Part shown: piece by piece, positions 1 to 64,000 of the stretch | How the letters are laid out: every line of letters starts with the position of its first letter | Numbering within the stretch: the first letter of the stretch is position 1 | Source of the DNA: Microbacterium invictum | Lineage (GTDB): Bacteria; Actinomycetota; Actinomycetes; Actinomycetales; Microbacteriaceae | Length of the DNA: 64,000 nt | Reading direction: 5' to 3' | Assembly (NCBI RefSeq): GCF_014197265.1 | Contig: NZ_JACIFH010000001.1 | Location: 2,170,001-2,234,000 of the forward strand | Program-made: the position numbers and the translations under genes | The notes under the pieces: model-generated | Told to the model about the DNA's origin: nothing | Database searches by the model: none | What the model saw: the letters and a program-made list of their open reading frames with translations, nothing else

Positions 1-1475
1 TGCCGGGCTGTGGCCTGCACGCCGCCCAGGAAGTCGGGCATCGTGCTGACGATCCCCGCCCCGGTCGCGTAAGTCCCCACCCACGGGCCGACGTTCGAGA
101 ACAGCGCCGTCGAGCGGCGACTCGGATTGAGTGCGCCGACCGACAGGTGCCGCGCGTAGTCGTCGGGTTCGATGCCGTTCCCGGAGTCGGGCCATGCCCA
201 CAGCGAAGCCGGGAACGCGGGCCGGTCGATGGCGTCGTTTCCGGCCGAAGCGACCACGACGGTGCCCAGCGCACGCAGCGCCGTGAGCAGGTCGTGCAGA
301 TGCTTGCTGTAAAGGCCGTCCTCGGGCGTCTCGTGGTAGTAGCTGAGCGACAGACTCAGCACATCCACGGCCCGGCCGTCGTCCCGTCCCGAGCGGTAGC
401 GGAAGACGAGGATCGCGAGGTCCTCGAGAATCTGCAGCAGGGAGGACTCGGTGACGATGCCGAGGCCATCGGCCACCCGGATCGCGAGCAGATCGGCATC
501 CGGTGCCACCTGACGCACGATGCCGGCGATGAACGTGCCGTGCCCGGCCACCGGATCGATCTCACCGTCGAGCGGACCGTACAAGTCGGGGTAGAGCTCC
601 GGGTTGGCGTCGTCGGTGAGCCCCAGTGGCCGGCCGTCGAGTTCGACGTGACGATCGACGATGTCGTCGGGCAGCCAGTCATGCACACCCGCACCGGTGT
701 CGAGGATCGCCACCACCGGACGACGCTCGCCCTTGCGCAGCGGTGTGCGCAGGGGCGCGGGCCCCACCCACGCCACCGGCTGCCGTCCGCCGCACCCGGC
801 CTGGCCGTACTCGCTGACCGGGTTCGACTTCGTGTAGGGATTGGACTTCGTATACGGGTTGGACTTCGTATACGGGTTGCTCTGGGTGAAGGGGTTCGTC
901 TGCGTGAACGGGTTCACCCCGATCGGGTCGATCGACACGATGTGGTCGAGCCCGATGCGGTCGACGCCGGCCTTGCGGAGTGCGGTGCCCACATCTTCTC
1001 GGCGCAGACCACGGATGTCGGATCCGAGCGCTTCGCGCCGTATGCGCTGCAGGACCCGCCACGCGTCGGGCAGTGCCGGCGACTCCGTCGACGCCGAGTC
1101 CTCGGGGATCAGCTCGACGCGCAGCACGGGAGCGGCGCCGGGCACGATGTCCTGGTCGAGCTCGGACTCGTCCTTGGGGTCGAGTCGGGCGCCGCTCAGC
1201 CGCTCACGTTCGATGCCCCAGCCGAACGACCGCGCCGCCTCCTTGATGCGCTCGACGTTGTCGTGCAGGCGCACGGCGCTGTGCGTGCCGTCCTCGCCCG
1301 CTCCCGAGACGAGCAGCCGGTTCGGCACATAGGCCGTCGGGAACACCCGCATCGGGCCGAGCGGATCGGTATCGGGATCGAGCACCACCCCGGTGGTGAC
1401 CGAGCCACGTGCCCGGTCCTTCCACGACCATCCCTCCGGCTGCGGCATCGCCTTCCCGCCACCCACTACGGCCAT
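1..1475 (-). CDS. S8 (subtilisin-like) serine peptidase, C-terminus outside window
   Basis: About 490 residues are visible and the gene runs off the left edge. The catalytic Asp lies in VVAILDTG (D259) and the His in AGHGTFIAG (H312); an Asn-containing VVASAGND segment follows. The catalytic Ser (GTS motif) would lie just beyond the edge. The first ~180 residues match no domain I recognise. Between them and the peptidase sits a tract of six hexapeptides starting NP (residues 188-223, types NPFTQS and NPYTKS). There is no signal peptide or membrane segment, so it is probably cytoplasmic. The ATG at 1475 is preceded by GGGGAG. It is the third gene of an operon with the small protein and sigma factor upstream. 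Family assignment is firm; role is unknown. Confidence 0.9.
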   Translation of the reverse strand, partial: MAVVGGGKAMPQPEGWSWKDRARGSVTTGVVLDPDTDPLGPMRVFPTAYVPNRLLVSGAGEDGTHSAVRLHDNVERIKEAARSFGWGIERERLSGARLDPKDESELDQDIVPGAAPVLRVELIPEDSASTESPALPDAWRVLQRIRREALGSDIRGLRREDVGTALRKAGVDRIGLDHIVSIDPIGVNPFTQTNPFTQSNPYTKSNPYTKSNPYTKSNPVSEYGQAGCGGRQPVAWVGPAPLRTPLRKGERRPVVAILDTGAGVHDWLPDDIVDRHVELDGRPLGLTDDANPELYPDLYGPLDGEIDPVAGHGTFIAGIVRQVAPDADLLAIRVADGLGIVTESSLLQILEDLAILVFRYRSGRDDGRAVDVLSLSLSYYHETPEDGLYSKHLHDLLTALRALGTVVVASAGNDAIDRPAFPASLWAWPDSGNGIEPDDYARHLSVGALNPSRRSTALFSNVGPWVGTYATGAGIVSTMPDFLGGVQATAR

Positions 1476-1542
1476 CGTCTTCTCCCCTTTCGGCCGCGCG
1501 GTGCGGCCTGTCCGTCATCGCGCGCCCGTCAGGGCGTCGGCG

Positions 1543-2016
1543 TCACACTTCGAAGTGCGGTGTCACCAGATCGCCGGCGGCACCGGCATCCGTCGTCGCA
1601 TCGAGCACGACACGCAACCGCACGAGCCCCTTGGCGACATCCTCGAACGCGAACCGTCCACCGTCGCAGACCACCGTCTGCTCGCCGTCTTCGCGGATGA
1701 GCACGACCGACGTCGCCGGTCCGTCCACCCAGCCGTCGATGCGATGGCCCCCGGCCTCGCTCTCGGTGAGATGGATCAGCACGTTCGTGGTGCCGTCGCT
1801 GAACTGCAGCGTGAGCGTGTCGGCATCGCCGCGGACGGCGGCACCGGCATCCACCTCGACCAGCGTCAGCAGGGCGTACTCCTGGGCGAGATCGTCCGCG
1901 GCGACGGCGGCGACCATGCGGTCGACCAGGTCGACGGGCAGCGGATCGACCGTCTCCCAGGTGTGCCGCAGGGCACGGAACAGTGCGGCGTCCGATGCCG
2001 GACTCTCAGCGATCAT
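1543..2016 (-). CDS. Small partner protein of the sigma factor (unknown function)
   Basis: A 157-residue soluble protein. The ATG at 2016 overlaps the end of the sigma gene by 11 bases, so translation is probably coupled. It starts with a helical segment (LRHTWETVDPLPVDLVDRM, about residues 14-32), then has a predominantly beta half ending in a GRFAFEDVAKGLVRL-like stretch that resembles carboxypeptidase-regulatory or transthyretin-like folds. Similar proteins with a DPxPxxLVxR motif commonly sit between actinobacterial sigma factors and CHAT or subtilase genes; this is from memory. An anti-sigma or adaptor role is inference from position only. Confidence 0.75.
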   Translation of the reverse strand: MIAESPASDAALFRALRHTWETVDPLPVDLVDRMVAAVAADDLAQEYALLTLVEVDAGAAVRGDADTLTLQFSDGTTNVLIHLTESEAGGHRIDGWVDGPATSVVLIREDGEQTVVCDGGRFAFEDVAKGLVRLRVVLDATTDAGAAGDLVTPHFEV

Positions 2017-2644
2017 CAGTCTCGTCCTTCCAGCCTTCAGCGGCGAGCGCGGTGCGCAGCTTGCCGAGGCAGCGCCCTCGGGTCGGCCCGATCGACCCGA
2101 CCGGCATGGCCAGGTCCGTCGCGATCCGGGCATAGTCCGGACGTTCTTCGAACGCGATCACCCGCAGCAGCCGGCGGCAGCGTTCGTCGAGGGTTCCGAC
2201 GGCCCCCCACAGGCGCCGGTCGCGGTCGGCCAGTTCGGCCCGCGATTCGGCGGAGTCGTCCGTCGGCAGATGCGGTTCGAGGGACTCGTGCTCGACGGGG
2301 ATGGCGCGCTGGTGGGCGCGCGCGACGCGCCACGCCTCGCGGCGCGCGCACGTGGTCAGCCAGCCGGCGACCGCACGCTCTTCGGTGATCGAATCGTGGC
2401 GGCGCACCAGGGTGAGCCAGGTCGTCTGGACGACGTCCTCGGCGAGCCCCCGCTCGAGTCCGTACGCGCGCACGACATGCCAGAGCACCGGCGTCAGCAG
2501 CCGCACGAGGGCGTCCATGGCGCGCGTGTCACCCTCGCGCCAACGCGCGAAGTGGTCGGCCGCCTGCACCCAGATCGAGGCATCGCCGACGCCCCCGTCG
2601 TCGCCCTGGTCGTCCCGGAGCGGCGCAGGGTCGGCTTCTGTCAT
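2006..2644 (-). CDS. RNA polymerase sigma factor, sigma-70 family (ECF-like)
   Basis: A 212-residue protein with two sigma domains only. Region 2 spans about residues 42-110 (AEDVVQTTWLTLVRR is the typical sigma2 helix) and region 4 about 148-200 (GTLDERCRRLLRVIAFEE, then a helix-turn-helix around YARIATDLAMPVGSIGPTRGR). It would direct polymerase to a small regulon, presumably including its own operon with the two genes downstream. No classical transmembrane anti-sigma factor is encoded next to it. The start is uncertain: ATG at 2644 is used, and an ATG at 2653 in the same frame is equally possible; neither has a strong ribosome binding site. Confidence 0.88.
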   Translation of the reverse strand: MTEADPAPLRDDQGDDGGVGDASIWVQAADHFARWREGDTRAMDALVRLLTPVLWHVVRAYGLERGLAEDVVQTTWLTLVRRHDSITEERAVAGWLTTCARREAWRVARAHQRAIPVEHESLEPHLPTDDSAESRAELADRDRRLWGAVGTLDERCRRLLRVIAFEERPDYARIATDLAMPVGSIGPTRGRCLGKLRTALAAEGWKDETDDR

Positions 2645-2763
2645 AACGCCCATTGTGGCCACAGTTGAAGGAGTACTGCCACCTGGGGCCTGATACATCG
2701 TTCTCCGGAGAATGTGACACCGGCTCCCGCGCCGGAATCGGGACCCCGACGTAGACTCAGCGC

Positions 2764-3489
2764 ATGGCCCCGCTCGTCTACGTCTGCGCACGTCCGCAAC
2801 CAGATGCCGCAGCCGCCGAGTACGAGTCGTTCCGCACCAGCGCACGCGTCGGCACCGACGAGATGGAGCGCCTGGACCTCGTCCACGACGACCTGCCCGA
2901 TGACGCCTTCGAGCGCTGGCGCGGCTTCGTCGTGGGCGGCAGCCCGTTCAACGCGACCGACCCCGAGTCGACCAAGACCGGCGATCAGCTGCGGCTGGAA
3001 GCCTCACTCGCGCGCATCGCACGGGCGGCGGCGGCCGCCGAGACGGCGGCGCTGTTCACGTGCTTCGGTATCGGCGTGGCCGCGCGGGCGCTCGGCGGCG
3101 AGGTGAGCCGCGGGTATCCCGAGAACACCGGGCCGACCACGATCACGCTGACGGCCGAAGCCGACCGCGACCCGGTGTTCGGCGGGCTGGCGCACACGTT
3201 CTCCGCTCTGACCGCGCACAAGGAGGGCACCGCCCGGCTGCCCGACGGGGCTGTACTGCTGGCCACCAACGAGGCATGCCCCGTGCAGGCGTTCCGCATC
3301 GGCGACCGGCTGTACGCCACCCAGTTCCACCCCGAGCCGACCGCGCAGGCGTTCGTCGACCGCATGGCGGTGTACCGCAACGACGGCTATTTCGACGCGG
3401 GGCACTTCGATCAGATCTCGGGGCGCGTGCTCGCGGCATCCCTCAGCGAACCTGCTCGGATTCTGCAGGCGTTCGCGCGGAACTTCTGA
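2764..3489 (+). CDS. Class I glutamine amidotransferase domain protein
   Basis: A 241-residue stand-alone class I (triad) glutamine amidotransferase. The nucleophile elbow is LFTCFGIG (C100), and the His/Glu pair is TQFHPEPT (H189, E191). Stand-alone members often annotated as GMP synthase-like act on small metabolites such as gamma-glutamyl compounds; the substrate cannot be read from the sequence. It is divergent from the sigma factor operon (gap 2645-2763 carries both promoters). Its last 47 bases overlap the 3' end of the convergent TspO-like gene. Confidence 0.88.
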   Translation: MAPLVYVCARPQPDAAAAEYESFRTSARVGTDEMERLDLVHDDLPDDAFERWRGFVVGGSPFNATDPESTKTGDQLRLEASLARIARAAAAAETAALFTCFGIGVAARALGGEVSRGYPENTGPTTITLTAEADRDPVFGGLAHTFSALTAHKEGTARLPDGAVLLATNEACPVQAFRIGDRLYATQFHPEPTAQAFVDRMAVYRNDGYFDAGHFDQISGRVLAASLSEPARILQAFARNF

Positions 3490-4282
3490 ACCCGGTGGAG
3501 TGGATGCCGGTGATGCGCATCACCAGCGGCACGACGACCACGATCGCCGCGGCGATCCATGCGGTCACGGCGACAGGCGTCGAGTCGGGTTCGTCGGTTG
3601 TGCGTGCGACGCCGATCCACACGAGCCCCCACGCCATCGCCAGTCCGGGGGCGAGCCGGCCGCGGGTGCCCCACGCGATCGCGACGCCGAGGAGGGCGAC
3701 AACTACGAGCACGGCGATGCCCCACGCGTCGGACGCCGCCTCGGACTGCGCGGGCACGACCTCGGCGGCCAGCCACGCCGTCACATTCGCGACCGTCGCC
3801 AGTGACACCCAGCCCAGGTGCAGGCCGACGGTGGCGTCCGCGAAGACGATGTCGGTCCAGCGCCCGGAAGGGTGCACCACCAGGATGCGGATCGTCACGG
3901 ACAGCGCCGCCACCAGCAGCACGATCACGACGACGGTGGCCGGCAGGTTCAAGAACTGCGCGGCCAGCAGCCAGCACCCGTTGAGGACGGCCGTCACGGC
4001 GATCCACCAGCCGGCCGCGCGCTGACGCTCACGGGCGCGCTGGCCGGGGAGCGCCTGCCACACTGCGTAGGCGATCATGAGCACGTAGATGAGGCTCCAG
4101 ATGCTGAACGCCTGACGGCCGGGCGAGAGCACGGTGGAGTCGGCGTCGAGCGCACCGCCCTGCAGCTCACGGACGTTCGTGCCGCCGAACAGGCCCACCC
4201 CCACCATGGCGGCGATGATCATGAACACGACCGCCGCGATGACGACGATCTGACGGGCAAGGTCGCGCGGTTCAGCTCTCAT
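3443..4282 (-). CDS. TspO/MBR-like (tryptophan-rich sensory) membrane protein
   Basis: A 279-residue integral membrane protein with several hydrophobic helices. Features of actinobacterial TspO/MBR-type proteins are SIWSLIYVLMIAYAVW (around residue 60), NGCWLLAAQFLNL and WVSLATVANVTAWLAA, with Trp residues concentrated in the membrane segments. TspO proteins bind porphyrins or isoprenoids; the ligand here is unknown. The ATG at 4282 is preceded by CGGAGACC. The gene is longer than classical TspO (about 160 residues), as is usual for this actinobacterial branch. A 0.4 kb tandem repeat array lies directly upstream. Confidence 0.78.
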   Translation of the reverse strand: MRAEPRDLARQIVVIAAVVFMIIAAMVGVGLFGGTNVRELQGGALDADSTVLSPGRQAFSIWSLIYVLMIAYAVWQALPGQRARERQRAAGWWIAVTAVLNGCWLLAAQFLNLPATVVVIVLLVAALSVTIRILVVHPSGRWTDIVFADATVGLHLGWVSLATVANVTAWLAAEVVPAQSEAASDAWGIAVLVVVALLGVAIAWGTRGRLAPGLAMAWGLVWIGVARTTDEPDSTPVAVTAWIAAAIVVVVPLVMRITGIHSTGFRSSARTPAESEQVR

Positions 4283-4367
4283 GGTCTCCGACGGTATCGG
4301 CGCGACGGGTGGGCTTGCAGGGGGTTGACACGCCGCGGCGGGTGCGACACGCGGTGCCTCCCGCCGC

Positions 4368-4680
4368 CGAGGTGGCCGTTCCCCCTCTTTGCCGAGATGG
4401 CCGTTCCCACGCCGAGATGGCCGTTCCCCCTCTTTGCCGAGATGGCCGTTCCCACGCCGAGATGGCCGTTCCCACGCCGAGGTGGCCGGCCACCTCGCGG
4501 CAAGAGTGGCCACCTCGCGGTAGGAGCGGCCACCTCGCGGTAAGAGCGGCCACCTCGCGGTAAGAGCGGCCACCTCGCGGTAAGAGCGGCCACCTCGCGG
4601 TAAGAGTGGCCACCTGGGCGCAAGAGCGGCCACCTCGCGGTAGGAGTGGCCACCTCGGCGCAAGAGTGGCCACCTCGGCG
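4368..4680. repeat. Convergent 20-bp tandem repeat array with GGCCACCTCG core
   Basis: Fills the 408-base gap between treZ (ends 4691) and the TspO-like gene (starts 4282). Ten units begin GGCCACCTCG at 4488, 4508, 4528 and so on to 4668, an exact 20-base period; the other half of the unit is usually CGGTAAGAGC. To the left, six inverted copies (CGAGRTGGCC) start at 4368, 4393, 4413, 4438, 4458 and 4478, with 20- or 25-base spacing. The two halves meet in a perfect 20-base palindrome at 4478-4497. It is not CRISPR-like because the unit is short and the spacers are conserved. A second array with the same core lies at 19124-19258. Confidence 0.95.
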
Positions 4681-4690
4681 CCCGGGCGGC

Positions 4691-6427
4691 TCAGCGGGGC
4701 GGGCCGGTGACCAGGGCCGCGTCGGGCGGAATGACCCAGGTGCCGCCGACCCGGCCGGGCTCGGCGGTCGCGATCCAGACCTCCTCGCCGGGGCGCGCTG
4801 CGACGTGCCACGGCTCGGCCGACAGATTCACGAGCACGCGCGCGGCGCCGCGGTCGAGTTCGAAGCGCCGCCCGCCGGGGGCCTCTGCGGCTGCCGCCCC
4901 CCGCTGCCCATGGCGCGGGTCGGTCAGCTCGGGGCGTTCCCGGCGCAGCGCCGCGAGCCGGCGGTGGAGGTCGAGCAGTCGCGCGTGGTCCCCGGCATCC
5001 ACTTCGTCCCAGTCCAGCTTCGATCGCTCGAACGTCGCCGGGTCGTTCGGGTCGGGGACGAGCGATCCATCCCATCCCATGCGCGCGAACTCCGCCTTGC
5101 GGCCGTTCGCGGTCGCGGCGGCCAGCTCGGGCTCGGGATGCGAGGTGAAGAACTGCCAGGGGGTGGATGCGCCCCATTCCTCGCCCATGAAGAGCATCGG
5201 CGTGCCCGGAGCGGTGAGGGTGAGGACGGCCGCGATCGCGAGACGGTCGTAGGACAGGGTCGCGCTCAGCCGGTCGCCGGCGGCGCGGTTACCGATCTGG
5301 TCGTGGTCCTGGGCGAAGGTGATCAGCTGCCAGCTGGGCACCTCGGGCGGCAGAGGGATGCCGTGGTCGCGGCCCCGGAAGGACGAGCGGGTGCCATCGT
5401 GGAAGAACCCGCCGGTCCACACCTTGGGCAGCGCCACGAGTTCGGCGAAGTCGGCGTAGTAGCCGGCCGTCTCGCCGGTGAGCGCGACGTGGACGGCGTG
5501 GTGCCAGTCGTCCGACCACTGCGCGGTCAGGCCGTAGCCGCCGGCGGTGCGCGGCAGGATCATGACCGGGTCGTTGAGGTCGCTCTCGGCGATGAGGGTG
5601 AGCGGGCGCCCGAGGTGCGCGCTGAGCGCGTCGACGCGTTCGGCGAGCTCGGCCAGGATGTGCTGCGGCTGATCTCCGGACTCGTGCAGGGCGTGGACGG
5701 CGTCGAGGCGCAGGCCGTCGACGTGGAAGTCGCCCAGCCACATCAGCGCGTTGTCCACGATGTAGTCGCGGACGGCGCGCTCGTCGAGGTTCACGCTGTC
5801 ACCCCAGGTGTTGCGGTGCCCGTCGCGCAGGTAGGGGCCGAACTCGGGCAGGTAGTTGCCGGACGGGCCGAGGTGGTTGTAGACGACGTCCTGGATGACG
5901 GCGAGGCCACGGCCATGGGCGGCATCGACGAAACGCCGGTAGGCGGCCGGGCCGCCGTACGGTTCGTGCACGGCGTACCAGAGGACGCCGTCATAGCCCC
6001 AGTTGTGGGTGCCGTTGAAGGCGTTGACCGGCAGCAGCTCGACGTGTGTGACGCCGAGGTCGACGAGGTGGTCGAGCCTGCCGATGGCGGCGTCGAGGGT
6101 GCCCTCGGGGGTGAACGTGCCGATGTGGAGCTCGTAGATGAGGCCCCCGGCGAGCGGGCGACCGTGCCACTGCGCGTCGGTCCAGGCGAAGGATGCCGGA
6201 TCGACATGCGCGGAGGGGCCGTGGACACCCGCAGGCTGACGGCGCGACCGGGGGTCGGGGCGCAGCTGGTCTGCCTCGCCGAGCACGAACCCGTACTCGT
6301 CGCCGTCGGCGAGCGCGACGGGTGATCGCCACCATCCGTCGTCTCCCGTCGCCGTCAGGTCGGCGTCGGGCAGGTCTGGTCGGCGCAGCCGCACGCGCGT
6401 GGCATAGGGAGCCCACACCTCGATCAT
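4691..6427 (-). CDS. treZ: Malto-oligosyltrehalose trehalohydrolase TreZ
   Basis: A 578-residue GH13 enzyme that releases trehalose from malto-oligosyltrehalose, the last step of the TreX-TreY-TreZ route from glycogen. The N-terminal beta domain (1-90) precedes the barrel, with [14 protein letters not shown] near 98-110, [14 protein letters not shown] near 180-193, the nucleophile in [11 protein letters not shown] (D242) and the acid/base in LIAESDLND (E281). The ATG at 6427 has AAGGAGTCCG and overlaps the treY stop by four bases (ATGA). It is the last gene of the trehalose operon; the 20-bp array starts right after its stop. Confidence 0.96.
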
Positions 6428-8817
6428 CGGACTCCTTCGGTCAGCAGCGCCACGGGGTAGAGGGACAGCAGGTCGGCCAGCGGGATCTCCGATCCGGTGA
6501 ACGTGCGGCCGGTCAGCGCATCGACCGTCGGCCCGGCATGTCGCAGCAGCACGGTGTCACCCCAGCCGCCGCGAGCCGCCAGGCCCACCGGCAGGCGAGT
6601 CGCCACGGTCAGCGCCCCGCCCCGGTCGAACGCCACCGCGTGGGCGGCAGCCTCACCGACGACCGTCATCGGGGTGTACCGGGTGAACAGCCCCGGCCGG
6701 TCGCGGCGCAGCCGCAGCGCGCGCGAGGTGACGAGCAGCTTCGCGGCGCCGGTGTCATCCACCGGGGGCAGCGTGCCGCCGTCGAGGTCGGCGAGCAGGC
6801 GTCGCCGCCGCGCGAAGTCCACGGGACGCCGGTTGTCGGGGTCGACGAGCGAGAAGTCCCACAGCTCGCTGCCCTGGTACACGTCGGGCACGCCCGGACC
6901 GGTCAGCTGCAGCAGCTTCGCCGCGAGCGAGTTCGACCAGCCGGCCGCCCGGATGTCGCCGGCGAACCCGTTCACGATCGCCACCGCCCGGCCGTGCGCG
7001 GCGACGACCACGTCGTGCACGCACTCTTCGAACTCGGCGTCGGGCGCTGCCCACCCGGTGCGCTCGCCCGCCTCGCGCGCGGCCTTGATCGCGTAGGCGT
7101 GCAGCCGCCCGGGCGCCGCCGGCCACGCCCCGACGATCGCCTGCCAGAGCAGGCTGTCGAAGGGCCCGTGCCCGGTCGAGGCGATCTCGCGCAGCTGCCC
7201 GAGCACGTCGGCCCACCGGCCCGGCACCTCGGCGAGCACGTGCAGCCGGGCGCGGACGTCCTCGCTGCGCTTCGTGTCGTGGGTCGTGAGCGCGGTCATC
7301 GCCGCAGGCCACGCGGACTGCCGTCGTGAGAACGCGGCGTGCAGACCGGCGACGTCGAGCGCGAACTCGGACGGGTCGCCGCCGACCTCGTTCAGCGACG
7401 TGAGTCGTGTCGATCGGTAGAACGCGGCATCCTCCACGCCCTTCGCCATCACCGGGCCGGTCGTCTGCATGAACCGGCGGGAGAACTCGAGCCCGCCGTC
7501 GGCGACCAGCCGCGCGAGCGTGGTCAGCGCATCGGCGAGATCGGGCCGCCGGGCGGTGGCGTCGGCCACCGCGTGGGCGATGTGCTGGTGCCCGGCGGGC
7601 AGATACGAGCGGTAGACGGGGAAGGATGCCAGCAGCTCCGCCAGCGCGTCAGCGGCGACACCACCGCCCAGCCCGTCGCGCACAACTGGTGGCAGGCACC
7701 GCACGAGTCGCGCGACCTCCGCCGCCTGCGCCGTGGTGGCGACCTCGCGCTTGGTCTCGTGGATGAGGTTCTGCCACCCGGGGAAGACCGGCAGCCCGGT
7801 CTCGCGCCGCAGCGCCGCGTCGAGCTCGTCCAGCCGCGCCGCGCCGTCCGGGTCGACGAGCACGCGATCGATCTCGGCGAGCGCGTCGTACCCGGTCGTG
7901 CCCTCGGTGGCCCACCACCCCGGCAGCTCTTCACCGCGCTCGAGGATCTTCTCGACCACGACATACGGCGCATCGCCGGGCACCGCCGCTTCGAGCTCCG
8001 CCAGGTATCCGCCCGGGTCGGCCAGCCCGTCGGGGTGGTCGATCCGCACCCCGTCGACGAGCCCCTCGCGGAACCAGCGCAGGACCTCGGCGTGGCTCGC
8101 CGCTAACACGACCGGGTCTTCGACCCGGACGCCGGCGAGCGTGGTGATCGTGAAGAACCGGCGGTAGTTCAGCACGGCCGCCTCGTCCTGCCAGAACGCG
8201 AGCCGCCAGTGCTGACGTTCCAGCACGTCGTGCACGACGGCCGGGTCATCGGTCGATGCGGCCGGCGCCGTCCCCTCCGCGAGCGGCAGCACGAGGTCGT
8301 AGTAGCGGGCATGCCCGAACGGCGCAGCGGCGTCCACCCCCGCATCGATCCCCGGCGGCACCACCCGCACTTCGCGCGCGGCGAGGACGTCGTCCAGCGG
8401 CATCCCGAGCACCGGCATCCCGATCCCCCCGCCGCCGAAGTCCCAGTCGATGTCGAACGTCCGCGCCCACCGCGACGCGCGACCGCGGGTGAGCACGTCC
8501 CACCACCACGGGTTCTCCATCGGGACCGCTACGCCGACGTGGTTCGGCACGATGTCGACCAGCACACCCAGGCCCGCTCGCCGGGCCGCGGCCGCGAACC
8601 GCGCCAGCGCCTCGGGCCCGCCGCGCGCGGCATCCACGCGTGTCGGGTCGACGACGTCGTAGCCGTGCTCCGACCCGGTCGCCGCCTGCAGGATCGGCGA
8701 CAGGTAGGCCCAGCCGACGCCGAGATCGCTCAGGTAGCCGGCGAGGTGAGCGGCGGCATCCAGATCGAACCCTGGACGGATCTGCAATCGGTACGTGGAT
8801 GCCGGTCGGCCGGCCAT
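6424..8817 (-). CDS. treY: Malto-oligosyltrehalose synthase TreY
   Basis: A 797-residue GH13 family 26 enzyme that isomerises the reducing-end alpha-1,4 linkage of a maltodextrin to alpha,alpha-1,1. It opens with [23 protein letters not shown], then [12 protein letters not shown] (85-95), the nucleophile in [12 protein letters not shown] (D260) and the acid/base in YVVVEKILE (E289). Length matches the family, which carries large insertions. The ATG at 8817 is preceded by GGAGGAGGACCG. It lies 37 bases downstream of treX and overlaps treZ by four bases, so the three genes are co-transcribed. Confidence 0.96.
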
Positions 8818-8854
8818 CGGTCCTCCTCCATGCCCCGCGCGTCAACGCCGCGCG

Positions 8855-11056
<2,202 letters not shown>

Positions 11057-11099
11057 GCGGACCTCCCGTGCTCTGGAGTCAGACTACTGCCCGCCGCCG

Positions 11100-11570
11100 T
11101 CAGCGAAGGGCGAGCTGCTCGTCCAGGTAGTCGGCCAGCGGACGGGTGCCGCCGGCGGTGTTCCAGCGCACGTGCGGCACCCCGGCGACGATCAGGAGGG
11201 GGTCGGATGCCGCTGCGGCAGCCACCGCGGACAGGTCGAGTTCCCGCCACCCGACGTGGACCGTCTCACCCTCGGCGAACCCGCCCCGGTGTGCGGCGGC
11301 GGCACGATCGGAGCGTTCGCGCTGCGACTGGGCCGTGAACCCGCGGATCGCATCGTGCCGCGCCCGCAGCACCTCGCCGGTGGCGAAGACCTGCTCGTCG
11401 CCGATCAGCAGCACCCCGAGATGCCAGGCCTCGCCGACCGGGACGATGCGCGGCGCCCGCCCGATGCCGAACACGCGCCGCGACTCGACGAGCTCGCCCA
11501 GCCGCACGCGCGGCGACCCCGCCAGCCGCGTGCGTGCGGCAGCGATGAGAGTCGAGGCACCGGCATCCAT
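11100..11570 (-). CDS. Hypothetical protein, unrecognised family
   Basis: A 156-residue soluble protein, start ATG at 11570. I recognise no catalytic motif. It is rich in Arg and Ala, with VFGIGRAPRIVPVGEAWHLG and VLLIGDEQVFATG beta-rich segments near residues 47-80 and a helical C-terminus ending in ADYLDEQLALR. It lies 43 bases upstream of glgX and 19 bases downstream of the antiporter stop, in the same direction, so it may be co-transcribed with either. A role in glycogen or trehalose metabolism is only a positional guess. Confidence 0.6.
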   Translation of the reverse strand: MDAGASTLIAAARTRLAGSPRVRLGELVESRRVFGIGRAPRIVPVGEAWHLGVLLIGDEQVFATGEVLRARHDAIRGFTAQSQRERSDRAAAAHRGGFAEGETVHVGWRELDLSAVAAAAASDPLLIVAGVPHVRWNTAGGTRPLADYLDEQLALR

Positions 11571-11589
11571 CACCGGACCATTGTCCGGC

Positions 11590-12786
11590 TCACGCGTGGT
11601 CGTCGGCGAGTTCCGCCGACGTCGAGCGTTCGCCGCGCAGCGACATCGCGATGAGGGGGAACAGCAGCACCGACAGCATGCCGGCACCGACGAGCACCGA
11701 TGCGGCGGCGCTGGAGAGCAGCCCCTCGTCGACGCCGATGGCGGTGACGGCGACGATGATCGGCAGGCCGGTCGCGCCCAGGAGCATGATCGACAGCCGG
11801 TCGCGGCCGGTCGACCCTTCGGGGGCGGCGAGCATCGAGGGCAGGCCGCGGACCACCAGCAGCACGATCAAGACGACCGGGACCATCGCGAGCAGGATCG
11901 GGTCGTCCAGCAGCGACTTCAGATCGAACGTGACGCCGGTGTAGATGAAGAACAGCGGCACGAGGAAGCCGAACGCGAGCGCCTCGACCTTACTCTCGAC
12001 CACCTCCTGCGCATCGGCGTCGGCGTCGCGCATGAGCAGGCGCCAGACGATGCCGGCCGCGAATGCGCCGAGCAGGATGTCGAGGTCGAGCACGGCGCTG
12101 AGCCCCACGAGGGCGATGAGGATCAGCATCACGACCCGGACGGCGAACTGCCCGGAGGTGTGCAGCGTCGCGGTCACGAACGCGTGCAGGCGGCCCTGCG
12201 GTGCCTTGAGCGCGTACCAGATCGCGGCGGCGGCGATCACGAGGAAACCGGCGAGCACGAGGGTTGCGACGCCGGGGTTGCGCCCGCCCAGCAGCACCGA
12301 GATGGCCACCAGCGGACCGAACTCGCCGACCGCGCCCAGGGCGCCGACGGCGCGGCCGAATGGAGTGCGCATCTCGCCGGCGTCGCGCAGAATCGGCAGG
12401 AGCGTGCCGAGCGCGGTGGATGCCAGGGCGACGCCGATGACGATCGCTCCTTCGCCCGGGACGAGGACCCAGCCCAGCGCCGTGCCGGCCACGATGCTGA
12501 TGAGCCAGCCGCCGATCGCGCGGCCGCCGGTGCGTCCCCGCAGGGCGGAGAACTCGATCTCGGTGCCGGCCACGAAGAACAGCATCGCCAGGCCGAGCTC
12601 TGAGAGCAGGTCGATGAACTCGGAGGGCTGCGCCCAGCCCAGCAGGCTCGGGCCGACGACGATGCCCAGCACGAGCTCGAACACCACGACCGGAATGCGC
12701 AACCACGGGCCGATCGCGCGGGCCGCCAGCGGAGCGAGCACGGCCAGCAGCGGGATCAGTACGAACGTGCTGGAGAAGTGTTCCAC
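11590..12786 (-). CDS. Cation:proton antiporter, CPA2 (KefB-like) family
   Basis: A 398-residue integral membrane protein made of about 12 hydrophobic helices with no C-terminal TrkA-N/RCK domain, so it is a membrane-only CPA2 exchanger. Family signatures include FELVLGIVVGPSLLGW (around 36-51), LGLAMLFFVAGTEIE (64-78) and VALASTALGTLLPILRD. It probably exchanges Na+ or K+ for protons; the ion is not deducible. The start is GTG at 12786, just downstream of a TAGTCT element, which suggests a leaderless or short-leader transcript. Its promoter abuts a GC-rich tandem repeat. Confidence 0.88.
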   Translation of the reverse strand: MEHFSSTFVLIPLLAVLAPLAARAIGPWLRIPVVVFELVLGIVVGPSLLGWAQPSEFIDLLSELGLAMLFFVAGTEIEFSALRGRTGGRAIGGWLISIVAGTALGWVLVPGEGAIVIGVALASTALGTLLPILRDAGEMRTPFGRAVGALGAVGEFGPLVAISVLLGGRNPGVATLVLAGFLVIAAAAIWYALKAPQGRLHAFVTATLHTSGQFAVRVVMLILIALVGLSAVLDLDILLGAFAAGIVWRLLMRDADADAQEVVESKVEALAFGFLVPLFFIYTGVTFDLKSLLDDPILLAMVPVVLIVLLVVRGLPSMLAAPEGSTGRDRLSIMLLGATGLPIIVAVTAIGVDEGLLSSAAASVLVGAGMLSVLLFPLIAMSLRGERSTSAELADDHA

Positions 12787-12802
12787 GCCGAAAGACTAGA
12801 CC

Positions 12803-12950
12803 GCGGGCGGTGCGGCGCGCGGGCGGTGCGGCGCGCGGGTTGGTGCGGCGCGCGGGTTGGTGCGGGCGGTGCGGCGCACGGGCGGTGCGGGCGGTGCGGC
12901 GCGCGGGCGGTGCGGCGCGCGGGCGGTGCGGGTCGCGGGTTCGCCGGCAC
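12803..12950. repeat. GC-rich 16-bp tandem repeat
   Basis: Imperfect tandem copies of GCGGGCGGTGCGGCGC, interspersed with 9-10-base partial units (GCGGGTTGGT, ACGGGCGGT). The tract lies between the xylB stop (12967) and the antiporter start (12786). It encodes nothing I can support. It may have grown by slippage; its position over the antiporter upstream region could influence transcription. Confidence 0.85.
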
Positions 12951-12966
12951 CTCGGCCCGGCGGGCG

Positions 12967-14277
12967 TCAGGACGTGGCGAGGACGCGAGCGGCCTGGCGC
13001 GCGGCGCCCAGCGCCACGTACTCGGCCGGCGCGGGCACCTCGACCGGAACGCCCAGCACCTGCGGGGCGATCTCCCGGACGGCATCGGACTGCGCGCCGC
13101 CGCCGATCAGCAGCGCACGCTCGATCGGCACACCGAGCTCGCGCACCGCGTCGAGCCCCGCGGCGAGTCCGGACAGCATGCCCTCGACGGCCGCGCGGGC
13201 GAGATTCTCTCGGGTGGTGGATGCCAGGGTCATGCCGGTCAGCTCGGCCGTGGCGTCGGGCAGGTTCGGGGTGCGTTCGCCCTCGAAGTACGGGACGAGC
13301 GTCAGCCCGCCGGCACCGGGCTGCGCGGCGAGCGCGAGCCGGCTGAGTTCGGTATGGCCGACGCCGAGCAGGCGACCGATCGCGTCGAGCACGCGGGCGG
13401 CGTTGAGGGTCGCGACGAGCGGAAGGAAGTGGCCGTCGGCCGACGCGAAGCCCGCGACGCTGCCGGTCGGGTCGATCGTGCGGTGCTCGCTGACGGCGAA
13501 GACGGTGCCGCTCGTGCCGATCGACACGACGACGTCACCGGGGCCCGCGCCCACTCCCAGGGCGGCGGCGGCGTTGTCGCCCGCGCCAGGACCGACGCGG
13601 CGTCCGGCCTCGTCGAGCACGAACTCGTCGGGGCCGAGCACGCGCGGGAGACCCGCATCGTGGCCGAGCGCGGCGATCAGCAGATCGCGGTCGTAGTCGC
13701 CGGTCTCGGGGTTCCAGTACCCGGTGCCCGAGGCGTCGGACCGGTCGGTCACCAGCTCGTCGAGGCCCGGGCTCTCTGCGCCGCCGGGCGCCACCGGGCC
13801 GAACCCGCGCATCCGCCAGGTGAGCCAGTCGTGCGGCAGCGCGACGGCCGCGACGCGCGCCGCATTCTCGGGCTCGTTGTCGCGCAGCCAGCGCAGTTTG
13901 GTGATGGTGAAGGATGCCACGGGCACGACGCCGCTGCGCTGCGCGAGCTGCTCCGCACCGAACTCGGCGATGAGGTCGGCCGCCGCACCGGCCGAGCGGG
14001 TGTCGTTCCACAGCAGCGCGTCACGGATGACCCGGCCGTCGACGTCGAGCGCCACCATGCCGTGCTGCTGACCCCCGATCGCCCACGCGTCCACGTCGTC
14101 GAGGCCACCGGCATCCACGATCGCGTCTTGCAGCGCCGTCCACCATGCTTCGGGGTCGACCGAGGTGCCGTCGGGGTGCGTGGCACGGCCGGTGCGCACG
14201 ATCTCGCCGGTCTCGGCGTCGTAGACGACGACCTTGCACGACTGCGTCGACGAGTCGACGCCCATCACGAGTGCCAT
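12967..14277 (-). CDS. xylB: Xylulokinase
   Basis: A 436-residue FGGY-family kinase that phosphorylates D-xylulose to xylulose 5-phosphate for the pentose phosphate pathway. It shows the N-terminal ATPase motif [16 protein letters not shown], the [11 protein letters not shown] substrate loop, LLWNDTRS, the catalytic Asp in [13 protein letters not shown], and the second phosphate loop [14 protein letters not shown]. The C-terminal [11 protein letters not shown] segment is also typical. The length is slightly short of the usual 480-500 residues. The ATG at 14277 has GAGAGAGG upstream. It lies 224 bases after xylA in the same direction, separated by a hairpin and a G-rich tract. Confidence 0.94.
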
Positions 14278-14305
14278 GCCGGCATCCTCTCTCTCATTCC
14301 TCCAC

Positions 14306-14344
14306 GCCCCTCCCCCCGCGCCCCTCCCCCGCGCCCCTCCCCCC
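14306..14344 (-). promoter_or_regulatory. G-rich tract (possible G-quadruplex) in the xylB leader
   Basis: On the xylB coding strand this stretch is three near-repeats of GCGGGGGGAGGGGC, giving at least six runs of four or more G within 40 bases, about 30 bases upstream of the xylB start. It satisfies the usual G-quadruplex pattern. A role in controlling xylB expression is inference. Confidence 0.55.
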
Positions 14345-14357
14345 ACGATCCTTCCCC

Positions 14358-14426
14358 GCGAGAGAACAACGGGCGGACGAGAGAACGGTTGTTACCCGTT
14401 CTCTCGGCCGCGAGTTGTTCTCTCGC
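14358..14426. repeat. Nested inverted repeats between xylA and xylB
   Basis: The outer arms GCGAGAGAACAAC (14358-14370) and GTTGTTCTCTCGC (14414-14426) are perfect complements. They enclose an inner 11-bp hairpin, CGAGAGAACGG (14378-14388) and CCGTTCTCTCG (14396-14406), with a 7-base loop. The motif GAGAGAAC therefore occurs four times in mirrored pairs. It could terminate or attenuate transcription between xylA and xylB, or bind a regulator twice. No U-rich tail is present. Confidence 0.8.
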
Positions 14427-14501
14427 CGACGAGGGCGGCCGACGAGGGTGGGCGACGACGGCGGGCGACGTGGGGGGCGGCGGCGATGTCAGCGGGTCGG
14501 G

Positions 14502-15692
14502 TCAGCCGCGGGCGCCGAGCAGGTGCTCGGTGGCCAGCTGCTGCAGCCGCACGAAGCCGAAGCCCTTGCCGCCGAAGTAGGCGTTCGGATCGAAGTCCTC
14601 GTACGCCGACCGGTCGGCGAGGAAGTCGTCGTAGCTCTCGCCCTCGGCCAGGGTCGGGGTCGACAGCTCGTCGACGCGGGCGGCTGCCAGGGCCTCCTGC
14701 ACCTCGGGGTCGGCGCGGAACGCCGCGGCCCGCTCCTTGAGCAGCAGGTAGGTGCGCATGTTGGCGGCGGCCGAGTCCCAGACACCCTTCTCGTCCTCGG
14801 TGCGGCTGGGCTTGTAGTCGAAGTGGCGGGGGCCCTCGTAGGCCGGAACGCCGCCGGGGCCGCCGTTCTCGAGCAGGTCGACGAGGGCGAACGCGTTGTG
14901 CAGGTCGCCGTGGCCGAACACGAGGTCCTGGTCGTACTTGATGCCGCGCTGACCGTTGAGGTCGATGTGGAAGAGCTTGCCGTGGTACAGCGCCTGCGCG
15001 ATGCCGGCGGCGAAGTTCAGGCCCGCCATCTGCTCGTGGCCGACCTCGGGGTTCAGGCCCACCAGTTCGGGGCGCTCGAGCGAGTCGATGAACGCGATCG
15101 CGTGGCCGAGCGTGGGCAGCAGGATGTCGCCGCGGGGCTCGTTGGGCTTCGGCTCGATCGCGAAGCGGATGTCGTAGCCGCGGTCGGTGACGTAGTCGCC
15201 GAGCAGGTTCACGGCCTCGCGGTAGCGTTCGAGAGCGGCGCGGATGTCCTTGGCCGAGTCGTACTCGGCGCCTTCGCGGCCACCCCACATGACGAAGGTC
15301 TTGGCACCGAGCTCGGCGCCGAGGTCGAGCTGGCGGAACACCTTGCGCAGCGCGAACCGGCGCACATCGCGGTCGTTCGAGGTGAAGCCGCCGTCCTTGA
15401 AGACCGGGGCCGAGAAGAGGTTCGTGGTGACCATCGGCACGATCAGGCCGGTGTCGGCCAGCGCGCCTTTGAGGCGGTCGATCTGCGTCTGGCGCTGGGC
15501 ATCGGTCGAGCCGAAGGCGAACAGGTCGTCGTCGTGGAAGGTGAGGCCGTAGGCGCCGAGCTCTGCGAGCTTCTCGACGGCGTGCACGACGTCGAGCGCG
15601 GGGCGGGTAGGGCCGCCGAACGGGTCGGCGCCGTTGTAGCCGACGGTCCAGAGGCCGAACGAGAACTTGTCTGCGGGGGTGGGGGTGGGCAT
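14502..15692 (-). CDS. xylA: Xylose isomerase
   Basis: A 396-residue class I xylose isomerase that converts D-xylose to D-xylulose, feeding XylB. All metal and catalytic residues are in place: H53 and D56 (TFHDDDL), E180 and K182 (FAIEPKP), E216 and H219 (NPEVGHE), and D244, D254 and D256 ([21 protein letters not shown]). Numbering is one below the Streptomyces enzymes. The ATG at 15692 has AAGGAGCGTC; an upstream in-frame ATG at 15734 is less likely because it falls in the promoter/operator. It is the first gene of a xylA-xylB unit. Confidence 0.97.
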
Positions 15693-15722
15693 GACGCTCC
15701 TTAACGCGGGCTCCGGAGAATT

Positions 15723-15737
15723 GTTGTTGGACACAAC
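15723..15737. promoter_or_regulatory. Candidate operator upstream of xylA
   Basis: A perfect inverted repeat, GTTGT-N5-ACAAC, lies 30 bases upstream of the xylA start in the 85-base gap to the GH43 gene, next to an AT-rich TATAT element. It differs from the CGAAA boxes elsewhere in the locus, so a second regulator (for example the ROK protein at 29495-30712) may act here. The assignment is tentative. Confidence 0.45.
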
Positions 15738-15777
15738 CTATATCATCCGCGGCGATCCGTCCACTCTGGAATCTCGC

Positions 15778-17421
15778 TCAGGGAGCGACTCGCAGTGTGA
15801 CGTGATCGACGTCGACCACACCGTCGCCGACCGCCATGACACCGATCCAGCTGCCCACGAACATGCTCGGCCGCCCCGACGCCAGCGGGCGCAGATCGAC
15901 CTCGCCGAGGTGGGTGTCGCCGATCGTGAGACGAGCCGTCAGCCCGTCGACGTCGATCGCGAGGTCGATCCCTTCCGTATGGATGCCGGAGACCTCACCC
16001 ACGGTCATCTCGACCCCGTCGTCGGCGAGCACGGCTCTGCCCACCCCGCGGCGATCGACCGTGAGCTCGAGGTAGGCGGACTCGGAGGTGCGCAGGAGGA
16101 GCCCCCCGCGCACGGCACCGGCGAGTTCGATGCGCGCGGCCGCGTGCGTCCGGTGATCGGGCAGGCGGCGGCCGAGAAACGCGAGCGGCCCCAGACCCGA
16201 AGGCTCGGTCGGCGTCGCGGTCAGCCGCACGTACCCGGGGCGCGCCACGGTGTCGGCGAACGTGTCGGGCAGGATGCGTGGCGCCGTCCATGCCGGGTCG
16301 AGGACGGGTGCGTCGAAGTCGTCGCGGTACTCGGTCGGAGCCGGCTGCTGGTCGGGCACCCCCTCGGCCGCCATGGCCGGCTCCACCCGCCCGGACCCGG
16401 GAGCGAACAGGGGCTGCCGGTGTTCCCACTCGACCGGCACGAGATGCGTCTGCCGGCCGAGCAGGCCGTTCTCTCCGTCGATCGTCTGGATGCCGAGCAT
16501 CGTCGACCACCAGCGCCCGTCCGGCGCTTCGACCAGGTCGGCGTGCCCGACGTCGGCGATGGGCACACGGTCGCCGAGGTCGCGGTGGGTGAGCCGCGGG
16601 TTGCCCGGGTCGCCGACGTAGGGGCCGGCGATGTCGTCAGCGTAGGCGACGCAGACCGCGTGATTGCGATTGGTGCCACCCTCGGCGGCCACGAGCATCC
16701 ACCCGCCGCCCGGCCGCGCGATGATGTGCGGCCCCTCGGCCCAGACGGCGCGGGCGGACGCACCGCGCCAGATCTCGCGCACCTCGCCGATGGGCGCGAG
16801 GGTCGCGGGGTCGAGCTCGGTCAGCCAGATGTCGGTCTGCCCGGGCCAGAGGCCGGGCTGCGCGAGCCGGTTGCCGCACAGCCAGACCCGGTCGCCGTCG
16901 AACGTCAGCGACGGGTCGATGCCGTCGAAGCCCTCGAACCATGTCGGCTCCGACCACGGCCCCTCCGGCTCGGTCGCGGTGACGACGAAGTGCCCCGCCC
17001 GGCCGGGCCACGACGGCTCTCCGTCGACGACCGGCGACACCACGGTGCACACGACGTAGAACGTGCCGTCGTGGTGGCGGATGGTCGGCGCGTAGAGGCC
17101 CTTCGACGAGGGGATGCCGGACAGGTCGAGCTGACCGGGACGGTGGATAGCGTGCCCGATCGGCACCCAGTCGACGAGGTTCGTCGAGCGGTGGATCGGC
17201 AGTCCGGGAAGGTACTCGAACGTCGACGTGACGAGGTAGTAGTAGTCCCCGACGCGGCAGATGCTCGGGTCGGGGTGGCAGCCGGGCAGGATCGGGTTGC
17301 GATAGCGGTACGACGCGGCGCCCGTGGTGACCGAGCCATTCTCGGACTGGACGCTCAGCGGCGACTTCCCTGCGGGACGGCCCGCGTGGGAAGCGGCCGG
17401 CGCGCGGTTCGTCGAAGACAT
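15778..17421 (-). CDS. GH43 beta-xylosidase/arabinofuranosidase, abnormal 5' end
   Basis: Glycoside hydrolase 43 with the five-bladed propeller starting at RNPILPGCHPDPSICRVGDY. Catalytic residues are D51 (CHPDPS), D169 (FDGIDPSLTF) and E229 (WAEGPHII). A C-terminal beta-sandwich of about 200 residues follows, as in GH43 xylosidases that trim xylo-oligosaccharides. No signal peptide is present. The family normally starts one to five residues before RNPILPG, but no ATG, GTG or TTG exists there. The nearest in-frame ATG (17421) lies inside an antisense UxuB fragment and adds about 36 unrelated residues without a ribosome binding site. The 5' end was probably cut by a deletion, so expression is doubtful. 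With this start it is 547 residues. Confidence 0.85.
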   Translation of the reverse strand: MSSTNRAPAASHAGRPAGKSPLSVQSENGSVTTGAASYRYRNPILPGCHPDPSICRVGDYYYLVTSTFEYLPGLPIHRSTNLVDWVPIGHAIHRPGQLDLSGIPSSKGLYAPTIRHHDGTFYVVCTVVSPVVDGEPSWPGRAGHFVVTATEPEGPWSEPTWFEGFDGIDPSLTFDGDRVWLCGNRLAQPGLWPGQTDIWLTELDPATLAPIGEVREIWRGASARAVWAEGPHIIARPGGGWMLVAAEGGTNRNHAVCVAYADDIAGPYVGDPGNPRLTHRDLGDRVPIADVGHADLVEAPDGRWWSTMLGIQTIDGENGLLGRQTHLVPVEWEHRQPLFAPGSGRVEPAMAAEGVPDQQPAPTEYRDDFDAPVLDPAWTAPRILPDTFADTVARPGYVRLTATPTEPSGLGPLAFLGRRLPDHRTHAAARIELAGAVRGGLLLRTSESAYLELTVDRRGVGRAVLADDGVEMTVGEVSGIHTEGIDLAIDVDGLTARLTIGDTHLGEVDLRPLASGRPSMFVGSWIGVMAVGDGVVDVDHVTLRVAP

Positions 17422-17932
17422 CGAACCGTTCGAGCAGCGCAAGCTCCTGCTCCTGAACGGCGGGCACCTGCAGCTCGCCTTCCACGGCCTGACGCGCGGG
17501 CTCGCCACGATCGCCGACGCCGTCGCCGATCCGGTGTGCCGGCGTGCGCTCGAGCAGTTCTGGGACGAGGCCGTCCGCACCGTCGGACCGGAGGTGGATG
17601 CCGTGCCGTACTGCGCGGCACTGCTCGACCGGTTCCGCAATCCGCGGATCGCGCATCGGCTCGACCAGATCGCCGTGGACACCGTGACGAAGCTCCGGCT
17701 GAGGGTGCTTCCGGTCGTTCGACGCGAGCTGACGGCGGGGCGGGATGCCGGGGGTGCGCTCTCGGTGATCCGCGCGTGGCGGCAGGTCCTCGAGCAGGGA
17801 GTGCTGGCCGATGGACCCGCGACAGCCGCGCCCGAGGAGGCACTGACGTCGCTCGTCTCGGGTGTCTCCGGCGAGCATGCCGCAGTGATCCGCGGCGCGG
17901 CGAGCCGGATGCCGTCAACATCGACGGCCTGA
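17312..17932 (+). pseudogene. Mannitol dehydrogenase/fructuronate reductase (UxuB-type), C-terminal fragment
   Basis: About 206 residues matching only the C-terminal domain of the long-chain mannitol dehydrogenase family, starting abruptly at DAAPVVTEPFSDW. The polyol-site residues K, N and H in EQRKLLLLNGGH are kept, and NPRIAHRLDQIA and ALSVIRAWRQVL are typical. The NAD-binding N-terminal half is missing; a GTG at 17324 could start a fragment but no cofactor site would exist. It abuts the GH43 gene head to head with no space between them. In an intact locus uxuB would have linked glucuronate release from xylan to catabolism. Confidence 0.85.
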
Positions 17933-17955
17933 CCGCGCACCTGCGTACACTTGCT

Positions 17956-18019
17956 CGAAAGTTCTCGAGGAGCGTCTGCAAGACGGGATCGAAAGTATCG
18001 TCGTGCTGGACGAAACTCG
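17956..18019. promoter_or_regulatory. CGAAA-type boxes upstream of the LacI gene
   Basis: Three related sites precede the regulator: CGAAAGTTCTCG (17956-17967), CGAAAGTATCG (17990-18000, one mismatch from a perfect palindrome) and CGAAACTCG (18011-18019). The same palindrome, CGAAACTTTCG, occurs exactly upstream of the sugar-binding protein gene at 29386. CGAAA-type palindromes have been described upstream of Streptomyces xylanase genes under LacI-family control. Autoregulation by the LacI protein is inferred. Confidence 0.6.
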
Positions 18020-18080
18020 TGCCATAATCAGGACGTCGCGCTGAACCGGCGCGCCGACACCAGCCCCACGGAGTCACTGC

Positions 18081-19088
18081 ATGACGCCCACGACCAGGGT
18101 CACCCTTGCCGAGATCGCGGCGGAAGCCGGCGTCTCGCTCGCCACGATGTCGAAGGTCCTCAACGGCCGCACCGACGTCGCACCGGCGACTCGCGCGCGG
18201 CTCGAGGAGCACCTGAACCGCCACGGCTACACGCGGCGCAACTCTGCACAGCGCTCGGAAACGCTCGAACTCGTCTTCCACGAGCTCGAGTCGAGCTGGT
18301 CGATGGAGGTCATCGCGGGCGTCGAGACTGCGGTGCACGCCGCAGGCCTGTCGGTCGTGCTGACCGTCAGCGGCGACCGGCACGCCCCCTCGCCCGACTG
18401 GATCGACGGCGTGCTGCGGCGACGCCCTGTCGGCGTCGTGCTCGTGTTCTCGGACCTCGCCCGCGCACATCGCGAGAAGCTGCGTTCCCGCGGCGTCCCC
18501 TTCGCGATCGTCGACCCGGCCGGAGACCCGGCGCCGGATGTGCCGTCGGTGGGCTCGGCGAACTGGTCGGGCGGCGTCATGGCGACCCGCCACCTCATCG
18601 AACTCGGACACCGTCGCATCGCGGCCATCACGGGGCCGGAGGACATGATGTGCTCGCTCGCGCGAGTGGACGGCTACCGCTCGGCGATGAACGCGGCGAA
18701 CCTCCCGATCGATCCGCGCTGGATCCGCTTCGGCGACTTCCACCCCACCGGCGGCGAGACGCACGGCCGCGACCTGCTAGCCGGACCCGACCGCCCGACG
18801 GCGATCTTCGCAGGCAGCGACCTGCAGGCGCTCGGGGTCATCGCCGCGGCGCGGGCGGCCGGCCTGAGCGTGCCGGGGGACCTCTCGGTGGTCGGGTACG
18901 ACGACATCGCGCTCGCACGATGGCTGAGCCCGCAGCTCACGACGGTGCACCAGCCGCTGCGCCGCATGGGCGAGGAAGCCGCGCGACTGGTGCTCCGGCT
19001 CGCGGAGGGCGAGACCGTCGACACGCTCCGGATGGATCTCGCCACACACCTCGTGGTTCGCGGCAGCACCGCACCCGTTCCCGCCTGA
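18081..19088 (+). CDS. LacI-family transcriptional regulator of the xylan locus
   Basis: A 335-residue LacI repressor. The helix-turn-helix is residues 7-30 (VTLAEIAAEAGVSLATMSKV) with hinge helix near 48-58. The periplasmic-binding-like ligand domain follows, with characteristic GHRRIAAITGPEDM, RVDGYRSAM and DLSVVGYDDIALARWLSPQLTTV segments. The likely inducer is xylose or a xylo-oligosaccharide, inferred from its place between the GH43 and xylanase genes. GGAG lies 11 bases before the ATG. CGAAA-type boxes lie upstream of this gene, the xylanase and the ABC transporter. Confidence 0.92.
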   Translation: MTPTTRVTLAEIAAEAGVSLATMSKVLNGRTDVAPATRARLEEHLNRHGYTRRNSAQRSETLELVFHELESSWSMEVIAGVETAVHAAGLSVVLTVSGDRHAPSPDWIDGVLRRRPVGVVLVFSDLARAHREKLRSRGVPFAIVDPAGDPAPDVPSVGSANWSGGVMATRHLIELGHRRIAAITGPEDMMCSLARVDGYRSAMNAANLPIDPRWIRFGDFHPTGGETHGRDLLAGPDRPTAIFAGSDLQALGVIAAARAAGLSVPGDLSVVGYDDIALARWLSPQLTTVHQPLRRMGEEAARLVLRLAEGETVDTLRMDLATHLVVRGSTAPVPA

Positions 19089-19123
19089 TCCCCGCGCACC
19101 TCGGACGTCGTCTCCGGTGCACG

Positions 19124-19258
19124 GTGGCCACCTCGAGCGCTCCGTGGCCACCTCGAGTTGCATGTGGCCGCCTCGAGTTACATGTGGCCACCTCGAGTTG
19201 CGCGTGGCCACCTCGAGTTGCATGTGGCCACCTCGAGTGCGCGATGGCCACCTCGAGT
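19124..19258. repeat. 20-bp tandem repeat array with GGCCACCTCG core (second locus)
   Basis: Lies in the 307-base gap between the LacI gene (ends 19088) and the xylanase (starts 19396). Seven units begin GGCCACCTCG (one variant GGCCGCCTCG) at 19126, 19146, 19166, 19186, 19206, 19226 and 19246, an exact 20-base period, mostly as GGCCACCTCGAGTTGCATGT. Period and core equal those of the array at 4368-4680, but the other ten bases differ. All units point the same way here. No coding potential is supported. Confidence 0.95.
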
Positions 19259-19286
19259 GCGCTCGAGAGGCGGTCACGCGCGCGGG

Positions 19287-19308
19287 CGAAACTTGCGGCT
19301 GAGTTTCG
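19287..19308. promoter_or_regulatory. CGAAACT inverted repeat upstream of the xylanase
   Basis: CGAAACT (19287-19293) and AGTTTCG (19302-19308) form a perfect inverted repeat with an 8-base spacer, about 90 bases before the xylanase start. Its half-sites match the CGAAA boxes near the LacI and ABC transporter genes. A TTGTCA hexamer downstream near 19335 could be a -35 element, which would place the operator just upstream of the promoter. Confidence 0.5.
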
Positions 19309-19395
19309 TAACAGTTGCGTAACGGCCTACGTCGTTGTCAACGTTTTCAGATTAGTTTTCGAAGACGACAAATACTCGCGCAAAGGAGCGCCTCC

Positions 19396-22300
19396 GTGAG
19401 AACCCGAACGTCCCGCGTCCTCTCCGCCCTCATCGCCGCGACGGCGCTCGCACTCGCTCCGGTCGTGGCGCCGGCCGCCGTCGCAGCACCGGCGCCTTCT
19501 GAGCCGCCCGTTCCCGAGGGGCACGCCGTCGTCTCGTGGAGCGATTTCGAGGGCGCCGGCGTCGACCCGTGGACGGTGCGAGGCTCCGGCACGCTCGCCC
19601 TCGACGCCGATGCGCACTCCGGTGCGCAGGCGCTGAAGATCACCGGGCGTACGGCGAGCTGGAACGGCCCGGCGCTCCCCGGCTCGCTTCTGGCAGAAGG
19701 CACCTATCACGTCTCCGGCTGGGTCAAGCTCGCCGCCGGTCAGACCCCCGCCGAGCTCAATTTCGGCGTCAACCAGCCCGGTGCCGGCAACGAGTACCCC
19801 TGGGTCGGTTCGCGCACCGCGGTGACCGACGCAGAGTGGGTCGAGCTGGCCGGCGACTTCACCGTCGACCCCGACCATCTGCCCACTGCGCTGTATCTCG
19901 AGTCCACGAGCGCGACCGCCGAGTTCCTGGTCGACGACGTGCTCATCAGCCAAGCGGCCCCCGAGACCTGCGAGCCGACCGTGACACCGGTCGTCAGCGC
20001 CGACTTCACCGACGCCGCACTGCCCGCCGAGCTCCGTCAGAGCGGCGGTGGCGCGGGCACGCTCACCTTTGCCGACGGGGCGCTCATGGTCAACGACCGC
20101 GACGCCGACTACGTGGGGATCGAAACGGTGCCGGGGCTCCTCGAGACCGGGACGGAGTACACGGTCAGCGCCAAAGTGAAGCTCGCGCCCGAGACGCCGG
20201 CGACGCAAGCACGGTGGATCGGCTTCCCCGGCTACAACTGGGTCGGAAACGCCGACGTGACCGCCGGCGATTGGACGACGATCACCGGGACCTGGGTCTC
20301 CCCCACCGCCGACGATCCCTCGACGATCCGGTTCTACATCGGCACGCAGGACATCACCGGCGTCGCCGCCTACACCTACCTCGTCGACGACGTCCTCATC
20401 ACCGCCACGGTCGACGAGTGCGACGAAGGCCCGGCGCAGGAGCCCGGCACGGTCCTCATCGACGAGGACTTCGAGGACGAGGACCTCGGCGGCTGGTTCG
20501 CCCGCCAGGGTGGCGATTCCACGAACCCGACGGTGAGCGTCGTCGCCGGCGGCGCTGCCGGCACCGGCTTCGCGGCGCAGGTCTCCGACCGCACCCACGA
20601 GGGCGACGGCGTTCAGTTCGACGTCAAGGACGTGCTGCTTCCCGGTGAGACCTACGAGCTCGAGGCCTACGTGCGGTTCGCACCCGGCGCGGAGGTCGGC
20701 CGCGGCCTGACCGTCTCGATGCGCACCGTCACCGGCACCTCGCAGGCCTTCGGCAACCTGATCCAGGTCGAAGACGCGACCGCGACGGGCTGGACGAAGG
20801 TCGCCGGCCGGTTCACGGTGCCGAGCTACGACACGAACGCGGAGCTGTACGTCGAAGCGCGCTACAACAGCGGCAACACGTCCACCTTCCTCGTCGATGA
20901 GATCACGGTGCGGGTGCCCGAGCCCGACCTGGTCGACACGAGCCTGGTGCCCGTGAAGGACACCGTGGACTTCCCCGCCGGCGTCGCGATCGACTCCCGC
21001 GAGACCACCGGAGCGGCCGCCGAGCTGCTGCTGCACCACTTCGACCAGATCACTCCCGAGAACCACATGAAGGTCGAGGCCTGGTATGACGCGGACGGCG
21101 ACTTCCAGCGTCACGCCGAGGCCACGGCCCTGCTCGACTTCGCGCAGGCCAACGAGCTCGGTCTCTACGGGCACGTGCTGGTGTGGCATTCGCAGACACC
21201 GGACTGGTTCTTCCAGGACGACACCGGCCGCGAGCTGACGGCGTCCGACGCCGACAAGCAGCTCCTGCGCGACCGCCTGGCCCGGCACATCGACGACATC
21301 GCGAGCTCCATCGCCGCTGAGTACGGCCCGTACGGCTCGGACACCAACCCGATCATCGGCTGGGACGTCGTCAACGAGGTCGTCGCCGACCAGACCACCT
21401 CCGACGGACTCCGCACGAGCCGCTGGTACCAGGTGCTCGGCGAGGAGTACATCCACCTGGCGTTCGAGCTGGCCGACGCGGCCTTCAACGAGACATATGC
21501 CGCAGACGGCATTGACCGTCCGGTGAAGCTGTTCATCAACGACTACAACACCGAGCAGGATCGCAAGGGCGCGCAGTACGAAGCGCTCGTGAAGAGGCTG
21601 CTGGATGCCGGGGTCCCCCTCGACGGGGTCGGCCACCAGTTCCACGTGTCGATCAACACCGCCATCGCCTCGCTCGACGCGGCGCTGGACCGCTTCGAGG
21701 GTCTCGGACTGCTGCAGGAGGTCACCGAGCTCGACGTCACGATCAATCCGGCGACCGAGCCCAACCTCATCCGCCAGGGTCACTTCTACCGCGACGTGTT
21801 CACCCTGCTGCGCGACTACGACGCGTCCGCACCGGCGGAAGAGAAGATCTTCGCCGCGACGGTGTGGGGACTCACCGACACCCGCTCGTGGCGCGCCGAG
21901 CAGCAGCCGCTCCTGTTCACCGGCGACCTGCAGGCCAAGCCCGCCTACTTCGGCGCGGTCGATGACGCCGACGGGCTGCCGGCCCTGGTGACGACCGCGA
22001 ACGTGTTCGGCGGCGACGTCGCGCTGGAAGACGGCTTCACCGACGCGATCGAGTGGAAGAACCTCCCCGAGAACCCGCTGACCTCGGATGCCGGGGGCTT
22101 CCAGACCCGCTGGAACGACGATCACCTGACGGTGCTCGTGCGCACCACGGCGGACCCCGAGCGGATCGAGTTCACCTACGGTGACCAGGAGCTCTTCTAC
22201 GAGGAGGGGGTCGCCGGCTCGGTCGCCGGCATCCACTCCGCCGTCGGCGGACAGCACTTCATCGCGGTGCACCTGCCGCACGAGGGCGCCGCCGTCGGGT

Positions 22301-23529
22301 CATCCACCACGTTCGACGTGCGGGTGATCGCCGCGGGCGTGGTCGCCGGGGCGTGGAACTCACCCGGCGCGACCGGTCGGCTCACGTTCCTCGAGCCGCT
22401 GTCGTTCCTGGAGATCCCGCAGCTGCCGGCGCCGACCGTCGACGGGACCGTCGACGACGCATGGGCCGATGCGGCGGTCGTCACCACCGCGCGGACCGTG
22501 GAGGGCAGCGCCGAGGGCGCGAAGGCGCAGGTGCGCACGCTCTGGGACGACCAGCGGCTGTACGTCCTGTTCGACGTGACCGACCCCGTCATCGACAGCA
22601 GCAACAGCGACCCCTGGAACCAGGACTCGGTCGAGCTGTTCCTCGACCTGGGCAACTCGAAGTCGGGCCCCTACGGTCCGAACGACACGCAGATCCGCGT
22701 GACGCTCGACGGCGCCCTGTCGTTCGGGACGGGGGATGCCGCGGCGCAGGCCGCGCGGGTCGCCGAGCGCGCCACGGCGCTGACCGATACCGGATACGTC
22801 GTCGAGCTGGCGGTCGAGCTGGTCGGCCAGTCCGGCGGCCAGAGCGATGTGCCGCTGGGCGGGCTCGACACCTTCCACGGCATCGACTTCCAGGTCAACG
22901 ACGGTCGAGACGGTGCACGGTACGCCGTGCATACCTGGGCCGAGCCGACGGGCACGGGCTACCAGAACACCGCACGGTGGGGTGCCGCGCAGCTCGTGGC
23001 CGCGGACGACGGTGAGCCTGGGGAACCGGGCGAACCCGGAGAACCTGGCGAGCCCGGTGAGCCCGGCGAGCCCGGCGAGCCCGGTGAGCCCGGTGAGCCC
23101 GGTCAACCTGGCGAGCCCGGGGAACCGGGAGAAACCGGGGCCGCGTGGGCCACGGTCGACGTCGGCACGGGTCGCGTCGAACAGGGCGGCACGCTGCCCG
23201 TGACCCTCACCGGCCTGGAGCCGGGTCAGCAGGTCTCGGCCACGCTGTTCAGCGACCCGATCGTGATCACCGGCATCCCGGCCGCGGACGCCACTGGGCG
23301 GACCGCGTTCACCGTGGCGATCCCGGCGGATCTGCCGCTGGGCACGCATACCCTCGTGATCGAGTCGGGCGATCTCGACGCGATCAGCGTCACCGTCACC
23401 GTCGTCGCCCCCGGTCAGCTGGCGGTCACCGGGGCCCAGGTGCCGTGGGGCATCGCGCTCGCGGCTGCCGTGCTGCTCACGCTCGGCGGCCTGCTGGTGT
23501 ACCTCCGCCCCCGCAGCCGGATGAGCTGA
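19396..23529 (+). CDS. Cell-surface multidomain GH10 endo-xylanase with sorting signal
   Basis: A 1377-residue secreted enzyme with GTG start at 19396 behind AAAGGAGCG. Order: signal peptide (about 1-35), three CBM4/9-type carbohydrate-binding modules (about 45-190, 192-350, 352-515), GH10 barrel (about 519-865) with acid/base E661 in WDVVNEVV and nucleophile E778 in VTELDV, a less clear beta-rich region, a CBM9-like module (about 1014-1200), a Gly-Glu-Pro triplet linker (about 1206-1247) and an Ig-like module. The C-terminus has LAVTG (1342-1346), a hydrophobic helix and a basic tail, the arrangement of class E sortase substrates. It depolymerises xylan at the cell surface. It follows the LacI gene and ends in a strong hairpin. 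Confidence 0.95.
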   Translation: MRTRTSRVLSALIAATALALAPVVAPAAVAAPAPSEPPVPEGHAVVSWSDFEGAGVDPWTVRGSGTLALDADAHSGAQALKITGRTASWNGPALPGSLLAEGTYHVSGWVKLAAGQTPAELNFGVNQPGAGNEYPWVGSRTAVTDAEWVELAGDFTVDPDHLPTALYLESTSATAEFLVDDVLISQAAPETCEPTVTPVVSADFTDAALPAELRQSGGGAGTLTFADGALMVNDRDADYVGIETVPGLLETGTEYTVSAKVKLAPETPATQARWIGFPGYNWVGNADVTAGDWTTITGTWVSPTADDPSTIRFYIGTQDITGVAAYTYLVDDVLITATVDECDEGPAQEPGTVLIDEDFEDEDLGGWFARQGGDSTNPTVSVVAGGAAGTGFAAQVSDRTHEGDGVQFDVKDVLLPGETYELEAYVRFAPGAEVGRGLTVSMRTVTGTSQAFGNLIQVEDATATGWTKVAGRFTVPSYDTNAELYVEARYNSGNTSTFLVDEITVRVPEPDLVDTSLVPVKDTVDFPAGVAIDSRETTGAAAELLLHHFDQITPENHMKVEAWYDADGDFQRHAEATALLDFAQANELGLYGHVLVWHSQTPDWFFQDDTGRELTASDADKQLLRDRLARHIDDIASSIAAEYGPYGSDTNPIIGWDVVNEVVADQTTSDGLRTSRWYQVLGEEYIHLAFELADAAFNETYAADGIDRPVKLFINDYNTEQDRKGAQYEALVKRLLDAGVPLDGVGHQFHVSINTAIASLDAALDRFEGLGLLQEVTELDVTINPATEPNLIRQGHFYRDVFTLLRDYDASAPAEEKIFAATVWGLTDTRSWRAEQQPLLFTGDLQAKPAYFGAVDDADGLPALVTTANVFGGDVALEDGFTDAIEWKNLPENPLTSDAGGFQTRWNDDHLTVLVRTTADPERIEFTYGDQELFYEEGVAGSVAGIHSAVGGQHFIAVHLPHEGAAVGSSTTFDVRVIAAGVVAGAWNSPGATGRLTFLEPLSFLEIPQLPAPTVDGTVDDAWADAAVVTTARTVEGSAEGAKAQVRTLWDDQRLYVLFDVTDPVIDSSNSDPWNQDSVELFLDLGNSKSGPYGPNDTQIRVTLDGALSFGTGDAAAQAARVAERATALTDTGYVVELAVELVGQSGGQSDVPLGGLDTFHGIDFQVNDGRDGARYAVHTWAEPTGTGYQNTARWGAAQLVAADDGEPGEPGEPGEPGEPGEPGEPGEPGEPGEPGQPGEPGEPGETGAAWATVDVGTGRVEQGGTLPVTLTGLEPGQQVSATLFSDPIVITGIPAADATGRTAFTVAIPADLPLGTHTLVIESGDLDAISVTVTVVAPGQLAVTGAQVPWGIALAAAVLLTLGGLLVYLRPRSRMS

Positions 23530-23547
23530 CCCGAACAGCTCATCCTC

Positions 23548-23576
23548 GGGGCCCGCGGCACAGCGCCGCGGGCCCC
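23548..23576 (+). terminator. Hairpin terminator after the xylanase
   Basis: A perfect 12-bp stem, GGGGCCCGCGGC (23548-23559) and GCCGCGGGCCCC (23565-23576), with a 5-base loop, begins 18 bases after the xylanase stop. There is only a short TT after the stem, as is common in high-GC genomes. Confidence 0.8.
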
Positions 23577-23660
23577 TTCGGACGTGTGCGCGGCGTCGCG
23601 CCCGGCAACGTTGGTTCAGGCGGGACCACATCCCGGCATCCAATTACACCGGCGATCACG

Positions 23661-23716
23661 CGCTCAGCAGTCGCTTCGGAACAGTCCGCTGGGCGCACAC
23701 TGTGCGCAACCGACTG
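23661..23716. repeat. 56-bp structured element, copy 1
   Basis: Starts CGCTCAGCAGTCGCTT and ends in CGACTG, so CAGTCG (23668) and CGACTG (23711-23716) form an inverted pair 49 bases end to end. A second copy at 31430-31485 has the same length, the same ends and an ACTGTGC block at the same place; 32 of the 49 inner positions agree. It lies between the two convergent terminators of the xylanase and GH3 genes. Nature unknown. Confidence 0.6.
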
Positions 23717-23723
23717 GCGAACC

Positions 23724-23768
23724 GGGCACACCGAACCCGGGGCACACCGAACCGGGGCACACCGAACC
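23724..23768. repeat. Short direct repeat, three copies
   Basis: The 14-mer GGGCACACCGAACC occurs at 23724, 23740 and 23755, spaced 16 and 15 bases apart, in the gap between the xylanase and the GH3 gene. It encodes nothing recognisable and probably arose by slippage. Confidence 0.7.
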
Positions 23769-23783
23769 CTCGGCACACGCAGA

Positions 23784-23813
23784 AGGGCCGGGAGCGAAGA
23801 TACTCCCGGCCCT
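23784..23813 (-). terminator. Hairpin terminator after the GH3 gene
   Basis: A perfect 11-bp stem, AGGGCCGGGAG (23784-23794) and CTCCCGGCCCT (23803-23813), with an 8-base loop, lies 18 bases past the GH3 stop on the minus strand. It would end the ABC transporter-GH3 operon. With the xylanase terminator it seals this convergent pair. Confidence 0.78.
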
Positions 23814-23831
23814 GTCAAACCGCGGCCCCCG

Positions 23832-26222
23832 CTAGACGGAGGTCACCGCCACCGTGGGCGCGAGCGCACGGGTGTGGTCGACCACTCGCGTGTCGCCCAC
23901 CACCCGGAGCGTGACGGTCGAGGCGAGATCTCCGCTGGAACGTCCTGCACTGAGGACGATCTCGCCGGCATCGACGATGCGCTCCATCGCACGTCCCGTG
24001 TACGCGAACAGGTCGGCCGACACACCGAAGCGCACCTCGACCGTGTCCCCTGCCGCCAGCGGTACGCGCACGTAGCCGATCAGGCGCTGCACCGGACGCG
24101 GGGTCTGGGCGACCGGATCGTGCACATACAGCTGCACGACATCGACCCCGTCACGGTCCCCCGTGTTCGTAACGCGCAGCGACACCGTGACGGTGCCGTC
24201 GGTCGCGATCTCCGAGACATCGGCCTCGAGGTCGGTGTGGGAGAACGTCGTGTACGTGAGACCGTGCCCGAAGGGGAAGGCGGCCGACGGGTCGATGTTC
24301 GAGACGCCGCTCTTTCGTGCCAGCGGCACGGCCAGGTAGGTCGACGGTTGCGCGCCGGCGCTGGCCGGAACGCTTACCGGGAGACGTCCGCTCGGGTTGA
24401 TCCGGCCGGACAGCACGCCGGCCAGGGCGGGTGTGCCCTCCTCGCCGGCGAAGAAGGCCTCGACGATCGCCGCGGCATCCGTCACCGCACTGCCCAGCGC
24501 GTAGGGGCGCCCGGCGAGCAGCGTGACGACCGTCGGCGTGCCGGCAGCCACCACCGCGTCCATCAACTCCTGCTGGGCTCCGGGCAGTGTGAGGTCGGCG
24601 ACATCGCAGCCTTCGCCGCTCGTGCCGCGACCGAACAGCCCCGCACGATCGCCCAGCGCGAGGATGACCACATCGGCCTCCCGCGCGGCTGCCAGCGCCT
24701 CGTCGAAGTCGCGCTCTCCGCCGTCGACGCTCGTGCCCTGCGCGTACGTGATCTCGGCGTCCGGAAACTCCCTGCGCAGTGAGTCGAGCAGGGTCGGCAG
24801 GGCGATCCCGGCCCCGAACTCGGGGTGATGGATGCCGACGTGCAGCGGGAAGGAATAGCAGCCCAGCACGGCATAAGGGTCATCGCCGTTGGGTCCGATG
24901 ACCGCGATGCGCCGGGGCGAGCGCAGCGGCAGGGTGCCGTCGTTGTGCAGCAGCACGATGGCCTGCTCGGCGAGGCGGCGCGCGAGCGCGCGGTTGGAGG
25001 CCGGGTCGAGGTCGACCGTTCCGCGGACCTCGTCGGCACCGGCATCCATTCGCCCGGCGAGCACGGCGGGAACATACCCGGCGTCGCCGTCGAGGAGGCC
25101 GAGCTCGATCTTCTGCGCCAGCACGCGCCGCAGGGCCCGGTCGATGAGCGCTTCGGGGACCACACCCTCGCGCACGGCGGCGACCAGATCGGGGCCGAAC
25201 GTCTTGCGGCCGGGGAGCTCGACGTCGATGCCGGCCTTCAGCGCCTGATGCGCGGCATCGGTCCAATCCTCGGCGACACCGTGCTGGGTCAGCAGGAACG
25301 CGATGGCGAAGTAGTCGGCCACGACGGTGCCGTCAAAGCCCCACGTGTCACGCAGCAGACCGGTCAGCAGCGATTCGTCGGCGGCCGAGGGCACGCCGTC
25401 GAGGTCGGTGTAGGAGTTCATGACGCTGCGCACGCCGCTCTCGCGGATGGCCATCTCGAACGGCGGCAGGATCACGTCGTTCAGCTCACGACGCCCGATC
25501 GACACGGGCGCGAGGTTGCGCCCGGCCTTGGACGCGGAGTACCCCGCGAAGTGCTTGAGCGTCGCGACCACACCGGCCGATTCGATGCCCTTCACATAGG
25601 CCGTCGCGATCGTGCCGACCAGCAGCGGGTCTTCGCCGATGGTCTCTTCGACCCGGCCCCAGCGCGCGTCGCGCACGACGTCGAGCACGGGCGCGAGGCC
25701 CTGGTGCACGCCCATCTTGCGCATGTCGGCGCCGATCCGCTCCCCCATCTCCTGCACGATCTCGGGCGACCACGAGGCGCCCCACGACAGTGGCACCGGG
25801 TAGGCGGTGGCGCCCCAGGCCGCGAAGCCCGCGAGACACTCCTCGTGCGCGAGGGCCGGAATGCCCAGCCGCGATTCGGCGACGATGCGCTGCTGCGTGC
25901 GCAGGAGCGAGACGGCGCCGGCGGCGGGGTCGACCGGGACCGTCCCGTACGTGCGGGTGAGCTGGCCCAGACCCAGCGGCGCGATGGTGTCGAGGTCGAC
26001 GTCCTCGGTCATCTCGTTCTGGTTCGGTGCGACCTCTGCGCCGTCGTTGGACGCGGCGATCCAGATGCCGTACAGCTGGGCGATCTTCTCCTCGAGCGTG
26101 AGCTCGGCCACGAGGGCGTCGACCCGTTCGGCGGCCGGCCGCTCGGCGTCGCGCCACGGCGCGGCGGCTGAGGTTTCGTGCACCGGCATCCCTTCATTCG
26201 TAGAGGTATCGGACACTGTCAT
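23832..26222 (-). CDS. GH3 beta-xylosidase/beta-glucosidase
   Basis: A 796-residue family 3 glycoside hydrolase without signal peptide, so it acts on imported oligosaccharides. The barrel contains AHEECLAG, the KHFAGY motif (K223, H224) and the nucleophile in TVVADYF (D303). The alpha/beta sandwich domain (about 390-620) is followed by a fibronectin III-like domain (VTVSLRVTNTGDRDGVDVVQLYV). Its start at 26222 overlaps the permease stop (ATGA), and an ATG at 26189 with a similar AAGGG is an alternative. It is the last gene of the sugar importer operon, which favours xylo-oligosaccharides as substrate. Confidence 0.93.
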   Translation of the reverse strand: MTVSDTSTNEGMPVHETSAAAPWRDAERPAAERVDALVAELTLEEKIAQLYGIWIAASNDGAEVAPNQNEMTEDVDLDTIAPLGLGQLTRTYGTVPVDPAAGAVSLLRTQQRIVAESRLGIPALAHEECLAGFAAWGATAYPVPLSWGASWSPEIVQEMGERIGADMRKMGVHQGLAPVLDVVRDARWGRVEETIGEDPLLVGTIATAYVKGIESAGVVATLKHFAGYSASKAGRNLAPVSIGRRELNDVILPPFEMAIRESGVRSVMNSYTDLDGVPSAADESLLTGLLRDTWGFDGTVVADYFAIAFLLTQHGVAEDWTDAAHQALKAGIDVELPGRKTFGPDLVAAVREGVVPEALIDRALRRVLAQKIELGLLDGDAGYVPAVLAGRMDAGADEVRGTVDLDPASNRALARRLAEQAIVLLHNDGTLPLRSPRRIAVIGPNGDDPYAVLGCYSFPLHVGIHHPEFGAGIALPTLLDSLRREFPDAEITYAQGTSVDGGERDFDEALAAAREADVVILALGDRAGLFGRGTSGEGCDVADLTLPGAQQELMDAVVAAGTPTVVTLLAGRPYALGSAVTDAAAIVEAFFAGEEGTPALAGVLSGRINPSGRLPVSVPASAGAQPSTYLAVPLARKSGVSNIDPSAAFPFGHGLTYTTFSHTDLEADVSEIATDGTVTVSLRVTNTGDRDGVDVVQLYVHDPVAQTPRPVQRLIGYVRVPLAAGDTVEVRFGVSADLFAYTGRAMERIVDAGEIVLSAGRSSGDLASTVTLRVVGDTRVVDHTRALAPTVAVTSV

Positions 26223-27088
26223 CCCTTCACCGCTCCCGTCAGGCCACCCACGATGCGCTTTTCGGCGACGAGGAAGAACGCCAGCGCCGGGAGCATGGCC
26301 AGCGAGGTGTACGCCAGCACGGCGCCGGTGTCTTGCGAGTACTGCGTCGAGAACTGCTGCACTCCCAGCGGCAGTGTCCACAGCTCCTGCGGCAGGCCTC
26401 CGGCGGCCATCACCAGCAGCGGCAGCAGGTAGGCGTTCCAGCTGCCGATGAACGCGAGCACCCCGACGGTGATGAGGCCCGGCATCGACAGCGGAAGCAT
26501 GATCCGCCAGAAGAAGCCGATGCGGCTCGTGCCGTCGATGGATGCCGCCTCTTCGAGCTCGGCGGGAATCGCCTTCAGGAACGGCACCAGGATGATGATC
26601 GTGGTCGGCAGGGCGAACGCGATCTGCGGGATGATGACGCCCGCGAACGAACCCTGGAGCCCGATGTAGCGCAGCAGGATGCTCAGCGGCAGCGCGGCGA
26701 CCGTCAGCGGGAACATGAGCCCGGCGGCGAACAGCGAATACAGCCCTGCCCGGCCACGGAACTCGTACCGGGCCAGGACGAAGGCCGCCATGATGCCGAG
26801 CACGACGACGCCCAGCGTGGTGAGGATGCCGACGAAAGACGATGAGAACAGCGAGCCCCAGAAGCGCGGAGACGTCAGCACGTTGACGTAGCTGTCGAAG
26901 GTCCACGGGTTCGGCCAGCCGGCCGGGTTCGCGTTGAGGTCGGCGGTCGTGCGGAAGCCGCTGATCCAGACGTAGAGCACCGGCACGACCGACACGATCA
27001 CGGTGACGAACGCGACGAGGTAGACCCAGGGCTGCCCCCAGTCGAAGCCCTTGGAAGGCCTGGCGATGGTTGAAGTTGCGGTGGCCAT
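26219..27088 (-). CDS. ABC sugar transporter permease (MalG/CUT1 type)
   Basis: A 289-residue inner-membrane permease with six predicted helices and the cytoplasmic EAA loop for the ATPase (ELEEAASIDGTSRIGFFWRI). It belongs to the CUT1 subfamily for oligosaccharides. It pairs with the upstream permease (one base between stop and start) and the binding protein. No ATPase gene is present in the operon; CUT1 importers often share one MsiK-like ATPase encoded elsewhere. Its stop overlaps the GH3 start. Confidence 0.93.
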   Translation of the reverse strand: MATATSTIARPSKGFDWGQPWVYLVAFVTVIVSVVPVLYVWISGFRTTADLNANPAGWPNPWTFDSYVNVLTSPRFWGSLFSSSFVGILTTLGVVVLGIMAAFVLARYEFRGRAGLYSLFAAGLMFPLTVAALPLSILLRYIGLQGSFAGVIIPQIAFALPTTIIILVPFLKAIPAELEEAASIDGTSRIGFFWRIMLPLSMPGLITVGVLAFIGSWNAYLLPLLVMAAGGLPQELWTLPLGVQQFSTQYSQDTGAVLAYTSLAMLPALAFFLVAEKRIVGGLTGAVKG

Positions 27089-27089
27089 G

Positions 27090-28058
27090 TCAGCGCACTC
27101 CGCTCGTGATGGCGCCGGCGAGATCGCGGCGCATGATGAATCGCTGATACAGCAGGGCGACGATGAGCGAGATCACGAAGAGGATCACGGCGATCGCGCT
27201 TCCGTACCCGGGCTGGCCCTGGCCGTACTGGATCATGTAGACGGCCATGGTGTTGGTCGCTCCGACCGGTCCGCCCTTGGTGGTCACCCACACCATGTCG
27301 AACAGCTGGAGCGAGCCGATCATCGACAGGAACACCCAGATGCGGATGGTGGGTCCCAGCAGCGGGAGAGTGATGTGCCACTGGATCTGCCACCAGCTCG
27401 CGCCGTCGATCTGCGCGGCTTCCTGCAGCTCTTCGGGCACTCCCTGGAGCCCGGCGAGCATGAGCAGGATCGCGAAGCCGGCGTACTTCCAGGTCAGAAT
27501 GCCGAACATCACCCACAGCGCGATGTCGGGGTTGGCCAGCCACGGCTGGGTGAATTCGCCGAGGCCGACGGCCTCGAGCAGGGCGTTCACACCGCCGCGC
27601 GGCGACAGGAGGAGCTTCCAGCTCAGACCCGCGATGACTTCGGCCAGCACGTAGGGCACGAAGATCGCGGCACGTATGAAGGTGCGGCCGCGCAGCTTGC
27701 GGTTCAGCAGGAGCGCGATCGCGATCGCCAGCGGACCCTGCACGAGGATCGAGGCGAAGAGGATGGTGAAGTTGTTGCCGATGGCGCCCAGGAACAGCGA
27801 GTCGGTGAGGGCGCGGACGTAGTTGTCGAAGCCGATGAACCGCTCGAGCGGTGTGAGGCCGTTCCAGTTGAAGAAGCTGTAGACGGCCGCGAGCACGATC
27901 GGCAGGATCACGAACGTGAGGAACACGATCAGCGCGGGACCGGCGAACAGGCCGATCTCCAGCCACTTGCGGCGCGACCTCGAACGGCGGGTCTGGTGGG
28001 GACGTGTGGGGGCGGGGCCCGCGCTGAGCGCGGGCCCCGCCTGAGTAGTGCTGGTCAT
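27090..28058 (-). CDS. ABC sugar transporter permease (MalF/CUT1 type)
   Basis: A 322-residue permease. A basic cytoplasmic N-terminus (RRSRSRRKWLEIG, about 24-36) precedes six hydrophobic helices, and the EAA motif is EELQEAAQIDGASWWQIQWHI. The periplasmic loop VGFDNYVRAL-type segment (here FIGFDNYVRALTDS) is typical of MalF-like subunits. The ATG at 28058 lies four bases before the binding-protein stop region, so the genes are co-transcribed. It probably carries xylo-oligosaccharides, inferred from context. Confidence 0.93.
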   Translation of the reverse strand: MTSTTQAGPALSAGPAPTRPHQTRRSRSRRKWLEIGLFAGPALIVFLTFVILPIVLAAVYSFFNWNGLTPLERFIGFDNYVRALTDSLFLGAIGNNFTILFASILVQGPLAIAIALLLNRKLRGRTFIRAAIFVPYVLAEVIAGLSWKLLLSPRGGVNALLEAVGLGEFTQPWLANPDIALWVMFGILTWKYAGFAILLMLAGLQGVPEELQEAAQIDGASWWQIQWHITLPLLGPTIRIWVFLSMIGSLQLFDMVWVTTKGGPVGATNTMAVYMIQYGQGQPGYGSAIAVILFVISLIVALLYQRFIMRRDLAGAITSGVR

Positions 28059-28062
28059 GGAA

Positions 28063-29373
28063 TTACAGCGCTGCCGCCGTCTGCTCCAGCGTCATGACGA
28101 TGTCCTCGGGCGTGCCGGTGCCCGCCATGAGGTTGACGATGGCCTGGTTCAGCGGGGTGCCGAACGTCGGGCCGAGGTCGCTGTCCAGCCACAGCTGGAC
28201 ATACGACGATTCGGCCAGGGCCTCGGCGATGAGCTTGAGGCTCGGGTCGGTGACCGCGTCGATCGCGCCCGGGTGGGTCGGGATGCCGGCGCCGGTGGCT
28301 GCGTAGCGGGTCTGCACGTCCTCGCTGAGGATGTACTTGAGCAGCTCGACGGCCTCGTCGGGGGCGTCGGCGCTCACACCGAAGCCGTCTCCGCCACCCA
28401 TGGTGATGGTGGGGTCGCCGGCGGCGCCGGGGACGCTCACGAACGGGAACCAGCCCAGGAACTCGGGAACCTCAGCGTCGGGGGTAAGCGAACCGATCTG
28501 CCCCGCGTTCCAGTGCCCCATCAGCTCCATCGCCGCGTTGCCGTTGGCGACCATGCCGGCCGAGCTGTCGGCACCCTGCTGGCCCGACGTGGCGAGGAAG
28601 CCCTCGTTGAACGGCTCGGTGGCGACGAAGTCCTCGAGCATCTCGCCCGCCTCGACCCAGCACGGGTCGGTGAAGTCGAGCTCGGGGATGGCGGACTGCA
28701 GGGTGTCGGTCGAGCAGGCGGCGAGCGCGAACTGGTACCACCAGTGCGCGGCGGGCCAGAGGTCGGCCGCGCCGACGGCGATGGGCGCGGTACCGATCGC
28801 CTTGAGCTTCTCGTTCGCCTCTTCGAGCTCAGGAAGCGTCTCGGGAAGCGCTTCGATGCCGGCCTCGGCGAAGAGGTCCTTGTTGTACCAGAAGCCCTCG
28901 ATGCCGAAGGTGTAGGGCAGTGCGAACTGCTTGCCGTCGACCTGCCACGGCTTCACGGTGGCGCCGAGCTCGCCCGCCGTGTCGGCGGTCAGTTCGGTCA
29001 GATCCTTGAGATGCCCCGCTTCGGCCTGGGCGCGGACCTCGCCGCCCGGCCACACCATGAACACGTCCGGGGCGTCGCCGCTCTGCAGCGCGTTGGGGAT
29101 CAGGGTGCGCTGCAGGTCTTCGTTCTGATAGCCGGTGACCTCGACGGTGACACCCGGGTTGGCGTCTTCGAACTCGGCCGCGATGTCTTCCCACAGCCCC
29201 TTCTGCGGGTCGGTGGTGGCGTTGTGCCACCACGTGATCGTGACATCGTCGCCGGAGCTGCCGTTGTCGGTGGGTGCCGGGTCGCCGCCGCCGGTGCAGC
29301 CGGCCAGGGCGCCGATTCCGAGACCTGCGACCGCGATCACCGCGGACAGCCTCGTCATGCTGCGTCTGTTCAT
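28063..29373 (-). CDS. ABC transporter sugar-binding lipoprotein
   Basis: A 436-residue extracellular solute-binding protein, family 1. The lipoprotein signal is MNRRSMTRLSAVIAVAGLG followed by lipobox ALAGC (Cys at about residue 27), then a Gly/Ser/Asp-rich tether. The fold signature VTITWWHNATTDPQKGLWEDI and the FMVWPGGE segment fit CUT1 binding proteins. It is the first gene of the importer operon with two permeases and GH3. The start at 29373 sits just below a CGAAA operator box that overlaps the ribosome binding site (AAAGG). The sugar is probably xylo-oligosaccharide, an inference. Confidence 0.93.
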   Translation of the reverse strand: MNRRSMTRLSAVIAVAGLGIGALAGCTGGGDPAPTDNGSSGDDVTITWWHNATTDPQKGLWEDIAAEFEDANPGVTVEVTGYQNEDLQRTLIPNALQSGDAPDVFMVWPGGEVRAQAEAGHLKDLTELTADTAGELGATVKPWQVDGKQFALPYTFGIEGFWYNKDLFAEAGIEALPETLPELEEANEKLKAIGTAPIAVGAADLWPAAHWWYQFALAACSTDTLQSAIPELDFTDPCWVEAGEMLEDFVATEPFNEGFLATSGQQGADSSAGMVANGNAAMELMGHWNAGQIGSLTPDAEVPEFLGWFPFVSVPGAAGDPTITMGGGDGFGVSADAPDEAVELLKYILSEDVQTRYAATGAGIPTHPGAIDAVTDPSLKLIAEALAESSYVQLWLDSDLGPTFGTPLNQAIVNLMAGTGTPEDIVMTLEQTAAAL

Positions 29374-29385
29374 CTTCGAACCTTT

Positions 29386-29396
29386 CGAAACTTTCG
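29386..29396. promoter_or_regulatory. CGAAACTTTCG operator upstream of the sugar-binding protein
   Basis: A perfect palindrome-type box lies 12 bases upstream of the ATG, flanked by further TTCGAA half-sites (29375-29381) and TGTCGAAATG (29404-29413). Binding here would block translation-initiation-region transcription. The sequence equals the box type described upstream of actinomycete xylanase genes and resembles those at 17956-18019 and 19287-19308, so the LacI protein at 18081 is the likely binder. Confidence 0.65.
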
Positions 29397-29494
29397 ACCG
29401 GGTTGTCGAAATGTGATTGGGCGCCTTCAGGATACGGGTCGCGCCTTTTGAGGTCAAGCCCAACAAATATGGCTCAACCGCTAGAGTTGTCCGG

Positions 29495-30712
29495 GTGAGT
29501 CAGCAGGTACGCACCGTCGAGTCCGTTCGCCGCACCAACCTCGCGCATCTGCTGCGCACGGTGCACCTTCACGGGCCGCAATCGCGTGCCGCACTCACCG
29601 AGCAGACCGGGCTCAACCGCTCCACGATCGCCGACCTGGTCGCCGAACTCGGGCGGCTCGGCTACGTCGAAGAGCACAGTCCCGGGCCGTCCGGACTGGT
29701 CGGGCGGCCCTCCCCCGTCGTGGCCATCGATCCGCGGGTGGTCGCCATCGCGGTCAACCCCGAAGTCGATGCGCTCGAGATCGCCGCCGTGGGCCTCGAC
29801 CGCGGCATCCGCGTCGCCGAACGCCTCAGGCAGGACGACCTGCTCACTCCCGCCGAGACCGCCCGCCTGGTCGCCGAGTGCATCGGCCGGTGGCGGGGCG
29901 GCGTCCTCAGCGAGGCGCGCATCGTCGCCGTCGGACTCGCCGTCCCGGGTCTGGTGCGCGCCGCCGACGGCATGGTGCGCAACGCCCCGCACCTGAAGTG
30001 GATCGACGAACCGCTGCACGACGTGGTGGCCGATGCCACCGGCCTGCCGGTCGTCATCGGCAACGACGCGTCGCTCGGCGCGCTGGCCGAGCATCTGTTC
30101 GGCGCGGCGCGCGGGCACGACGACGTCATCTACCTCAACGGCGGTGCGAGCGGCATCGGCGGTGGGCTGATCGTGAACGGGATGCCGGTGGGCGGCGTCG
30201 GCGGCTACGCCGGCGAGTTCGGGCAGAACCGTCCCGGCATCGCCACGTTCGCCGACCGCCGTGCACGCGACGGCGTGCTCGAGGACGAGGTGAGCCGTTC
30301 GCGGCTGTTGTCGGCGGTGGGCCTCACCCGCGCCGACGACCGCGAACTCGCCGCCGCCCTGGCCGCCGCCACCGCACCGGACGCGACGGCTGAGATCGCG
30401 CGGGAGCGCTCGATCCTGGCGACGGCACTCGCGAATGCGGTCAATGTGCTCAACCCCTCGGTCGTCGTGCTCGGCGGATTCCTCGGCATCCTCGCCGAGC
30501 TCGACGTGGACGGGCTCGCGCAGGCGGTCGCAGCGCATTCGATGCCGGCGTGCGCGGAAGACCTGCAGATCCGGTCGGCAGAGCTGGCCGGAGACCGGCT
30601 GCTGATCGGCGCGGCCGAAGCGGCGTTCGAAGCCGCACTGTCGGACCCGGCCGGGTTCAGCGCGGACCCGGGCGGGTTCAGCGCGGACCCGGGCGCACCG
30701 TCAGATCGCTGA
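29495..30712 (+). CDS. ROK-family transcriptional regulator
   Basis: A 405-residue ROK repressor. An N-terminal winged helix (about 12-70, SRAALTEQTGLNRSTIADLVAELGRLGYV) is followed by the sugar-kinase-like ROK domain with VGLAVPGLVRAADG, VVIGNDASLGALAEHLFGAARG and YLNGGASGIGGGLIVNG. ROK regulators such as XylR respond to sugars; here it is divergent from the xylan-type importer. The start is GTG at 29495; a TAGAGT element seven bases upstream suggests a leaderless transcript. The extreme C-terminus carries a duplicated GFSADPG segment and overlaps the convergent SDR gene by 35 bases. Confidence 0.9.
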   Translation: MSQQVRTVESVRRTNLAHLLRTVHLHGPQSRAALTEQTGLNRSTIADLVAELGRLGYVEEHSPGPSGLVGRPSPVVAIDPRVVAIAVNPEVDALEIAAVGLDRGIRVAERLRQDDLLTPAETARLVAECIGRWRGGVLSEARIVAVGLAVPGLVRAADGMVRNAPHLKWIDEPLHDVVADATGLPVVIGNDASLGALAEHLFGAARGHDDVIYLNGGASGIGGGLIVNGMPVGGVGGYAGEFGQNRPGIATFADRRARDGVLEDEVSRSRLLSAVGLTRADDRELAAALAAATAPDATAEIARERSILATALANAVNVLNPSVVVLGGFLGILAELDVDGLAQAVAAHSMPACAEDLQIRSAELAGDRLLIGAAEAAFEAALSDPAGFSADPGGFSADPGAPSDR

Positions 30713-31373
30713 TGACCGCATCGCGGGGCAGGTCGAGCGCGGTCAGGATGCCGGTGGCGACCGACTCCGCGTCGATGTACGCCGACGGGTCGTAGTCGCG
30801 TCCCTCCTGCTCGTGCACCTTCGCCTGCATCGGCGTCGCCGTGCGGCCCGGGTAGACGGTCGTGACCCGCACGCCGTGCGGCGCCTCCTCGCCGCGCAGC
30901 GCATCGGCGAGCGCCTTGAGCCCGTGCTTGGACGCGCCGTACGCCGCCCACTCGGGGTGGGCGTTGAGGCCTGCGCCGGAGTTGACGAACAGCACCTGGC
31001 CGCGTGCCGCGCGGACGCGCGGCAGCACGACGCGGGTCAGCTCGGCGGGGGCGACGAGGTTGACGGTGAGCTGGCTCGTCCAGGCCTCGAGCGGAAGGTC
31101 GGCGACGGTGCCGAGGTCGACGATCCCGGCGGCGTGGATCACCGAGTCGATCGCATCGGGCAGGCCGGCCGCGGCCACGGCATCCACTATCGCATCAGGG
31201 TTTCCCAGGTCGGCGACCACCGGGATCGATCCGGGGAATCCTGCGGTGAGCTCGGCGGCGCGGGCGGTGTCGCGGGCGACCAGGATGAGCCGGTCGCCGC
31301 GGGCGGACAGGCGCTGCGCGACCGCGTGGCCGATGCCTGAGCCGGCGCCGGTGAGCAAGTGGATCTGGGTCAT
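30678..31373 (-). CDS. Short-chain dehydrogenase/reductase (SDR)
   Basis: A 231-residue classical SDR. The cofactor motif is LLTGAGSGIG (7-16), NAG-type segment HAAGIVD (80-86), catalytic S132, Y145 and K149 (YGASKHG). VARD after beta strand 2 suggests NADPH preference through the Arg. The substrate cannot be predicted. The ATG at 31373 follows GAGAGGATGGCAGC. Its last 35 bases overlap the end of the ROK gene on the other strand. Confidence 0.93.
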   Translation of the reverse strand: MTQIHLLTGAGSGIGHAVAQRLSARGDRLILVARDTARAAELTAGFPGSIPVVADLGNPDAIVDAVAAAGLPDAIDSVIHAAGIVDLGTVADLPLEAWTSQLTVNLVAPAELTRVVLPRVRAARGQVLFVNSGAGLNAHPEWAAYGASKHGLKALADALRGEEAPHGVRVTTVYPGRTATPMQAKVHEQEGRDYDPSAYIDAESVATGILTALDLPRDAVISDLTVRPGPR

Positions 31374-31429
31374 GCTGCCATCCTCTCAATCCCCGGGCGG
31401 GGGCGGGACCGTCGGCGGGCCACCGCTGC

Positions 31430-31485
31430 CGCTCAGCAGTCGCTTGATGCCAATGCACTACGGCCGAACTGTGCTCAGGCGACTG
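31430..31485. repeat. 56-bp structured element, copy 2
   Basis: Begins CGCTCAGCAGTCGCTT and ends GCGACTG, with CAGTCGC (31437) and GCGACTG (31479-31485) as inverted ends. It matches the copy at 23661-23716 in length and in the ACTGTGC block. It lies in the gap between the SDR start and the GIY-YIG gene, about 30 bases upstream of the latter. Confidence 0.6.
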
Positions 31486-31518
31486 CCGGATGTCGGCGCC
31501 CGGGCGTAGCCTGCGCGG

Positions 31519-31944
31519 GTGACGACGATCGGAGCACTGCCGGCGCCGTGCCGGCTGTGCGGGTGCACCGACGGCGTGCGGCGGTCAGACGGCTGGCGCT
31601 GCGCGGTGTGCGAGTGGCGCGTGGGCGACGTCCCCGATCCCGAGCTGCCCCTGCCGCGCGTGGACGTCGTGTACTACCTGCGCTACGCAGCGCGCGTGAA
31701 GATCGGCACCTCGACGAACCCCCGGCAGCGCCTGGGCGCGATCTGGCACGACGAGCTGCTCGCCTTCGAGCCGGGCGGGCGCGCCCTCGAGCACGAGCGC
31801 CATCAGCAGTTCGCCGACCTGCGTGAGGGTGGCGAATGGTTCCGCGCCGCGCCCGAGCTGCTCGCGCACGCGGCGACGCTGGCGAACGGCGTGGACCCGT
31901 GGCACACCTACGCGCGGTGGTTCAGCGCCGCATTGAGCCGATGA
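31519..31944 (+). CDS. GIY-YIG nuclease-like protein with N-terminal Cys cluster
   Basis: A 141-residue protein. The N-terminus has C11-x2-C14 and C28-x2-C31 (PCRLCGC, RCAVCEW), a likely zinc ribbon. The rest resembles the GIY-YIG/T5orf172 fold: VVYYLRYAARVKIGTSTNPRQRLGAI, where YYL and KIG replace GIY and YIG and R69-type Arg (NPRQR) is conserved, with a C-terminal Glu (REGGEWF). Such proteins may bind or nick DNA; activity is unproven. The start is GTG at 31519, with TAGCCT seven bases upstream, probably leaderless. It stands alone. Confidence 0.75.
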   Translation: MTTIGALPAPCRLCGCTDGVRRSDGWRCAVCEWRVGDVPDPELPLPRVDVVYYLRYAARVKIGTSTNPRQRLGAIWHDELLAFEPGGRALEHERHQQFADLREGGEWFRAAPELLAHAATLANGVDPWHTYARWFSAALSR

Positions 31945-31966
31945 CCCGGCGAGCGATCACTCCCTG

Positions 31967-32506
31967 CTACGGGATGCGGGTCTCGTGCACCGCAGAGGTC
32001 AGCGACGTGCCGTTCAGATCGACGTACAGCGTGCGCTCGGTCACCGAGACCGTGGCCGTGTTGCGACGCTCCAGGGCGGGCACGGCCGCGTCGATGAACC
32101 CGGGGTCGAAGCTGTACACCGCGATGTCGTCAGCGCGGTGGATCGTCTTGCTGGCCCACGCCGCGACCACCTTGAGCGGGTCTCGGTGCGTGTAGACGAC
32201 GGTGCGGTCGGCGAGCTTGCTGCCGTAGTGCAGCCGGGTCGCATCGGGTGCGCCCACCTCGATCCATGCGGTGACGCGGCCGGTCAGGTCGCGCACCAGC
32301 ACGGCCGGCTCGTCGGTCGACGAGATCCCGCCGCTGAAGCCGATCCCCTCCTCGTACTCGAGGCAGTACGCGAGGACCCGCGTCAGCATGTACGCATCGG
32401 TCTCGGATGGATGCCGGGCGACCCGCAGCATGAGCTCGTCGTAGACCCCGCGATCGACGTCCGCCAGCTGGATCGCGAACGTGTGGATCTGCGCACCGGT
32501 GGCCAT
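31967..32506 (-). CDS. YaeQ family protein
   Basis: A 179-residue protein, the normal size for YaeQ. Conserved stretches include FAIQLADVDRGVYDELMLRVARHPSETDAYMLTRVLAYCLEY, here spread over residues 9-50, and WIEVGAPDATRLHYGSKLADR. The fold resembles PD-(D/E)XK nucleases, but the molecular role of YaeQ is not settled. The ATG at 32506 is used. It lies between the GIY-YIG gene (convergent, 22 bases apart) and the nucleoside hydrolase. Confidence 0.9.
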   Translation of the reverse strand: MATGAQIHTFAIQLADVDRGVYDELMLRVARHPSETDAYMLTRVLAYCLEYEEGIGFSGGISSTDEPAVLVRDLTGRVTAWIEVGAPDATRLHYGSKLADRTVVYTHRDPLKVVAAWASKTIHRADDIAVYSFDPGFIDAAVPALERRNTATVSVTERTLYVDLNGTSLTSAVHETRIP

Positions 32507-32550
32507 GACGATCGAGCCTACGCGGCTTCGCCGTGCCCACTGGCGCCCCG

Positions 32551-33489
32551 CTACCTCAGCCGCGCGAGCGCCTCCCCGACCGACTCCCAGAACCGGTCGA
32601 CGTCGAGGTCCGTCGCCACCCACGCGTTCGGCTCACGGTCGAGCACCCCGTCGAGGTCGACGCTGGTCGCACCGACGGTCTCGACGCCGGTGAGTTCGAC
32701 GTCCAGCCGGGTGCGCACCCGTCGCACGACAGTGGGCTCGGCCACTGCGGCGACGGCCACGGGATCGTGCAACGGGCCATCGGGCAGGCCGAACACCTCG
32801 CCGTTTGTCCGGCAGAAGAAGTCGAGCAGCTCGTCGCCGAATGCCGCCGTCGCGGTGCCGGCGGCAGCGAGCTGCTCGCGCACGGCGGGCGTGACGAGGG
32901 CGGCGTGCGTCACGTTGAGTCCGATCATCGTGAAGTGGATGCCGGTCTCGAGCACGACCGCGAGAGCATCGGGGTCGACCCACGCGTTGAACTCCGCGTA
33001 GGGCGTCACGTTGCCCCGTTCGGTCGAGCCGCCCATCCACACGATCTCGCGGATCAGCGGCCAGGCTTCTGCGTGGTCGCGCAGCAGGATCGCGACATTG
33101 GTCAGCGGACCGGTCGCGATGACGGTGACCGGTTCGCCGGCCTCGCGCAGCACGTCCATCATCAGCTCGGTCGCGGTGCGCGGGTCGAGCGGCACGGTCG
33201 GCTCGGGCAGCTCCGGCCCGCCGAGGCCGTTCTCGCCGTGGATCCACTCGGCCGTCTGCAGTGCGCGCCCGAGCGGTCCGACGGCACCGGCCGCGACCGG
33301 CACATCCTCGACGCCCGCGACGCTCAGCGCGATGCGCGCATTGCGACTCGTGTGCTCCAGCGGCACGTTGCCGCCCACCGTGGTCACCGCCCGCAGGTCG
33401 AGTGCGGGGTGGCCCGCGGCGAGCCACAGCGCGAAGACGTCGTCGTGCCCCGGGTCGCAGTCGATGATGATCGGGATGCCGGTGCTCAT
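32551..33489 (-). CDS. Nucleoside hydrolase (inosine/uridine-preferring family)
   Basis: A 312-residue enzyme that cleaves the N-glycosidic bond of ribonucleosides for base and ribose salvage. The calcium-binding Asp cluster IIIDCDPGHDD (D10, D12, D16, D17) opens the protein; VIATGPLTNVA, GGSTERGNVTPYAEFNAWVDP and LHDPVAVA follow, the last with the catalytic-site His-Asp pair. Cytoplasmic, tetramer or dimer in the family. Start ATG at 33489. It is followed by YaeQ in the same direction, 44 bases on. Confidence 0.94.
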   Translation of the reverse strand: MSTGIPIIIDCDPGHDDVFALWLAAGHPALDLRAVTTVGGNVPLEHTSRNARIALSVAGVEDVPVAAGAVGPLGRALQTAEWIHGENGLGGPELPEPTVPLDPRTATELMMDVLREAGEPVTVIATGPLTNVAILLRDHAEAWPLIREIVWMGGSTERGNVTPYAEFNAWVDPDALAVVLETGIHFTMIGLNVTHAALVTPAVREQLAAAGTATAAFGDELLDFFCRTNGEVFGLPDGPLHDPVAVAAVAEPTVVRRVRTRLDVELTGVETVGATSVDLDGVLDREPNAWVATDLDVDRFWESVGEALARLR

Positions 33490-33530
33490 GACTCCATCAT
33501 GGCCCGCACACCCGGCAATGTGACCTCGGG

Positions 33531-35186
33531 CTATCGCCGCGGGCGCGCACCCCGGCCGGCAGGCTTCCCGCCGGCCGCGACGGTGCCCTCGCTCCCCGCG
33601 CGCTCCGCCGAATCGTCGTCGTGGTCGATGATGAGCTGTCCCTCGCTGATCGCATCGGGGGCGATATCGCGCTCGATGGTGGTCTTCAGCGGCACCTCGC
33701 GGATGAAGCAGAACAGGATGAGGCCGATGATCGCGAGCGGCGCCATCCACAGGAACAGCGGGGTGAGCGCGTCGTTGTAGCCGTGGACCAGGATGGAGTG
33801 CAGCTCATCGGGCAGGTCGAGCAGGCTGTGCGGGGTGAGCGAGCCGATATCGCCCACCTGTGCTGCCGCACCCTCGGGCAGGCGTTCGCCGAGGATGCTG
33901 ATGAGCCGCACGGTGAACAGGCTGCCGATGACGGCGCTGCCCAGCGACGCGCCGATCTGCCGGAAGAAGTTGTTCGCCGCGGTGGCGGTGCCCACCATGC
34001 GGCCCGGGAACGAGTTCTGCACGATGAGCACGAGGATCTGCATGTTGGCGCCGAGGCCCATGCCCATTACGGCGATGTAGCAGCAGAACTGCCACAGCGG
34101 CGTCTCGGGGGTGATGGTCCCCAACAGCACCAGCGCGATCGCGAGGGCGGCGGCGCCGGCGATCGGCATCCACTTGTACCGGCCGTATCTGCTGACGAGC
34201 CAGCCCGTCCCGAGCGACGAGAGGAGCATCGCCCCCATCATCGGCACCATCAGCAGTCCGGCGACGGTCGCGTCGGCGCCGAAGGTCATCTGCAGGTGGG
34301 TGGGGAGGTAGCCGATGACGCCGAACATCGTCACGCCCACGAGCAGACCGCCGAAGGTCGCGAGATTGAAGTTGCGGTCGCGGAACAGCGCCGGCGGGAT
34401 GATCGGCTCGGCGGCACGGCGCTCGGCGAACACGAACAGCACCGACAGCACGATGGTCGCGGCGATCAGGCCCAGGATGACGGGCGAATTCCAGGCGTAG
34501 TCGTTGCCGCCCCACGACGCCACGAGGATGAGACTCGCGGTCGCACCGGCGAGGGTCATCATGCCGAACACGTCGATCTTCGGCCGGGAGGTGCCCTTCG
34601 GCAGGTGCAGCAGAGTGATCGCGGCGATGAGGGCGACGATGCCCAGCGGAACGTTCATCCAGAACGTCCAGCGCCAGTCGACCTGCTCGGTGAGCCATCC
34701 GCCCAACAGGGGCCCGGCGACCGACGACACCGCGAACACCGCGCCCATGATGCCCATGTACTTGCCGCGCTCGCGGGCGGGGACGACATCGGCGATGATC
34801 GCCTGCGACAGGATGATCAGGCCGCCGCCGCCGAGCCCTTGCACGACGCGGGCAGCGATCAGCACGCCCATGTCGGGGGCGAGGGCGCCGATGACCGACC
34901 CGGCGATGAACAGCAGGATCGCCGCGATGAGCGGCGTCTTGCGCCCGATGAGGTCGCTCATCTTGCCGTAGATCGGCATCATGATCGTCGAGGCCAGGAT
35001 GTAGGCCGTCATGACCCACAGCATCTGGTCGACGCCGCCGAGCTCTCCCACCATCGTCGGCATGGCTGCGCTGAGCACCGTCTGGCTGAGCGAAGCGAGG
35101 AGCATCGCGAGGATCAGGCCGATGAACAGGAGAATGATCCCGCGGCGGGTCTCGTGGGACTGCGGGCGTGGCGACGTGGCGGTCAT
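33531..35186 (-). CDS. MFS drug efflux transporter, DHA2 (14-helix) family
   Basis: A 551-residue exporter with about 14 membrane helices. Motif A-like GKMSDLIGRKTPL (about 73-85) and motif C-like segment AVSSVAGPLLGGWLTEQVDWRWTFWMNVP identify the EmrB/QacA group, which exports drugs using the proton gradient. The C-terminal 50 residues are hydrophilic and charged. It overlaps the TetR stop by four bases (ATGA), so it is the direct target of that regulator. Substrate unknown. Confidence 0.93.
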   Translation of the reverse strand: MTATSPRPQSHETRRGIILLFIGLILAMLLASLSQTVLSAAMPTMVGELGGVDQMLWVMTAYILASTIMMPIYGKMSDLIGRKTPLIAAILLFIAGSVIGALAPDMGVLIAARVVQGLGGGGLIILSQAIIADVVPARERGKYMGIMGAVFAVSSVAGPLLGGWLTEQVDWRWTFWMNVPLGIVALIAAITLLHLPKGTSRPKIDVFGMMTLAGATASLILVASWGGNDYAWNSPVILGLIAATIVLSVLFVFAERRAAEPIIPPALFRDRNFNLATFGGLLVGVTMFGVIGYLPTHLQMTFGADATVAGLLMVPMMGAMLLSSLGTGWLVSRYGRYKWMPIAGAAALAIALVLLGTITPETPLWQFCCYIAVMGMGLGANMQILVLIVQNSFPGRMVGTATAANNFFRQIGASLGSAVIGSLFTVRLISILGERLPEGAAAQVGDIGSLTPHSLLDLPDELHSILVHGYNDALTPLFLWMAPLAIIGLILFCFIREVPLKTTIERDIAPDAISEGQLIIDHDDDSAERAGSEGTVAAGGKPAGRGARPRR

Positions 35187-35812
35187 GGCAGGGTGCGGAG
35201 GACCTCTCGGAGCGTGTGCAGGCTCTCGTCGAGCCTGCTGAGGACATCGGCGGGCTGGCCGCCGTGTTCGATGGTCTTGCGGATGCTGAGGCGCAGCGCG
35301 CCGGAGCAGGTCATCACGAGGATCTCGGCAGCCGCGTCGATGTCGTCGAGGTGGCTGAAGTCGCCGGCGGTGCGCATCCGCTCGGCCACCGCCGTGGCAG
35401 TGCGCTGCTCGACGCCGTGCATCCGCACCCACTGCCGCTGGATCAGGTAGGGATACTGCACGATCAGCGACCGGCGCTGTGCCACCAGGTCGTCGTCGTC
35501 GGGTGTGTAGACGCCCAGCAGCAGTCGCGACAGGTCGCTGATCAGATCGCCGGATGCCGCGGTGCGGAACTCGTCGAGCTCGGCGTCGCTGGGCAGGCCC
35601 TCGTGGAGCCCGACGATCGCGTCTTCTTTGGTCGGGTAGTAGTTGAAGAAGGTGCGCACCGAGATGTCGGCCCGGTCGCTGATCGCGGCGACGGTGGCTC
35701 CGTCGGGGCCGTGTTCGAGAGCGAGGTCGACGGCGGCGCGGTGGATGGCGTTGCGCGTCTCGCGCTGCTTGCGTGCCCGCAGTCCCTCGTTCTCCCTCGC
35801 GCCCGCACTCAT
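35183..35812 (-). CDS. TetR-family transcriptional regulator
   Basis: A 209-residue TetR repressor. The helix-turn-helix (about residues 20-60) reads GATVAAISDRADISVRTFFNYYPTKEDAIVG, the classical TetR signature. The C-terminal ligand domain is helical and unspecific. It is translationally coupled to the DHA2 exporter and most likely represses the pair until a toxic substrate binds. Start ATG at 35812 is taken, since an upstream in-frame ATG (35845) would lie within the operator. Confidence 0.93.
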   Translation of the reverse strand: MSAGARENEGLRARKQRETRNAIHRAAVDLALEHGPDGATVAAISDRADISVRTFFNYYPTKEDAIVGLHEGLPSDAELDEFRTAASGDLISDLSRLLLGVYTPDDDDLVAQRRSLIVQYPYLIQRQWVRMHGVEQRTATAVAERMRTAGDFSHLDDIDAAAEILVMTCSGALRLSIRKTIEHGGQPADVLSRLDESLHTLREVLRTLP

Positions 35813-35823
35813 CCGGCAATTAT

Positions 35824-35852
35824 TGCACGTCATGCATTTCTGCACGACTGCA
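35824..35852. promoter_or_regulatory. Duplicated TGCACG...TGCA operator of the TetR-exporter operon
   Basis: Two similar palindromic sites in tandem, TGCACGTCATGCA (35824-35836) and TGCACGACTGCA (35841-35852), 17 bases apart centre to centre, begin 11 bases upstream of the TetR start. Spacing of TetR sites on one promoter suggests two bound dimers. Assignment to this TetR is by position. Confidence 0.6.
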
Positions 35853-35907
35853 AATAGTCGCGCCCGAGATGCTCGCGGTCACCCAGACCCTGCAGAGCCG
35901 GCCATGA

Positions 35908-36294
35908 TCACCGCTCCTGGACGATCATCCAGCGGTGACCGCTCGGGTCGATGATCGTCCCGACGAGACGGTCGTCGTCGGGGTCCGGCTCCCGCGTCAC
36001 CGTCGCGCCGGCCGCGCGCACACGCGCCAGCGCGGCCGCACAGTCATCCACCTCGATGACCAGCGACATGGGCGCCCCTCGTCCGGCAGCCGGCGGTTCG
36101 ACGCCGTAATCCGGGTAGCTCTCCGACAGGAAGACGAGGCTCTCGCCGATCGCGAACTCGGCGTGGCCGATCCGGCCATCGCTGTCCACCCACGGATCAC
36201 CGCGCATCTCCGCGCCCAGCGCCTCGACGTACCAGGCGAGTGCCGCACGCCCATCCGCCACACAGAGATACGGGGTGACCGACTGCTCAGTCAT
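35908..36294 (-). CDS. VOC (glyoxalase/bleomycin-resistance) family protein
   Basis: A 128-residue vicinal-oxygen-chelate protein of the PhnB-like type: VTPYLCVADGRAALAWYVEALGAE at the start, GHAEFAIGESLVFLSESYPD in the middle and GTIIDPSGHRWMIVQE at the end. The fold binds metal and small ligands; function ranges from isomerases to drug binding and cannot be fixed here. The ATG at 36294 is used. Its promoter region is shared with the divergent PadR operon. Confidence 0.9.
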   Translation of the reverse strand: MTEQSVTPYLCVADGRAALAWYVEALGAEMRGDPWVDSDGRIGHAEFAIGESLVFLSESYPDYGVEPPAAGRGAPMSLVIEVDDCAAALARVRAAGATVTREPDPDDDRLVGTIIDPSGHRWMIVQER

Positions 36295-36401
36295 GGCGCT
36301 CAGGGTACGCCGGTTCAGCCACGGCATCCACACCCGGTGACTGTGAGCGTCCAGAGCCCCGCACAGTCCGGCATCCACTATTCGGTCTTGCTAGGTACCG
36401 G

Positions 36402-36443
36402 TACTCGGTGTTACCGTCTACCGGTAATCAGTATCACCGAGTA
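36402..36443. promoter_or_regulatory. Nested palindromic operator of the PadR operon
   Basis: TACTCGGTG (36402-36410) and CACCGAGTA (36435-36443) are perfect inverted arms. Inside lies a second perfect pair, TTACCG (36411-36416) and CGGTAA (36422-36427). The outer arm ends one base before the PadR start codon. PadR regulators repress their own operons from such palindromes; binding here would cover the promoter and start site. Confidence 0.7.
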
Positions 36444-36444
36444 G

Positions 36445-36807
36445 ATGGGCGTCGCCATGGGCAATCAGATGACTGAGATGCTCAAGGGCACCCTCGAGGG
36501 CATCGTGCTCGCACTGCTGTCCGTGCGTCCCGCGTACGGGTACGAGATCACGGCGCACCTGCGCGACAAGGGGTTCTCGGACATCGTCGAGGGCACCGTC
36601 TACGCGCTGCTCGTCCGCCTCGAGCAGCGCGGCCTGGCCGACGTGGAGAAGGTCCCGTCCGAGAAGGGGCCGCCGCGCAAGGTGTACTCGCTCAACGCGC
36701 AGGGGCGCCGGCAGCTCGACGAATTCTGGGAGACGTGGGGCTTCCTCGCCGACCGCATCGCGCAGCTGCACACCGAACACTCCGAACACACAGAGGAAGG
36801 CAACTGA
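36445..36807 (+). CDS. PadR-family transcriptional regulator
   Basis: A 120-residue PadR regulator with the winged helix at about residues 13-90: GTLEGIVLALLSVRPAYGYEI, FSDIVEGTVYALLVRLEQRGLADVE, GPPRKVYSLNAQGRRQL. The C-terminal helix for dimerisation follows. It opens an efflux operon (DUF1048 protein, ABC ATPase, ABC permease) and probably represses it. ATG at 36445 has no ribosome binding site; ATG at 36457 in frame is an alternative. Confidence 0.93.
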   Translation: MGVAMGNQMTEMLKGTLEGIVLALLSVRPAYGYEITAHLRDKGFSDIVEGTVYALLVRLEQRGLADVEKVPSEKGPPRKVYSLNAQGRRQLDEFWETWGFLADRIAQLHTEHSEHTEEGN

Positions 36808-36808
36808 C

Positions 36809-37177
36809 ATGGTCGCCAAATGGATCGAGATCCTCACCGGGTCGCTGGATCAGAAGAAGCAGTACCGCCAGTACAAGGCGCGCATCGAAGAACTCGCAGA
36901 GCCCCACCGCACGGCCGCGAAGGCGATCGAGCGGTACCTCATGTCCTCGGCGATGGTCACCGATGGAGACACCCTGGTCACGATGCTCGGTGACCTGGCC
37001 GACCTGTGGGAGCGCGCCGCCGTCGACGGCACTGCGGTGCGCGAGATCGTCGGCGACGACCCGGTCGAGTTCGCGGAGAACTTCGCCCGCGCATACAGCG
37101 GAAAGCAGTGGCTCGACAAGGAGCGCGCCCGCCTGAACAAGGCGATCGACGACGCCGAGCGAGGCGAGCCGACATGA
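36809..37177 (+). CDS. DUF1048 family protein
   Basis: A 122-residue all-helical soluble protein of the DUF1048 family (MVAKWIEILTGSLDQKKQY at the start; AIERYLMSSAMVTDG; LADLWERAAVDG). DUF1048 genes typically follow a PadR regulator and precede an ABC exporter, as here, starting one base after the PadR stop. The molecular role is unknown; an accessory of the exporter or a modulator of PadR are both possible. Its stop overlaps the ATPase start (ATGA). Confidence 0.88.
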   Translation: MVAKWIEILTGSLDQKKQYRQYKARIEELAEPHRTAAKAIERYLMSSAMVTDGDTLVTMLGDLADLWERAAVDGTAVREIVGDDPVEFAENFARAYSGKQWLDKERARLNKAIDDAERGEPT

Positions 37178-37929
37178 CCGCGGCCATCCGGGTGCGGAGT
37201 GTGGAGAAGTCGTTCACGGACGTCTCCGTGCTGCGCGGCGTCGACCTCGACGTGGCGCGCGGCAGCATCTTCGCCCTGCTCGGCGCGAACGGGGCGGGCA
37301 AGACGACGCTCGTGCGCATCCTGTCGACGCTCGTCGAGATGGATGCCGGCAGCGCCACCGTCAGCGGCTTCGACGTCGCCACGCAGGCGCAGTCCGTGCG
37401 CGAGTCGATCAGCCTCACCGGGCAGTTCGCCGCCGTCGACGAGGTCTTGACAGGCCGCGAGAACATCTCGCTCGTCGCCCGGCTGCGGCACCTTCCCGAT
37501 CCCGCCGCCATCGCCGATGACCTGCTGGCCAGGTTCTCGCTGATGGATGCCGGTGCGCGGCGCGCGGCGACTTACTCGGGCGGCATGCGGCGCCGCCTCG
37601 ACATCGCGATGAGCCTCGTGGGTGACCCCGCGGTCATCTTCCTCGACGAGCCGACCACGGGCCTGGACCCCCAGTCGCGCATCGAAGTCTGGCAGACCGT
37701 GCGCACCCTCGCGGGCGCCGGCACGACGGTGCTGCTCACCACGCAGTACCTCGATGAGGCCGAGCATCTCGCCGACCGCATCGCGATCCTCCACGACGGG
37801 CGGATCATCGTCGAGGGCACTCTGGCCGAACTGAAGCAGGTGCTTCCGCCGGCGCAGGTCGAGTACGTCGAGAAGCAGCCCACCCTCGAGGAGGTCTTCC
37901 TCGCCCTCACCGCCAGGGAGCGATCATGA
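37174..37929 (+). CDS. ABC exporter ATP-binding protein (DrrA-like)
   Basis: A 251-residue ABC ATPase. Walker A is GANGAGKTT (about 39-47), the signature is YSGGMRRRLDIA, Walker B is AVIFLDEPTTGLDP, and the switch His lies in TTQYLDEAEHLADR as QYLDEAE, typical of the daunorubicin-resistance type. The C-terminal PTLEEVFLALTARE tail is characteristic of DrrA relatives. It powers the permease encoded next, overlapping by four bases. Likely function is export of a drug or lipid. Confidence 0.95.
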   Translation: MTAAIRVRSVEKSFTDVSVLRGVDLDVARGSIFALLGANGAGKTTLVRILSTLVEMDAGSATVSGFDVATQAQSVRESISLTGQFAAVDEVLTGRENISLVARLRHLPDPAAIADDLLARFSLMDAGARRAATYSGGMRRRLDIAMSLVGDPAVIFLDEPTTGLDPQSRIEVWQTVRTLAGAGTTVLLTTQYLDEAEHLADRIAILHDGRIIVEGTLAELKQVLPPAQVEYVEKQPTLEEVFLALTARERS

Positions 37930-38690
37930 GCGCCACGCACTTCGTGAGCGACACCGGCATCCTCGCCGGGCGCTCGCTGCGCCACATCTTGCGCAGCCCC
38001 GACACGATCATCACGACCGCCGTCACCCCGGTCGCGATCATGCTGCTCTTCGTCTTCGTGTTCGGGGGCGCGATCGACACCGGTTCGTCGTCGTACATCG
38101 ACTACATGCTCCCCGGCATCCTGCTCATCACGATCGCCTCCGGCATCGCGTACACGGCGTACCGCCTGTTCATGGACATGCAGGGCGGCATCTTCGAGCG
38201 GTTCCAGTCGATGCCGATCGCGCGGTCGAGCGCGCTGTGGGCGCATGTGCTGACTTCGCTGGTGGCCAACATGGTCTCGCTCGTGATCGTCGTCGGCGTC
38301 GCGTTCGCGATGGGCTTCCGCACCGGCGCCGGTGTCGGCGCATGGCTGGGCGTCGCCGGCATCCTGATCCTGTTCACGCTCGCCCTCACGTGGCTCGCCG
38401 TGGTGGCGGGCCTCTCGGCCAAGACGGTCGACGGCGCGAGTGCGTTCTCGTACCCGCTCATCTTCCTGCCGTTCGTCAGCTCGGCGTTCGTCCCGACCGA
38501 CACCATGCCGGCGCCGGTCGCCTGGTTCGCCGAGAACCAGCCGGTGACGCCGATCGTAAACACGATCCGCGCACTGTTCGCCGGGCAGCCGGTCGGTGGC
38601 GAGATCTGGATCGCGCTCGGGTGGTGCGCCGGCATCCTCGCCGGGGCGTTCCTGCTCTCGATGGCGGTCTACCGGCGCAAGATCAGGTGA
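37926..38690 (+). CDS. ABC-2 type exporter permease (DrrB-like)
   Basis: A 254-residue membrane protein with six hydrophobic helices, ABC-2 type. Typical features are the N-terminal RSLRHILRSPDTIITT coupling region, DYMLPGILLITIASG and FFPLIFLPFVSSAFVPTDTMPAPV-like extracellular loop (here YPLIFLPFVSSAFVPTDTMP). It forms the pore for the DrrA-like ATPase. Last gene of the PadR operon. Confidence 0.94.
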   Translation: MSATHFVSDTGILAGRSLRHILRSPDTIITTAVTPVAIMLLFVFVFGGAIDTGSSSYIDYMLPGILLITIASGIAYTAYRLFMDMQGGIFERFQSMPIARSSALWAHVLTSLVANMVSLVIVVGVAFAMGFRTGAGVGAWLGVAGILILFTLALTWLAVVAGLSAKTVDGASAFSYPLIFLPFVSSAFVPTDTMPAPVAWFAENQPVTPIVNTIRALFAGQPVGGEIWIALGWCAGILAGAFLLSMAVYRRKIR

Positions 38691-38705
38691 CTCTCGGGAG
38701 GCGGT

Positions 38706-38734
38706 ACTGAGTGTCATCTATACTGATCCTCAGT
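38706..38734 (+). promoter_or_regulatory. Promoter and candidate operator of the acyl-CoA dehydrogenase
   Basis: ACTGAG (38706-38711) and CTCAGT (38729-38734) are inverted arms around TATACT (38718-38723), a good -10 hexamer. A repressor bound to the arms would cover the -10. No regulator gene lies next to the gene, so the binder is unknown. Confidence 0.45.
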
Positions 38735-38754
38735 CTCACCCTCAAGGAGTTCTG

Positions 38755-40476
38755 ATGGCCACGCCCCCGTACCAGCCGCCCGTCGCCGACTACACGTTCC
38801 TCTTCGGCGAGGCATTCGGGCTCGATCTCGTCGCCCGCGCGTCCGATGGCGAGCTGACGGCGATGGATGCCACGGAGATCGTCGCCGGCGCGGGTGAGTT
38901 CGCGGCATCCGTCCTCGCCCCCCTCGAAGCCGTCGGCGATCGCGAAGGCGCCCGGCTCGAAGACGGCCAGGTGCGCCTGCCCACCGGCTTCGCCGATGCC
39001 TATCGCGCGTTCGTCGACGCGGGCTGGATCACCGCCGAGGCCCCTGTCTCGGCCGGCGGCGACGGCCTGCCCGGCGCGGTGCGCGCGGGGCTCGGGGAGA
39101 TCTGGAACGGCTCGAACGCCGCCTTCGCGCTGTGCTGGCTGCTGACGGCGGGGCAGATCCACGCGCTCGATGCCACGGCATCCGACGACCTGCGCGAGAC
39201 CTACCTCACCAAGCTCGTCTCGGGCGAGTGGACCGGCACGATGAACCTCACCGAGCCGGCCGCCGGCACCGACCTCGGCGCGATCCGCACGATGGCGACG
39301 CCCCGCGACGACGGCAGCTGGGCGATCCGCGGGCAGAAGATCTTCATCACGTGGGGCGATCACGACGTCGCCGAGAACATCGTCCACCTGGTGCTGGCCC
39401 GCACCCCCGGCGCACCGGACGGCGCCCGCGGGCTCTCGCTGTTCGTCGCCCCGAAGGTGCTCGTGAACCCCGACGGCAGCCTCGGCGAGCGCAACGCGAT
39501 CACCACGGTGGCCGTCGAGCACAAGCTCGGCATCCACGGCAGCCCGACCTGCGTGCTCGCGTACGAGGATGCGACCGGGTATCTCGTCGGCGATCTGCAC
39601 GGGGGACTTGCCGGCATGTTCGTGATGATGAACTCGGCCCGCGCGGGCATGGGCTTCCAAGCCACCGGCATCTCGGACCGCGCCTACCAGCAGGCCGCGA
39701 CGTACGCCGCCGAGCGTGTGCAGGGTCCGGTGCAGGGCCGCCCGGCCGGTGCGCCGGTCGCCGAGCACCCCGATGTGCGCCGGCTGCTGCTGTCGATGTC
39801 GAGCAAGATCTTCGCGATGCGGGCGCTCGGGGTCTACGCCGCCGACCTGCTCGATCGGGCCGATGCCGGCGGCGACGCCGCGCTGGCCGAGTTCTTCGTG
39901 CCGATCCTCAAGGGCTGGACGACCGAAGACGCCCAGCAGGTCACGAGCGATGCCATCCAGGTCCACGGCGGTATGGGGTTCATCGAAGAGACCGGCGTCG
40001 CCCAGCACTACCGCGATGCGCGCATCACCACGATCTACGAGGGTACGACGGCCATCCAGTCCAACGACCTCGTCGGCCGGAAGGTGCTGCGCAACGGCGG
40101 CGCCACCGTCGATGCGCTGCTCGCGCAGATCGACGAGACCCTCGCGCAGCTGCGCGGCGTCGACCACCCCGTCGCCGCGCGGACGGCAGACCGTCTGGAC
40201 CGCGCCGTCGCCACCACGCGCCGTGCGACCGCGGACCTGCTCGCGTTCGCGTCGTCGCCCCGCGACGCGTACGCCGTCAGCGTGCCCTACCTCATGCTAC
40301 TCGGCACCCTCGCCGGCGGCTGGATGCACGCGCTGGCCGTCGTCGCCGTGCTGCGGCACGAGACGCTGGATGAAGGGGATGCCGCGCGGCTGACGTCAGC
40401 GGACTTCTACGGCAGTCACCATCTGCCGCGCGTGCACGCCCTCGCCGACACGGTCGCCGGTGGGGAGATCGCGTAA
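38755..40476 (+). CDS. Acyl-CoA dehydrogenase, long form
   Basis: A 573-residue FAD enzyme that oxidises acyl-CoA to the 2-enoyl-CoA. It has the helical N-terminal domain, the GTMNLTEPAAGTDLGAIRT flavin/substrate segment (about 162-180), KIFITWGDHD, and the IQVHGGMGFIEETGVAQHYRDARI and IYEGTTAIQSNDLVGRK C-terminal motifs, where the Glu is the catalytic base of this clade. A further ~130-residue C-terminal domain marks the long form seen in FadE-type enzymes. ATG at 38755 follows AAGGAG. It is monocistronic. Chain-length preference is unknown. Confidence 0.94.
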   Translation: MATPPYQPPVADYTFLFGEAFGLDLVARASDGELTAMDATEIVAGAGEFAASVLAPLEAVGDREGARLEDGQVRLPTGFADAYRAFVDAGWITAEAPVSAGGDGLPGAVRAGLGEIWNGSNAAFALCWLLTAGQIHALDATASDDLRETYLTKLVSGEWTGTMNLTEPAAGTDLGAIRTMATPRDDGSWAIRGQKIFITWGDHDVAENIVHLVLARTPGAPDGARGLSLFVAPKVLVNPDGSLGERNAITTVAVEHKLGIHGSPTCVLAYEDATGYLVGDLHGGLAGMFVMMNSARAGMGFQATGISDRAYQQAATYAAERVQGPVQGRPAGAPVAEHPDVRRLLLSMSSKIFAMRALGVYAADLLDRADAGGDAALAEFFVPILKGWTTEDAQQVTSDAIQVHGGMGFIEETGVAQHYRDARITTIYEGTTAIQSNDLVGRKVLRNGGATVDALLAQIDETLAQLRGVDHPVAARTADRLDRAVATTRRATADLLAFASSPRDAYAVSVPYLMLLGTLAGGWMHALAVVAVLRHETLDEGDAARLTSADFYGSHHLPRVHALADTVAGGEIA

Positions 40477-40498
40477 CCGCTGCCGAGGGATCGCCGGT

Positions 40499-40831
40499 TC
40501 AGGGGACGTCGTCGCCTGCGCGGGGGGCGGTGTCCTCGGGCGGCTCGGGCACGATGTGCAGTCCGCTCGGCGAGTTCGCCGTGACGGCCAGCGCTTCGAT
40601 CCAGGCACGGTTGAGTGTCGGCGGACGGCTGCCGTAGTACTTGAACGAGATCGCCAGGCTGGGGCTGAGCCAGACCGACGTCCGCCCCTCCCCGACGCTC
40701 ACATCGTCACGCCACGTGAACACGAAGCTCTCGCCCCGGCGGAGCTTGTTCGCGATCACGACCTGAAGGTGCGCGAGGACGCGGTCTTCGAGGTCGACTT
40801 TCGTACCGCTGTGGTAGGTGAGTTTGCCCAT
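40499..40831 (-). CDS. Small actinobacterial protein, paralogue of the divergent neighbour
   Basis: A 110-residue protein of a family common in Microbacteriaceae but functionally uncharacterised. It starts MGKLTYHSGTKVDLEDRVLA and shares DRVLAHLQVVIANKLRRGES and SVWLSPSLAISF segments with the protein encoded divergently at 40897. No membrane segment and no catalytic motif are seen. An older label, ATP-dependent DNA ligase-like, is not supported by any ligase motif. The acidic Pro-rich tail is unique to this copy. Confidence 0.72.
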   Translation of the reverse strand: MGKLTYHSGTKVDLEDRVLAHLQVVIANKLRRGESFVFTWRDDVSVGEGRTSVWLSPSLAISFKYYGSRPPTLNRAWIEALAVTANSPSGLHIVPEPPEDTAPRAGDDVP

Positions 40832-40896
40832 GTCGCGTCCATCCTGACACACGGCGAGGGACGCGCTGAGCACGCGGAAGGTTTAGTGTTTCGCAC

Positions 40897-41271
40897 ATGG
40901 GCACGATCTACTACGGCGGCTCGGCGACACCGATCCACATCGAGGACCGCATACTCGCGCATCTGAAGGTGGTCATCTCCACCAAGCTTCGCCGCGGCGA
41001 GAGCTTCACCGTGTCGTGGCAACACCCCGACGATCAGCCGCGCGGGCGCAGCACGATCTGGCTGCACCCCTCGATCCCCCTGCGGTTCGTCTTCGAGAAC
41101 CCCGAGCCCCCGGCCCTCAGCCGCGAGTGGATCGCGAGTCTGGCCAACTCGGCGAGTTCGACCGGCGGCATCCAACTCGTCGCCGAGCATTTCGATCTGG
41201 ATCAGGACGTGCCCGACAACAACGCGCCACAGGCGGTCGAAGTGTCGGACGACAACGACGGCACGGACTGA
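40897..41271 (+). CDS. Small actinobacterial protein, paralogue of the divergent neighbour
   Basis: A 124-residue protein similar to the one encoded at 40499-40831: EDRILAHLKVVISTKLRRGE and STIWLHPSIPLRFVFENPEP align without gaps across about 85 residues. The C-terminus is highly acidic (VEVSDDNDGTD). The two start codons are 65 bases apart, so they share one promoter region. The pair probably arose by an inverted duplication. Function unknown. Confidence 0.72.
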   Translation: MGTIYYGGSATPIHIEDRILAHLKVVISTKLRRGESFTVSWQHPDDQPRGRSTIWLHPSIPLRFVFENPEPPALSREWIASLANSASSTGGIQLVAEHFDLDQDVPDNNAPQAVEVSDDNDGTD

Positions 41272-41279
41272 TCGCGAGG

Positions 41280-42128
41280 TCAGCCGTCGACTCGTAGGCG
41301 GGCTTCTTCGGCGGCACGCTCGGCCTGCACCACCTCGTCGGCTGCGGCCGTGCGCTCCCCGTCGAGTTCTCCGGCCTCGGCGTGCGCTGACACGGCATCC
41401 TTCTCCACGCGTGCGAGCTCGGCCTCGAGCTTCTCGGCACGGTCGGACAGCTCTCGTGCCCGCTCCGCCGTTGCCTGCCACCTGCGGTCGACGTCGTCAC
41501 GGCGGCGCATCGCGTCCTTGAGCCGGGACTCGGCCGATCGCAGGGCACGTTCGGCCTCTTTGCGCTCGCGGCGGGCGCGGACTTCATCGGCCGGCGGCGA
41601 GCTTCTCTCGGCCACCGCATCGATGTCACCGGCGAGGGCTCCCGCCAGGTCGACCGCGTCACTGCCCGATGCCTGAAGCGGCCGCACGAGCCGCCCCGAG
41701 GCCACGGCGGCCGCGGCCGCGCCGTCGAACATCGCGGCGTTCAGCGTCTCGACGACCGCTTCCAGCGTGCTCACGGTGATCCGTTCCCCGCGCTCGGCCG
41801 CGGCATCCCCGGCCTTCTTCGCGAGGCTGCGCACCAGCGCGCGACGCTCGCGGCTGAGCGTCGTGAGCGTGGCCGCGTCGAGGTCCGCCTGCGCCTCGCG
41901 CAGGGCCTCGGCCAGTTCCAGAGCTTCGGTGAGCTCGCCCGCGTGTTCGCGTGCGAACAGGTTCACGACCCACGCGGCCACGAGCGGCTTGCGGAGGGCG
42001 CGAATCTCGGCGGCGAATGCGGAATCCTCTGCCTCCTTCGCCCGGGCGTTGCGCGCCGCGGTGAACGCGTCCGGTGCCAGCGCATAGAGTTCGGCGGCGA
42101 TGCCGTTGAGCTCCGGGGAGGTGGCCAC
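41280..42128 (-). CDS. Alpha-helical coiled-coil protein, unknown function
   Basis: A 282-residue soluble, Ala/Glu/Arg-rich protein that is almost entirely helical. The N-terminal half (about 5-130: GIAAELYALAPDAFTAARNARAKEAED, RKPLVAAWVVNLFAREH) is more conserved-looking; residues 165-282 form a long coiled coil with heptad Leu/Ala. The start is GTG at 42128, reached over a GGTGGCCACC palindrome. No enzymatic motif. A structural or nucleoid-associated role is conceivable but unproven. Confidence 0.75.
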   Translation of the reverse strand: MATSPELNGIAAELYALAPDAFTAARNARAKEAEDSAFAAEIRALRKPLVAAWVVNLFAREHAGELTEALELAEALREAQADLDAATLTTLSRERRALVRSLAKKAGDAAAERGERITVSTLEAVVETLNAAMFDGAAAAAVASGRLVRPLQASGSDAVDLAGALAGDIDAVAERSSPPADEVRARRERKEAERALRSAESRLKDAMRRRDDVDRRWQATAERARELSDRAEKLEAELARVEKDAVSAHAEAGELDGERTAAADEVVQAERAAEEARLRVDG

Positions 42129-42296
42129 CTGCCCATTGTGCCGCGCGCGGCATCCATCGGGCAGACTGCGACGCCGCCGGCCCGCCGGTGTGACATCGCG
42201 GAGTCGGGGAATCATCCCCCGGGGATGACGTCGCGTCAGCCGTGGAAGCGTTGGATGACGGTGACGTTACGCCGGCCGGCTGAGCAGCCGGGGGAC

Positions 42297-42336
42297 CGGC
42301 GGGGTCTCGAGGTCATGGCTTCGACCTCCCCCGCCG
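42297..42336 (-). terminator. Hairpin after the asparaginase gene
   Basis: CGGCGGGG (42297-42304) pairs with CCCCGCCG (42329-42336), and GAGGTC (42309-42314) with GACCTC (42323-42328), giving an interrupted 14-bp stem with an 8-base loop. It begins 33 bases past the asparaginase stop, in the 240-base gap to the coiled-coil gene. The rest of that gap holds nothing I can identify. Confidence 0.6.
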
Positions 42337-42368
42337 GGTTCTCCGAACCCCCGCGGACGGCCCGCAAC

Positions 42369-43355
42369 CTAGTACCGCAGGAACGCCTGCTGAATCGCAG
42401 CCGGTCCCAGGCCGCGCGCCAGGCAGAGCTGCAGCAGAACCCTGCTCTTCTGCGGATTGAGCTGGTCTGATGCCACCAGTCCGAGCCCGTCATCGTCCAG
42501 TTCGATGTTCCGGCCGACGTCGCCGCTCCCGACGCGCGAGCTGCGAACCACGGCCACACCGTCGCGGGCGACGTCCGCGAGAATCTCTGCCACCTCGGTG
42601 GACACGTTCCCATTCCCCATGCCGGCGATGACGATGCCCTGTGCGCCGAGGGATACGCTCGCACGCACGAGATCGGCGGGCATGTTCGCGTGCGCGTACA
42701 TGATGTCGACGCGAGGCAGCGCGACGATGTCCGCCACGGTGAACTCGGTACTGCCGGTGTGCAGATGGGTCGGGCGACGGAAGTACCGGATGCGCCCGTA
42801 GCTCGCGGTACCCAGGAGCCCGGCGCCCGGCGAGACGAACGCCTGCACATCGGTGGTGCTGGACTTCGTGACGTCGCGCGCACTGTGGAGGTCGTCGTTG
42901 ATGGCCACGATGACCCCGCGCCCCCGGGCATGCCGATCCGCCGCCACGCTGACCGCGTTGAACAGGTTGAGCGGGCCGTCTGCACTCAGCGCCGTGGCGG
43001 GGCGCATCGAGCCGGTCAGCACGACCGGACGTTCGGACCCGGTGACCAGATGGAGGAAGTATCCGGTCTCCTCGGCCGTGTCGGTGCCGTGCGTGATGAC
43101 GATGCCGTCGGCCTCATCCGCCGCGAACACCGCGTCGACCCTCGCGGCGAGCCGGAGCCACAGCGCGTCGTTCATATCCTGGCTGCCCACTTGCGAGACC
43201 TGTTCGCCGGTCAACGTCGCCACATCGCCCAGACCGGGGACGCCGGCCATCAGCGCGTCGACGCTCAGTCCGCCCGAGCGATACCCCTGGGCGACCTGAG
43301 ACGGCGCCGTGCCCGCGATCGTTCCGCCCGTCGCCAGAATGTGGACCCGGGTCAT
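42369..43355 (-). CDS. L-asparaginase (type I/II asparaginase family)
   Basis: A 328-residue enzyme that hydrolyses asparagine to aspartate and ammonia. The nucleophile Thr is T12 in ATGGTIAG; the second triad is T91, D92 (THGTDTAEETGYF) and K163 (RDVTKSSTTDVQAF). There is no signal peptide, so it acts in the cytoplasm. ATG at 43355 follows AAGGGG; a GTG two codons upstream is possible. It precedes the coiled-coil gene and follows the lipoprotein gene, all on the minus strand. Confidence 0.95.
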   Translation of the reverse strand: MTRVHILATGGTIAGTAPSQVAQGYRSGGLSVDALMAGVPGLGDVATLTGEQVSQVGSQDMNDALWLRLAARVDAVFAADEADGIVITHGTDTAEETGYFLHLVTGSERPVVLTGSMRPATALSADGPLNLFNAVSVAADRHARGRGVIVAINDDLHSARDVTKSSTTDVQAFVSPGAGLLGTASYGRIRYFRRPTHLHTGSTEFTVADIVALPRVDIMYAHANMPADLVRASVSLGAQGIVIAGMGNGNVSTEVAEILADVARDGVAVVRSSRVGSGDVGRNIELDDDGLGLVASDQLNPQKSRVLLQLCLARGLGPAAIQQAFLRY

Positions 43356-43411
43356 GGGCACCCCTTCCCACCGGCGGACGGCGAGCGCCGCGCATCAGGG
43401 CTCGATGGCAT

Positions 43412-44557
43412 TCACGGTTCTTCGGTCGGAGTCGGGGTCGGCGTCGGAGACGGGCTTTCGGTGGGCTTCATCGACTCTTCACGCTCGGCGATCGCCTCGT
43501 GGAAGGCGGTGATGGTCGCGGCATCCACCGCTCCGGTCGGCTCGACGCCGAGCTCGGTCTGGAAGGCGACCACGGCGTCGGTCAGTGCCGGGGTCCACGC
43601 GCCGTCGACCGGGCCGTCCCAGAAGCCCAGGAGCTTCAGGGTCTGCTGGACCGCCGCTGTCGTCGCCAGTTCCTCCTGCGCCTCCGCTCCGCCCACAGCC
43701 AGCAGTTCGGCCTGCAGCGCGGCGGCCGTCGCGTTGTCGACGGTCCCGGTGACCGGCAGCCCATGCGCTTCTTGCAGGGCCTCGACGGCGCCGACGGTCT
43801 CCGGGCCGTAGACCCCGTCGACAGCCCCGCTGAAGTACCCGGCGTCTGCGAGATCCTGCTGCAGCGCCGCCACATACGCCGCCACGGCCGCTTCGGCCTG
43901 CACGGCCTGCTCGTCGGTGAGGCAGCCGGCGTCGGCGAACAGGCGCAGCCACGCCCACTCGAGGCCGACGGCGGCACTGTTGAACTGCTCCGATGCGACC
44001 GACAGTGGTGTCTCGTCGGTGACCGCTTCTTGAGCCGCGGCGAAGTCTGATTCGGCCAGCCTGACCCGGTCGACGGTGGCAGCCGGGGCAAGGGGGGTGG
44101 ATGCCGGTGGCGTCCCGGTCACATCACCGGGAGCATCCGTGGCGCCCGCCTGAGCCAGCTCCAATTGCGCCTGCGCGTCGGCGAGCTCCTGCTCTGCGAC
44201 GGCAAGACCCTGCTGCGCCTCCAGGGCCGCGTCGGCTCCCTCGAACGCGTCTTCGCGGGGATCGACGAGCTCCGCACCCGCCGCCCGGACGTCGCCGACG
44301 GTGGGAGCGGTGTCGTTCAGCACGTCGCCGTAGCGGTCGAGGGCCACGATGTACGTCTTGCTCGCTTCGCAGAACATGTCCGAGGCCGCGGCGAGATCGT
44401 CCTGGGCTGCGGCCACGGCCTTCTCTTTGGCGGTCACCTTCGCCTCGGCGCGGTCCACGCTGCTGACCTCGCCGGCGCACCCTGCCAGCGCGACCACGGC
44501 GAGCATTGCCAGCGCCGTGACCGTCGCGCGAGCGGCCCGGGCAGAGTGTTCGGTCAC
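43412..44557 (-). CDS. Lipoprotein with two peptidoglycan-binding domains
   Basis: A 381-residue lipoprotein: GTG start at 44557 behind GGGAGAAC, signal peptide with lipobox VALAGC (Cys about 27), a helical coiled-coil stretch (about 30-130), a Pro/Thr linker, then two PG_binding_1 domains (about 235-285, LADAGYFSGAVDGVYGPETVGAVEAL; about 305-365, LKLLGFWDGPVDGAWTPALTDAVVAF). It ends in a Thr-Pro-rich tail. It is probably anchored to the membrane and attached to the wall, with no catalytic domain. Confidence 0.9.
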   Translation of the reverse strand: MTEHSARAARATVTALAMLAVVALAGCAGEVSSVDRAEAKVTAKEKAVAAAQDDLAAASDMFCEASKTYIVALDRYGDVLNDTAPTVGDVRAAGAELVDPREDAFEGADAALEAQQGLAVAEQELADAQAQLELAQAGATDAPGDVTGTPPASTPLAPAATVDRVRLAESDFAAAQEAVTDETPLSVASEQFNSAAVGLEWAWLRLFADAGCLTDEQAVQAEAAVAAYVAALQQDLADAGYFSGAVDGVYGPETVGAVEALQEAHGLPVTGTVDNATAAALQAELLAVGGAEAQEELATTAAVQQTLKLLGFWDGPVDGAWTPALTDAVVAFQTELGVEPTGAVDAATITAFHEAIAEREESMKPTESPSPTPTPTPTEEP

Positions 44558-44709
44558 GAGCGTTCTCCCGCCGTGATGCGTCTCATCGTTGCCCCCTCCG
44601 GCATCGTGCGACGCCTCACGCGTCGACCCACGATCGACGCTATGAGCGGGCTGCGCTCTCGCGAATCATCCGTCGAGTGTGATTGTCGGTGCTCGGCGAT
44701 CCGCAGCGG

Positions 44710-46071
44710 CTAGGGCAGCGCGACGACCTCGTCGTCACCGGCGCGCGGGGTCACGTCCTGCAGCGCCGGAGCGGTCTCCTTCATCGTCACGACGGCGGTG
44801 AACGTGATGACGCCGAGGGCGAGGAGGACGATGGCGGGTGCCAGCAGCGACTGGGTCGTCTCGACCAGCCACGTCAGCAGCACGGGGCCGAGGCCCCCCG
44901 CGATCGCGATCGCGGGGGCCGACCCGACGGCGAGGCCGCTGTAGCGGACCGCGGTGGGGAAGAGCTCGGCGAGCGCGGCCGACCCCGCACCCGCGAACGG
45001 CGCGAGCACGAGCCCGAGCAGCGCACCGCCGACGAGAGCGGCCGGCGCGTCGCCGCTGGTGAGGAGCAGGAACACCGGGAAGGCCGCCACGATCGCGGTG
45101 ATGGGGGTGCACAGCATCACCGCCTTGCGCCCGACGATGTCCGACAGCGCGCCCAGGAACGGACAGAGCACGAGGATCACGAGCAGTCCCGCCATGCTCA
45201 CGGACAGCGCCCGGATCGAGCTGACCCCTCCGACCTGCACCAGGATCGCCGGCACGAAGGCGGTCACCATGAGCATGGTGGTCGTCGTGGTGACCACGAT
45301 CCCCGCGACCTGCAGCAGCTCGATGCTGTGGTCGGTCAGGGTCGCCCACAGCGGCATGCGTACGACGCGCTGAGACCGTTCGAGGGCGGCGAAGCTCGGG
45401 GTCTCGGTGGCTGCGAGTCGCAGGTACAGACCGATCAACCCGATCGGCAGGGCGACGAGGAAGGGGATCCGCCATGCCCACTCGGCCATCGCCGCACTGC
45501 CGAGGATCGAGGTCATGGCGGTGACCAGCGCCGCGGCCGCGATGGTGCCGAGTATCTGCGTGAAGAACACCCAGCTTCCGTATCGGCCCCGGCGCCGCGG
45601 GGTCGCATGCTCGGTCACGTACGCGATCGCGCCGCCGAGCTCACCGCCCGCCGAGAATCCCTGGAGCATGCGCGCGATCAGCAGCAGAACCGGCGCGACC
45701 AGGCCCAATGTCTCGAACGACGGCAGGAGTCCGATGGCGACGGTGCTCACCGACATCAGGAGGATGACGGCAGACAGTGCGCGGCGACGCCCCGTCCGAT
45801 CGCCCAGATGCCCGAACATCAGCGCCCCGAGCGGACGGGTGATGAACGCGACGCCGAACACGGCGAAGGCCGCCATCAGACCGGCCCCGGGGCTCATGGA
45901 CGGGAAGAACTGCGTCGCGATGATGGGTGCCAGGAAGCCGTAGACGCCGAAGTCGTACCACTCGACGAAGTTGCCCGCGGACGCGGCGATGACGGCACGA
46001 CGCCGACCGTGCGGCTCAGGTGCGCGCGGCGCCGGGTCCGTCGCCTGCGGATGCCGATCAGGTGTCCCCAC
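44710..46071 (-). CDS. MFS transporter, metabolite:H+ symporter (MHS) family
   Basis: A 453-residue 12-helix transporter. ASAGNFVEWYDFGVYGF (about 30-46) is the diagnostic start of the ProP/KgtP/ShiA-type MHS family, and GHLGDRTGRRRAL is motif A. It imports a carboxylate or compatible solute with protons. Start GTG at 46071 with no strong ribosome binding site. It stands alone; substrates cannot be inferred from neighbours. Confidence 0.93.
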   Translation of the reverse strand: MGTPDRHPQATDPAPRAPEPHGRRRAVIAASAGNFVEWYDFGVYGFLAPIIATQFFPSMSPGAGLMAAFAVFGVAFITRPLGALMFGHLGDRTGRRRALSAVILLMSVSTVAIGLLPSFETLGLVAPVLLLIARMLQGFSAGGELGGAIAYVTEHATPRRRGRYGSWVFFTQILGTIAAAALVTAMTSILGSAAMAEWAWRIPFLVALPIGLIGLYLRLAATETPSFAALERSQRVVRMPLWATLTDHSIELLQVAGIVVTTTTTMLMVTAFVPAILVQVGGVSSIRALSVSMAGLLVILVLCPFLGALSDIVGRKAVMLCTPITAIVAAFPVFLLLTSGDAPAALVGGALLGLVLAPFAGAGSAALAELFPTAVRYSGLAVGSAPAIAIAGGLGPVLLTWLVETTQSLLAPAIVLLALGVITFTAVVTMKETAPALQDVTPRAGDDEVVALP

Positions 46072-46205
46072 GAGCTCACACTACGACCGCACGCACCCGG
46101 GGCGGAAGAGAGCGTGGTCGATCCGTCGCCGATGCAAGCCGCTCGCCGACTGGCTGAGCAGGCTCGCGAACGCCCGGCTCACGCGGCTGACGTGGCGGGC
46201 GATGA

Positions 46206-46976
46206 TCAGTCGGTGACGGTCAGTCGTGCGCGCGCGATGTTCTGGACGCGTGCGTGCGGGCTGATCGGGTCGGCCTCGGTCTGCGCCGCCACGCGTGCCG
46301 AGAGGAGGTAGGTTCCCGGTTCATCGAGGACGAGTTGCTGGTCGATGGCGAGCGATGGTGCGGGCTCGAGCGCGATGGGGTCGCCCAGTCGGCCGCTCCC
46401 GGTGAAGTCTGGCCGCACTTCGACCACGATGCCGCCTGCAGGTGCCTCGACGTCGAGATGGATGTCGAAGGACTCGCCGGTCCGGACGATCGCGTGGTTC
46501 CGCCCGTTGATCGTGAGCGTGGCGACGGGTTGCACGCCGCCACGCGCCTCGACGGAGGCCGGCAGCACGATCTGGCCGTCGGAGACGCGGTAGACCGAGG
46601 TCGGTGTCGGGTCTTCGTCGCGCTCGACCCACGCGACGAGTTGCCGCAGTGCTGTCTCGAGCGCACCCAGGTATGCGACGGTGCGGTCAGGGAACTCCTG
46701 CGGGTCGTCGTCACCGTGCAGGGCGTTGTCGATGAACCACAGCCGGAACCGGTCGTCCACGGTCGCTCGGAGGTGCTCCTGAACGCGAGCGCGATACCAG
46801 TAGGCCTGCCACGGGAACGCCTCGCGATCCAACAGGCAGGAGACGACGATCATCTTCCCGGAGATTCGTCCGGTCGGCAGCGTCCCTGCCGCCCCCTGAG
46901 TGAACAGCGGCCCGAGGAGCACGGGTCGCTGGGGGTAGAGGGGGGCGCCATCCTCGTCACGGAACTGGTCCCACAC
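46206..46976 (-). pseudogene. Hydrolase-like protein, 5'-truncated
   Basis: About 256 residues from GTG at 46976. The front part, GKMIVVSCLLDREAFPWQAYWYRARV and RLWFIDNALHGDDD, resembles the C-terminal half of alpha/beta-hydrolase-type proteins in which the last His (NALHGD) is catalytic, but no nucleophile region precedes it. A beta-rich tail follows. Upstream reading continues without a sensible start and runs into an oppositely oriented dehydrogenase fragment. It is therefore probably a remnant of a 600-700-residue protein; the family assignment is tentative. Confidence 0.6.
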
Positions 46977-46994
46977 TGCGTACTCGGGTCCGGA

Positions 46995-47201
46995 AACCTG
47001 GTGACGGTCCCCGCAGCCTTCAGCGTCGCGCTGGGGCTCAAGGATCTGTCTCTGGTCCAGGCCGCCGCCGCCGAGACGTCCGCAGCACTGCCGACCGCCG
47101 GCATCCTCCAGGGGATCTTCGAAGACACCCTCGCCGACTCGGAGCTGTCCGAACTCGACTGGTCTGCGATGGCCGAGATCACGCGGCGACGCGAAGGCTG
47201 A
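46995..47201 (+). pseudogene. 3-hydroxyisobutyrate dehydrogenase-type oxidoreductase, C-terminal fragment
   Basis: 68 residues matching the last helices of the beta-hydroxyacid dehydrogenase family: PAAFSVALGLKDLSLVQAAA, LPTAGILQGIFEDTLADSEL, DWSAMAEITRR. The substrate Lys region and the Rossmann fold are missing. It starts directly at the head of the truncated hydrolase gene on the other strand, so both lost their 5' ends in one event. Confidence 0.7.
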
Positions 47202-47287
47202 CGCCGCGCACTACGGGTCACCGACCAGCTCGGCGCTGATCCGACGCAGGTCCGCCAGCAGCGATCCGATGAGGATCCAGTGAGCGG

Positions 47288-47542
47288 ATGCCGGCGGCCT
47301 CACCTCCAAGGGAGCGGCGTGCCCAGCGCGGCGACCCGGACTGTCCCCGTGTCGCGCCACACGATCTGCGCCACTCAGCCGCATCGCTGGCTGCGAGCGC
47401 CGGAGCGAACGTGAAGACAGTCCAGCGGATGCTCGGCCATGCCAGCGCAGCGATGACCCTCGACACGTCCAGCGACCTGTTCGACGACGATCTCGACGCC
47501 GTCTCAGACATTCTCGACCGTGCCCGTTCCCGCTCGATCTGA
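47288..47542 (+). pseudogene. Tyrosine recombinase (phage-type integrase), C-terminal fragment
   Basis: Homology begins at VAPHDLRHSAASLAASAGANVKTVQRMLGHAS (from about 47350), the HxxR and LGH boxes of tyrosine recombinases. The catalytic Tyr should follow as MTLDTY, but here the sequence is MTLDTSSDLF, so Tyr is replaced by Ser. The N-terminal two thirds, with the first catalytic Arg, are absent. It is inactive and marks the left side of a probable integrated element that includes the arsenic cassette. Confidence 0.85.
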
Positions 47543-47578
47543 GGGGGCGGTCTGACCGGTAGCCCTGTCAAGCACGAG

Positions 47579-47593
47579 AGTGTCAGCGCACAC
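47579..47593. repeat. 15-bp direct repeat, left copy
   Basis: AGTGTCAGCGCACAC occurs here, 37 bases after the integrase remnant, and again in the same orientation at 53882-53896, just upstream of the glycosyltransferase gene. The pair brackets 6.3 kb with the arsenic cassette. Confidence 0.6.
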
Positions 47594-47604
47594 CCAACGG
47601 TCGG

Positions 47605-48339
47605 CTAGTTCGTGACTCGACCCTGAGCGGATACGGGTGCCACGGCCCTCCGGAACAGCGCAATGCTCAGTCCCCCGCCGATCGCGGCCCCGAGCAACTG
47701 TGCACCGATGAAGGGCAGGACGGAGGTGGGTGCGATGCCCGCGAAGGTGTCGGTGAAGATGCGCCCGACGGTGACGGCGGGATTGGCGAACGAGGTCGAG
47801 CTGGTGAACCAGTACGCCGCTCCGATGTACGAGCCGACGGCGGCGGCGATGACAGGGATGGTGCGGTTCGCTCTTGAGAGCCCGACGATGAGCAGGATGA
47901 GACCGGCGGTGGCGACGGTCTCGGCGAGGAACGTCGCGGGGGTCGCGCGGTCGGTGGTCGAGATGGCGGTCGCTGTGGCGAACATCGCGTTGGCGAGGAT
48001 CGCCCCGCCGATGCCGCCGGCGAGCTGCACGACGATGTAGACGCCGAGCGCGCTGGGGATGAGTCCGGTGCGATCGCTGCGGCCGAGGGCGAAGTCGACG
48101 ACGGAGACGACCGGGTTGAAATGCGCTTCGGAGACCGGCGCGAACAGCAGGATGAGCACGCCGAGGCCGAGTGCGGTGGCGATCGAGTTCTCGAGCAGCT
48201 GCAGACCGGTGTCGGTCGACAGTCGTTGTGCGGCAATGCCGGAGCCGACGACGATGGTAACGAGTAAGCCAGTGCCGAGAAACTCGGCCAGAGCGCGGCC
48301 CCAAAGCGGGGCGTGAGTGACGGGGGCGTCGACGGTCAC
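47605..48339 (-). CDS. Aquaporin of the arsenic cassette (AqpS-like)
   Basis: A 244-residue MIP channel with six helices and both pore motifs, HFNPVVS and FANPAVT (the first Ala of NPA replaced by Val). In arsenic operons lacking an efflux pump, such channels let arsenite from arsenate reduction leave down its gradient, as known for AqpS in Sinorhizobium; the role here is inferred. The start is uncertain: GTG at 48339 gives a normal N-terminus, while an ATG at 48408 would add 23 residues copied from an arsenate reductase. Last gene of the cassette. Confidence 0.88.
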   Translation of the reverse strand: MTVDAPVTHAPLWGRALAEFLGTGLLVTIVVGSGIAAQRLSTDTGLQLLENSIATALGLGVLILLFAPVSEAHFNPVVSVVDFALGRSDRTGLIPSALGVYIVVQLAGGIGGAILANAMFATATAISTTDRATPATFLAETVATAGLILLIVGLSRANRTIPVIAAAVGSYIGAAYWFTSSTSFANPAVTVGRIFTDTFAGIAPTSVLPFIGAQLLGAAIGGGLSIALFRRAVAPVSAQGRVTN

Positions 48340-48465
48340 GGGGCGGTGGCCGCGCGGGTCGGGGTACCGCTTACCGGGGTAGAAGGGGCAGGCATCGCCG
48401 CAGCCCATGGTCACGACTGCATCGGCGGCGCGCACGACATCACCGGCCAGGCGATCAGCCCGCGG
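48340..48465 (-). pseudogene. Arsenate reductase fragment in frame with the aquaporin
   Basis: About 40 codons matching the second half of ArsC: DVVRAADAVVTMGCGDACPF and YPGKRYPDPRGHRP, then directly the aquaporin. The P-loop nucleophile half is absent, but both resolving Cys are present. It has no start of its own except the ATG in VVTMGC. It is out of frame with arsC just upstream, which has its own complete end. Either a recombination remnant or an N-terminal extension of the channel. Confidence 0.75.
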
Positions 48466-48499
48466 GATCGCGCAAGACCATCCAGCCCGAGGGCGCTGC

Positions 48500-48916
48500 T
48501 CACGATCCGCCCCCGGCCGGCAGGAGCTCGGTGATGAGGGTCTCGACGCGGGCACGGATGTCGTCTCGGATGCGACGAACAGTCGCGTCGTCCTGGCCCG
48601 CCGGGTCGTCCAACTGCCAGTCCTCGTAGCGTTTGCCGGGGAAGATAGGGCAGGCGTCGCCGCAGCCCATCGTGATGACGACGTCGGACTCTTTCACCGC
48701 GGCCACGGTGAGCAGCTGCGGGGTGTTCTCGGCGATGTCGACGCCGTCTTCGGCCATCGCCGCGACGGCGACCGGGTTGATCTGGTCCTTCGGCTCAGAC
48801 CCTGCCGAGAGCACCTCGATGCGGCCGCCGGCGAGCGACTGCAGGTAGCCGGCGGCCATCTGCGAGCGGCCCGCGTTGTGAACGCAGACGAACAGGACGG
48901 TGGGCTTGCTGCTCAT
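48500..48916 (-). CDS. arsC: Arsenate reductase, low-molecular-weight phosphatase type
   Basis: A 138-residue ArsC that reduces arsenate to arsenite. The P-loop is FVCVHNAGRSQ (nucleophile C11, then x5-R), and the two resolving Cys lie in MGCGDACPIFPGKRYEDW, the thioredoxin- or mycoredoxin-coupled arrangement. ATG at 48916 is used; GTG at 48928 with GGAGAGAAG is a good alternative. It follows the arsR-arsC fusion by 49 bases, with an operator-like palindrome in the gap. Confidence 0.94.
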   Translation of the reverse strand: MSSKPTVLFVCVHNAGRSQMAAGYLQSLAGGRIEVLSAGSEPKDQINPVAVAAMAEDGVDIAENTPQLLTVAAVKESDVVITMGCGDACPIFPGKRYEDWQLDDPAGQDDATVRRIRDDIRARVETLITELLPAGGGS

Positions 48917-48946
48917 GGACGGTCTCACCTTCTCTCCACCAAAAGC

Positions 48947-48962
48947 ATAGACCAGGATCTAT
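48947..48962. promoter_or_regulatory. ArsR-type palindrome upstream of arsC
   Basis: ATAGA-CCAGGA-TCTAT is a perfect 5+5 inverted repeat in the gap between the arsR-arsC fusion and arsC. Its half-site matches the CATAGAC/GTCTATG arms found at the start of the fusion gene, suggesting that the same regulator binds both. Confidence 0.5.
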
Positions 48963-48965
48963 CGA

Positions 48966-49868
48966 TCATGTGGCTGGCTGCTCGCCGGAATCGGTGAACA
49001 GTTGGGAGAGCAGCGCACGCACGCGCTGGTCGATGTCGTCGCGGATGCGGCGAACGGTGTCGAGGGGCTTGTCGACGGGGTCTTCGAGGTCCCAATCGAG
49101 ATAGCGCCGCCCGGGGTAGACGGGGCACGCGTCGCCGCAGCCCATCGTGATGACCACGTCGGCGGCCCGCACCGCATCGTCGGTGAGCGGTTTGGGAAAC
49201 TCGCCGCCGACCGAAACGCCGATCTCGTCCAGCGCGGCCACGATCGCGGGACGAACGGCGGTCGCCGGCGCGGATCCGGCGGTGCGGACGACGACGCGGC
49301 CGCCGGCGAGCTGACGCAGAATGCCGGCGGCGAGCTGGGACCGGCCGGCGTTCTGGACGCAAACGAACAGCACGGTGGGGATCTTGCCATGGTGGTCAGT
49401 GCGCTCGAGGTCGTCGAGCCGGGATGCCGCGAACGCGGCCGTGCGGGAGGCGAGCATGGGTGCGCCGTCGCGCGGGGCGAGGAGGTCGCGGCTGTCGGAC
49501 ACGTAGCGGGCGACGGTCTCACGGTTGAAGGTGCCCCGGTAGCGCGCGGCGAGGTCGTCGATCACCCGGCTCCAGTCCGGGGTCGCGGCGGTCATCGGCG
49601 CCGGGCCGAGAAGTGCGTCGACCCGCTCCCGCTGATCGGGATGGATGGAGTACCAGACCCGGCGGCCATCCCGCTCACGAACGACCATGCCCTCTGCATG
49701 GAGCGCCGCCATGTGATGACTCACCGTGGGCTGACGCAGCCCGAGCTCGTCGGCGAGCTTGCCCACGAGGGCGCGCGCCCCGGGGGCATTGTGGATGATC
49801 TGCAGGATGCGGGCCCGCGTGGGGTCGGCGACCACACTGAGTCCCGGCGTCGCCGCGTGCTGAGCCAT
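48966..49868 (-). CDS. ArsR regulator fused to a three-helix-bundle arsenate reductase
   Basis: A 300-residue fusion. Residues 1-90 are an ArsR winged helix (ELGLRQPTVSHHMAALHAEGMVV as recognition region) that contains no Cys. Residues 95-145 (DWSRVIDDLAARYRGTFNRE) are the three-helix dimerisation bundle of Corynebacterium-type ArsC enzymes. Residues 164-300 are ArsC with P-loop C170-x5-R176 (FVCVQNAGRSQ) and C244/C248 (MGCGDACPVYPG). It both binds DNA and probably reduces arsenate. The ATG at 49868 is inside a perfect palindrome. It heads arsC and the aquaporin on the minus strand. Confidence 0.93.
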   Translation of the reverse strand: MAQHAATPGLSVVADPTRARILQIIHNAPGARALVGKLADELGLRQPTVSHHMAALHAEGMVVRERDGRRVWYSIHPDQRERVDALLGPAPMTAATPDWSRVIDDLAARYRGTFNRETVARYVSDSRDLLAPRDGAPMLASRTAAFAASRLDDLERTDHHGKIPTVLFVCVQNAGRSQLAAGILRQLAGGRVVVRTAGSAPATAVRPAIVAALDEIGVSVGGEFPKPLTDDAVRAADVVITMGCGDACPVYPGRRYLDWDLEDPVDKPLDTVRRIRDDIDQRVRALLSQLFTDSGEQPAT

Positions 49869-49886
49869 AGACGTCAGTCTATGGCT
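49863..49886. promoter_or_regulatory. Operator at the arsR-arsC start
   Basis: AGCCATAGAC (49863-49872) and GTCTATGGCT (49877-49886) form a perfect 10+10 inverted repeat with a 4-base spacer. It covers the start codon, so repressor binding would block the promoter or early elongation. The GTCTAT half-site recurs upstream of arsC. Autoregulation by the fusion protein is inferred. Confidence 0.75.
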
Positions 49887-49906
49887 GACGCGCCATCGCG
49901 GTCTGG

Positions 49907-50416
49907 TCAGATTCCGTTCACGCGACTTCGCCGCTCGACCATGATCGTGTCGCGCCATTGGCCGGCGTGCGGCCCCAGCGTGGAACGGGCGATCTGCTCC
50001 CGCCTGCCGACCACGCGAAAACCTGCCCGCTCATGCAGGCGAATACTGGCGGTGTTCTCCGGGAAGATGCTCGACTGGATCGTCCAATACCCCTCATCTT
50101 CTGCGGCGGCGATGAACCCGTCGAGCAGCAGTCGCCCGACGCCTTTGCCTCCGTGTGCGGGATGCACATAGACGGAGTGCTCGATCACGCCGCTGTAGAC
50201 CTGCCGCGAGGAGACGGGTGATGCCGCAACCCATCCGAGAACCGTGCTGGAGTCATCGACGGCGACCAACCTGGCAACGTGGAGCTTCCCGGCGTCGAAC
50301 TGCTCCCAGGCCGGCGTGAGGGTCTCGAATGTCGCCTCGCCACCCGCAATTCCGGCGGCGAAGATCTCCTCGACCTGTGGCCAGTCCGCCGCCGTCATCG
50401 GCCGGACCTGCGTCAT
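49907..50416 (-). CDS. GNAT N-acetyltransferase, ArsN1-like
   Basis: A 169-residue GNAT enzyme of the phosphinothricin acetyltransferase group: VRPMTAADWPQVEEIFAAGI, VGWVAASP-type strand (here LGWVAASPVSSR), VYVHPAHGGKGVGRLLLDG with the acetyl-CoA loop, and IFPENTASIRLHERAGFRVVGRRE. Relatives in arsenic operons (ArsN1) acetylate the organoarsenical antibiotic arsinothricin. That role fits the context but phosphinothricin-like substrates are possible. It overlaps the flavoprotein stop by four bases (ATGA). Confidence 0.85.
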   Translation of the reverse strand: MTQVRPMTAADWPQVEEIFAAGIAGGEATFETLTPAWEQFDAGKLHVARLVAVDDSSTVLGWVAASPVSSRQVYSGVIEHSVYVHPAHGGKGVGRLLLDGFIAAAEDEGYWTIQSSIFPENTASIRLHERAGFRVVGRREQIARSTLGPHAGQWRDTIMVERRSRVNGI

Positions 50417-51732
50417 GAGCAGCAGGAGCTTCCGCCGCCGAGCTCGGTGGAGCACACGCCCGTCGCGGGGAGCGTCAGCTGCACCTGCGTGGCGGAGCGC
50501 ATGTCACCGTCGAGCCATGCCACGACCGAGCGAACCTGCTCGTACCCCGTGGCCAGCAGGAAGGTGGGGGCACGGCCGTAGGACTTCATGCCGACGATGA
50601 AGAATCCGGCATCCGGATGCCGGAGCTCATCGAAACCATGGGGTTCGACCGTTCCGCAGGAATGCAGGTTCGGGTCGATCAAGGGAGCCAGCCGTGTCGG
50701 CGCTTCGACGATGTCGTCCAATCCGAGACGAACTTCGCGCAGCATCGCCAGGTTCGGCCGGAAACCGGTCGCGCTGACCACCACATCGGTGTCGTGGGTG
50801 ACCGCTTCGCCACGGCGGCGGCCGGCGAGGCGGGCGCCGTCCCCGTGGCGGCTCACCTGGAGGATCTCGAACGAGTCGATCTTCTGGACTTCGCGCGTGT
50901 CGACGAGCTGGTCGACGCGGGAGCCGAGCCGCGCGCGGTCAGCGAGCTCGTCGTCGCCCGAGGAAGACACCCGGACGGCAGAGGCTTTGCGGATCAGCCA
51001 GGTCACCCGCGTGGCCGGATCTGCCTTCGCGAGCTCAGCGAGGGCGATGAGCGTGTTGGCGGCAGAGTGTCCGGCGCCGACCACCGTGGTGTGCTTGCCG
51101 GCGAACCGTGCCCGGTCGACACCGAGAACGTCCGGCAGAGCATGCAGCACCAGCCCCTCGACGTCCGCTGCACCGATGGGCTCGAGCCCGGACGAGCTGA
51201 GGGGGTTCGGGGTGGCGTACGTGCCGGAGGCATCGATGACCGCTCGGCCGGTCAACTCCTCGAGCTGTCCGTCGGCGGCCTCGAGGCGGACCAAGAATGG
51301 GGCGCGCTCGCGACCGGCGGTACGGGTGCGATCCATGCCCTCGCGGGTGACAGCGACAACACGGACGCCGTAACGGATGCGAGGGCCGATGGCGTCGAGC
51401 CCGGCGAGTGGTGCCAGATACTCATCGACGAGCTCGTGCCCCGAAGGGGCGCGGCTCTCGTCGGTCGGCGCAGCCCAGCCGGCCTCCTCCAGCAGCCGCC
51501 GCGAGGCGGGGTCGAGCAGGTGACGCCACGGCGAGAACAAGCGGGTGTGTCCCCAGAGGCGGATGGAAGCCGCGGGTTCGGTTCCCGCCTCCAGCACGGT
51601 GAAGTCGATGCCCCGTTCGACGAGGTTGGCCGCGGCGGCAAGTCCGATCGGGCCCGCACCGATGATGATCACCGGCAGCGTCGCGAGTCGGTCGCTGACT
51701 ACGGCGCGAGGAGTCAAGTCGAGCAGGGTCAT
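50413..51732 (-). CDS. FAD/NADPH flavoprotein monooxygenase of the arsenic cassette (ArsO-like)
   Basis: A 439-residue two-dinucleotide-binding flavoprotein: FAD site VIIIGAGPIGLAAAANL (about 20-36), NADPH site TTVVGAGHSAANT, and ATGFRPN near the C-terminal third, typical of flavin-dependent monooxygenase-like proteins. Such proteins occur in many ars operons under the name ArsO; their reaction is not established. The C-terminus is GGGSSCCS, a vicinal Cys pair that could bind arsenite. ATG at 51732 is preceded by CGGAGGC. It is divergent from arsR and overlaps the acetyltransferase gene. Confidence 0.85.
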   Translation of the reverse strand: MTLLDLTPRAVVSDRLATLPVIIIGAGPIGLAAAANLVERGIDFTVLEAGTEPAASIRLWGHTRLFSPWRHLLDPASRRLLEEAGWAAPTDESRAPSGHELVDEYLAPLAGLDAIGPRIRYGVRVVAVTREGMDRTRTAGRERAPFLVRLEAADGQLEELTGRAVIDASGTYATPNPLSSSGLEPIGAADVEGLVLHALPDVLGVDRARFAGKHTTVVGAGHSAANTLIALAELAKADPATRVTWLIRKASAVRVSSSGDDELADRARLGSRVDQLVDTREVQKIDSFEILQVSRHGDGARLAGRRRGEAVTHDTDVVVSATGFRPNLAMLREVRLGLDDIVEAPTRLAPLIDPNLHSCGTVEPHGFDELRHPDAGFFIVGMKSYGRAPTFLLATGYEQVRSVVAWLDGDMRSATQVQLTLPATGVCSTELGGGSSCCS

Positions 51733-51749
51733 CAAAGCCTCCGGTGAAT

Positions 51750-51800
51750 ATCGATGAACGTCGATGACTAGTATCGCTCGCTCTATCGACAACTGTCAAT
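51750..51800. promoter_or_regulatory. ArsR operators in the arsO-arsR divergent gap
   Basis: ATCGA-TGAACG-TCGAT (51750-51765) lies 18 bases upstream of the flavoprotein start, and ATCGAC-AACT-GTCAAT (51785-51800, one mismatch in the arms) 18 bases upstream of arsR. The half-site (ATCGA/TTGAT type) resembles known ArsR boxes and differs from the GTCTAT arms near the fusion gene. So the separate ArsR at 51819 probably controls this divergent promoter. Confidence 0.6.
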
Positions 51801-51818
51801 ATCTATTATGATCGATAT

Positions 51819-52172
51819 ATGATCAGCACCCTCGAGGTCACGGACGTTAGTGCGACAAGCGGGGTGTGCTGTGCGTCGCTGGTGACGGAGCCGATTGAGC
51901 AGGCGCACGCCGAGCACCTCGCGGCGACGTTGAAAGCACTTGCCGATCCGGCCCGACTGCGATTGCTGTCCCTCGTCGCGTCCTCCGCCGACCAAGAGGC
52001 ATGTGTCTGCGACCTGATCGAACCCGTCGGGCTGTCACAGCCCACCGTGTCGCACCACTTGAAGGTGCTCACCGAGGCAGGATTCCTGTCGCGGTCCAAG
52101 CGAGGAACGTGGGCCTACTACCGGTTGCGACCAGAGGCTCTCACCGGTGTCGCCGACTTCCTCACCGTCTGA
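51819..52172 (+). CDS. arsR: ArsR-family arsenite-responsive repressor
   Basis: A 117-residue ArsR/SmtB winged-helix repressor. The arsenite site ACVCDL (C62, C64) precedes the recognition helix LSQPTVSHHLKVLTEAGFL (72-90). An extra C17-C18 pair lies near the N-terminus and may be the third ligand, as in Corynebacterium ArsR variants. It is divergent from the flavoprotein gene and preceded by ATCGAY-type half-sites. Unlike the ArsR domain of the fusion protein it has the expected metal-binding cysteines. Confidence 0.95.
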   Translation: MISTLEVTDVSATSGVCCASLVTEPIEQAHAEHLAATLKALADPARLRLLSLVASSADQEACVCDLIEPVGLSQPTVSHHLKVLTEAGFLSRSKRGTWAYYRLRPEALTGVADFLTV

Positions 52173-52526
52173 ACGTACGAGCCCGCCTCATGTGTTGGCA
52201 GGCGCACGCACCCACCAACACCTGCCAGCACTGCCGCGCCGTAGCTCGAGATCGAGATCCCACCACCTACGGTGGGCACCTTGCTCACGGTGAGTGACCT
52301 CGCGAGAGCGCCACTGAGGGGCCACACCGTACGTGACACCGGCCCGACACCCGCATTCCCGCTATAGACCCTCTCGCCCGCGTCCGCTTCGATCTGAAGC
52401 GTCTGCGGCTTCATCGACCCAGATGCCCACGAGGCGCCCCGATCCGCGCGACGCCCAGATGGGGATGCTGATGAGTGACTGTTCTCGCGGTGCTGCTGAG
52501 TCGAACCGAATGCTTCGCAGGCCGTG
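52173..52526. other. Intergenic region without gene
   Basis: A 354-base gap between arsR and the glycosyltransferase stop. GGCAGG...CCTGCC arms near 52198-52229 could terminate arsR transcription. Short open frames here have no recognisable product. I see nothing else. Confidence 0.6.
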
Positions 52527-53831
52527 TCAGTCGCCGGGTCCAGGGGTTGAACCGTACCCGGGTTGAGCGAGTTGCTCGAGTAGCTCGGCTGCCCGGGCGG
52601 CTCCGCCGAGCGACCGCAGTTGCACGCCGACGCGTGTTGCGGCGTCCCGGTATGACGGGTCTGTCGTGACGGTGTCGAGTCCGGCCGCGACCTGAGCCGT
52701 GGTGGGCGTGCCGGTCTTGAGGTTGACTGCTGCTCCGGTCCACGCGACGCGGGAGGCGATCTCAGGTTTGTCGAGGTCGCCTCCGGCGATCACGAGGGGG
52801 ATGTCGTGGGCGAGCATCGCGAGCGTCCCACCCCACCCTCCGTTCGTCACGGCTACATCCACCCGAGGAAGGAGTTCGCTGTACGGCAGGAACCCGGCGA
52901 CCCGCGTGTTGACGGGGACGGGGAACCCCAGGCCATCTTCTCCGGGGACGCCCGTCGTCACCACCACGAGAAGATCGTCACGGTCGGCCAATGCCGCGAG
53001 CGTGGGAACGATGAGGTCGGTCGGATCGATGTTCTGTGTCCCCTGCGTGACATGCACGACCCGTCGACCGTCCAGGTCACTCCTCCACCACGCCGGCAGC
53101 GCCAGCGACGCCGTCCGCGGCGTCCGGAGCTCGCCCACGAACTGGAGGAAGTCGGGCCTGTCGGTGCGCTCGAAGTCCAGCAGGGGGGATCCGCTCGCGA
53201 CAATTAGCTGTCGTGAGAAGGTGATCTGCTCCATCGTCAGCCCACGCGGAGGGAGGCCGATGGATTTCTCGGATCTCGCGATCGCCTTCGCAAGCGATCG
53301 GGCGAGGAGCGGCGCAATCGCGCGGAGGGTGGCATCCCTCGCCTTGGTGAACGGGTTCGTGCCGGGCCACAAGCCCAGTCCGGAGGGCGGGCCCTGTGTT
53401 CCGGCGAGATTGAGCGGGATGATCGAGATCGTCGCCCATGGGCCGCCGTTCTGCGCGGCGTACAGCGCAACGCCGATCGAGACGTCGTCGCCGGCGATCG
53501 CATCCCACGGTTCCCTGACCCACTCGTCCCGAAGATCTTCCACCTGCGCGGAAGAGGTGTTGATGAAGACATCTTCGACGTTGATGAGCAGCTGACCAAG
53601 ACCCTTCTTGCCCAGAAGCCGTGGGAACGTCGCGGCGAGGTCATTCTCATCGAAGTCGGGAGCGTGATGCCACGGCACGAGCCGGGCACCCGACGACTCC
53701 ACAGGCCCGCGAAACGCCGCGCCCGAATAGATCCGCACGTCATGTCCACGGGCGACGAGCGCAGCCGCAACCGCGCGAATGGGGTTGATGTGCCCCGTGA
53801 ACGGCATTGCCGAGAGCAGGAAGCGGGCCAT
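52527..53831 (-). CDS. UDP-sugar-dependent glycosyltransferase (GT1, MGT-like)
   Basis: A 434-residue GT-B enzyme of family 1. The N-terminus FLLSAMPFTGHINPIRAVAAALVARGHDVRIY is the classical acceptor-side motif. The donor site is in VAVTNGGWGGTLAMLAHDIPLVIAGGDLDKPEIASRV, where the usual His/Gln positions of the plant-type box are modified. Relatives glycosylate macrolides, flavonoids or sterols. The acceptor is unknown. It stands alone at the right side of the arsenic island. ATG at 53831. Confidence 0.9.
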   Translation of the reverse strand: MARFLLSAMPFTGHINPIRAVAAALVARGHDVRIYSGAAFRGPVESSGARLVPWHHAPDFDENDLAATFPRLLGKKGLGQLLINVEDVFINTSSAQVEDLRDEWVREPWDAIAGDDVSIGVALYAAQNGGPWATISIIPLNLAGTQGPPSGLGLWPGTNPFTKARDATLRAIAPLLARSLAKAIARSEKSIGLPPRGLTMEQITFSRQLIVASGSPLLDFERTDRPDFLQFVGELRTPRTASLALPAWWRSDLDGRRVVHVTQGTQNIDPTDLIVPTLAALADRDDLLVVVTTGVPGEDGLGFPVPVNTRVAGFLPYSELLPRVDVAVTNGGWGGTLAMLAHDIPLVIAGGDLDKPEIASRVAWTGAAVNLKTGTPTTAQVAAGLDTVTTDPSYRDAATRVGVQLRSLGGAARAAELLEQLAQPGYGSTPGPGD

Positions 53832-53881
53832 GCGACCCAGAATGCCCTGCGGACCACGATCCCGCGACCGAGAGTCGACAC

Positions 53882-53896
53882 AGTGTCAGCGCACAC
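53882..53896. repeat. 15-bp direct repeat, right copy
   Basis: AGTGTCAGCGCACAC, identical to 47579-47593 and in the same orientation, 51 bases upstream of the glycosyltransferase start. Fifteen identical bases at this distance are unlikely by chance in 64 kb. Confidence 0.6.
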
Positions 53897-54219
53897 GACT
53901 CCCGGACGCGGCCGGCGTTTGATCGAGCAGCGTCCACGCGCATCCGAACAGTTCCGTGCACTGCTTGCAAAGGGATCCCGTCGACCAAGCCGGCGCTCGC
54001 GATGGACCCGCTTCCGCGCCATGCACGGATAGGGATCCGCCCGCGCACAGCTACCCGGCTTCCGTACCCGCTCCGCCTGGAGAATTTCCGGCACCTACCG
54101 TGGGCGAACTACCCACGGTAAGTCGGGACGCAAAGCGGCGACCGGGCGCACGAGATCCCCGAGATTCCGCGCGTCTCGCGGTTCGTCAGCACCCCGCCGA
54201 CGCCTCGCGCCTGCGGTTA

Positions 54220-54272
54220 TGGGAAAGAATGGGAACGAGAAGGTCCTCGAAGTGTTCCCACTCCCTTTCCCA
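54220..54272. repeat. Imperfect inverted repeat near the tRNA fragment
   Basis: TGGGAAAG (54220-54227) with CTTTCCCA (54265-54272) and GGGAAC (54231-54236) with GTTCCC (54254-54259) form a two-part stem. It lies 47 bases from the tRNA-like end, where recombinase arm sites or a terminator could be expected. Confidence 0.55.
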
Positions 54273-54318
54273 GCGCAGATCAGCCCCACAAAAAGCAGGT
54301 CTGATCTGGTGAAACGTT

Positions 54319-54343
54319 GGCGGCAACGGTGGGATTTGAACCC
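54319..54343 (-). other. tRNA 3'-end fragment (candidate attachment site)
   Basis: On the minus strand the sequence reads GGTTCAAATCCCACC then GTTGCCGCCA: T-loop TTCAAAT, 3' side of the T-stem, a 7-base acceptor strand CGTTGCC, discriminator G and encoded CCA. No matching 5' half (GGCAACG), D-arm or anticodon arm precedes it, and the 5' side of the T-stem mismatches. It is what remains when an integrative element recombines into a tRNA 3' end. Confidence 0.6.
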
Positions 54344-54735
54344 TTACGGGACCGCATCACAGGGACTGCATGGAGTCACAGAACCCCATGAAATCAAGCA
54401 TCCGAGATCTCAAACGCTGCATCGGATCTCATCCGATTCACCTCGATTGTTCCCGCAGACGTTCCCTCCCCGCCGACGCCTCTCTTCGTTCGTCGCCCAT
54501 CTCGGGCCTGATGCTTTCGCACGGTGTCGAGACCGTCCTCCGAATGCTCGCGCCGCCGCTATGAGTGCGGCCTCGGCGACATTGCACGCTCCGAGCGACC
54601 CAGTCCTCGAACTGAGCGGCGGCACCTTCGGCCTCGTCTCTCACATCGACAGCCCCGCGCGCTCGATACCCGTGCGCTCATCAAACGGTGGATGAAGCAA
54701 AGTGCGGGACGCCGGCATCAACGCGGAGGAGTTGC

Positions 54736-56031
54736 TCAGGCAATACCGAGGGTGTCGCGGAGCGTGGTGCCTGGGTACTCGGTGCGGAAGATCCCTCGCC
54801 GCTGAAGTTCGGGCACGAGCTCCCGGCAGATGCGCGTGACGCCCTCGGGCATATATGGCGGGATGATGGTGAACCCGTCGCAGGCTGCGTTTCGGAACCA
54901 GTGCTCCATCTCGTCGGCGATCGTCGAGGCCGAGCCGATCAGGAACTGGTGCCCGGTCGCCTTCGCGCGGGTGCGCACCATCTCACGCAGGGTTGGGCGC
55001 TCCTCGACGATGATCCGGTGGATGTTCGGGTAGCGGCTCGCGTGGAGGTTCTTGCTCGACTCCGCCTCCTCAAGGGTGAGCAGACGTTCGACGGGAATGG
55101 GCGCGTCAGGATCGAGGTCGTCCAGCGGCACATCGAGCAGCAGCAGGCTGAGGTAGGCGATCCCGTCCTCGAGCTCGTAAAGTTCGGCGATCTCGTTCGC
55201 GATTTCCTGCGCCTCCGCATCCGTCGATCCGACGATCGGCACGACACCGGGAAGGATCCGCAACGCGGAGCCGTCCCGGCCGAACGTGTCCGCCCGGGCG
55301 CGCATGTCGGCCGCGAAACCGACGGCCTCGTCGAACTCGTTCTTCGCGGTGAAGATCACCTCGGCGTTGCGGGCGCCGTAGTCCACGCCCTCGGGCGACT
55401 GGCCGGCCTGCACGATCACGGGCCGCCCCTGCGGCGAGCGCGGCACCGTCATCGGACCGGCGACGCGGAAGTACGGACCGACGTGGTCGGCCGGGTGCAT
55501 TTTCGACGTGTCCGCCCACACGTTCGCCTCACGGTCGACGAGCACGGCGTCGGGCTCCCAGCCGTCCCACAGCGCGACGGCTGCGTCGAGCCAGTCCTGC
55601 GCGATCCGGTAGCGCTCGGCCTTGGCCGGGAGCTCGCGCGAGAAGTTCTCCTCGCCCTCCGTCGAGGTCACGATGTTGACCGCCGCCCGGCCGCGGGAGA
55701 GGAAGTCGATCTGTGTCAGCATCCGCGCCACGTTGTACGGCTCGGAGAAGGTGGTCGACACGGTGGCGACGAGTCCGATGTGCTCGGTCACCGCCGACAG
55801 CGCCCCGAGGGTCGTCAGCGGCTCGATCTGGATGAGGTCCGTGCCGTCGCGGCGGAGCTTGTCTGCCAGGAAGATCGCGTCGAAGCGCGCCGCCTCGACC
55901 TCGCGCGCGACCCCCGCGATGTAGTCGAGCGTCATGACGTCCTCGGCACGGCTGCTGGGGCGCCGCCAGCTGTAGTTGAGGCGGCCGAACGGGCTGTAGA
56001 AGAGGACCAGGCTCATCGTGTCGCGGGTCAT
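54736..56031 (-). CDS. LLM-class flavin monooxygenase (NtaA/SnaA/DszA type)
   Basis: A 431-residue FMNH2-dependent monooxygenase of the bacterial-luciferase-like group: MSLVLFYSPFGRLNYSWRRP, DAIFLADKLRRDG, LVATVSTTFSEPYNVARML, FLSRGRAAVNIVTS and GRPVIVQAGQSPEGVDYGAR are all family signatures. It needs a separate flavin reductase, not encoded in the window. Relatives attack sulfonates, chelators or organosulfur compounds. It is the last gene of the minus-strand locus with LacI and ABC genes. ATG at 56031; a GTG at 56049 is possible. Confidence 0.92.
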   Translation of the reverse strand: MTRDTMSLVLFYSPFGRLNYSWRRPSSRAEDVMTLDYIAGVAREVEAARFDAIFLADKLRRDGTDLIQIEPLTTLGALSAVTEHIGLVATVSTTFSEPYNVARMLTQIDFLSRGRAAVNIVTSTEGEENFSRELPAKAERYRIAQDWLDAAVALWDGWEPDAVLVDREANVWADTSKMHPADHVGPYFRVAGPMTVPRSPQGRPVIVQAGQSPEGVDYGARNAEVIFTAKNEFDEAVGFAADMRARADTFGRDGSALRILPGVVPIVGSTDAEAQEIANEIAELYELEDGIAYLSLLLLDVPLDDLDPDAPIPVERLLTLEEAESSKNLHASRYPNIHRIIVEERPTLREMVRTRAKATGHQFLIGSASTIADEMEHWFRNAACDGFTIIPPYMPEGVTRICRELVPELQRRGIFRTEYPGTTLRDTLGIA

Positions 56032-56107
56032 GTGACCAGCTTCACGCACCTCGCGCGGGCGGTCTTGAGCGGACGCGACCGCGACTGGCCATCCCGCGCC
56101 ACAGCGC

Positions 56108-57094
56108 TCAGGCGGAATCGCGCACGATCAGCCGCAGCAGATCGAGCGACTCGACCGACACCGGGTCGGACTCGAGCGCCTCGCCGTCGACGACCCGCAT
56201 CACGCGGTCGACGATCAGCTCGGTATACGCGTCGACGTTGATCTCCACGGTCGTCACGTTCATGCGGGCAATCGGGATGTTGTCGACGCCGATCACGGCG
56301 ATGTCGTGGCCCGGGCGGAGCCCGCGGGACTGCATCGCCGACATCAGCATGAGCGCCATCTCGTCGTTGTGCGCGCAGATCGCCGTGACGGCGGAGTCGC
56401 CGCCGAGCCAGTCGTCCAGCGCGCGATTGGCGCCGTCCACGTCGCCCGGCACGAGCGAGTGCCGCCGGAGGGGAGGGAGGGAGAGTCCGGCGGTCGCCTG
56501 CACCGCGCCGGCGTAGCGCTCCTGCGCCACGAGCGCCACGCGCGGATTGTCCACGGCCGCGTAGCCAATGTGACGGTGCCCGCGGGAGTGCAGGTACTCG
56601 ATCTGGATCGCACCGGCGCGCTCGTGCGGGAAGATCCCGTGCACACCCAGCAGCCGCACCGGGGAGTGCTCGGGGAGGGTCGGAGGCGTGAGGCCTCCCA
56701 TCGACACCACGAGGTCCGGCGAGATCATGCCCCACAGTTCGGAGATCGAGTGCTGGTCCTCTTCGAACCGGTGGACGACGAGCACGAACCCGCGGGCGGC
56801 GAGCGCGCGGTCGAGCTCTTCGATGAGGCGGTCGGCCACGTAGCCGATCGTGTAGTCGCGCACCAGCGCGAGGACGACGTTGCTGCGACCGGTGCGCAGC
56901 GAACGTGCCGGCCCGTTCGGGATGTGGCCGAGCCGGTGCGCCGTCTCGAGCACGAGATCGCGGGTCGCCTGCGAGATCGCGCGGCCCGGGACGTCGTTCA
57001 GGACGTAGCTGACGGTGGCGCGCGACACGCCCGACGCCTTCGCCACGTCGGCCGTGGTGACGCGTTTGACCGGCGTGGTCTCTGCTGCCGTCAT
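56108..57094 (-). CDS. LacI-family transcriptional regulator
   Basis: A 328-residue LacI repressor. The helix-turn-helix is VTTADVAKASGVSRATVSYVLND (about 12-34), with hinge around PARSLRTGRSN. The ligand domain has GHRHIGYAAVDNPR and DIAVIGVDNIPIARMNVTTV. The ATG at 57094 has a strong AGGAGG. It lies 100 bases downstream of the binding-protein gene and probably controls the ABC locus. The ligand is unknown. Confidence 0.93.
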   Translation of the reverse strand: MTAAETTPVKRVTTADVAKASGVSRATVSYVLNDVPGRAISQATRDLVLETAHRLGHIPNGPARSLRTGRSNVVLALVRDYTIGYVADRLIEELDRALAARGFVLVVHRFEEDQHSISELWGMISPDLVVSMGGLTPPTLPEHSPVRLLGVHGIFPHERAGAIQIEYLHSRGHRHIGYAAVDNPRVALVAQERYAGAVQATAGLSLPPLRRHSLVPGDVDGANRALDDWLGGDSAVTAICAHNDEMALMLMSAMQSRGLRPGHDIAVIGVDNIPIARMNVTTVEINVDAYTELIVDRVMRVVDGEALESDPVSVESLDLLRLIVRDSA

Positions 57095-57194
57095 GCTTCC
57101 TCCTAGATAGATTCTGGCCCAGCCTGCCCGCTCCGTGCAGGAGCGACCAGCGGGGGCGAAGACGTCGTCTCCACCCCCGCTGTCGGCGGACGGG

Positions 57195-58475
57195 TCAGCG
57201 TGTGTACTCGGAGTCCATTCCCTCGAGCGCCTCCTCAGCGGTGGTGTCACCGGTGAGCATGCCCTGGAGGCCGGAGAACATCGCCTGCTCGATGCGGGCG
57301 TTGGGCCAGTACTGGTTCAGGAAGTGCACGGTGCGCTCCTGCTCGATGTAGTCCGTGATGAGCGTCAGTGCGTCGGGACCCGGGTCGATGTCGGGGTTCT
57401 GCAGCGCCGCCACGGGGCCCTTCATCGCCTGAACGTAGGCTTGGGCGCCCTCGGTCGATCCCAGGAAGTCGACGAACTCCAGCGCCATCTCCTTGTTCTT
57501 CGCGTTGGTGTTCACTCCCGCACCGCCCGAGCTGGCGGCCGCGAGGATGCCGGTCTCGGCGTCGTCCCCGCCCGAGAACGGCGCGAAGGTGATCTGGTCG
57601 TCGCCGACCAGGGTGCGCAGGGCCGACAGCTGCAGCGCGCTGGGCATGGTGCCGATCGCCGAGCCGTCGGCGACCATCGCCAGCATGCCGTCATTGTTGA
57701 CACCGGTCGCGTCGGAGTTGAAGCATCCGGCGTCGATCATCTGCTGGTACTTGTCGAACGCCTCGACGTACCCGGGCTCCTCGGAGAAGCTGGTGTCGCC
57801 GGCGGCGATCTGCTCGTCGAAGTCGGGGTTCTCGCCGTACACCGTGGTCGGCGCGATCGAGTAGAGCGCGTTCTGCACGTTGTTCAGGGTCGCGCCGCCG
57901 ACGGCGTACGCCACCTTGCCGGCATCGATGGCCGCCTCGCAGAACGGGATGACATCGGGCCAGGCTCCCGGCGGGGTCAGACCGGTCTCGTCGAGGGTGG
58001 ACTGGTTGTACATCGCGCCGAACGCGTTGACCAGGTTGCCCATGAGATAGACGTCGCCGTCGTAGCTGAGCTGGTCCTCGATGAACTGGGGGTAGTCGTC
58101 GGCCCACTCGCGGTCGGTCAGCGGCTCGAGGAATCCGCCCGGCGCGATCTGCAGCAGCGCGCCGGGGTTGCCGTCGGCCGGCCAGATGTACATGACGTCG
58201 GCGGCACTGCCCGCGGCGAGCTGCGTGCGCAGCGTGGCCTGGTACTGCTCGGTGTCGGCGATCGTGACCACGATCTCGGCGTCCGGGTTCTGCTCCTTGT
58301 AGGCCGCCACGACGGCGTCGATGCCGGCCTTCTCCGAGCCCTTCCACGAGATCGTGAGGAGGTTGCTTCCCGCACCGGATACGCCGAGGTCGCTCGATCC
58401 GCTGCAACCAGCGAGAACGAGGGCGGCCGCGGCACCGGCCGCAAGGACGGCAGGCATTCTCTTCGAGAGCTTCAT
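57195..58475 (-). CDS. ABC transporter sugar-binding lipoprotein
   Basis: A 426-residue extracellular binding protein, family 1. Signal peptide with lipobox LVLAGC (Cys at about residue 24), then a Ser/Gly tether. LLTISWKGSEKAGIDAVVAAYKEQNP and VMYIWPADGNPG fit CUT1 sugar-binding proteins. It comes after the two permeases, which is less usual, since binding proteins normally lead the operon. ATG at 58475; the preceding GTG is an alternative. The ligand is unknown. Confidence 0.93.
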   Translation of the reverse strand: MKLSKRMPAVLAAGAAAALVLAGCSGSSDLGVSGAGSNLLTISWKGSEKAGIDAVVAAYKEQNPDAEIVVTIADTEQYQATLRTQLAAGSAADVMYIWPADGNPGALLQIAPGGFLEPLTDREWADDYPQFIEDQLSYDGDVYLMGNLVNAFGAMYNQSTLDETGLTPPGAWPDVIPFCEAAIDAGKVAYAVGGATLNNVQNALYSIAPTTVYGENPDFDEQIAAGDTSFSEEPGYVEAFDKYQQMIDAGCFNSDATGVNNDGMLAMVADGSAIGTMPSALQLSALRTLVGDDQITFAPFSGGDDAETGILAAASSGGAGVNTNAKNKEMALEFVDFLGSTEGAQAYVQAMKGPVAALQNPDIDPGPDALTLITDYIEQERTVHFLNQYWPNARIEQAMFSGLQGMLTGDTTAEEALEGMDSEYTR

Positions 58476-58532
58476 CACTGTCGATTACCTTTCATTGCTG
58501 TGTGGCGTCCGGGGTTCCGGACGTCCTCGCGC

Positions 58533-59354
58533 TCAGCCTTTGACGCCGCTGGCCAGCCCCTTGATGAGCGACTTCTGGAGGAAGAAGAATGCGATCAGCA
58601 CCGGGATCACGCCGATGATGAGCGCGGAGAAGATCACGCCCCACTGGGAGGTGAACTCGCCGACGAAGCTGTAGACAGCGACCGGCACCGTGCGGTTGTT
58701 CGTCCCGCTGAGGTAGAGCAGCGGCTGGAGGAAGTCGTTCCAGATGAACAGTCCGTTGAGGATCACGACCGTGCCCGTGACCGGACGCAGCAGCGGGAAG
58801 ACGACCCGGGTGAACGCCTGGAACCGGTTGGCTCCGTCGATCGAGGCTGCCTCCTCGTAGTCGAGCGGGATCTGCCGCAGGAACTGCACGTAGAGGAACA
58901 GCGAGAACGGGACGCGCAGGCCGACGTAGATGATGATGAGCGGCAGGACGCCGCCGAGCAGTCCGAGCTGGCGCATCGTCGAGTACAGCGGGATCAGTCC
59001 GAGCTGGAAGGGCAGCAGCAGGCCGATCATGAAAAACGTGAACGCCGCCGCCGACCACCGCGCCGTGATGCGGGCGAGCGGATAGGCCGCGAGCGACGAG
59101 ATCGCCACGATCAGCAGGACGCTGACGACGGTGACCAGGATGCTGTTGACGATCGCCATCCCGAGGCCGGACGCGTTCCATGCCTCGACGAAGTTGGCGA
59201 AGGTGGGGTCTTGGGTGGGCGCGATCGGTGACGACGCGTCCGAGGCCGGGCGGATGGCGATGTTGATCAGGATGTAGATCGGGAACAGGAAGATGAGCCC
59301 GGCGATCAGCATCCCGACTTCGCCGGTGCCGGTACGCCACGTGTAGCGGTTCAC
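58533..59354 (-). CDS. ABC sugar transporter permease (MalG/CUT1 type)
   Basis: A 273-residue permease with six helices; EAA loop LDYEEAASIDGANRFQAFTRV. Start GTG at 59354 overlaps the stop of the previous permease (GTGA), so the two are coupled. It lies 57 bases before the binding-protein gene. No ATPase gene in the locus, as in the first importer, so a shared MsiK-type ATPase elsewhere is likely. Confidence 0.93.
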   Translation of the reverse strand: MNRYTWRTGTGEVGMLIAGLIFLFPIYILINIAIRPASDASSPIAPTQDPTFANFVEAWNASGLGMAIVNSILVTVVSVLLIVAISSLAAYPLARITARWSAAAFTFFMIGLLLPFQLGLIPLYSTMRQLGLLGGVLPLIIIYVGLRVPFSLFLYVQFLRQIPLDYEEAASIDGANRFQAFTRVVFPLLRPVTGTVVILNGLFIWNDFLQPLLYLSGTNNRTVPVAVYSFVGEFTSQWGVIFSALIIGVIPVLIAFFFLQKSLIKGLASGVKG

Positions 59355-60304
59355 GCGTTCTTCCCCGATCGGTTGAGCAGGCGGTACTGCACGATGGCCA
59401 GCGCGGCGACGAAGAGCGACAGCACCACGGCGATCGCCGCGCTGTAACTGAACTCGCCGTACTGGAAGGCGTTGCGGTAGACGAGCGTCGACAGCGTCTC
59501 GGTCGACTGCGCCGGTCCGCCCTGGGTGGTGACCCAGATCTGGTCGAAGGCCATGAGGCCCCGGATCAGCGCGAGCATCAGGTTCACCGTGATGGCCGGC
59601 GCGAGCAGCGGGCGGACGACGTACCAGAAGCGCTTAAAGGCTCCTGCCCCGTCGAGCGCGGCCGCCTCGAGCTGCTCCTGGGGAACTCCTTGGAGCCCGG
59701 CGAGGTAGATCACCATCGCGTAGCCCGAGAACTGCCAGATCATGATGACCGAGATCGCGCCGAGGGCGAGGTCGGGGTCGCCGAGCCAGTTCTGCGCGAG
59801 CTCCCCGAGTCCGATCGCCTCGAGCACCTGATTGATCGGTCCGCTCGGCGTGTAGATGAACTGCCACAGGAAGGCGACGACGACCGACAGCACGACGACC
59901 GGCGCGAAGAACACGAGACGGAGGGCGTTGCGGCTCTTGATCCGCGTGTTGAGCGCGAGGGCGAGCGCGAGTCCGATCACGTTCTCGAAGATCGTGACGA
60001 CGACCGCGAGCGTGAGCGTGTTGACGACGGCGCCGACGGCTGCCTTGTCATTGATCAGCCGGACGTAGTTGTCGAAGCCGACCCAGCTCCAGTCGGGGTT
60101 CAGCCCGTTCCAGTCCGTGAAGGAGAACGTGATGCCCTGTACGGAGGGGATGATCACGACGAAGAGGTACGGGATCAGGGCCGGGAGGGCGAACAACCAG
60201 ATCGTGTTGAAGCGGCGCCCGCGGCGCTGCGCGTTCGCCGAGCCGGCCTCGTCGTAGACGACGCCGTCATGCTCGGTGCGTGGCGCATGAGCGGTGGTGG
60301 TCAT
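59351..60304 (-). CDS. ABC sugar transporter permease (MalF/CUT1 type)
   Basis: A 317-residue permease. A 30-residue cytoplasmic N-terminus is followed by six helices. SWVGFDNYVRLINDK and the EAA loop QEQLEAAALDGAGAFKRFWYV identify the MalF type. ATG at 60304 behind CGGAGAATCCC. It is the first transport gene of the second importer, 103 bases after the hydroxyacid dehydrogenase gene. Confidence 0.93.
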   Translation of the reverse strand: MTTTAHAPRTEHDGVVYDEAGSANAQRRGRRFNTIWLFALPALIPYLFVVIIPSVQGITFSFTDWNGLNPDWSWVGFDNYVRLINDKAAVGAVVNTLTLAVVVTIFENVIGLALALALNTRIKSRNALRLVFFAPVVVLSVVVAFLWQFIYTPSGPINQVLEAIGLGELAQNWLGDPDLALGAISVIMIWQFSGYAMVIYLAGLQGVPQEQLEAAALDGAGAFKRFWYVVRPLLAPAITVNLMLALIRGLMAFDQIWVTTQGGPAQSTETLSTLVYRNAFQYGEFSYSAAIAVVLSLFVAALAIVQYRLLNRSGKNA

Positions 60305-60407
60305 GGGATTCTCCGGTGATTCCTTGTCCTGGCTATCCACTGTGCGCCCCTGCCTGCGATGGGTGTTGACGTGTGGGGACGCCGTATTGCGCGTGGGGGA
60401 CGCGTGG

Positions 60408-61457
60408 TCAGTAGAACTCGACGGTGTTGACGACGTTCCGCAGCGGGAGCCCGTCCAGAAGCCGTGTCGCGTTCTCGGCGAAGAGCTCCGCGATGAGGCG
60501 ATCCTCTTCGACCGTGATCGCTGCGCCGTGCGGGCTGATGATGACATTGTCCATCGCCCACAGGGGGCTTGTCTGCGGCAACGGCTCCACCTCGAACACA
60601 TCCAGTGCGGCGAATCCGATCGTGCCGTCGACGAGCGCATCCACGAGCGCGGACTCGTCGACTGTGGAGCCCCGTCCGACGTTCACCAACGTGACGCCGG
60701 GCTTCATCGCCGCGAACGCCGCGCGGTCGAACATGTGCTGCGTCAGGTCGGTCCCGGGGAGGGCGAGGACGACGGCGTCGACCGTGCCGAGCACCTCGGC
60801 GAGGCGGTCGAGCGTCACGACTTCCGATGCGCCCGGGACCTCGACGATGCGGCGGTGGACGCCGATCACGGTGGCGCCGACCGCGGCGAGCTTCGCCGTC
60901 ACCGCGCGCCCGATGCTGCCGAGGCCGACGACGGCGATCCGCTGGCGGCTCACCCAGCCGAGCGTCCAGCGCAGCTCCCACTCGTGGCGGCGCTGAGCGC
61001 GCTGAAGCCGGTCGAGGTCCTTCGCGCCGGCGAAGACGCCGAGGAGCGCGAACTCCGCGAGCGGGTCCGCGTGGACCCCCGCCGAGGTGGTGAACACGAC
61101 TCGCTGGAGGACCTCGGGGGACAGCTCCGCCTCTTTGACGTGGGCGCCGCCGCCTGCCCGTGACGTGTGGACCCAGCGCAGCCCGGGGTTGGCCTCGGCG
61201 GTCCGCCGGAGCGCGGCAGCACTCTCGTCGGGCAGGCCGTACAGCGCGTCGGCGCTGTCGACGATCGCCTCGAAGGCCGCCTGCTGCGCGGCGGTGCGGA
61301 CGAAGGCGGGATCGCCCCCGTGGTCGCCGGGGTACCGCGACGGGGGCATGAGGGACTGGTCGCGCACGACCTCGACCCGCGGTTCGATCGTTTCAATGAG
61401 CTCGCAGAGCTCTTCGCTGAGAACCGTGGCGGCGGCGACCCGGAGTTGTTTCGACAT
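60408..61457 (-). CDS. D-2-hydroxyacid dehydrogenase (NAD-dependent)
   Basis: A 349-residue D-isomer-specific dehydrogenase. The NAD motif is VVGLGSIGRAVTAKL (177-191); catalytic residues are R262 (VGRGSTVDE), E291 (FEVEPLP) and H310 (SPHGAA). Relatives reduce or oxidise glycerate, glyoxylate, phosphonate or sugar-derived acids. ATG at 61457 has a weak ribosome binding site. Its place before a sugar importer suggests a role in catabolism of the imported compound. Confidence 0.92.
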   Translation of the reverse strand: MSKQLRVAAATVLSEELCELIETIEPRVEVVRDQSLMPPSRYPGDHGGDPAFVRTAAQQAAFEAIVDSADALYGLPDESAAALRRTAEANPGLRWVHTSRAGGGAHVKEAELSPEVLQRVVFTTSAGVHADPLAEFALLGVFAGAKDLDRLQRAQRRHEWELRWTLGWVSRQRIAVVGLGSIGRAVTAKLAAVGATVIGVHRRIVEVPGASEVVTLDRLAEVLGTVDAVVLALPGTDLTQHMFDRAAFAAMKPGVTLVNVGRGSTVDESALVDALVDGTIGFAALDVFEVEPLPQTSPLWAMDNVIISPHGAAITVEEDRLIAELFAENATRLLDGLPLRNVVNTVEFY

Positions 61458-61529
61458 CGTTTCAAGCCTAAGTACCCGATCCGGACCCGGCTTGCGCTTG
61501 TCCGCCAAGCGAAGCGACGTCCGCGCCAG

Positions 61530-62546
61530 TCAGAACTGCCCGAGGGCTTCCTCGACGATCTCGAGCTGGCGGATGGAGGTCACGAGCGGATGCCGCGGCG
61601 ACTCGAGCAGACCGTCGGCGACGTGGGCGGCCATCCACGCCGCCTGCCGTGCGAGCGCCGCGTGCCCTTCCAGGCCGGTCGTATCGCGGAACGTGCCGAT
61701 CAGTTCCCCGTCGCGCCCGTACCAGCCGAGCGGCGCGGGCATCGGAAAACGCCCCTCTACCCGGAGGCTCCCCTCGGTGCCCGCGATGATCGCATGGCTC
61801 GGCGTGAACGAAGCCAGGGATGCGCCGACCGTCGCCAGCCCTCCCCCCGCGAGCCTCAGCACGGTCGTGGACTGCGCATCGACGCCGGTCGGTGCGCGCA
61901 CGCCGGACGCCGTGATGCCGATCGGGTCGCCGCCGAAATGCAGGGCGTGGAAGACGGCGTAGATTCCCATGTCGAGCAGCGCACCGCCGCCCAGCGCAGG
62001 ATCGAAGAGCCGGTCGCGAGGGTCGAAGGCGAAGCGTCGGCCGATCTCAGCCCCCACCGACACGACCTCTCCGATCGCGCCGGACGCGATGAGCTGGTCG
62101 GCGACGTCGACCCACGGGTGGAACCGGGTCCACATCGCTTCCATCGCGAAGACCCCTGCTGCGCGCGCGGCAGCGACGATCTCCCTCGCGTCGGCCACCG
62201 AGGCCGCGAGCGGCTTCTCGATGAGCACGGGAACTCCCGCGTCGAGCGCGATGCGGGCCAGCGGCAGGTGGTGCGTGTGCGGCGCGGCGATGTACGCGGC
62301 ATCCACCTCCCCTCGCGCGACGGCCTGTTCGTACGAGGCGAAGGCGTACGGGATGCCGAACTCGGCCGCGAAGGCCGTCGAGCGCTCGCGCGACCGTGAA
62401 CCGACCGCCACGATCGTGTGATCCGTGTGGGTGAGGACCGCGCGTGCGAACGATCGGGCGATGCGCCCGGGGGCGAGGATCGCCCAGTTCAGGCGCGGCC
62501 CGCCGGTCAGGACGGGGAGGGCGGGTTCTGGCCAGGTCTCGTGCAC
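61530..62546 (-). CDS. Gfo/Idh/MocA family oxidoreductase
   Basis: A 338-residue NAD(P)-dependent sugar or cyclitol dehydrogenase-type enzyme. The Rossmann N-terminus is LNWAILAPGRIARSFARAV, with the catalytic Lys in VLIEKPLA, and MEAMWTRFHP and DMGIYAVFHALHFGG in the C-terminal half. Start GTG at 62546 is preferred because it leaves a gap after the MFS gene; an ATG at 62621 would overlap it by 35 bases and add 25 residues. Likely acts on a sugar derivative. Confidence 0.9.
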   Translation of the reverse strand: MHETWPEPALPVLTGGPRLNWAILAPGRIARSFARAVLTHTDHTIVAVGSRSRERSTAFAAEFGIPYAFASYEQAVARGEVDAAYIAAPHTHHLPLARIALDAGVPVLIEKPLAASVADAREIVAAARAAGVFAMEAMWTRFHPWVDVADQLIASGAIGEVVSVGAEIGRRFAFDPRDRLFDPALGGGALLDMGIYAVFHALHFGGDPIGITASGVRAPTGVDAQSTTVLRLAGGGLATVGASLASFTPSHAIIAGTEGSLRVEGRFPMPAPLGWYGRDGELIGTFRDTTGLEGHAALARQAAWMAAHVADGLLESPRHPLVTSIRQLEIVEEALGQF

Positions 62547-62586
62547 AGGCCGAGCGTGGCTCGTCGGGCGTTCGGGCGGTTGACCG

Positions 62587-63813
62587 TCACCGCCGTCCGC
62601 TGGGACGTCGGTGCCATTCATCCTCGAGCATGCGATGGCGACGCAGCACGAGCAGCGCCGCGAGCGGGGCGACGAGCCCCACGAGCAGGATCACCAGCGG
62701 GATCGTCCAGCCGCCGACGGCGGCGTGCACGGAGCCCACGAGCGGCGGCCCCGCCGCGCCGAGCGCGAATCCGACACCCTGCACGAACGCGCTCAGCGCC
62801 ACCGTGCCGCGGGCGGTGCGCGTGCGCACCCCGAGGAGGACGAGCACCATCTGCATCATGAACGGCCCGAGGCCCAGCAGCGCGACCCACACGGCCGTGC
62901 CGGTCTCGGGCGCGAGCAGCAGGCCGAGATAGCCTGCGGCGAAGCACGCGATCCCTGTCGCCGTGAGCGGGATCTGCCACCGCCGCCGACCGGCGACCAG
63001 GACGATGACGATGTTCATAGGCACGCCCATCAGCGCGAAGAGGGCGATGAGCCCTCCCGACGCGCCGAGCGGCACGCCGGCGAGATCGCGCAGCATGCTC
63101 GGGAGCCAGATGAAGAGCGTGTAGATCGCGAACGCCCCGTAGCCGAACACGGTCGCCAGCGCCCATGCCAGCGGCGAGTGCCAGACGCGCCCCAGGACGC
63201 CCGGCTCCGGTTCCACCTCCTCGAGTCCGGCCGGATCGTCCGCCGAGACCCCGCGGGCCAGCAGCAGCCACGGGAGGACGGCCGCGGCGCAGAGAGCGGC
63301 CCAGGTGGCCAGCGACACGCGCCAGCCGAAGGCATCCGCCATCCCCGCCGACATCGCCGCGGCGGCGCCCGTCGCGATCGAGAAGACGAACCCGACGACC
63401 GCGGTGAGCACGCTGATGCGCGACGGGAAATAGCGCTTGATGATCGCGGGCAGCAGCACATTGCCGATCCCGACCGCGCCCAGGGTGAGGGCAGTGGCCG
63501 CGAGGAGGGTCGCCGCGTCCACGGCGAGTCCGCGCAGCACGTGCCCGACGCCCGTGAGCAGGAGCACGACGATCACCGAGCGCTCGAGCCCGATCCCCCG
63601 TGCGAGGAACGGCGCGGCGAACCCGAACACCGCGAAGCAGACGGAGGGCGCGGCACCGATCACGCCGAGTGCACCCTCGTCGACGGGGAAGTCCGCCGCG
63701 ATCGCGTCCAGCAGCGGCGGGATGGTCGGGATGGCCGTGCGCAGGTTGAGGGCGAACACGACGATGCAGCAGAACGCGAGCGCCGGCGGCCACGGCCGCG
63801 CCGCCGGCCTCAT
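62587..63813 (-). CDS. MFS transporter, CynX/NimT-like
   Basis: A 408-residue 12-helix transporter. ALNLRTAIPTIPPLLDAIAADFPVDEGALGVIG at the N-terminus matches the cyanate/nitroimidazole (CynX/NimT) group, with LTLGAVGIGNVLLPAIIKRYFP as a further family segment. Substrate unknown. It is coupled to the upstream AEC transporter gene by an ATGA overlap and followed by the Gfo/Idh gene, so the three are probably co-transcribed. Confidence 0.92.
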   Translation of the reverse strand: MRPAARPWPPALAFCCIVVFALNLRTAIPTIPPLLDAIAADFPVDEGALGVIGAAPSVCFAVFGFAAPFLARGIGLERSVIVVLLLTGVGHVLRGLAVDAATLLAATALTLGAVGIGNVLLPAIIKRYFPSRISVLTAVVGFVFSIATGAAAAMSAGMADAFGWRVSLATWAALCAAAVLPWLLLARGVSADDPAGLEEVEPEPGVLGRVWHSPLAWALATVFGYGAFAIYTLFIWLPSMLRDLAGVPLGASGGLIALFALMGVPMNIVIVLVAGRRRWQIPLTATGIACFAAGYLGLLLAPETGTAVWVALLGLGPFMMQMVLVLLGVRTRTARGTVALSAFVQGVGFALGAAGPPLVGSVHAAVGGWTIPLVILLVGLVAPLAALLVLRRHRMLEDEWHRRPSGRR

Positions 63814-64000
63814 GCCATCACCAACGCGAGCACGACCATCACCGGCGCGCAGCCGAGCGTGGTGATCAGCACCGTGTCCCGCGCGAGCGTCACGGCCACC
63901 CCGTAGCGGGCGGTGTAGCTGAACACCATCTGCCCCGTGGGCAGCGCCGCGACCAGCACCGCCGCGAACAGGTCGGTGCCCGACATCCCGAATCCCCAGG
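63810..64000 (-). CDS. AEC family transporter, C-terminal part only
   Basis: The last 62 residues of a gene that enters from the right edge. AALPTGQMVFSYTARYGVAV and ARDTVLITTLGCAPVMVVLA are typical of the final two helices of auxin-efflux-carrier-type permeases, which move carboxylates. The stop overlaps the MFS start (ATGA). Confidence 0.85.
   Translation of the reverse strand, partial: WGFGMSGTDLFAAVLVAALPTGQMVFSYTARYGVAVTLARDTVLITTLGCAPVMVVLALVMA

Follow-up and report, generated by a model that had tools for sequence, protein, structure and literature searches.

Two groups of intergenic tandem repeats in a 64-kb window of the Microbacterium invictum genome (the window being the whole stretch of DNA analysed, 64 000 nucleotides) belong to a dispersed set of arrays whose units share a short core, repeat about every two helical turns, and are often arranged as two arms that point inwards, mostly just past the 3′ ends of genes. 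Other species of the genus have arrays of this architecture too, with a core word that differs from lineage to lineage. Tentatively, and as a reading we consider quite possible, we suggest that the arrays are phased rows of binding sites for a predicted, lineage-specific DNA-binding protein and form a two-sided boundary; the protein, its binding to DNA rather than RNA, its cooperativity and its effect on transcription are what we infer from the arrangement of the repeats.

Structure of the two arrays in the window

The initial annotation had described two intergenic arrays with an exact 20-bp period, and both exist, with direct units that are exactly 20-periodic, ten in array 1 and seven in array 2. 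The features of the two loci, with genes called by a simple codon-usage script, are as follows.

3443..4282, − strand: gene on the side of array 1 away from the alpha-amylase gene, with a weak TspO/MBR match (just above the cut-off)
4368..4477, − strand: left inverted arm of array 1, five units CGAGRTGGCC-GTTCCCMCKC as read on the + strand
4478..4497, no strand: junction of array 1, a perfect 20-base palindrome CGAGGTGGCCGGCCACCTCG, made of CGAGGTGGCC and GGCCACCTCG, where the arms meet without a spacer
4488..4687, + strand: right direct arm of array 1, ten units, 20-bp period
4691..6427, − strand: alpha-amylase family gene, treZ-like by position (name inferred), 3′ end 13 nt from the last core of array 1
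18081..19088, + strand: LacI-family regulator gene, stop codon 37 nt before array 2
19126..19265, + strand: array 2, seven direct units, single arm
19396..23529, + strand: GH10 family gene that also encodes carbohydrate-binding domains, lying downstream of array 2 (start codon at 19396 read by eye; the domain scan took 19465–23529)

The direct units of array 1, which as a whole spans 4368–4687, start at 4488, 4508 and so on to 4668, in steps of exactly 20 bp, and their cores are GGCCACCTCG except for one GGCCACCTGG. Six inverted copies ending in a perfect palindrome had also been claimed; there are indeed six inverted cores (starts 4368, 4393, 4413, 4438, 4458 and 4478) and the palindrome stands at 4478–4497, but four of the six cores are GGCCATCTCG rather than GGCCACCTCG and their steps are 25, 20, 25, 20 and 20 bp. 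The left-arm units read CGAGRTGGCC on the + strand. The seven cores of array 2 (19126–19265) start at 19126 to 19246, again exactly 20 bp apart, and are GGCCACCTCG with the exception of one GGCCGCCTCG. The second halves of the units do differ by array, as had been noted, but the forms quoted for them are merely the commonest, CGGTAAGAGC in three of the ten direct units of array 1 and AGTTGCATGT in two of the seven of array 2. Over the entire window the core was matched 47 times with at most one mismatch, compared with 14.7 ± 3.5 times in shuffled sequence, where 0 of 100 shuffles reached 47.

The gene at 4691..6427 is the last of three consecutive alpha-amylase family genes. Other repeats were also seen in the window: a GC-rich 16-bp tandem repeat of 8.4 copies, CGCGGGCGGTGCGGCG, at 12802–12939 in the gap between the genes at 11590–12786 and 12967–14277; two more C- or G-rich repeats (13/14/27 bp and 13/26 bp) at 14297–14479, in the gap 14278–14501 between genes; and a 9/18/27-bp repeat at 23010–23138 that encodes a collagen-like stretch of the GH10 protein.

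Arrays in the host genome

The closed 3.58-Mb genome of the host contains nine array loci, near 0.306, 1.667, 1.723, 2.040, 2.117, 2.124, 2.174, 2.189 and 3.244 Mb, a few chance pairs aside, and by our own count six of the nine are two-armed. Random spacing of the core, which the initial annotation had named as speaking against it, was not what we found: two cores 20 bp apart (at most three mismatches) gave 67 matches genome-wide against 3 for the reversed control pattern. Solitary 10-mer cores are also numerous (137 matches in total against 18 for the reversed control), and the copies in arrays are the minority. The right cores are mostly GGCCACCTCG; the left cores vary, being GGCCATCTCG, GGCCGTCTCG or GGCCACCTCG, and GGCCAGGTCG in the 0.306-Mb array.

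Several simple identities were rejected. Clustering at the replication terminus was considered because seven of the nine loci lie at 1.67–2.19 Mb, but dnaA is at 2.60 Mb, which places them along one replichore instead of around the terminus. A DNA uptake sequence is contradicted by the mere 137 genomic copies of the 10-mer core. CRISPR arrays consist of direct repeats with longer unique spacers and accompanying cas genes; here the period is 20 bp with 10-bp spacers, and an Rfam scan of the 64-kb window at the gathering threshold gave no match, so that a known structured RNA family was rejected as well.

Arrays in related genomes

The initial annotation had named the absence of arrays from all relatives as a second point against it; the architecture is there, while the exact core is nearly private to the host and the word changes with the lineage. 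Three host units (at most three mismatches) were found in four of 366 genomes of the genus, the host included, and in the species-genome collection three GGCSANCTCG units at 20 bp matched 13 stretches, 11 of them in M. telephonicum, one in a Microbacterium MAG and one in Actinomyces dentalis. Tandem units starting with CGAG, nearly always 20–22 bp apart, are nevertheless found in no fewer than 14 further species of the genus. A search for five CGAG at 20 bp matched 36 of the 366 genomes; about a dozen of these have several matches and an empty control, and in the others the control matched equally often, so that different repeats are involved there. Ten genomes (G000, which is the host, G105, G106, G116, G121, G122, G165, G214, G244 and G282) have at least seven matches, on both strands and with an empty control, array numbers per genome being lower bounds here and in the scan that follows. 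Thirteen genomes picked for high counts were scanned with CGAGNNNGCC, with gaps of 6–20 bp left free, and their recurrent arrays step 20, 21 or 22 bp; single matches were seen at 18 bp (G054, G119), 24 bp (G101) and 19 bp (G209), the last being an intergenic array at L217, where coding status was checked.

In a class-wide sample of 384 genomes, 21 matched five CGAG at 20 bp. Among the matches listed, a genome outside the genus had either a single 20-bp locus or repeats of 5 and 10 bp, and none carried dispersed 20-bp arrays. Other Microbacteriaceae had single loci (11 of 398 matched, some chance-like).

The word that follows CGAG is GTGGCC or ATGGCC (RTGGCC) in the host, TTCGCC in M. telephonicum, GTCGCC in G054, CTTGCC in G209, GCAGCC in G244, CATGCC in both G101 and G119, GGTGCC in G123 (21/22 bp) and G190 (21 bp), GTCGTA in G105, RTTGTC in G106, and TTGTCC in G165 and G214; G116 has the word TGAGTATT, and G121 and G122 have ATGGTGGG. 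On a tree built from 1.75 kb of rpsJ-region sequence in 27 genomes, and displayed without support values, the array-bearing species are scattered, and such scattered occurrence across the genus implies that the array system is dispensable. The sisters G101 and G119 have one common word; G123 and G190 share GGTGCC, yet are not sisters on this tree.

Several neighbouring or similar structures were observed. G190 bears two array classes alongside one another, CGAGGGTGCC with a period of 21 bp and CGAGATGGTG with one of 20 bp (e.g. C1:1026239 and C1:3995157), and A. dentalis has a two-armed look-alike of about 20 bp (L076 6980–7130; CGAGCACGTC left, GGCGATCTCGCGGGTTACCC right). In other Microbacteriaceae and in G123, arrays of period 20–22 adjoin inverted-repeat elements of the CTTCGACAAGCTCAGGGACCGAG type (L087 1380–1700, L086 1490–1600; L186 and L190 near 2440–2550), which suggests a possible route of array birth. 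In two other genera the 20-bp unit holds the apparent stop codon of the neighbouring gene (L083 1495–1560, L084 1490–1560), so that the array would be a tandem copy of the gene's own end. Arrays of G209 (L212–L214) lie near contig ends beside TGATGTCTCAGGACAT-type sequence resembling an insertion-sequence end, so that the assemblies break there. A phage origin was rejected, since the 20-bp three-unit pattern matches just two stretches of the viral collection, one a look-alike 20-bp array through which no reading frame was found and the other inside an open frame; the look-alike, in viral contig IMGVR_UViG_3300037470_000143 (L224 1900–2015), has about six 20-bp units CGGCCGCCTCKGCCCCTGCC directly behind a hairpin-like sequence. 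The 21-bp version of the pattern matched 93 viral stretches, which are taken to be mostly coding repeats since 21 is a multiple of three.

Polarity, period and position of the arrays

Arms reading CGAG...GCC were designated A and their complement B, and 87 arrays from nine species were scored, five of 92 rows having been dropped beforehand because they lie inside called genes; at least two of the 87 are chance-like (G123 L197:10340; G054 L204:4776, 19-bp steps). There were 38 AB, one ABA, 26 A alone, 22 B alone and no BA. Six further species with other words contributed 22 arrays, namely nine AB (one of which rests on a single B core), one BA, nine A and three B. Arms of constant orientation with one flip were thus seen in 48 of the 49 two-armed arrays (47 AB and one BA), the lone ABA flipping twice. 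Many of the single arms in the four species examined have a decayed partner arm, and the arm-to-arm distance at the junction varies among species.

The claim that the period is close to two helical turns was borne out. Neighbouring cores are 20, 21 or 22 bp apart in 447 of 461 pairs from the nine species (20 in 244, 21 in 164, 22 in 39), a tally in which arrays less than 120 bp apart may count twice and which is unbiased for seven species alone, as their loci were fetched with periods of 16–30 allowed and those of the host, M. telephonicum and the second species set with a fixed 20-bp pattern. The remaining spacings are 17, 25–27, 32, 40, 42 or 60 bp; the host exceptions are 25–27 and 32 bp, and among them two 25-bp steps in array 1 and the 26-bp steps of the 305-kb array are off the two-turn phase. 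The 19-bp array of G209 (L217) stands outside this tally. The six further species, found by the fixed 20-bp search, have a spacing of mostly 20.

By gap type the 87 arrays comprise 31 in convergent, 41 in tandem and 10 in divergent gaps, with 5 at a locus edge. As a circular genome has equal numbers of convergent and divergent gaps, 31 against 10 represents a skew to gene ends. Of the first arms that are of type A, 43 of 64 face the 3′ end of a gene, as do 41 of 60 last arms of type B, whereas outer arms of the opposite type are not biased in this way (11 of 20 and 12 of 25). Among 19 single arms in tandem gaps, 14 run from CGAG to GCC in the sense of the upstream gene; at the site upstream of rpsJ, the A arm of G123 is antisense to its neighbour gene.

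Core conservation and a predicted two-sided boundary

Since the array search forced CGAG and GCC, the three bases between them, which were left free, served as the measure of core conservation. Between arrays of one species the mismatch at these three positions was 0.02–0.40, compared with 0.38–0.59 in the spacer, and it was lower in all nine species (0.02 against 0.47 in G190), which upholds the earlier view of a conserved core with a variable half. RNA duplexes formed by the two arms of the same array were stronger than the average duplex with foreign arms in 18 of 37 arrays, so that arm-to-arm pairing beyond the core is not visibly selected; taken with the conservation of the core and the decay of the spacer, this argues that the core is kept by something acting genome-wide. 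A hairpin needs self-complementarity alone and not one word throughout a genome, and the conservation of the core therefore counts for reading by a protein.

One word per genome, spacer decay, a spacing of about two turns and inward arms behind genes together point to a trans-acting reader of DNA and to a two-sided boundary. The cooperative DNA-binding protein of the initial annotation is thus retained, as a prediction; the lineage-specific cores, the inward two-armed arrays and their position mostly behind gene 3′ ends had not been foreseen. The predicted protein would read the core (CGAG-RTG-GCC in the host) and would sit on one face of the helix at every second turn, and so could bind cooperatively along the arm. 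Inward arms behind the ends of transcription units may then constitute a boundary that, from either side, halts or retards RNA polymerase on its way out of the flanking genes, and that would substitute for, or supplement, an ordinary hairpin terminator. Counting against this reading are the steps that are off the two-turn phase, the variable distance between arms at the junction, the sense orientation of no more than 14 of 19 single arms, the antisense arm of G123 and the scattered occurrence of the arrays over the genus.

Orthologous sites and the hairpin alternative

Arrays of period 20–22 with six different units lie upstream of rpsJ in six of 27 scored genomes (the host, M. telephonicum (G770), G123, G122, G244 and G017, whose unit starts CGAA rather than CGAG). 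The site was chosen because arrays of the host, M. telephonicum and G123 pointed there, so that the independent finds are G017, G122 and G244; G121, in which the anchor is absent, was unscored, and period-12 flags in G209, G190 and G001 were left out of the arrays. Elsewhere, the same gap with both flanks known holds different words in M. telephonicum and G054, and again in G054 and G119, and a gap with one flank known has arrays in M. telephonicum and G209.

One of the two main alternatives, unlikely in our estimation, is that the arrays are hairpin terminators acting at the RNA level, with arms lengthened through tandem duplication and with no dedicated protein; the transcript of either flanking gene would fold arm on arm and so halt the polymerase or shield the 3′ end. 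In accordance with this, sense arms lie close to gene ends, the array beginning within 60 nt of the stop codon in 69 of 84 cases (median about 23 nt), and the RNA of both arrays in the window folds more strongly than shuffles (z −10.9 for array 1, −5.2 for array 2), strong folding of a whole two-armed array being what an inverted repeat must give. At the rpsJ site a hairpin of −29 kcal/mol or lower was found in 17 of 21 non-array genomes against one of six array genomes, within a scored 200 nt that may reach into the neighbour gene, and G190, where others have arrays or ordinary hairpins, has a single A and a single B of its other unit, CGAGATGGTGGG, forming a hairpin of −47.6 kcal/mol. A wider comparison of 74 array ends with 30 control convergent ends showed no clear difference and gave no support for terminator replacement, which thus rests on one site: the median best hairpin was −26.2 kcal/mol at array ends and −29.2 at control ends (n=30), against −24.0 in shuffles (n=30), so that array ends are not the stronger. 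Nor was a stem-loop followed by a T run, as in an intrinsic terminator, found in the scanned region of array 1 (4200–4800).

The sequences of the arms also bear on RNA pairing. The figure of 18 in 37 means no better pairing overall within arrays, but the average is better in G123, G054 and G209. In all nine species the spacers of the two opposing arms of an array are less alike than the spacers of separate arrays, and in the host the core triplets of left and right arms differ (0.35, against 0.04 within an arm). In G054 and G209 the triplets of opposite arms are closer to each other than those of different arrays (0.10 against 0.34, and 0.00 against 0.40), a likeness that would also be expected from pairing or from local homogenization. 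Several arrays are apparently one-armed, and hairpin formation predicts neither a single core per genome nor a fixed period.

Mobile or mutation-driven repeats, and the search for a partner protein

We regard as doubtful the second main alternative, in which the arrays are selfish or mutation-driven repeats that spread within a lineage by copying, expand by slippage, are tolerated mainly behind genes and serve no cellular function. The patchy distribution (36 of 366 genomes) is compatible with it, as are the apparent stop codon within the unit in two other genera, which local duplication predicts, and the four G209 contigs that end near arrays; REP elements likewise lie near gene ends, according to the accessible text of PMC3733652. 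The retention of the core while the spacer decays, in nine of nine species, is unlike neutral decay, however, and random spread would in our judgement rarely yield shared gaps (two with both flanks known, a third with one) together with the six of 27 at the rpsJ site. The inward polarity, 48 to 1 with ABA counted as inward, is a further difficulty.

Also against this alternative, a REP-associated tyrosine transposase (Y1, PF01797) was found under none of 22 genome handles, ten of them array-bearing (21 distinct genomes if G358 and G770, whose coordinates are identical, are the same), whereas the control search was positive in Escherichia coli and four others. According to the part of PMC3733652 available, REPs of the CGTC type have no transposase of their own either, so the absence of Y1 alone does not exclude that type. 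Clustering of neighbour genes gave no clear recurrent family beside the arrays. The widest cluster, of six genes from five species at 0–2319 bp, has no clear adjacency to them, and a neighbour gene as the reader of the array was rejected for that reason; of the four rpsJ-type neighbours, three gave no hit in Pfam and one is a transposase of the Mutator type.

Folded singly, the units of 11 of 15 species do no better than their shuffles (z 0.4 to 4.6), those of G116 (z −2.5) and G105 (−2.3) do somewhat better, and those of G122 (−1.8) and G106 (−1.2) slightly better. BIME-like topological sinks, to which gyrase or some other topoisomerase is drawn where positive supercoiling builds up at gene ends, chiefly between convergent genes, would suit the 31 to 10 excess of convergent over divergent gaps and have a parallel in the tandem extragenic units of BIME-2 that bind gyrase (PMC2817692, in its accessible part), but are highly improbable here, since gyrase is conserved and a lineage-specific core would be unexpected, most arrays lie outside convergent gaps, and the units lack the REP stem-loop in those 11 of 15 species.

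Change of the word between lineages

Returning to the predicted DNA-binding protein and its two-sided boundaries, it is interesting to speculate on how the words diverged. A more far-reaching hypothesis, which we put forward as speculation and think rather unlikely as it stands, is that Microbacterium has a system of dialects marking the ends of transcription units: a fast-evolving predicted DNA-binding protein and its two-armed arrays would change word together across the chromosome, with some array positions staying in place, so that each lineage has its own word at inherited sites. If true, this would parallel in bacteria the way in which satellite repeats turn over in concert with the protein that binds them, and it would be a case of a two-sided boundary between bacterial transcription units that is based on protein. 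A shared architecture with a lineage-specific word points to a trans-acting reader co-evolving with dispersed sites. With a word common to two sister species, mostly different words farther off and different words at an orthologous site, the arrays are a rare case in which the concerted evolution of regulatory DNA can be traced across many sequenced species. Two-sided boundaries, if that is what the arrays are, would give high-GC bacteria a further way to end transcription.

Comparison with known systems

A literature search among papers outside subscription found no description of such arrays, and none appears in the accessible portion of PMC4060949. The arrays resemble REP and BIME elements, palindromes tagged GTAG or CGTC, which are likewise extragenic and lineage-specific, in tens of dispersed copies near gene ends, mostly in convergent or unidirectional gaps and with inverted pairs, as far as the available text of PMC3733652 and PMC2817692 goes; in the latter BIME-2 units are also tandem. 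The arrays share with REPs their extragenic location (five of 92 rows being in called genes), their place beside gene 3′ ends and their lineage specificity. They differ in that a REP is a palindromic stem-loop with an unpaired tag, whereas the array units of 11 of 15 species form no stem-loop; in that the REPs of a BIME alternate, whereas array arms are constant and flip once; in having no Y1 transposase in the genomes searched; and in a period near two helical turns. The first three of these differences led to the rejection of a typical REP or BIME.

Three other kinds of element were compared. MIRU-type VNTR loci are intergenic tandem repeats of variable copy number, but the loci described here are tied together within a genome by a short core and a period that they have in common, and their arms point inwards. 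Iteron-like operator arrays at replication or partition origins have direct repeats about two turns apart with a conserved core, but the present arrays lie at many dispersed loci behind gene ends, with no clearly recurrent neighbour family. Uptake words form inverted pairs near gene ends and stand solitary or paired in large numbers, whereas the present loci are few and each consists of a tandem array. What the arrays do have in common with the uptake-sequence dialects of the Neisseriaceae, as these are presented in the accessible part of PMC3630211, is a short word that changes between species on a common skeleton.
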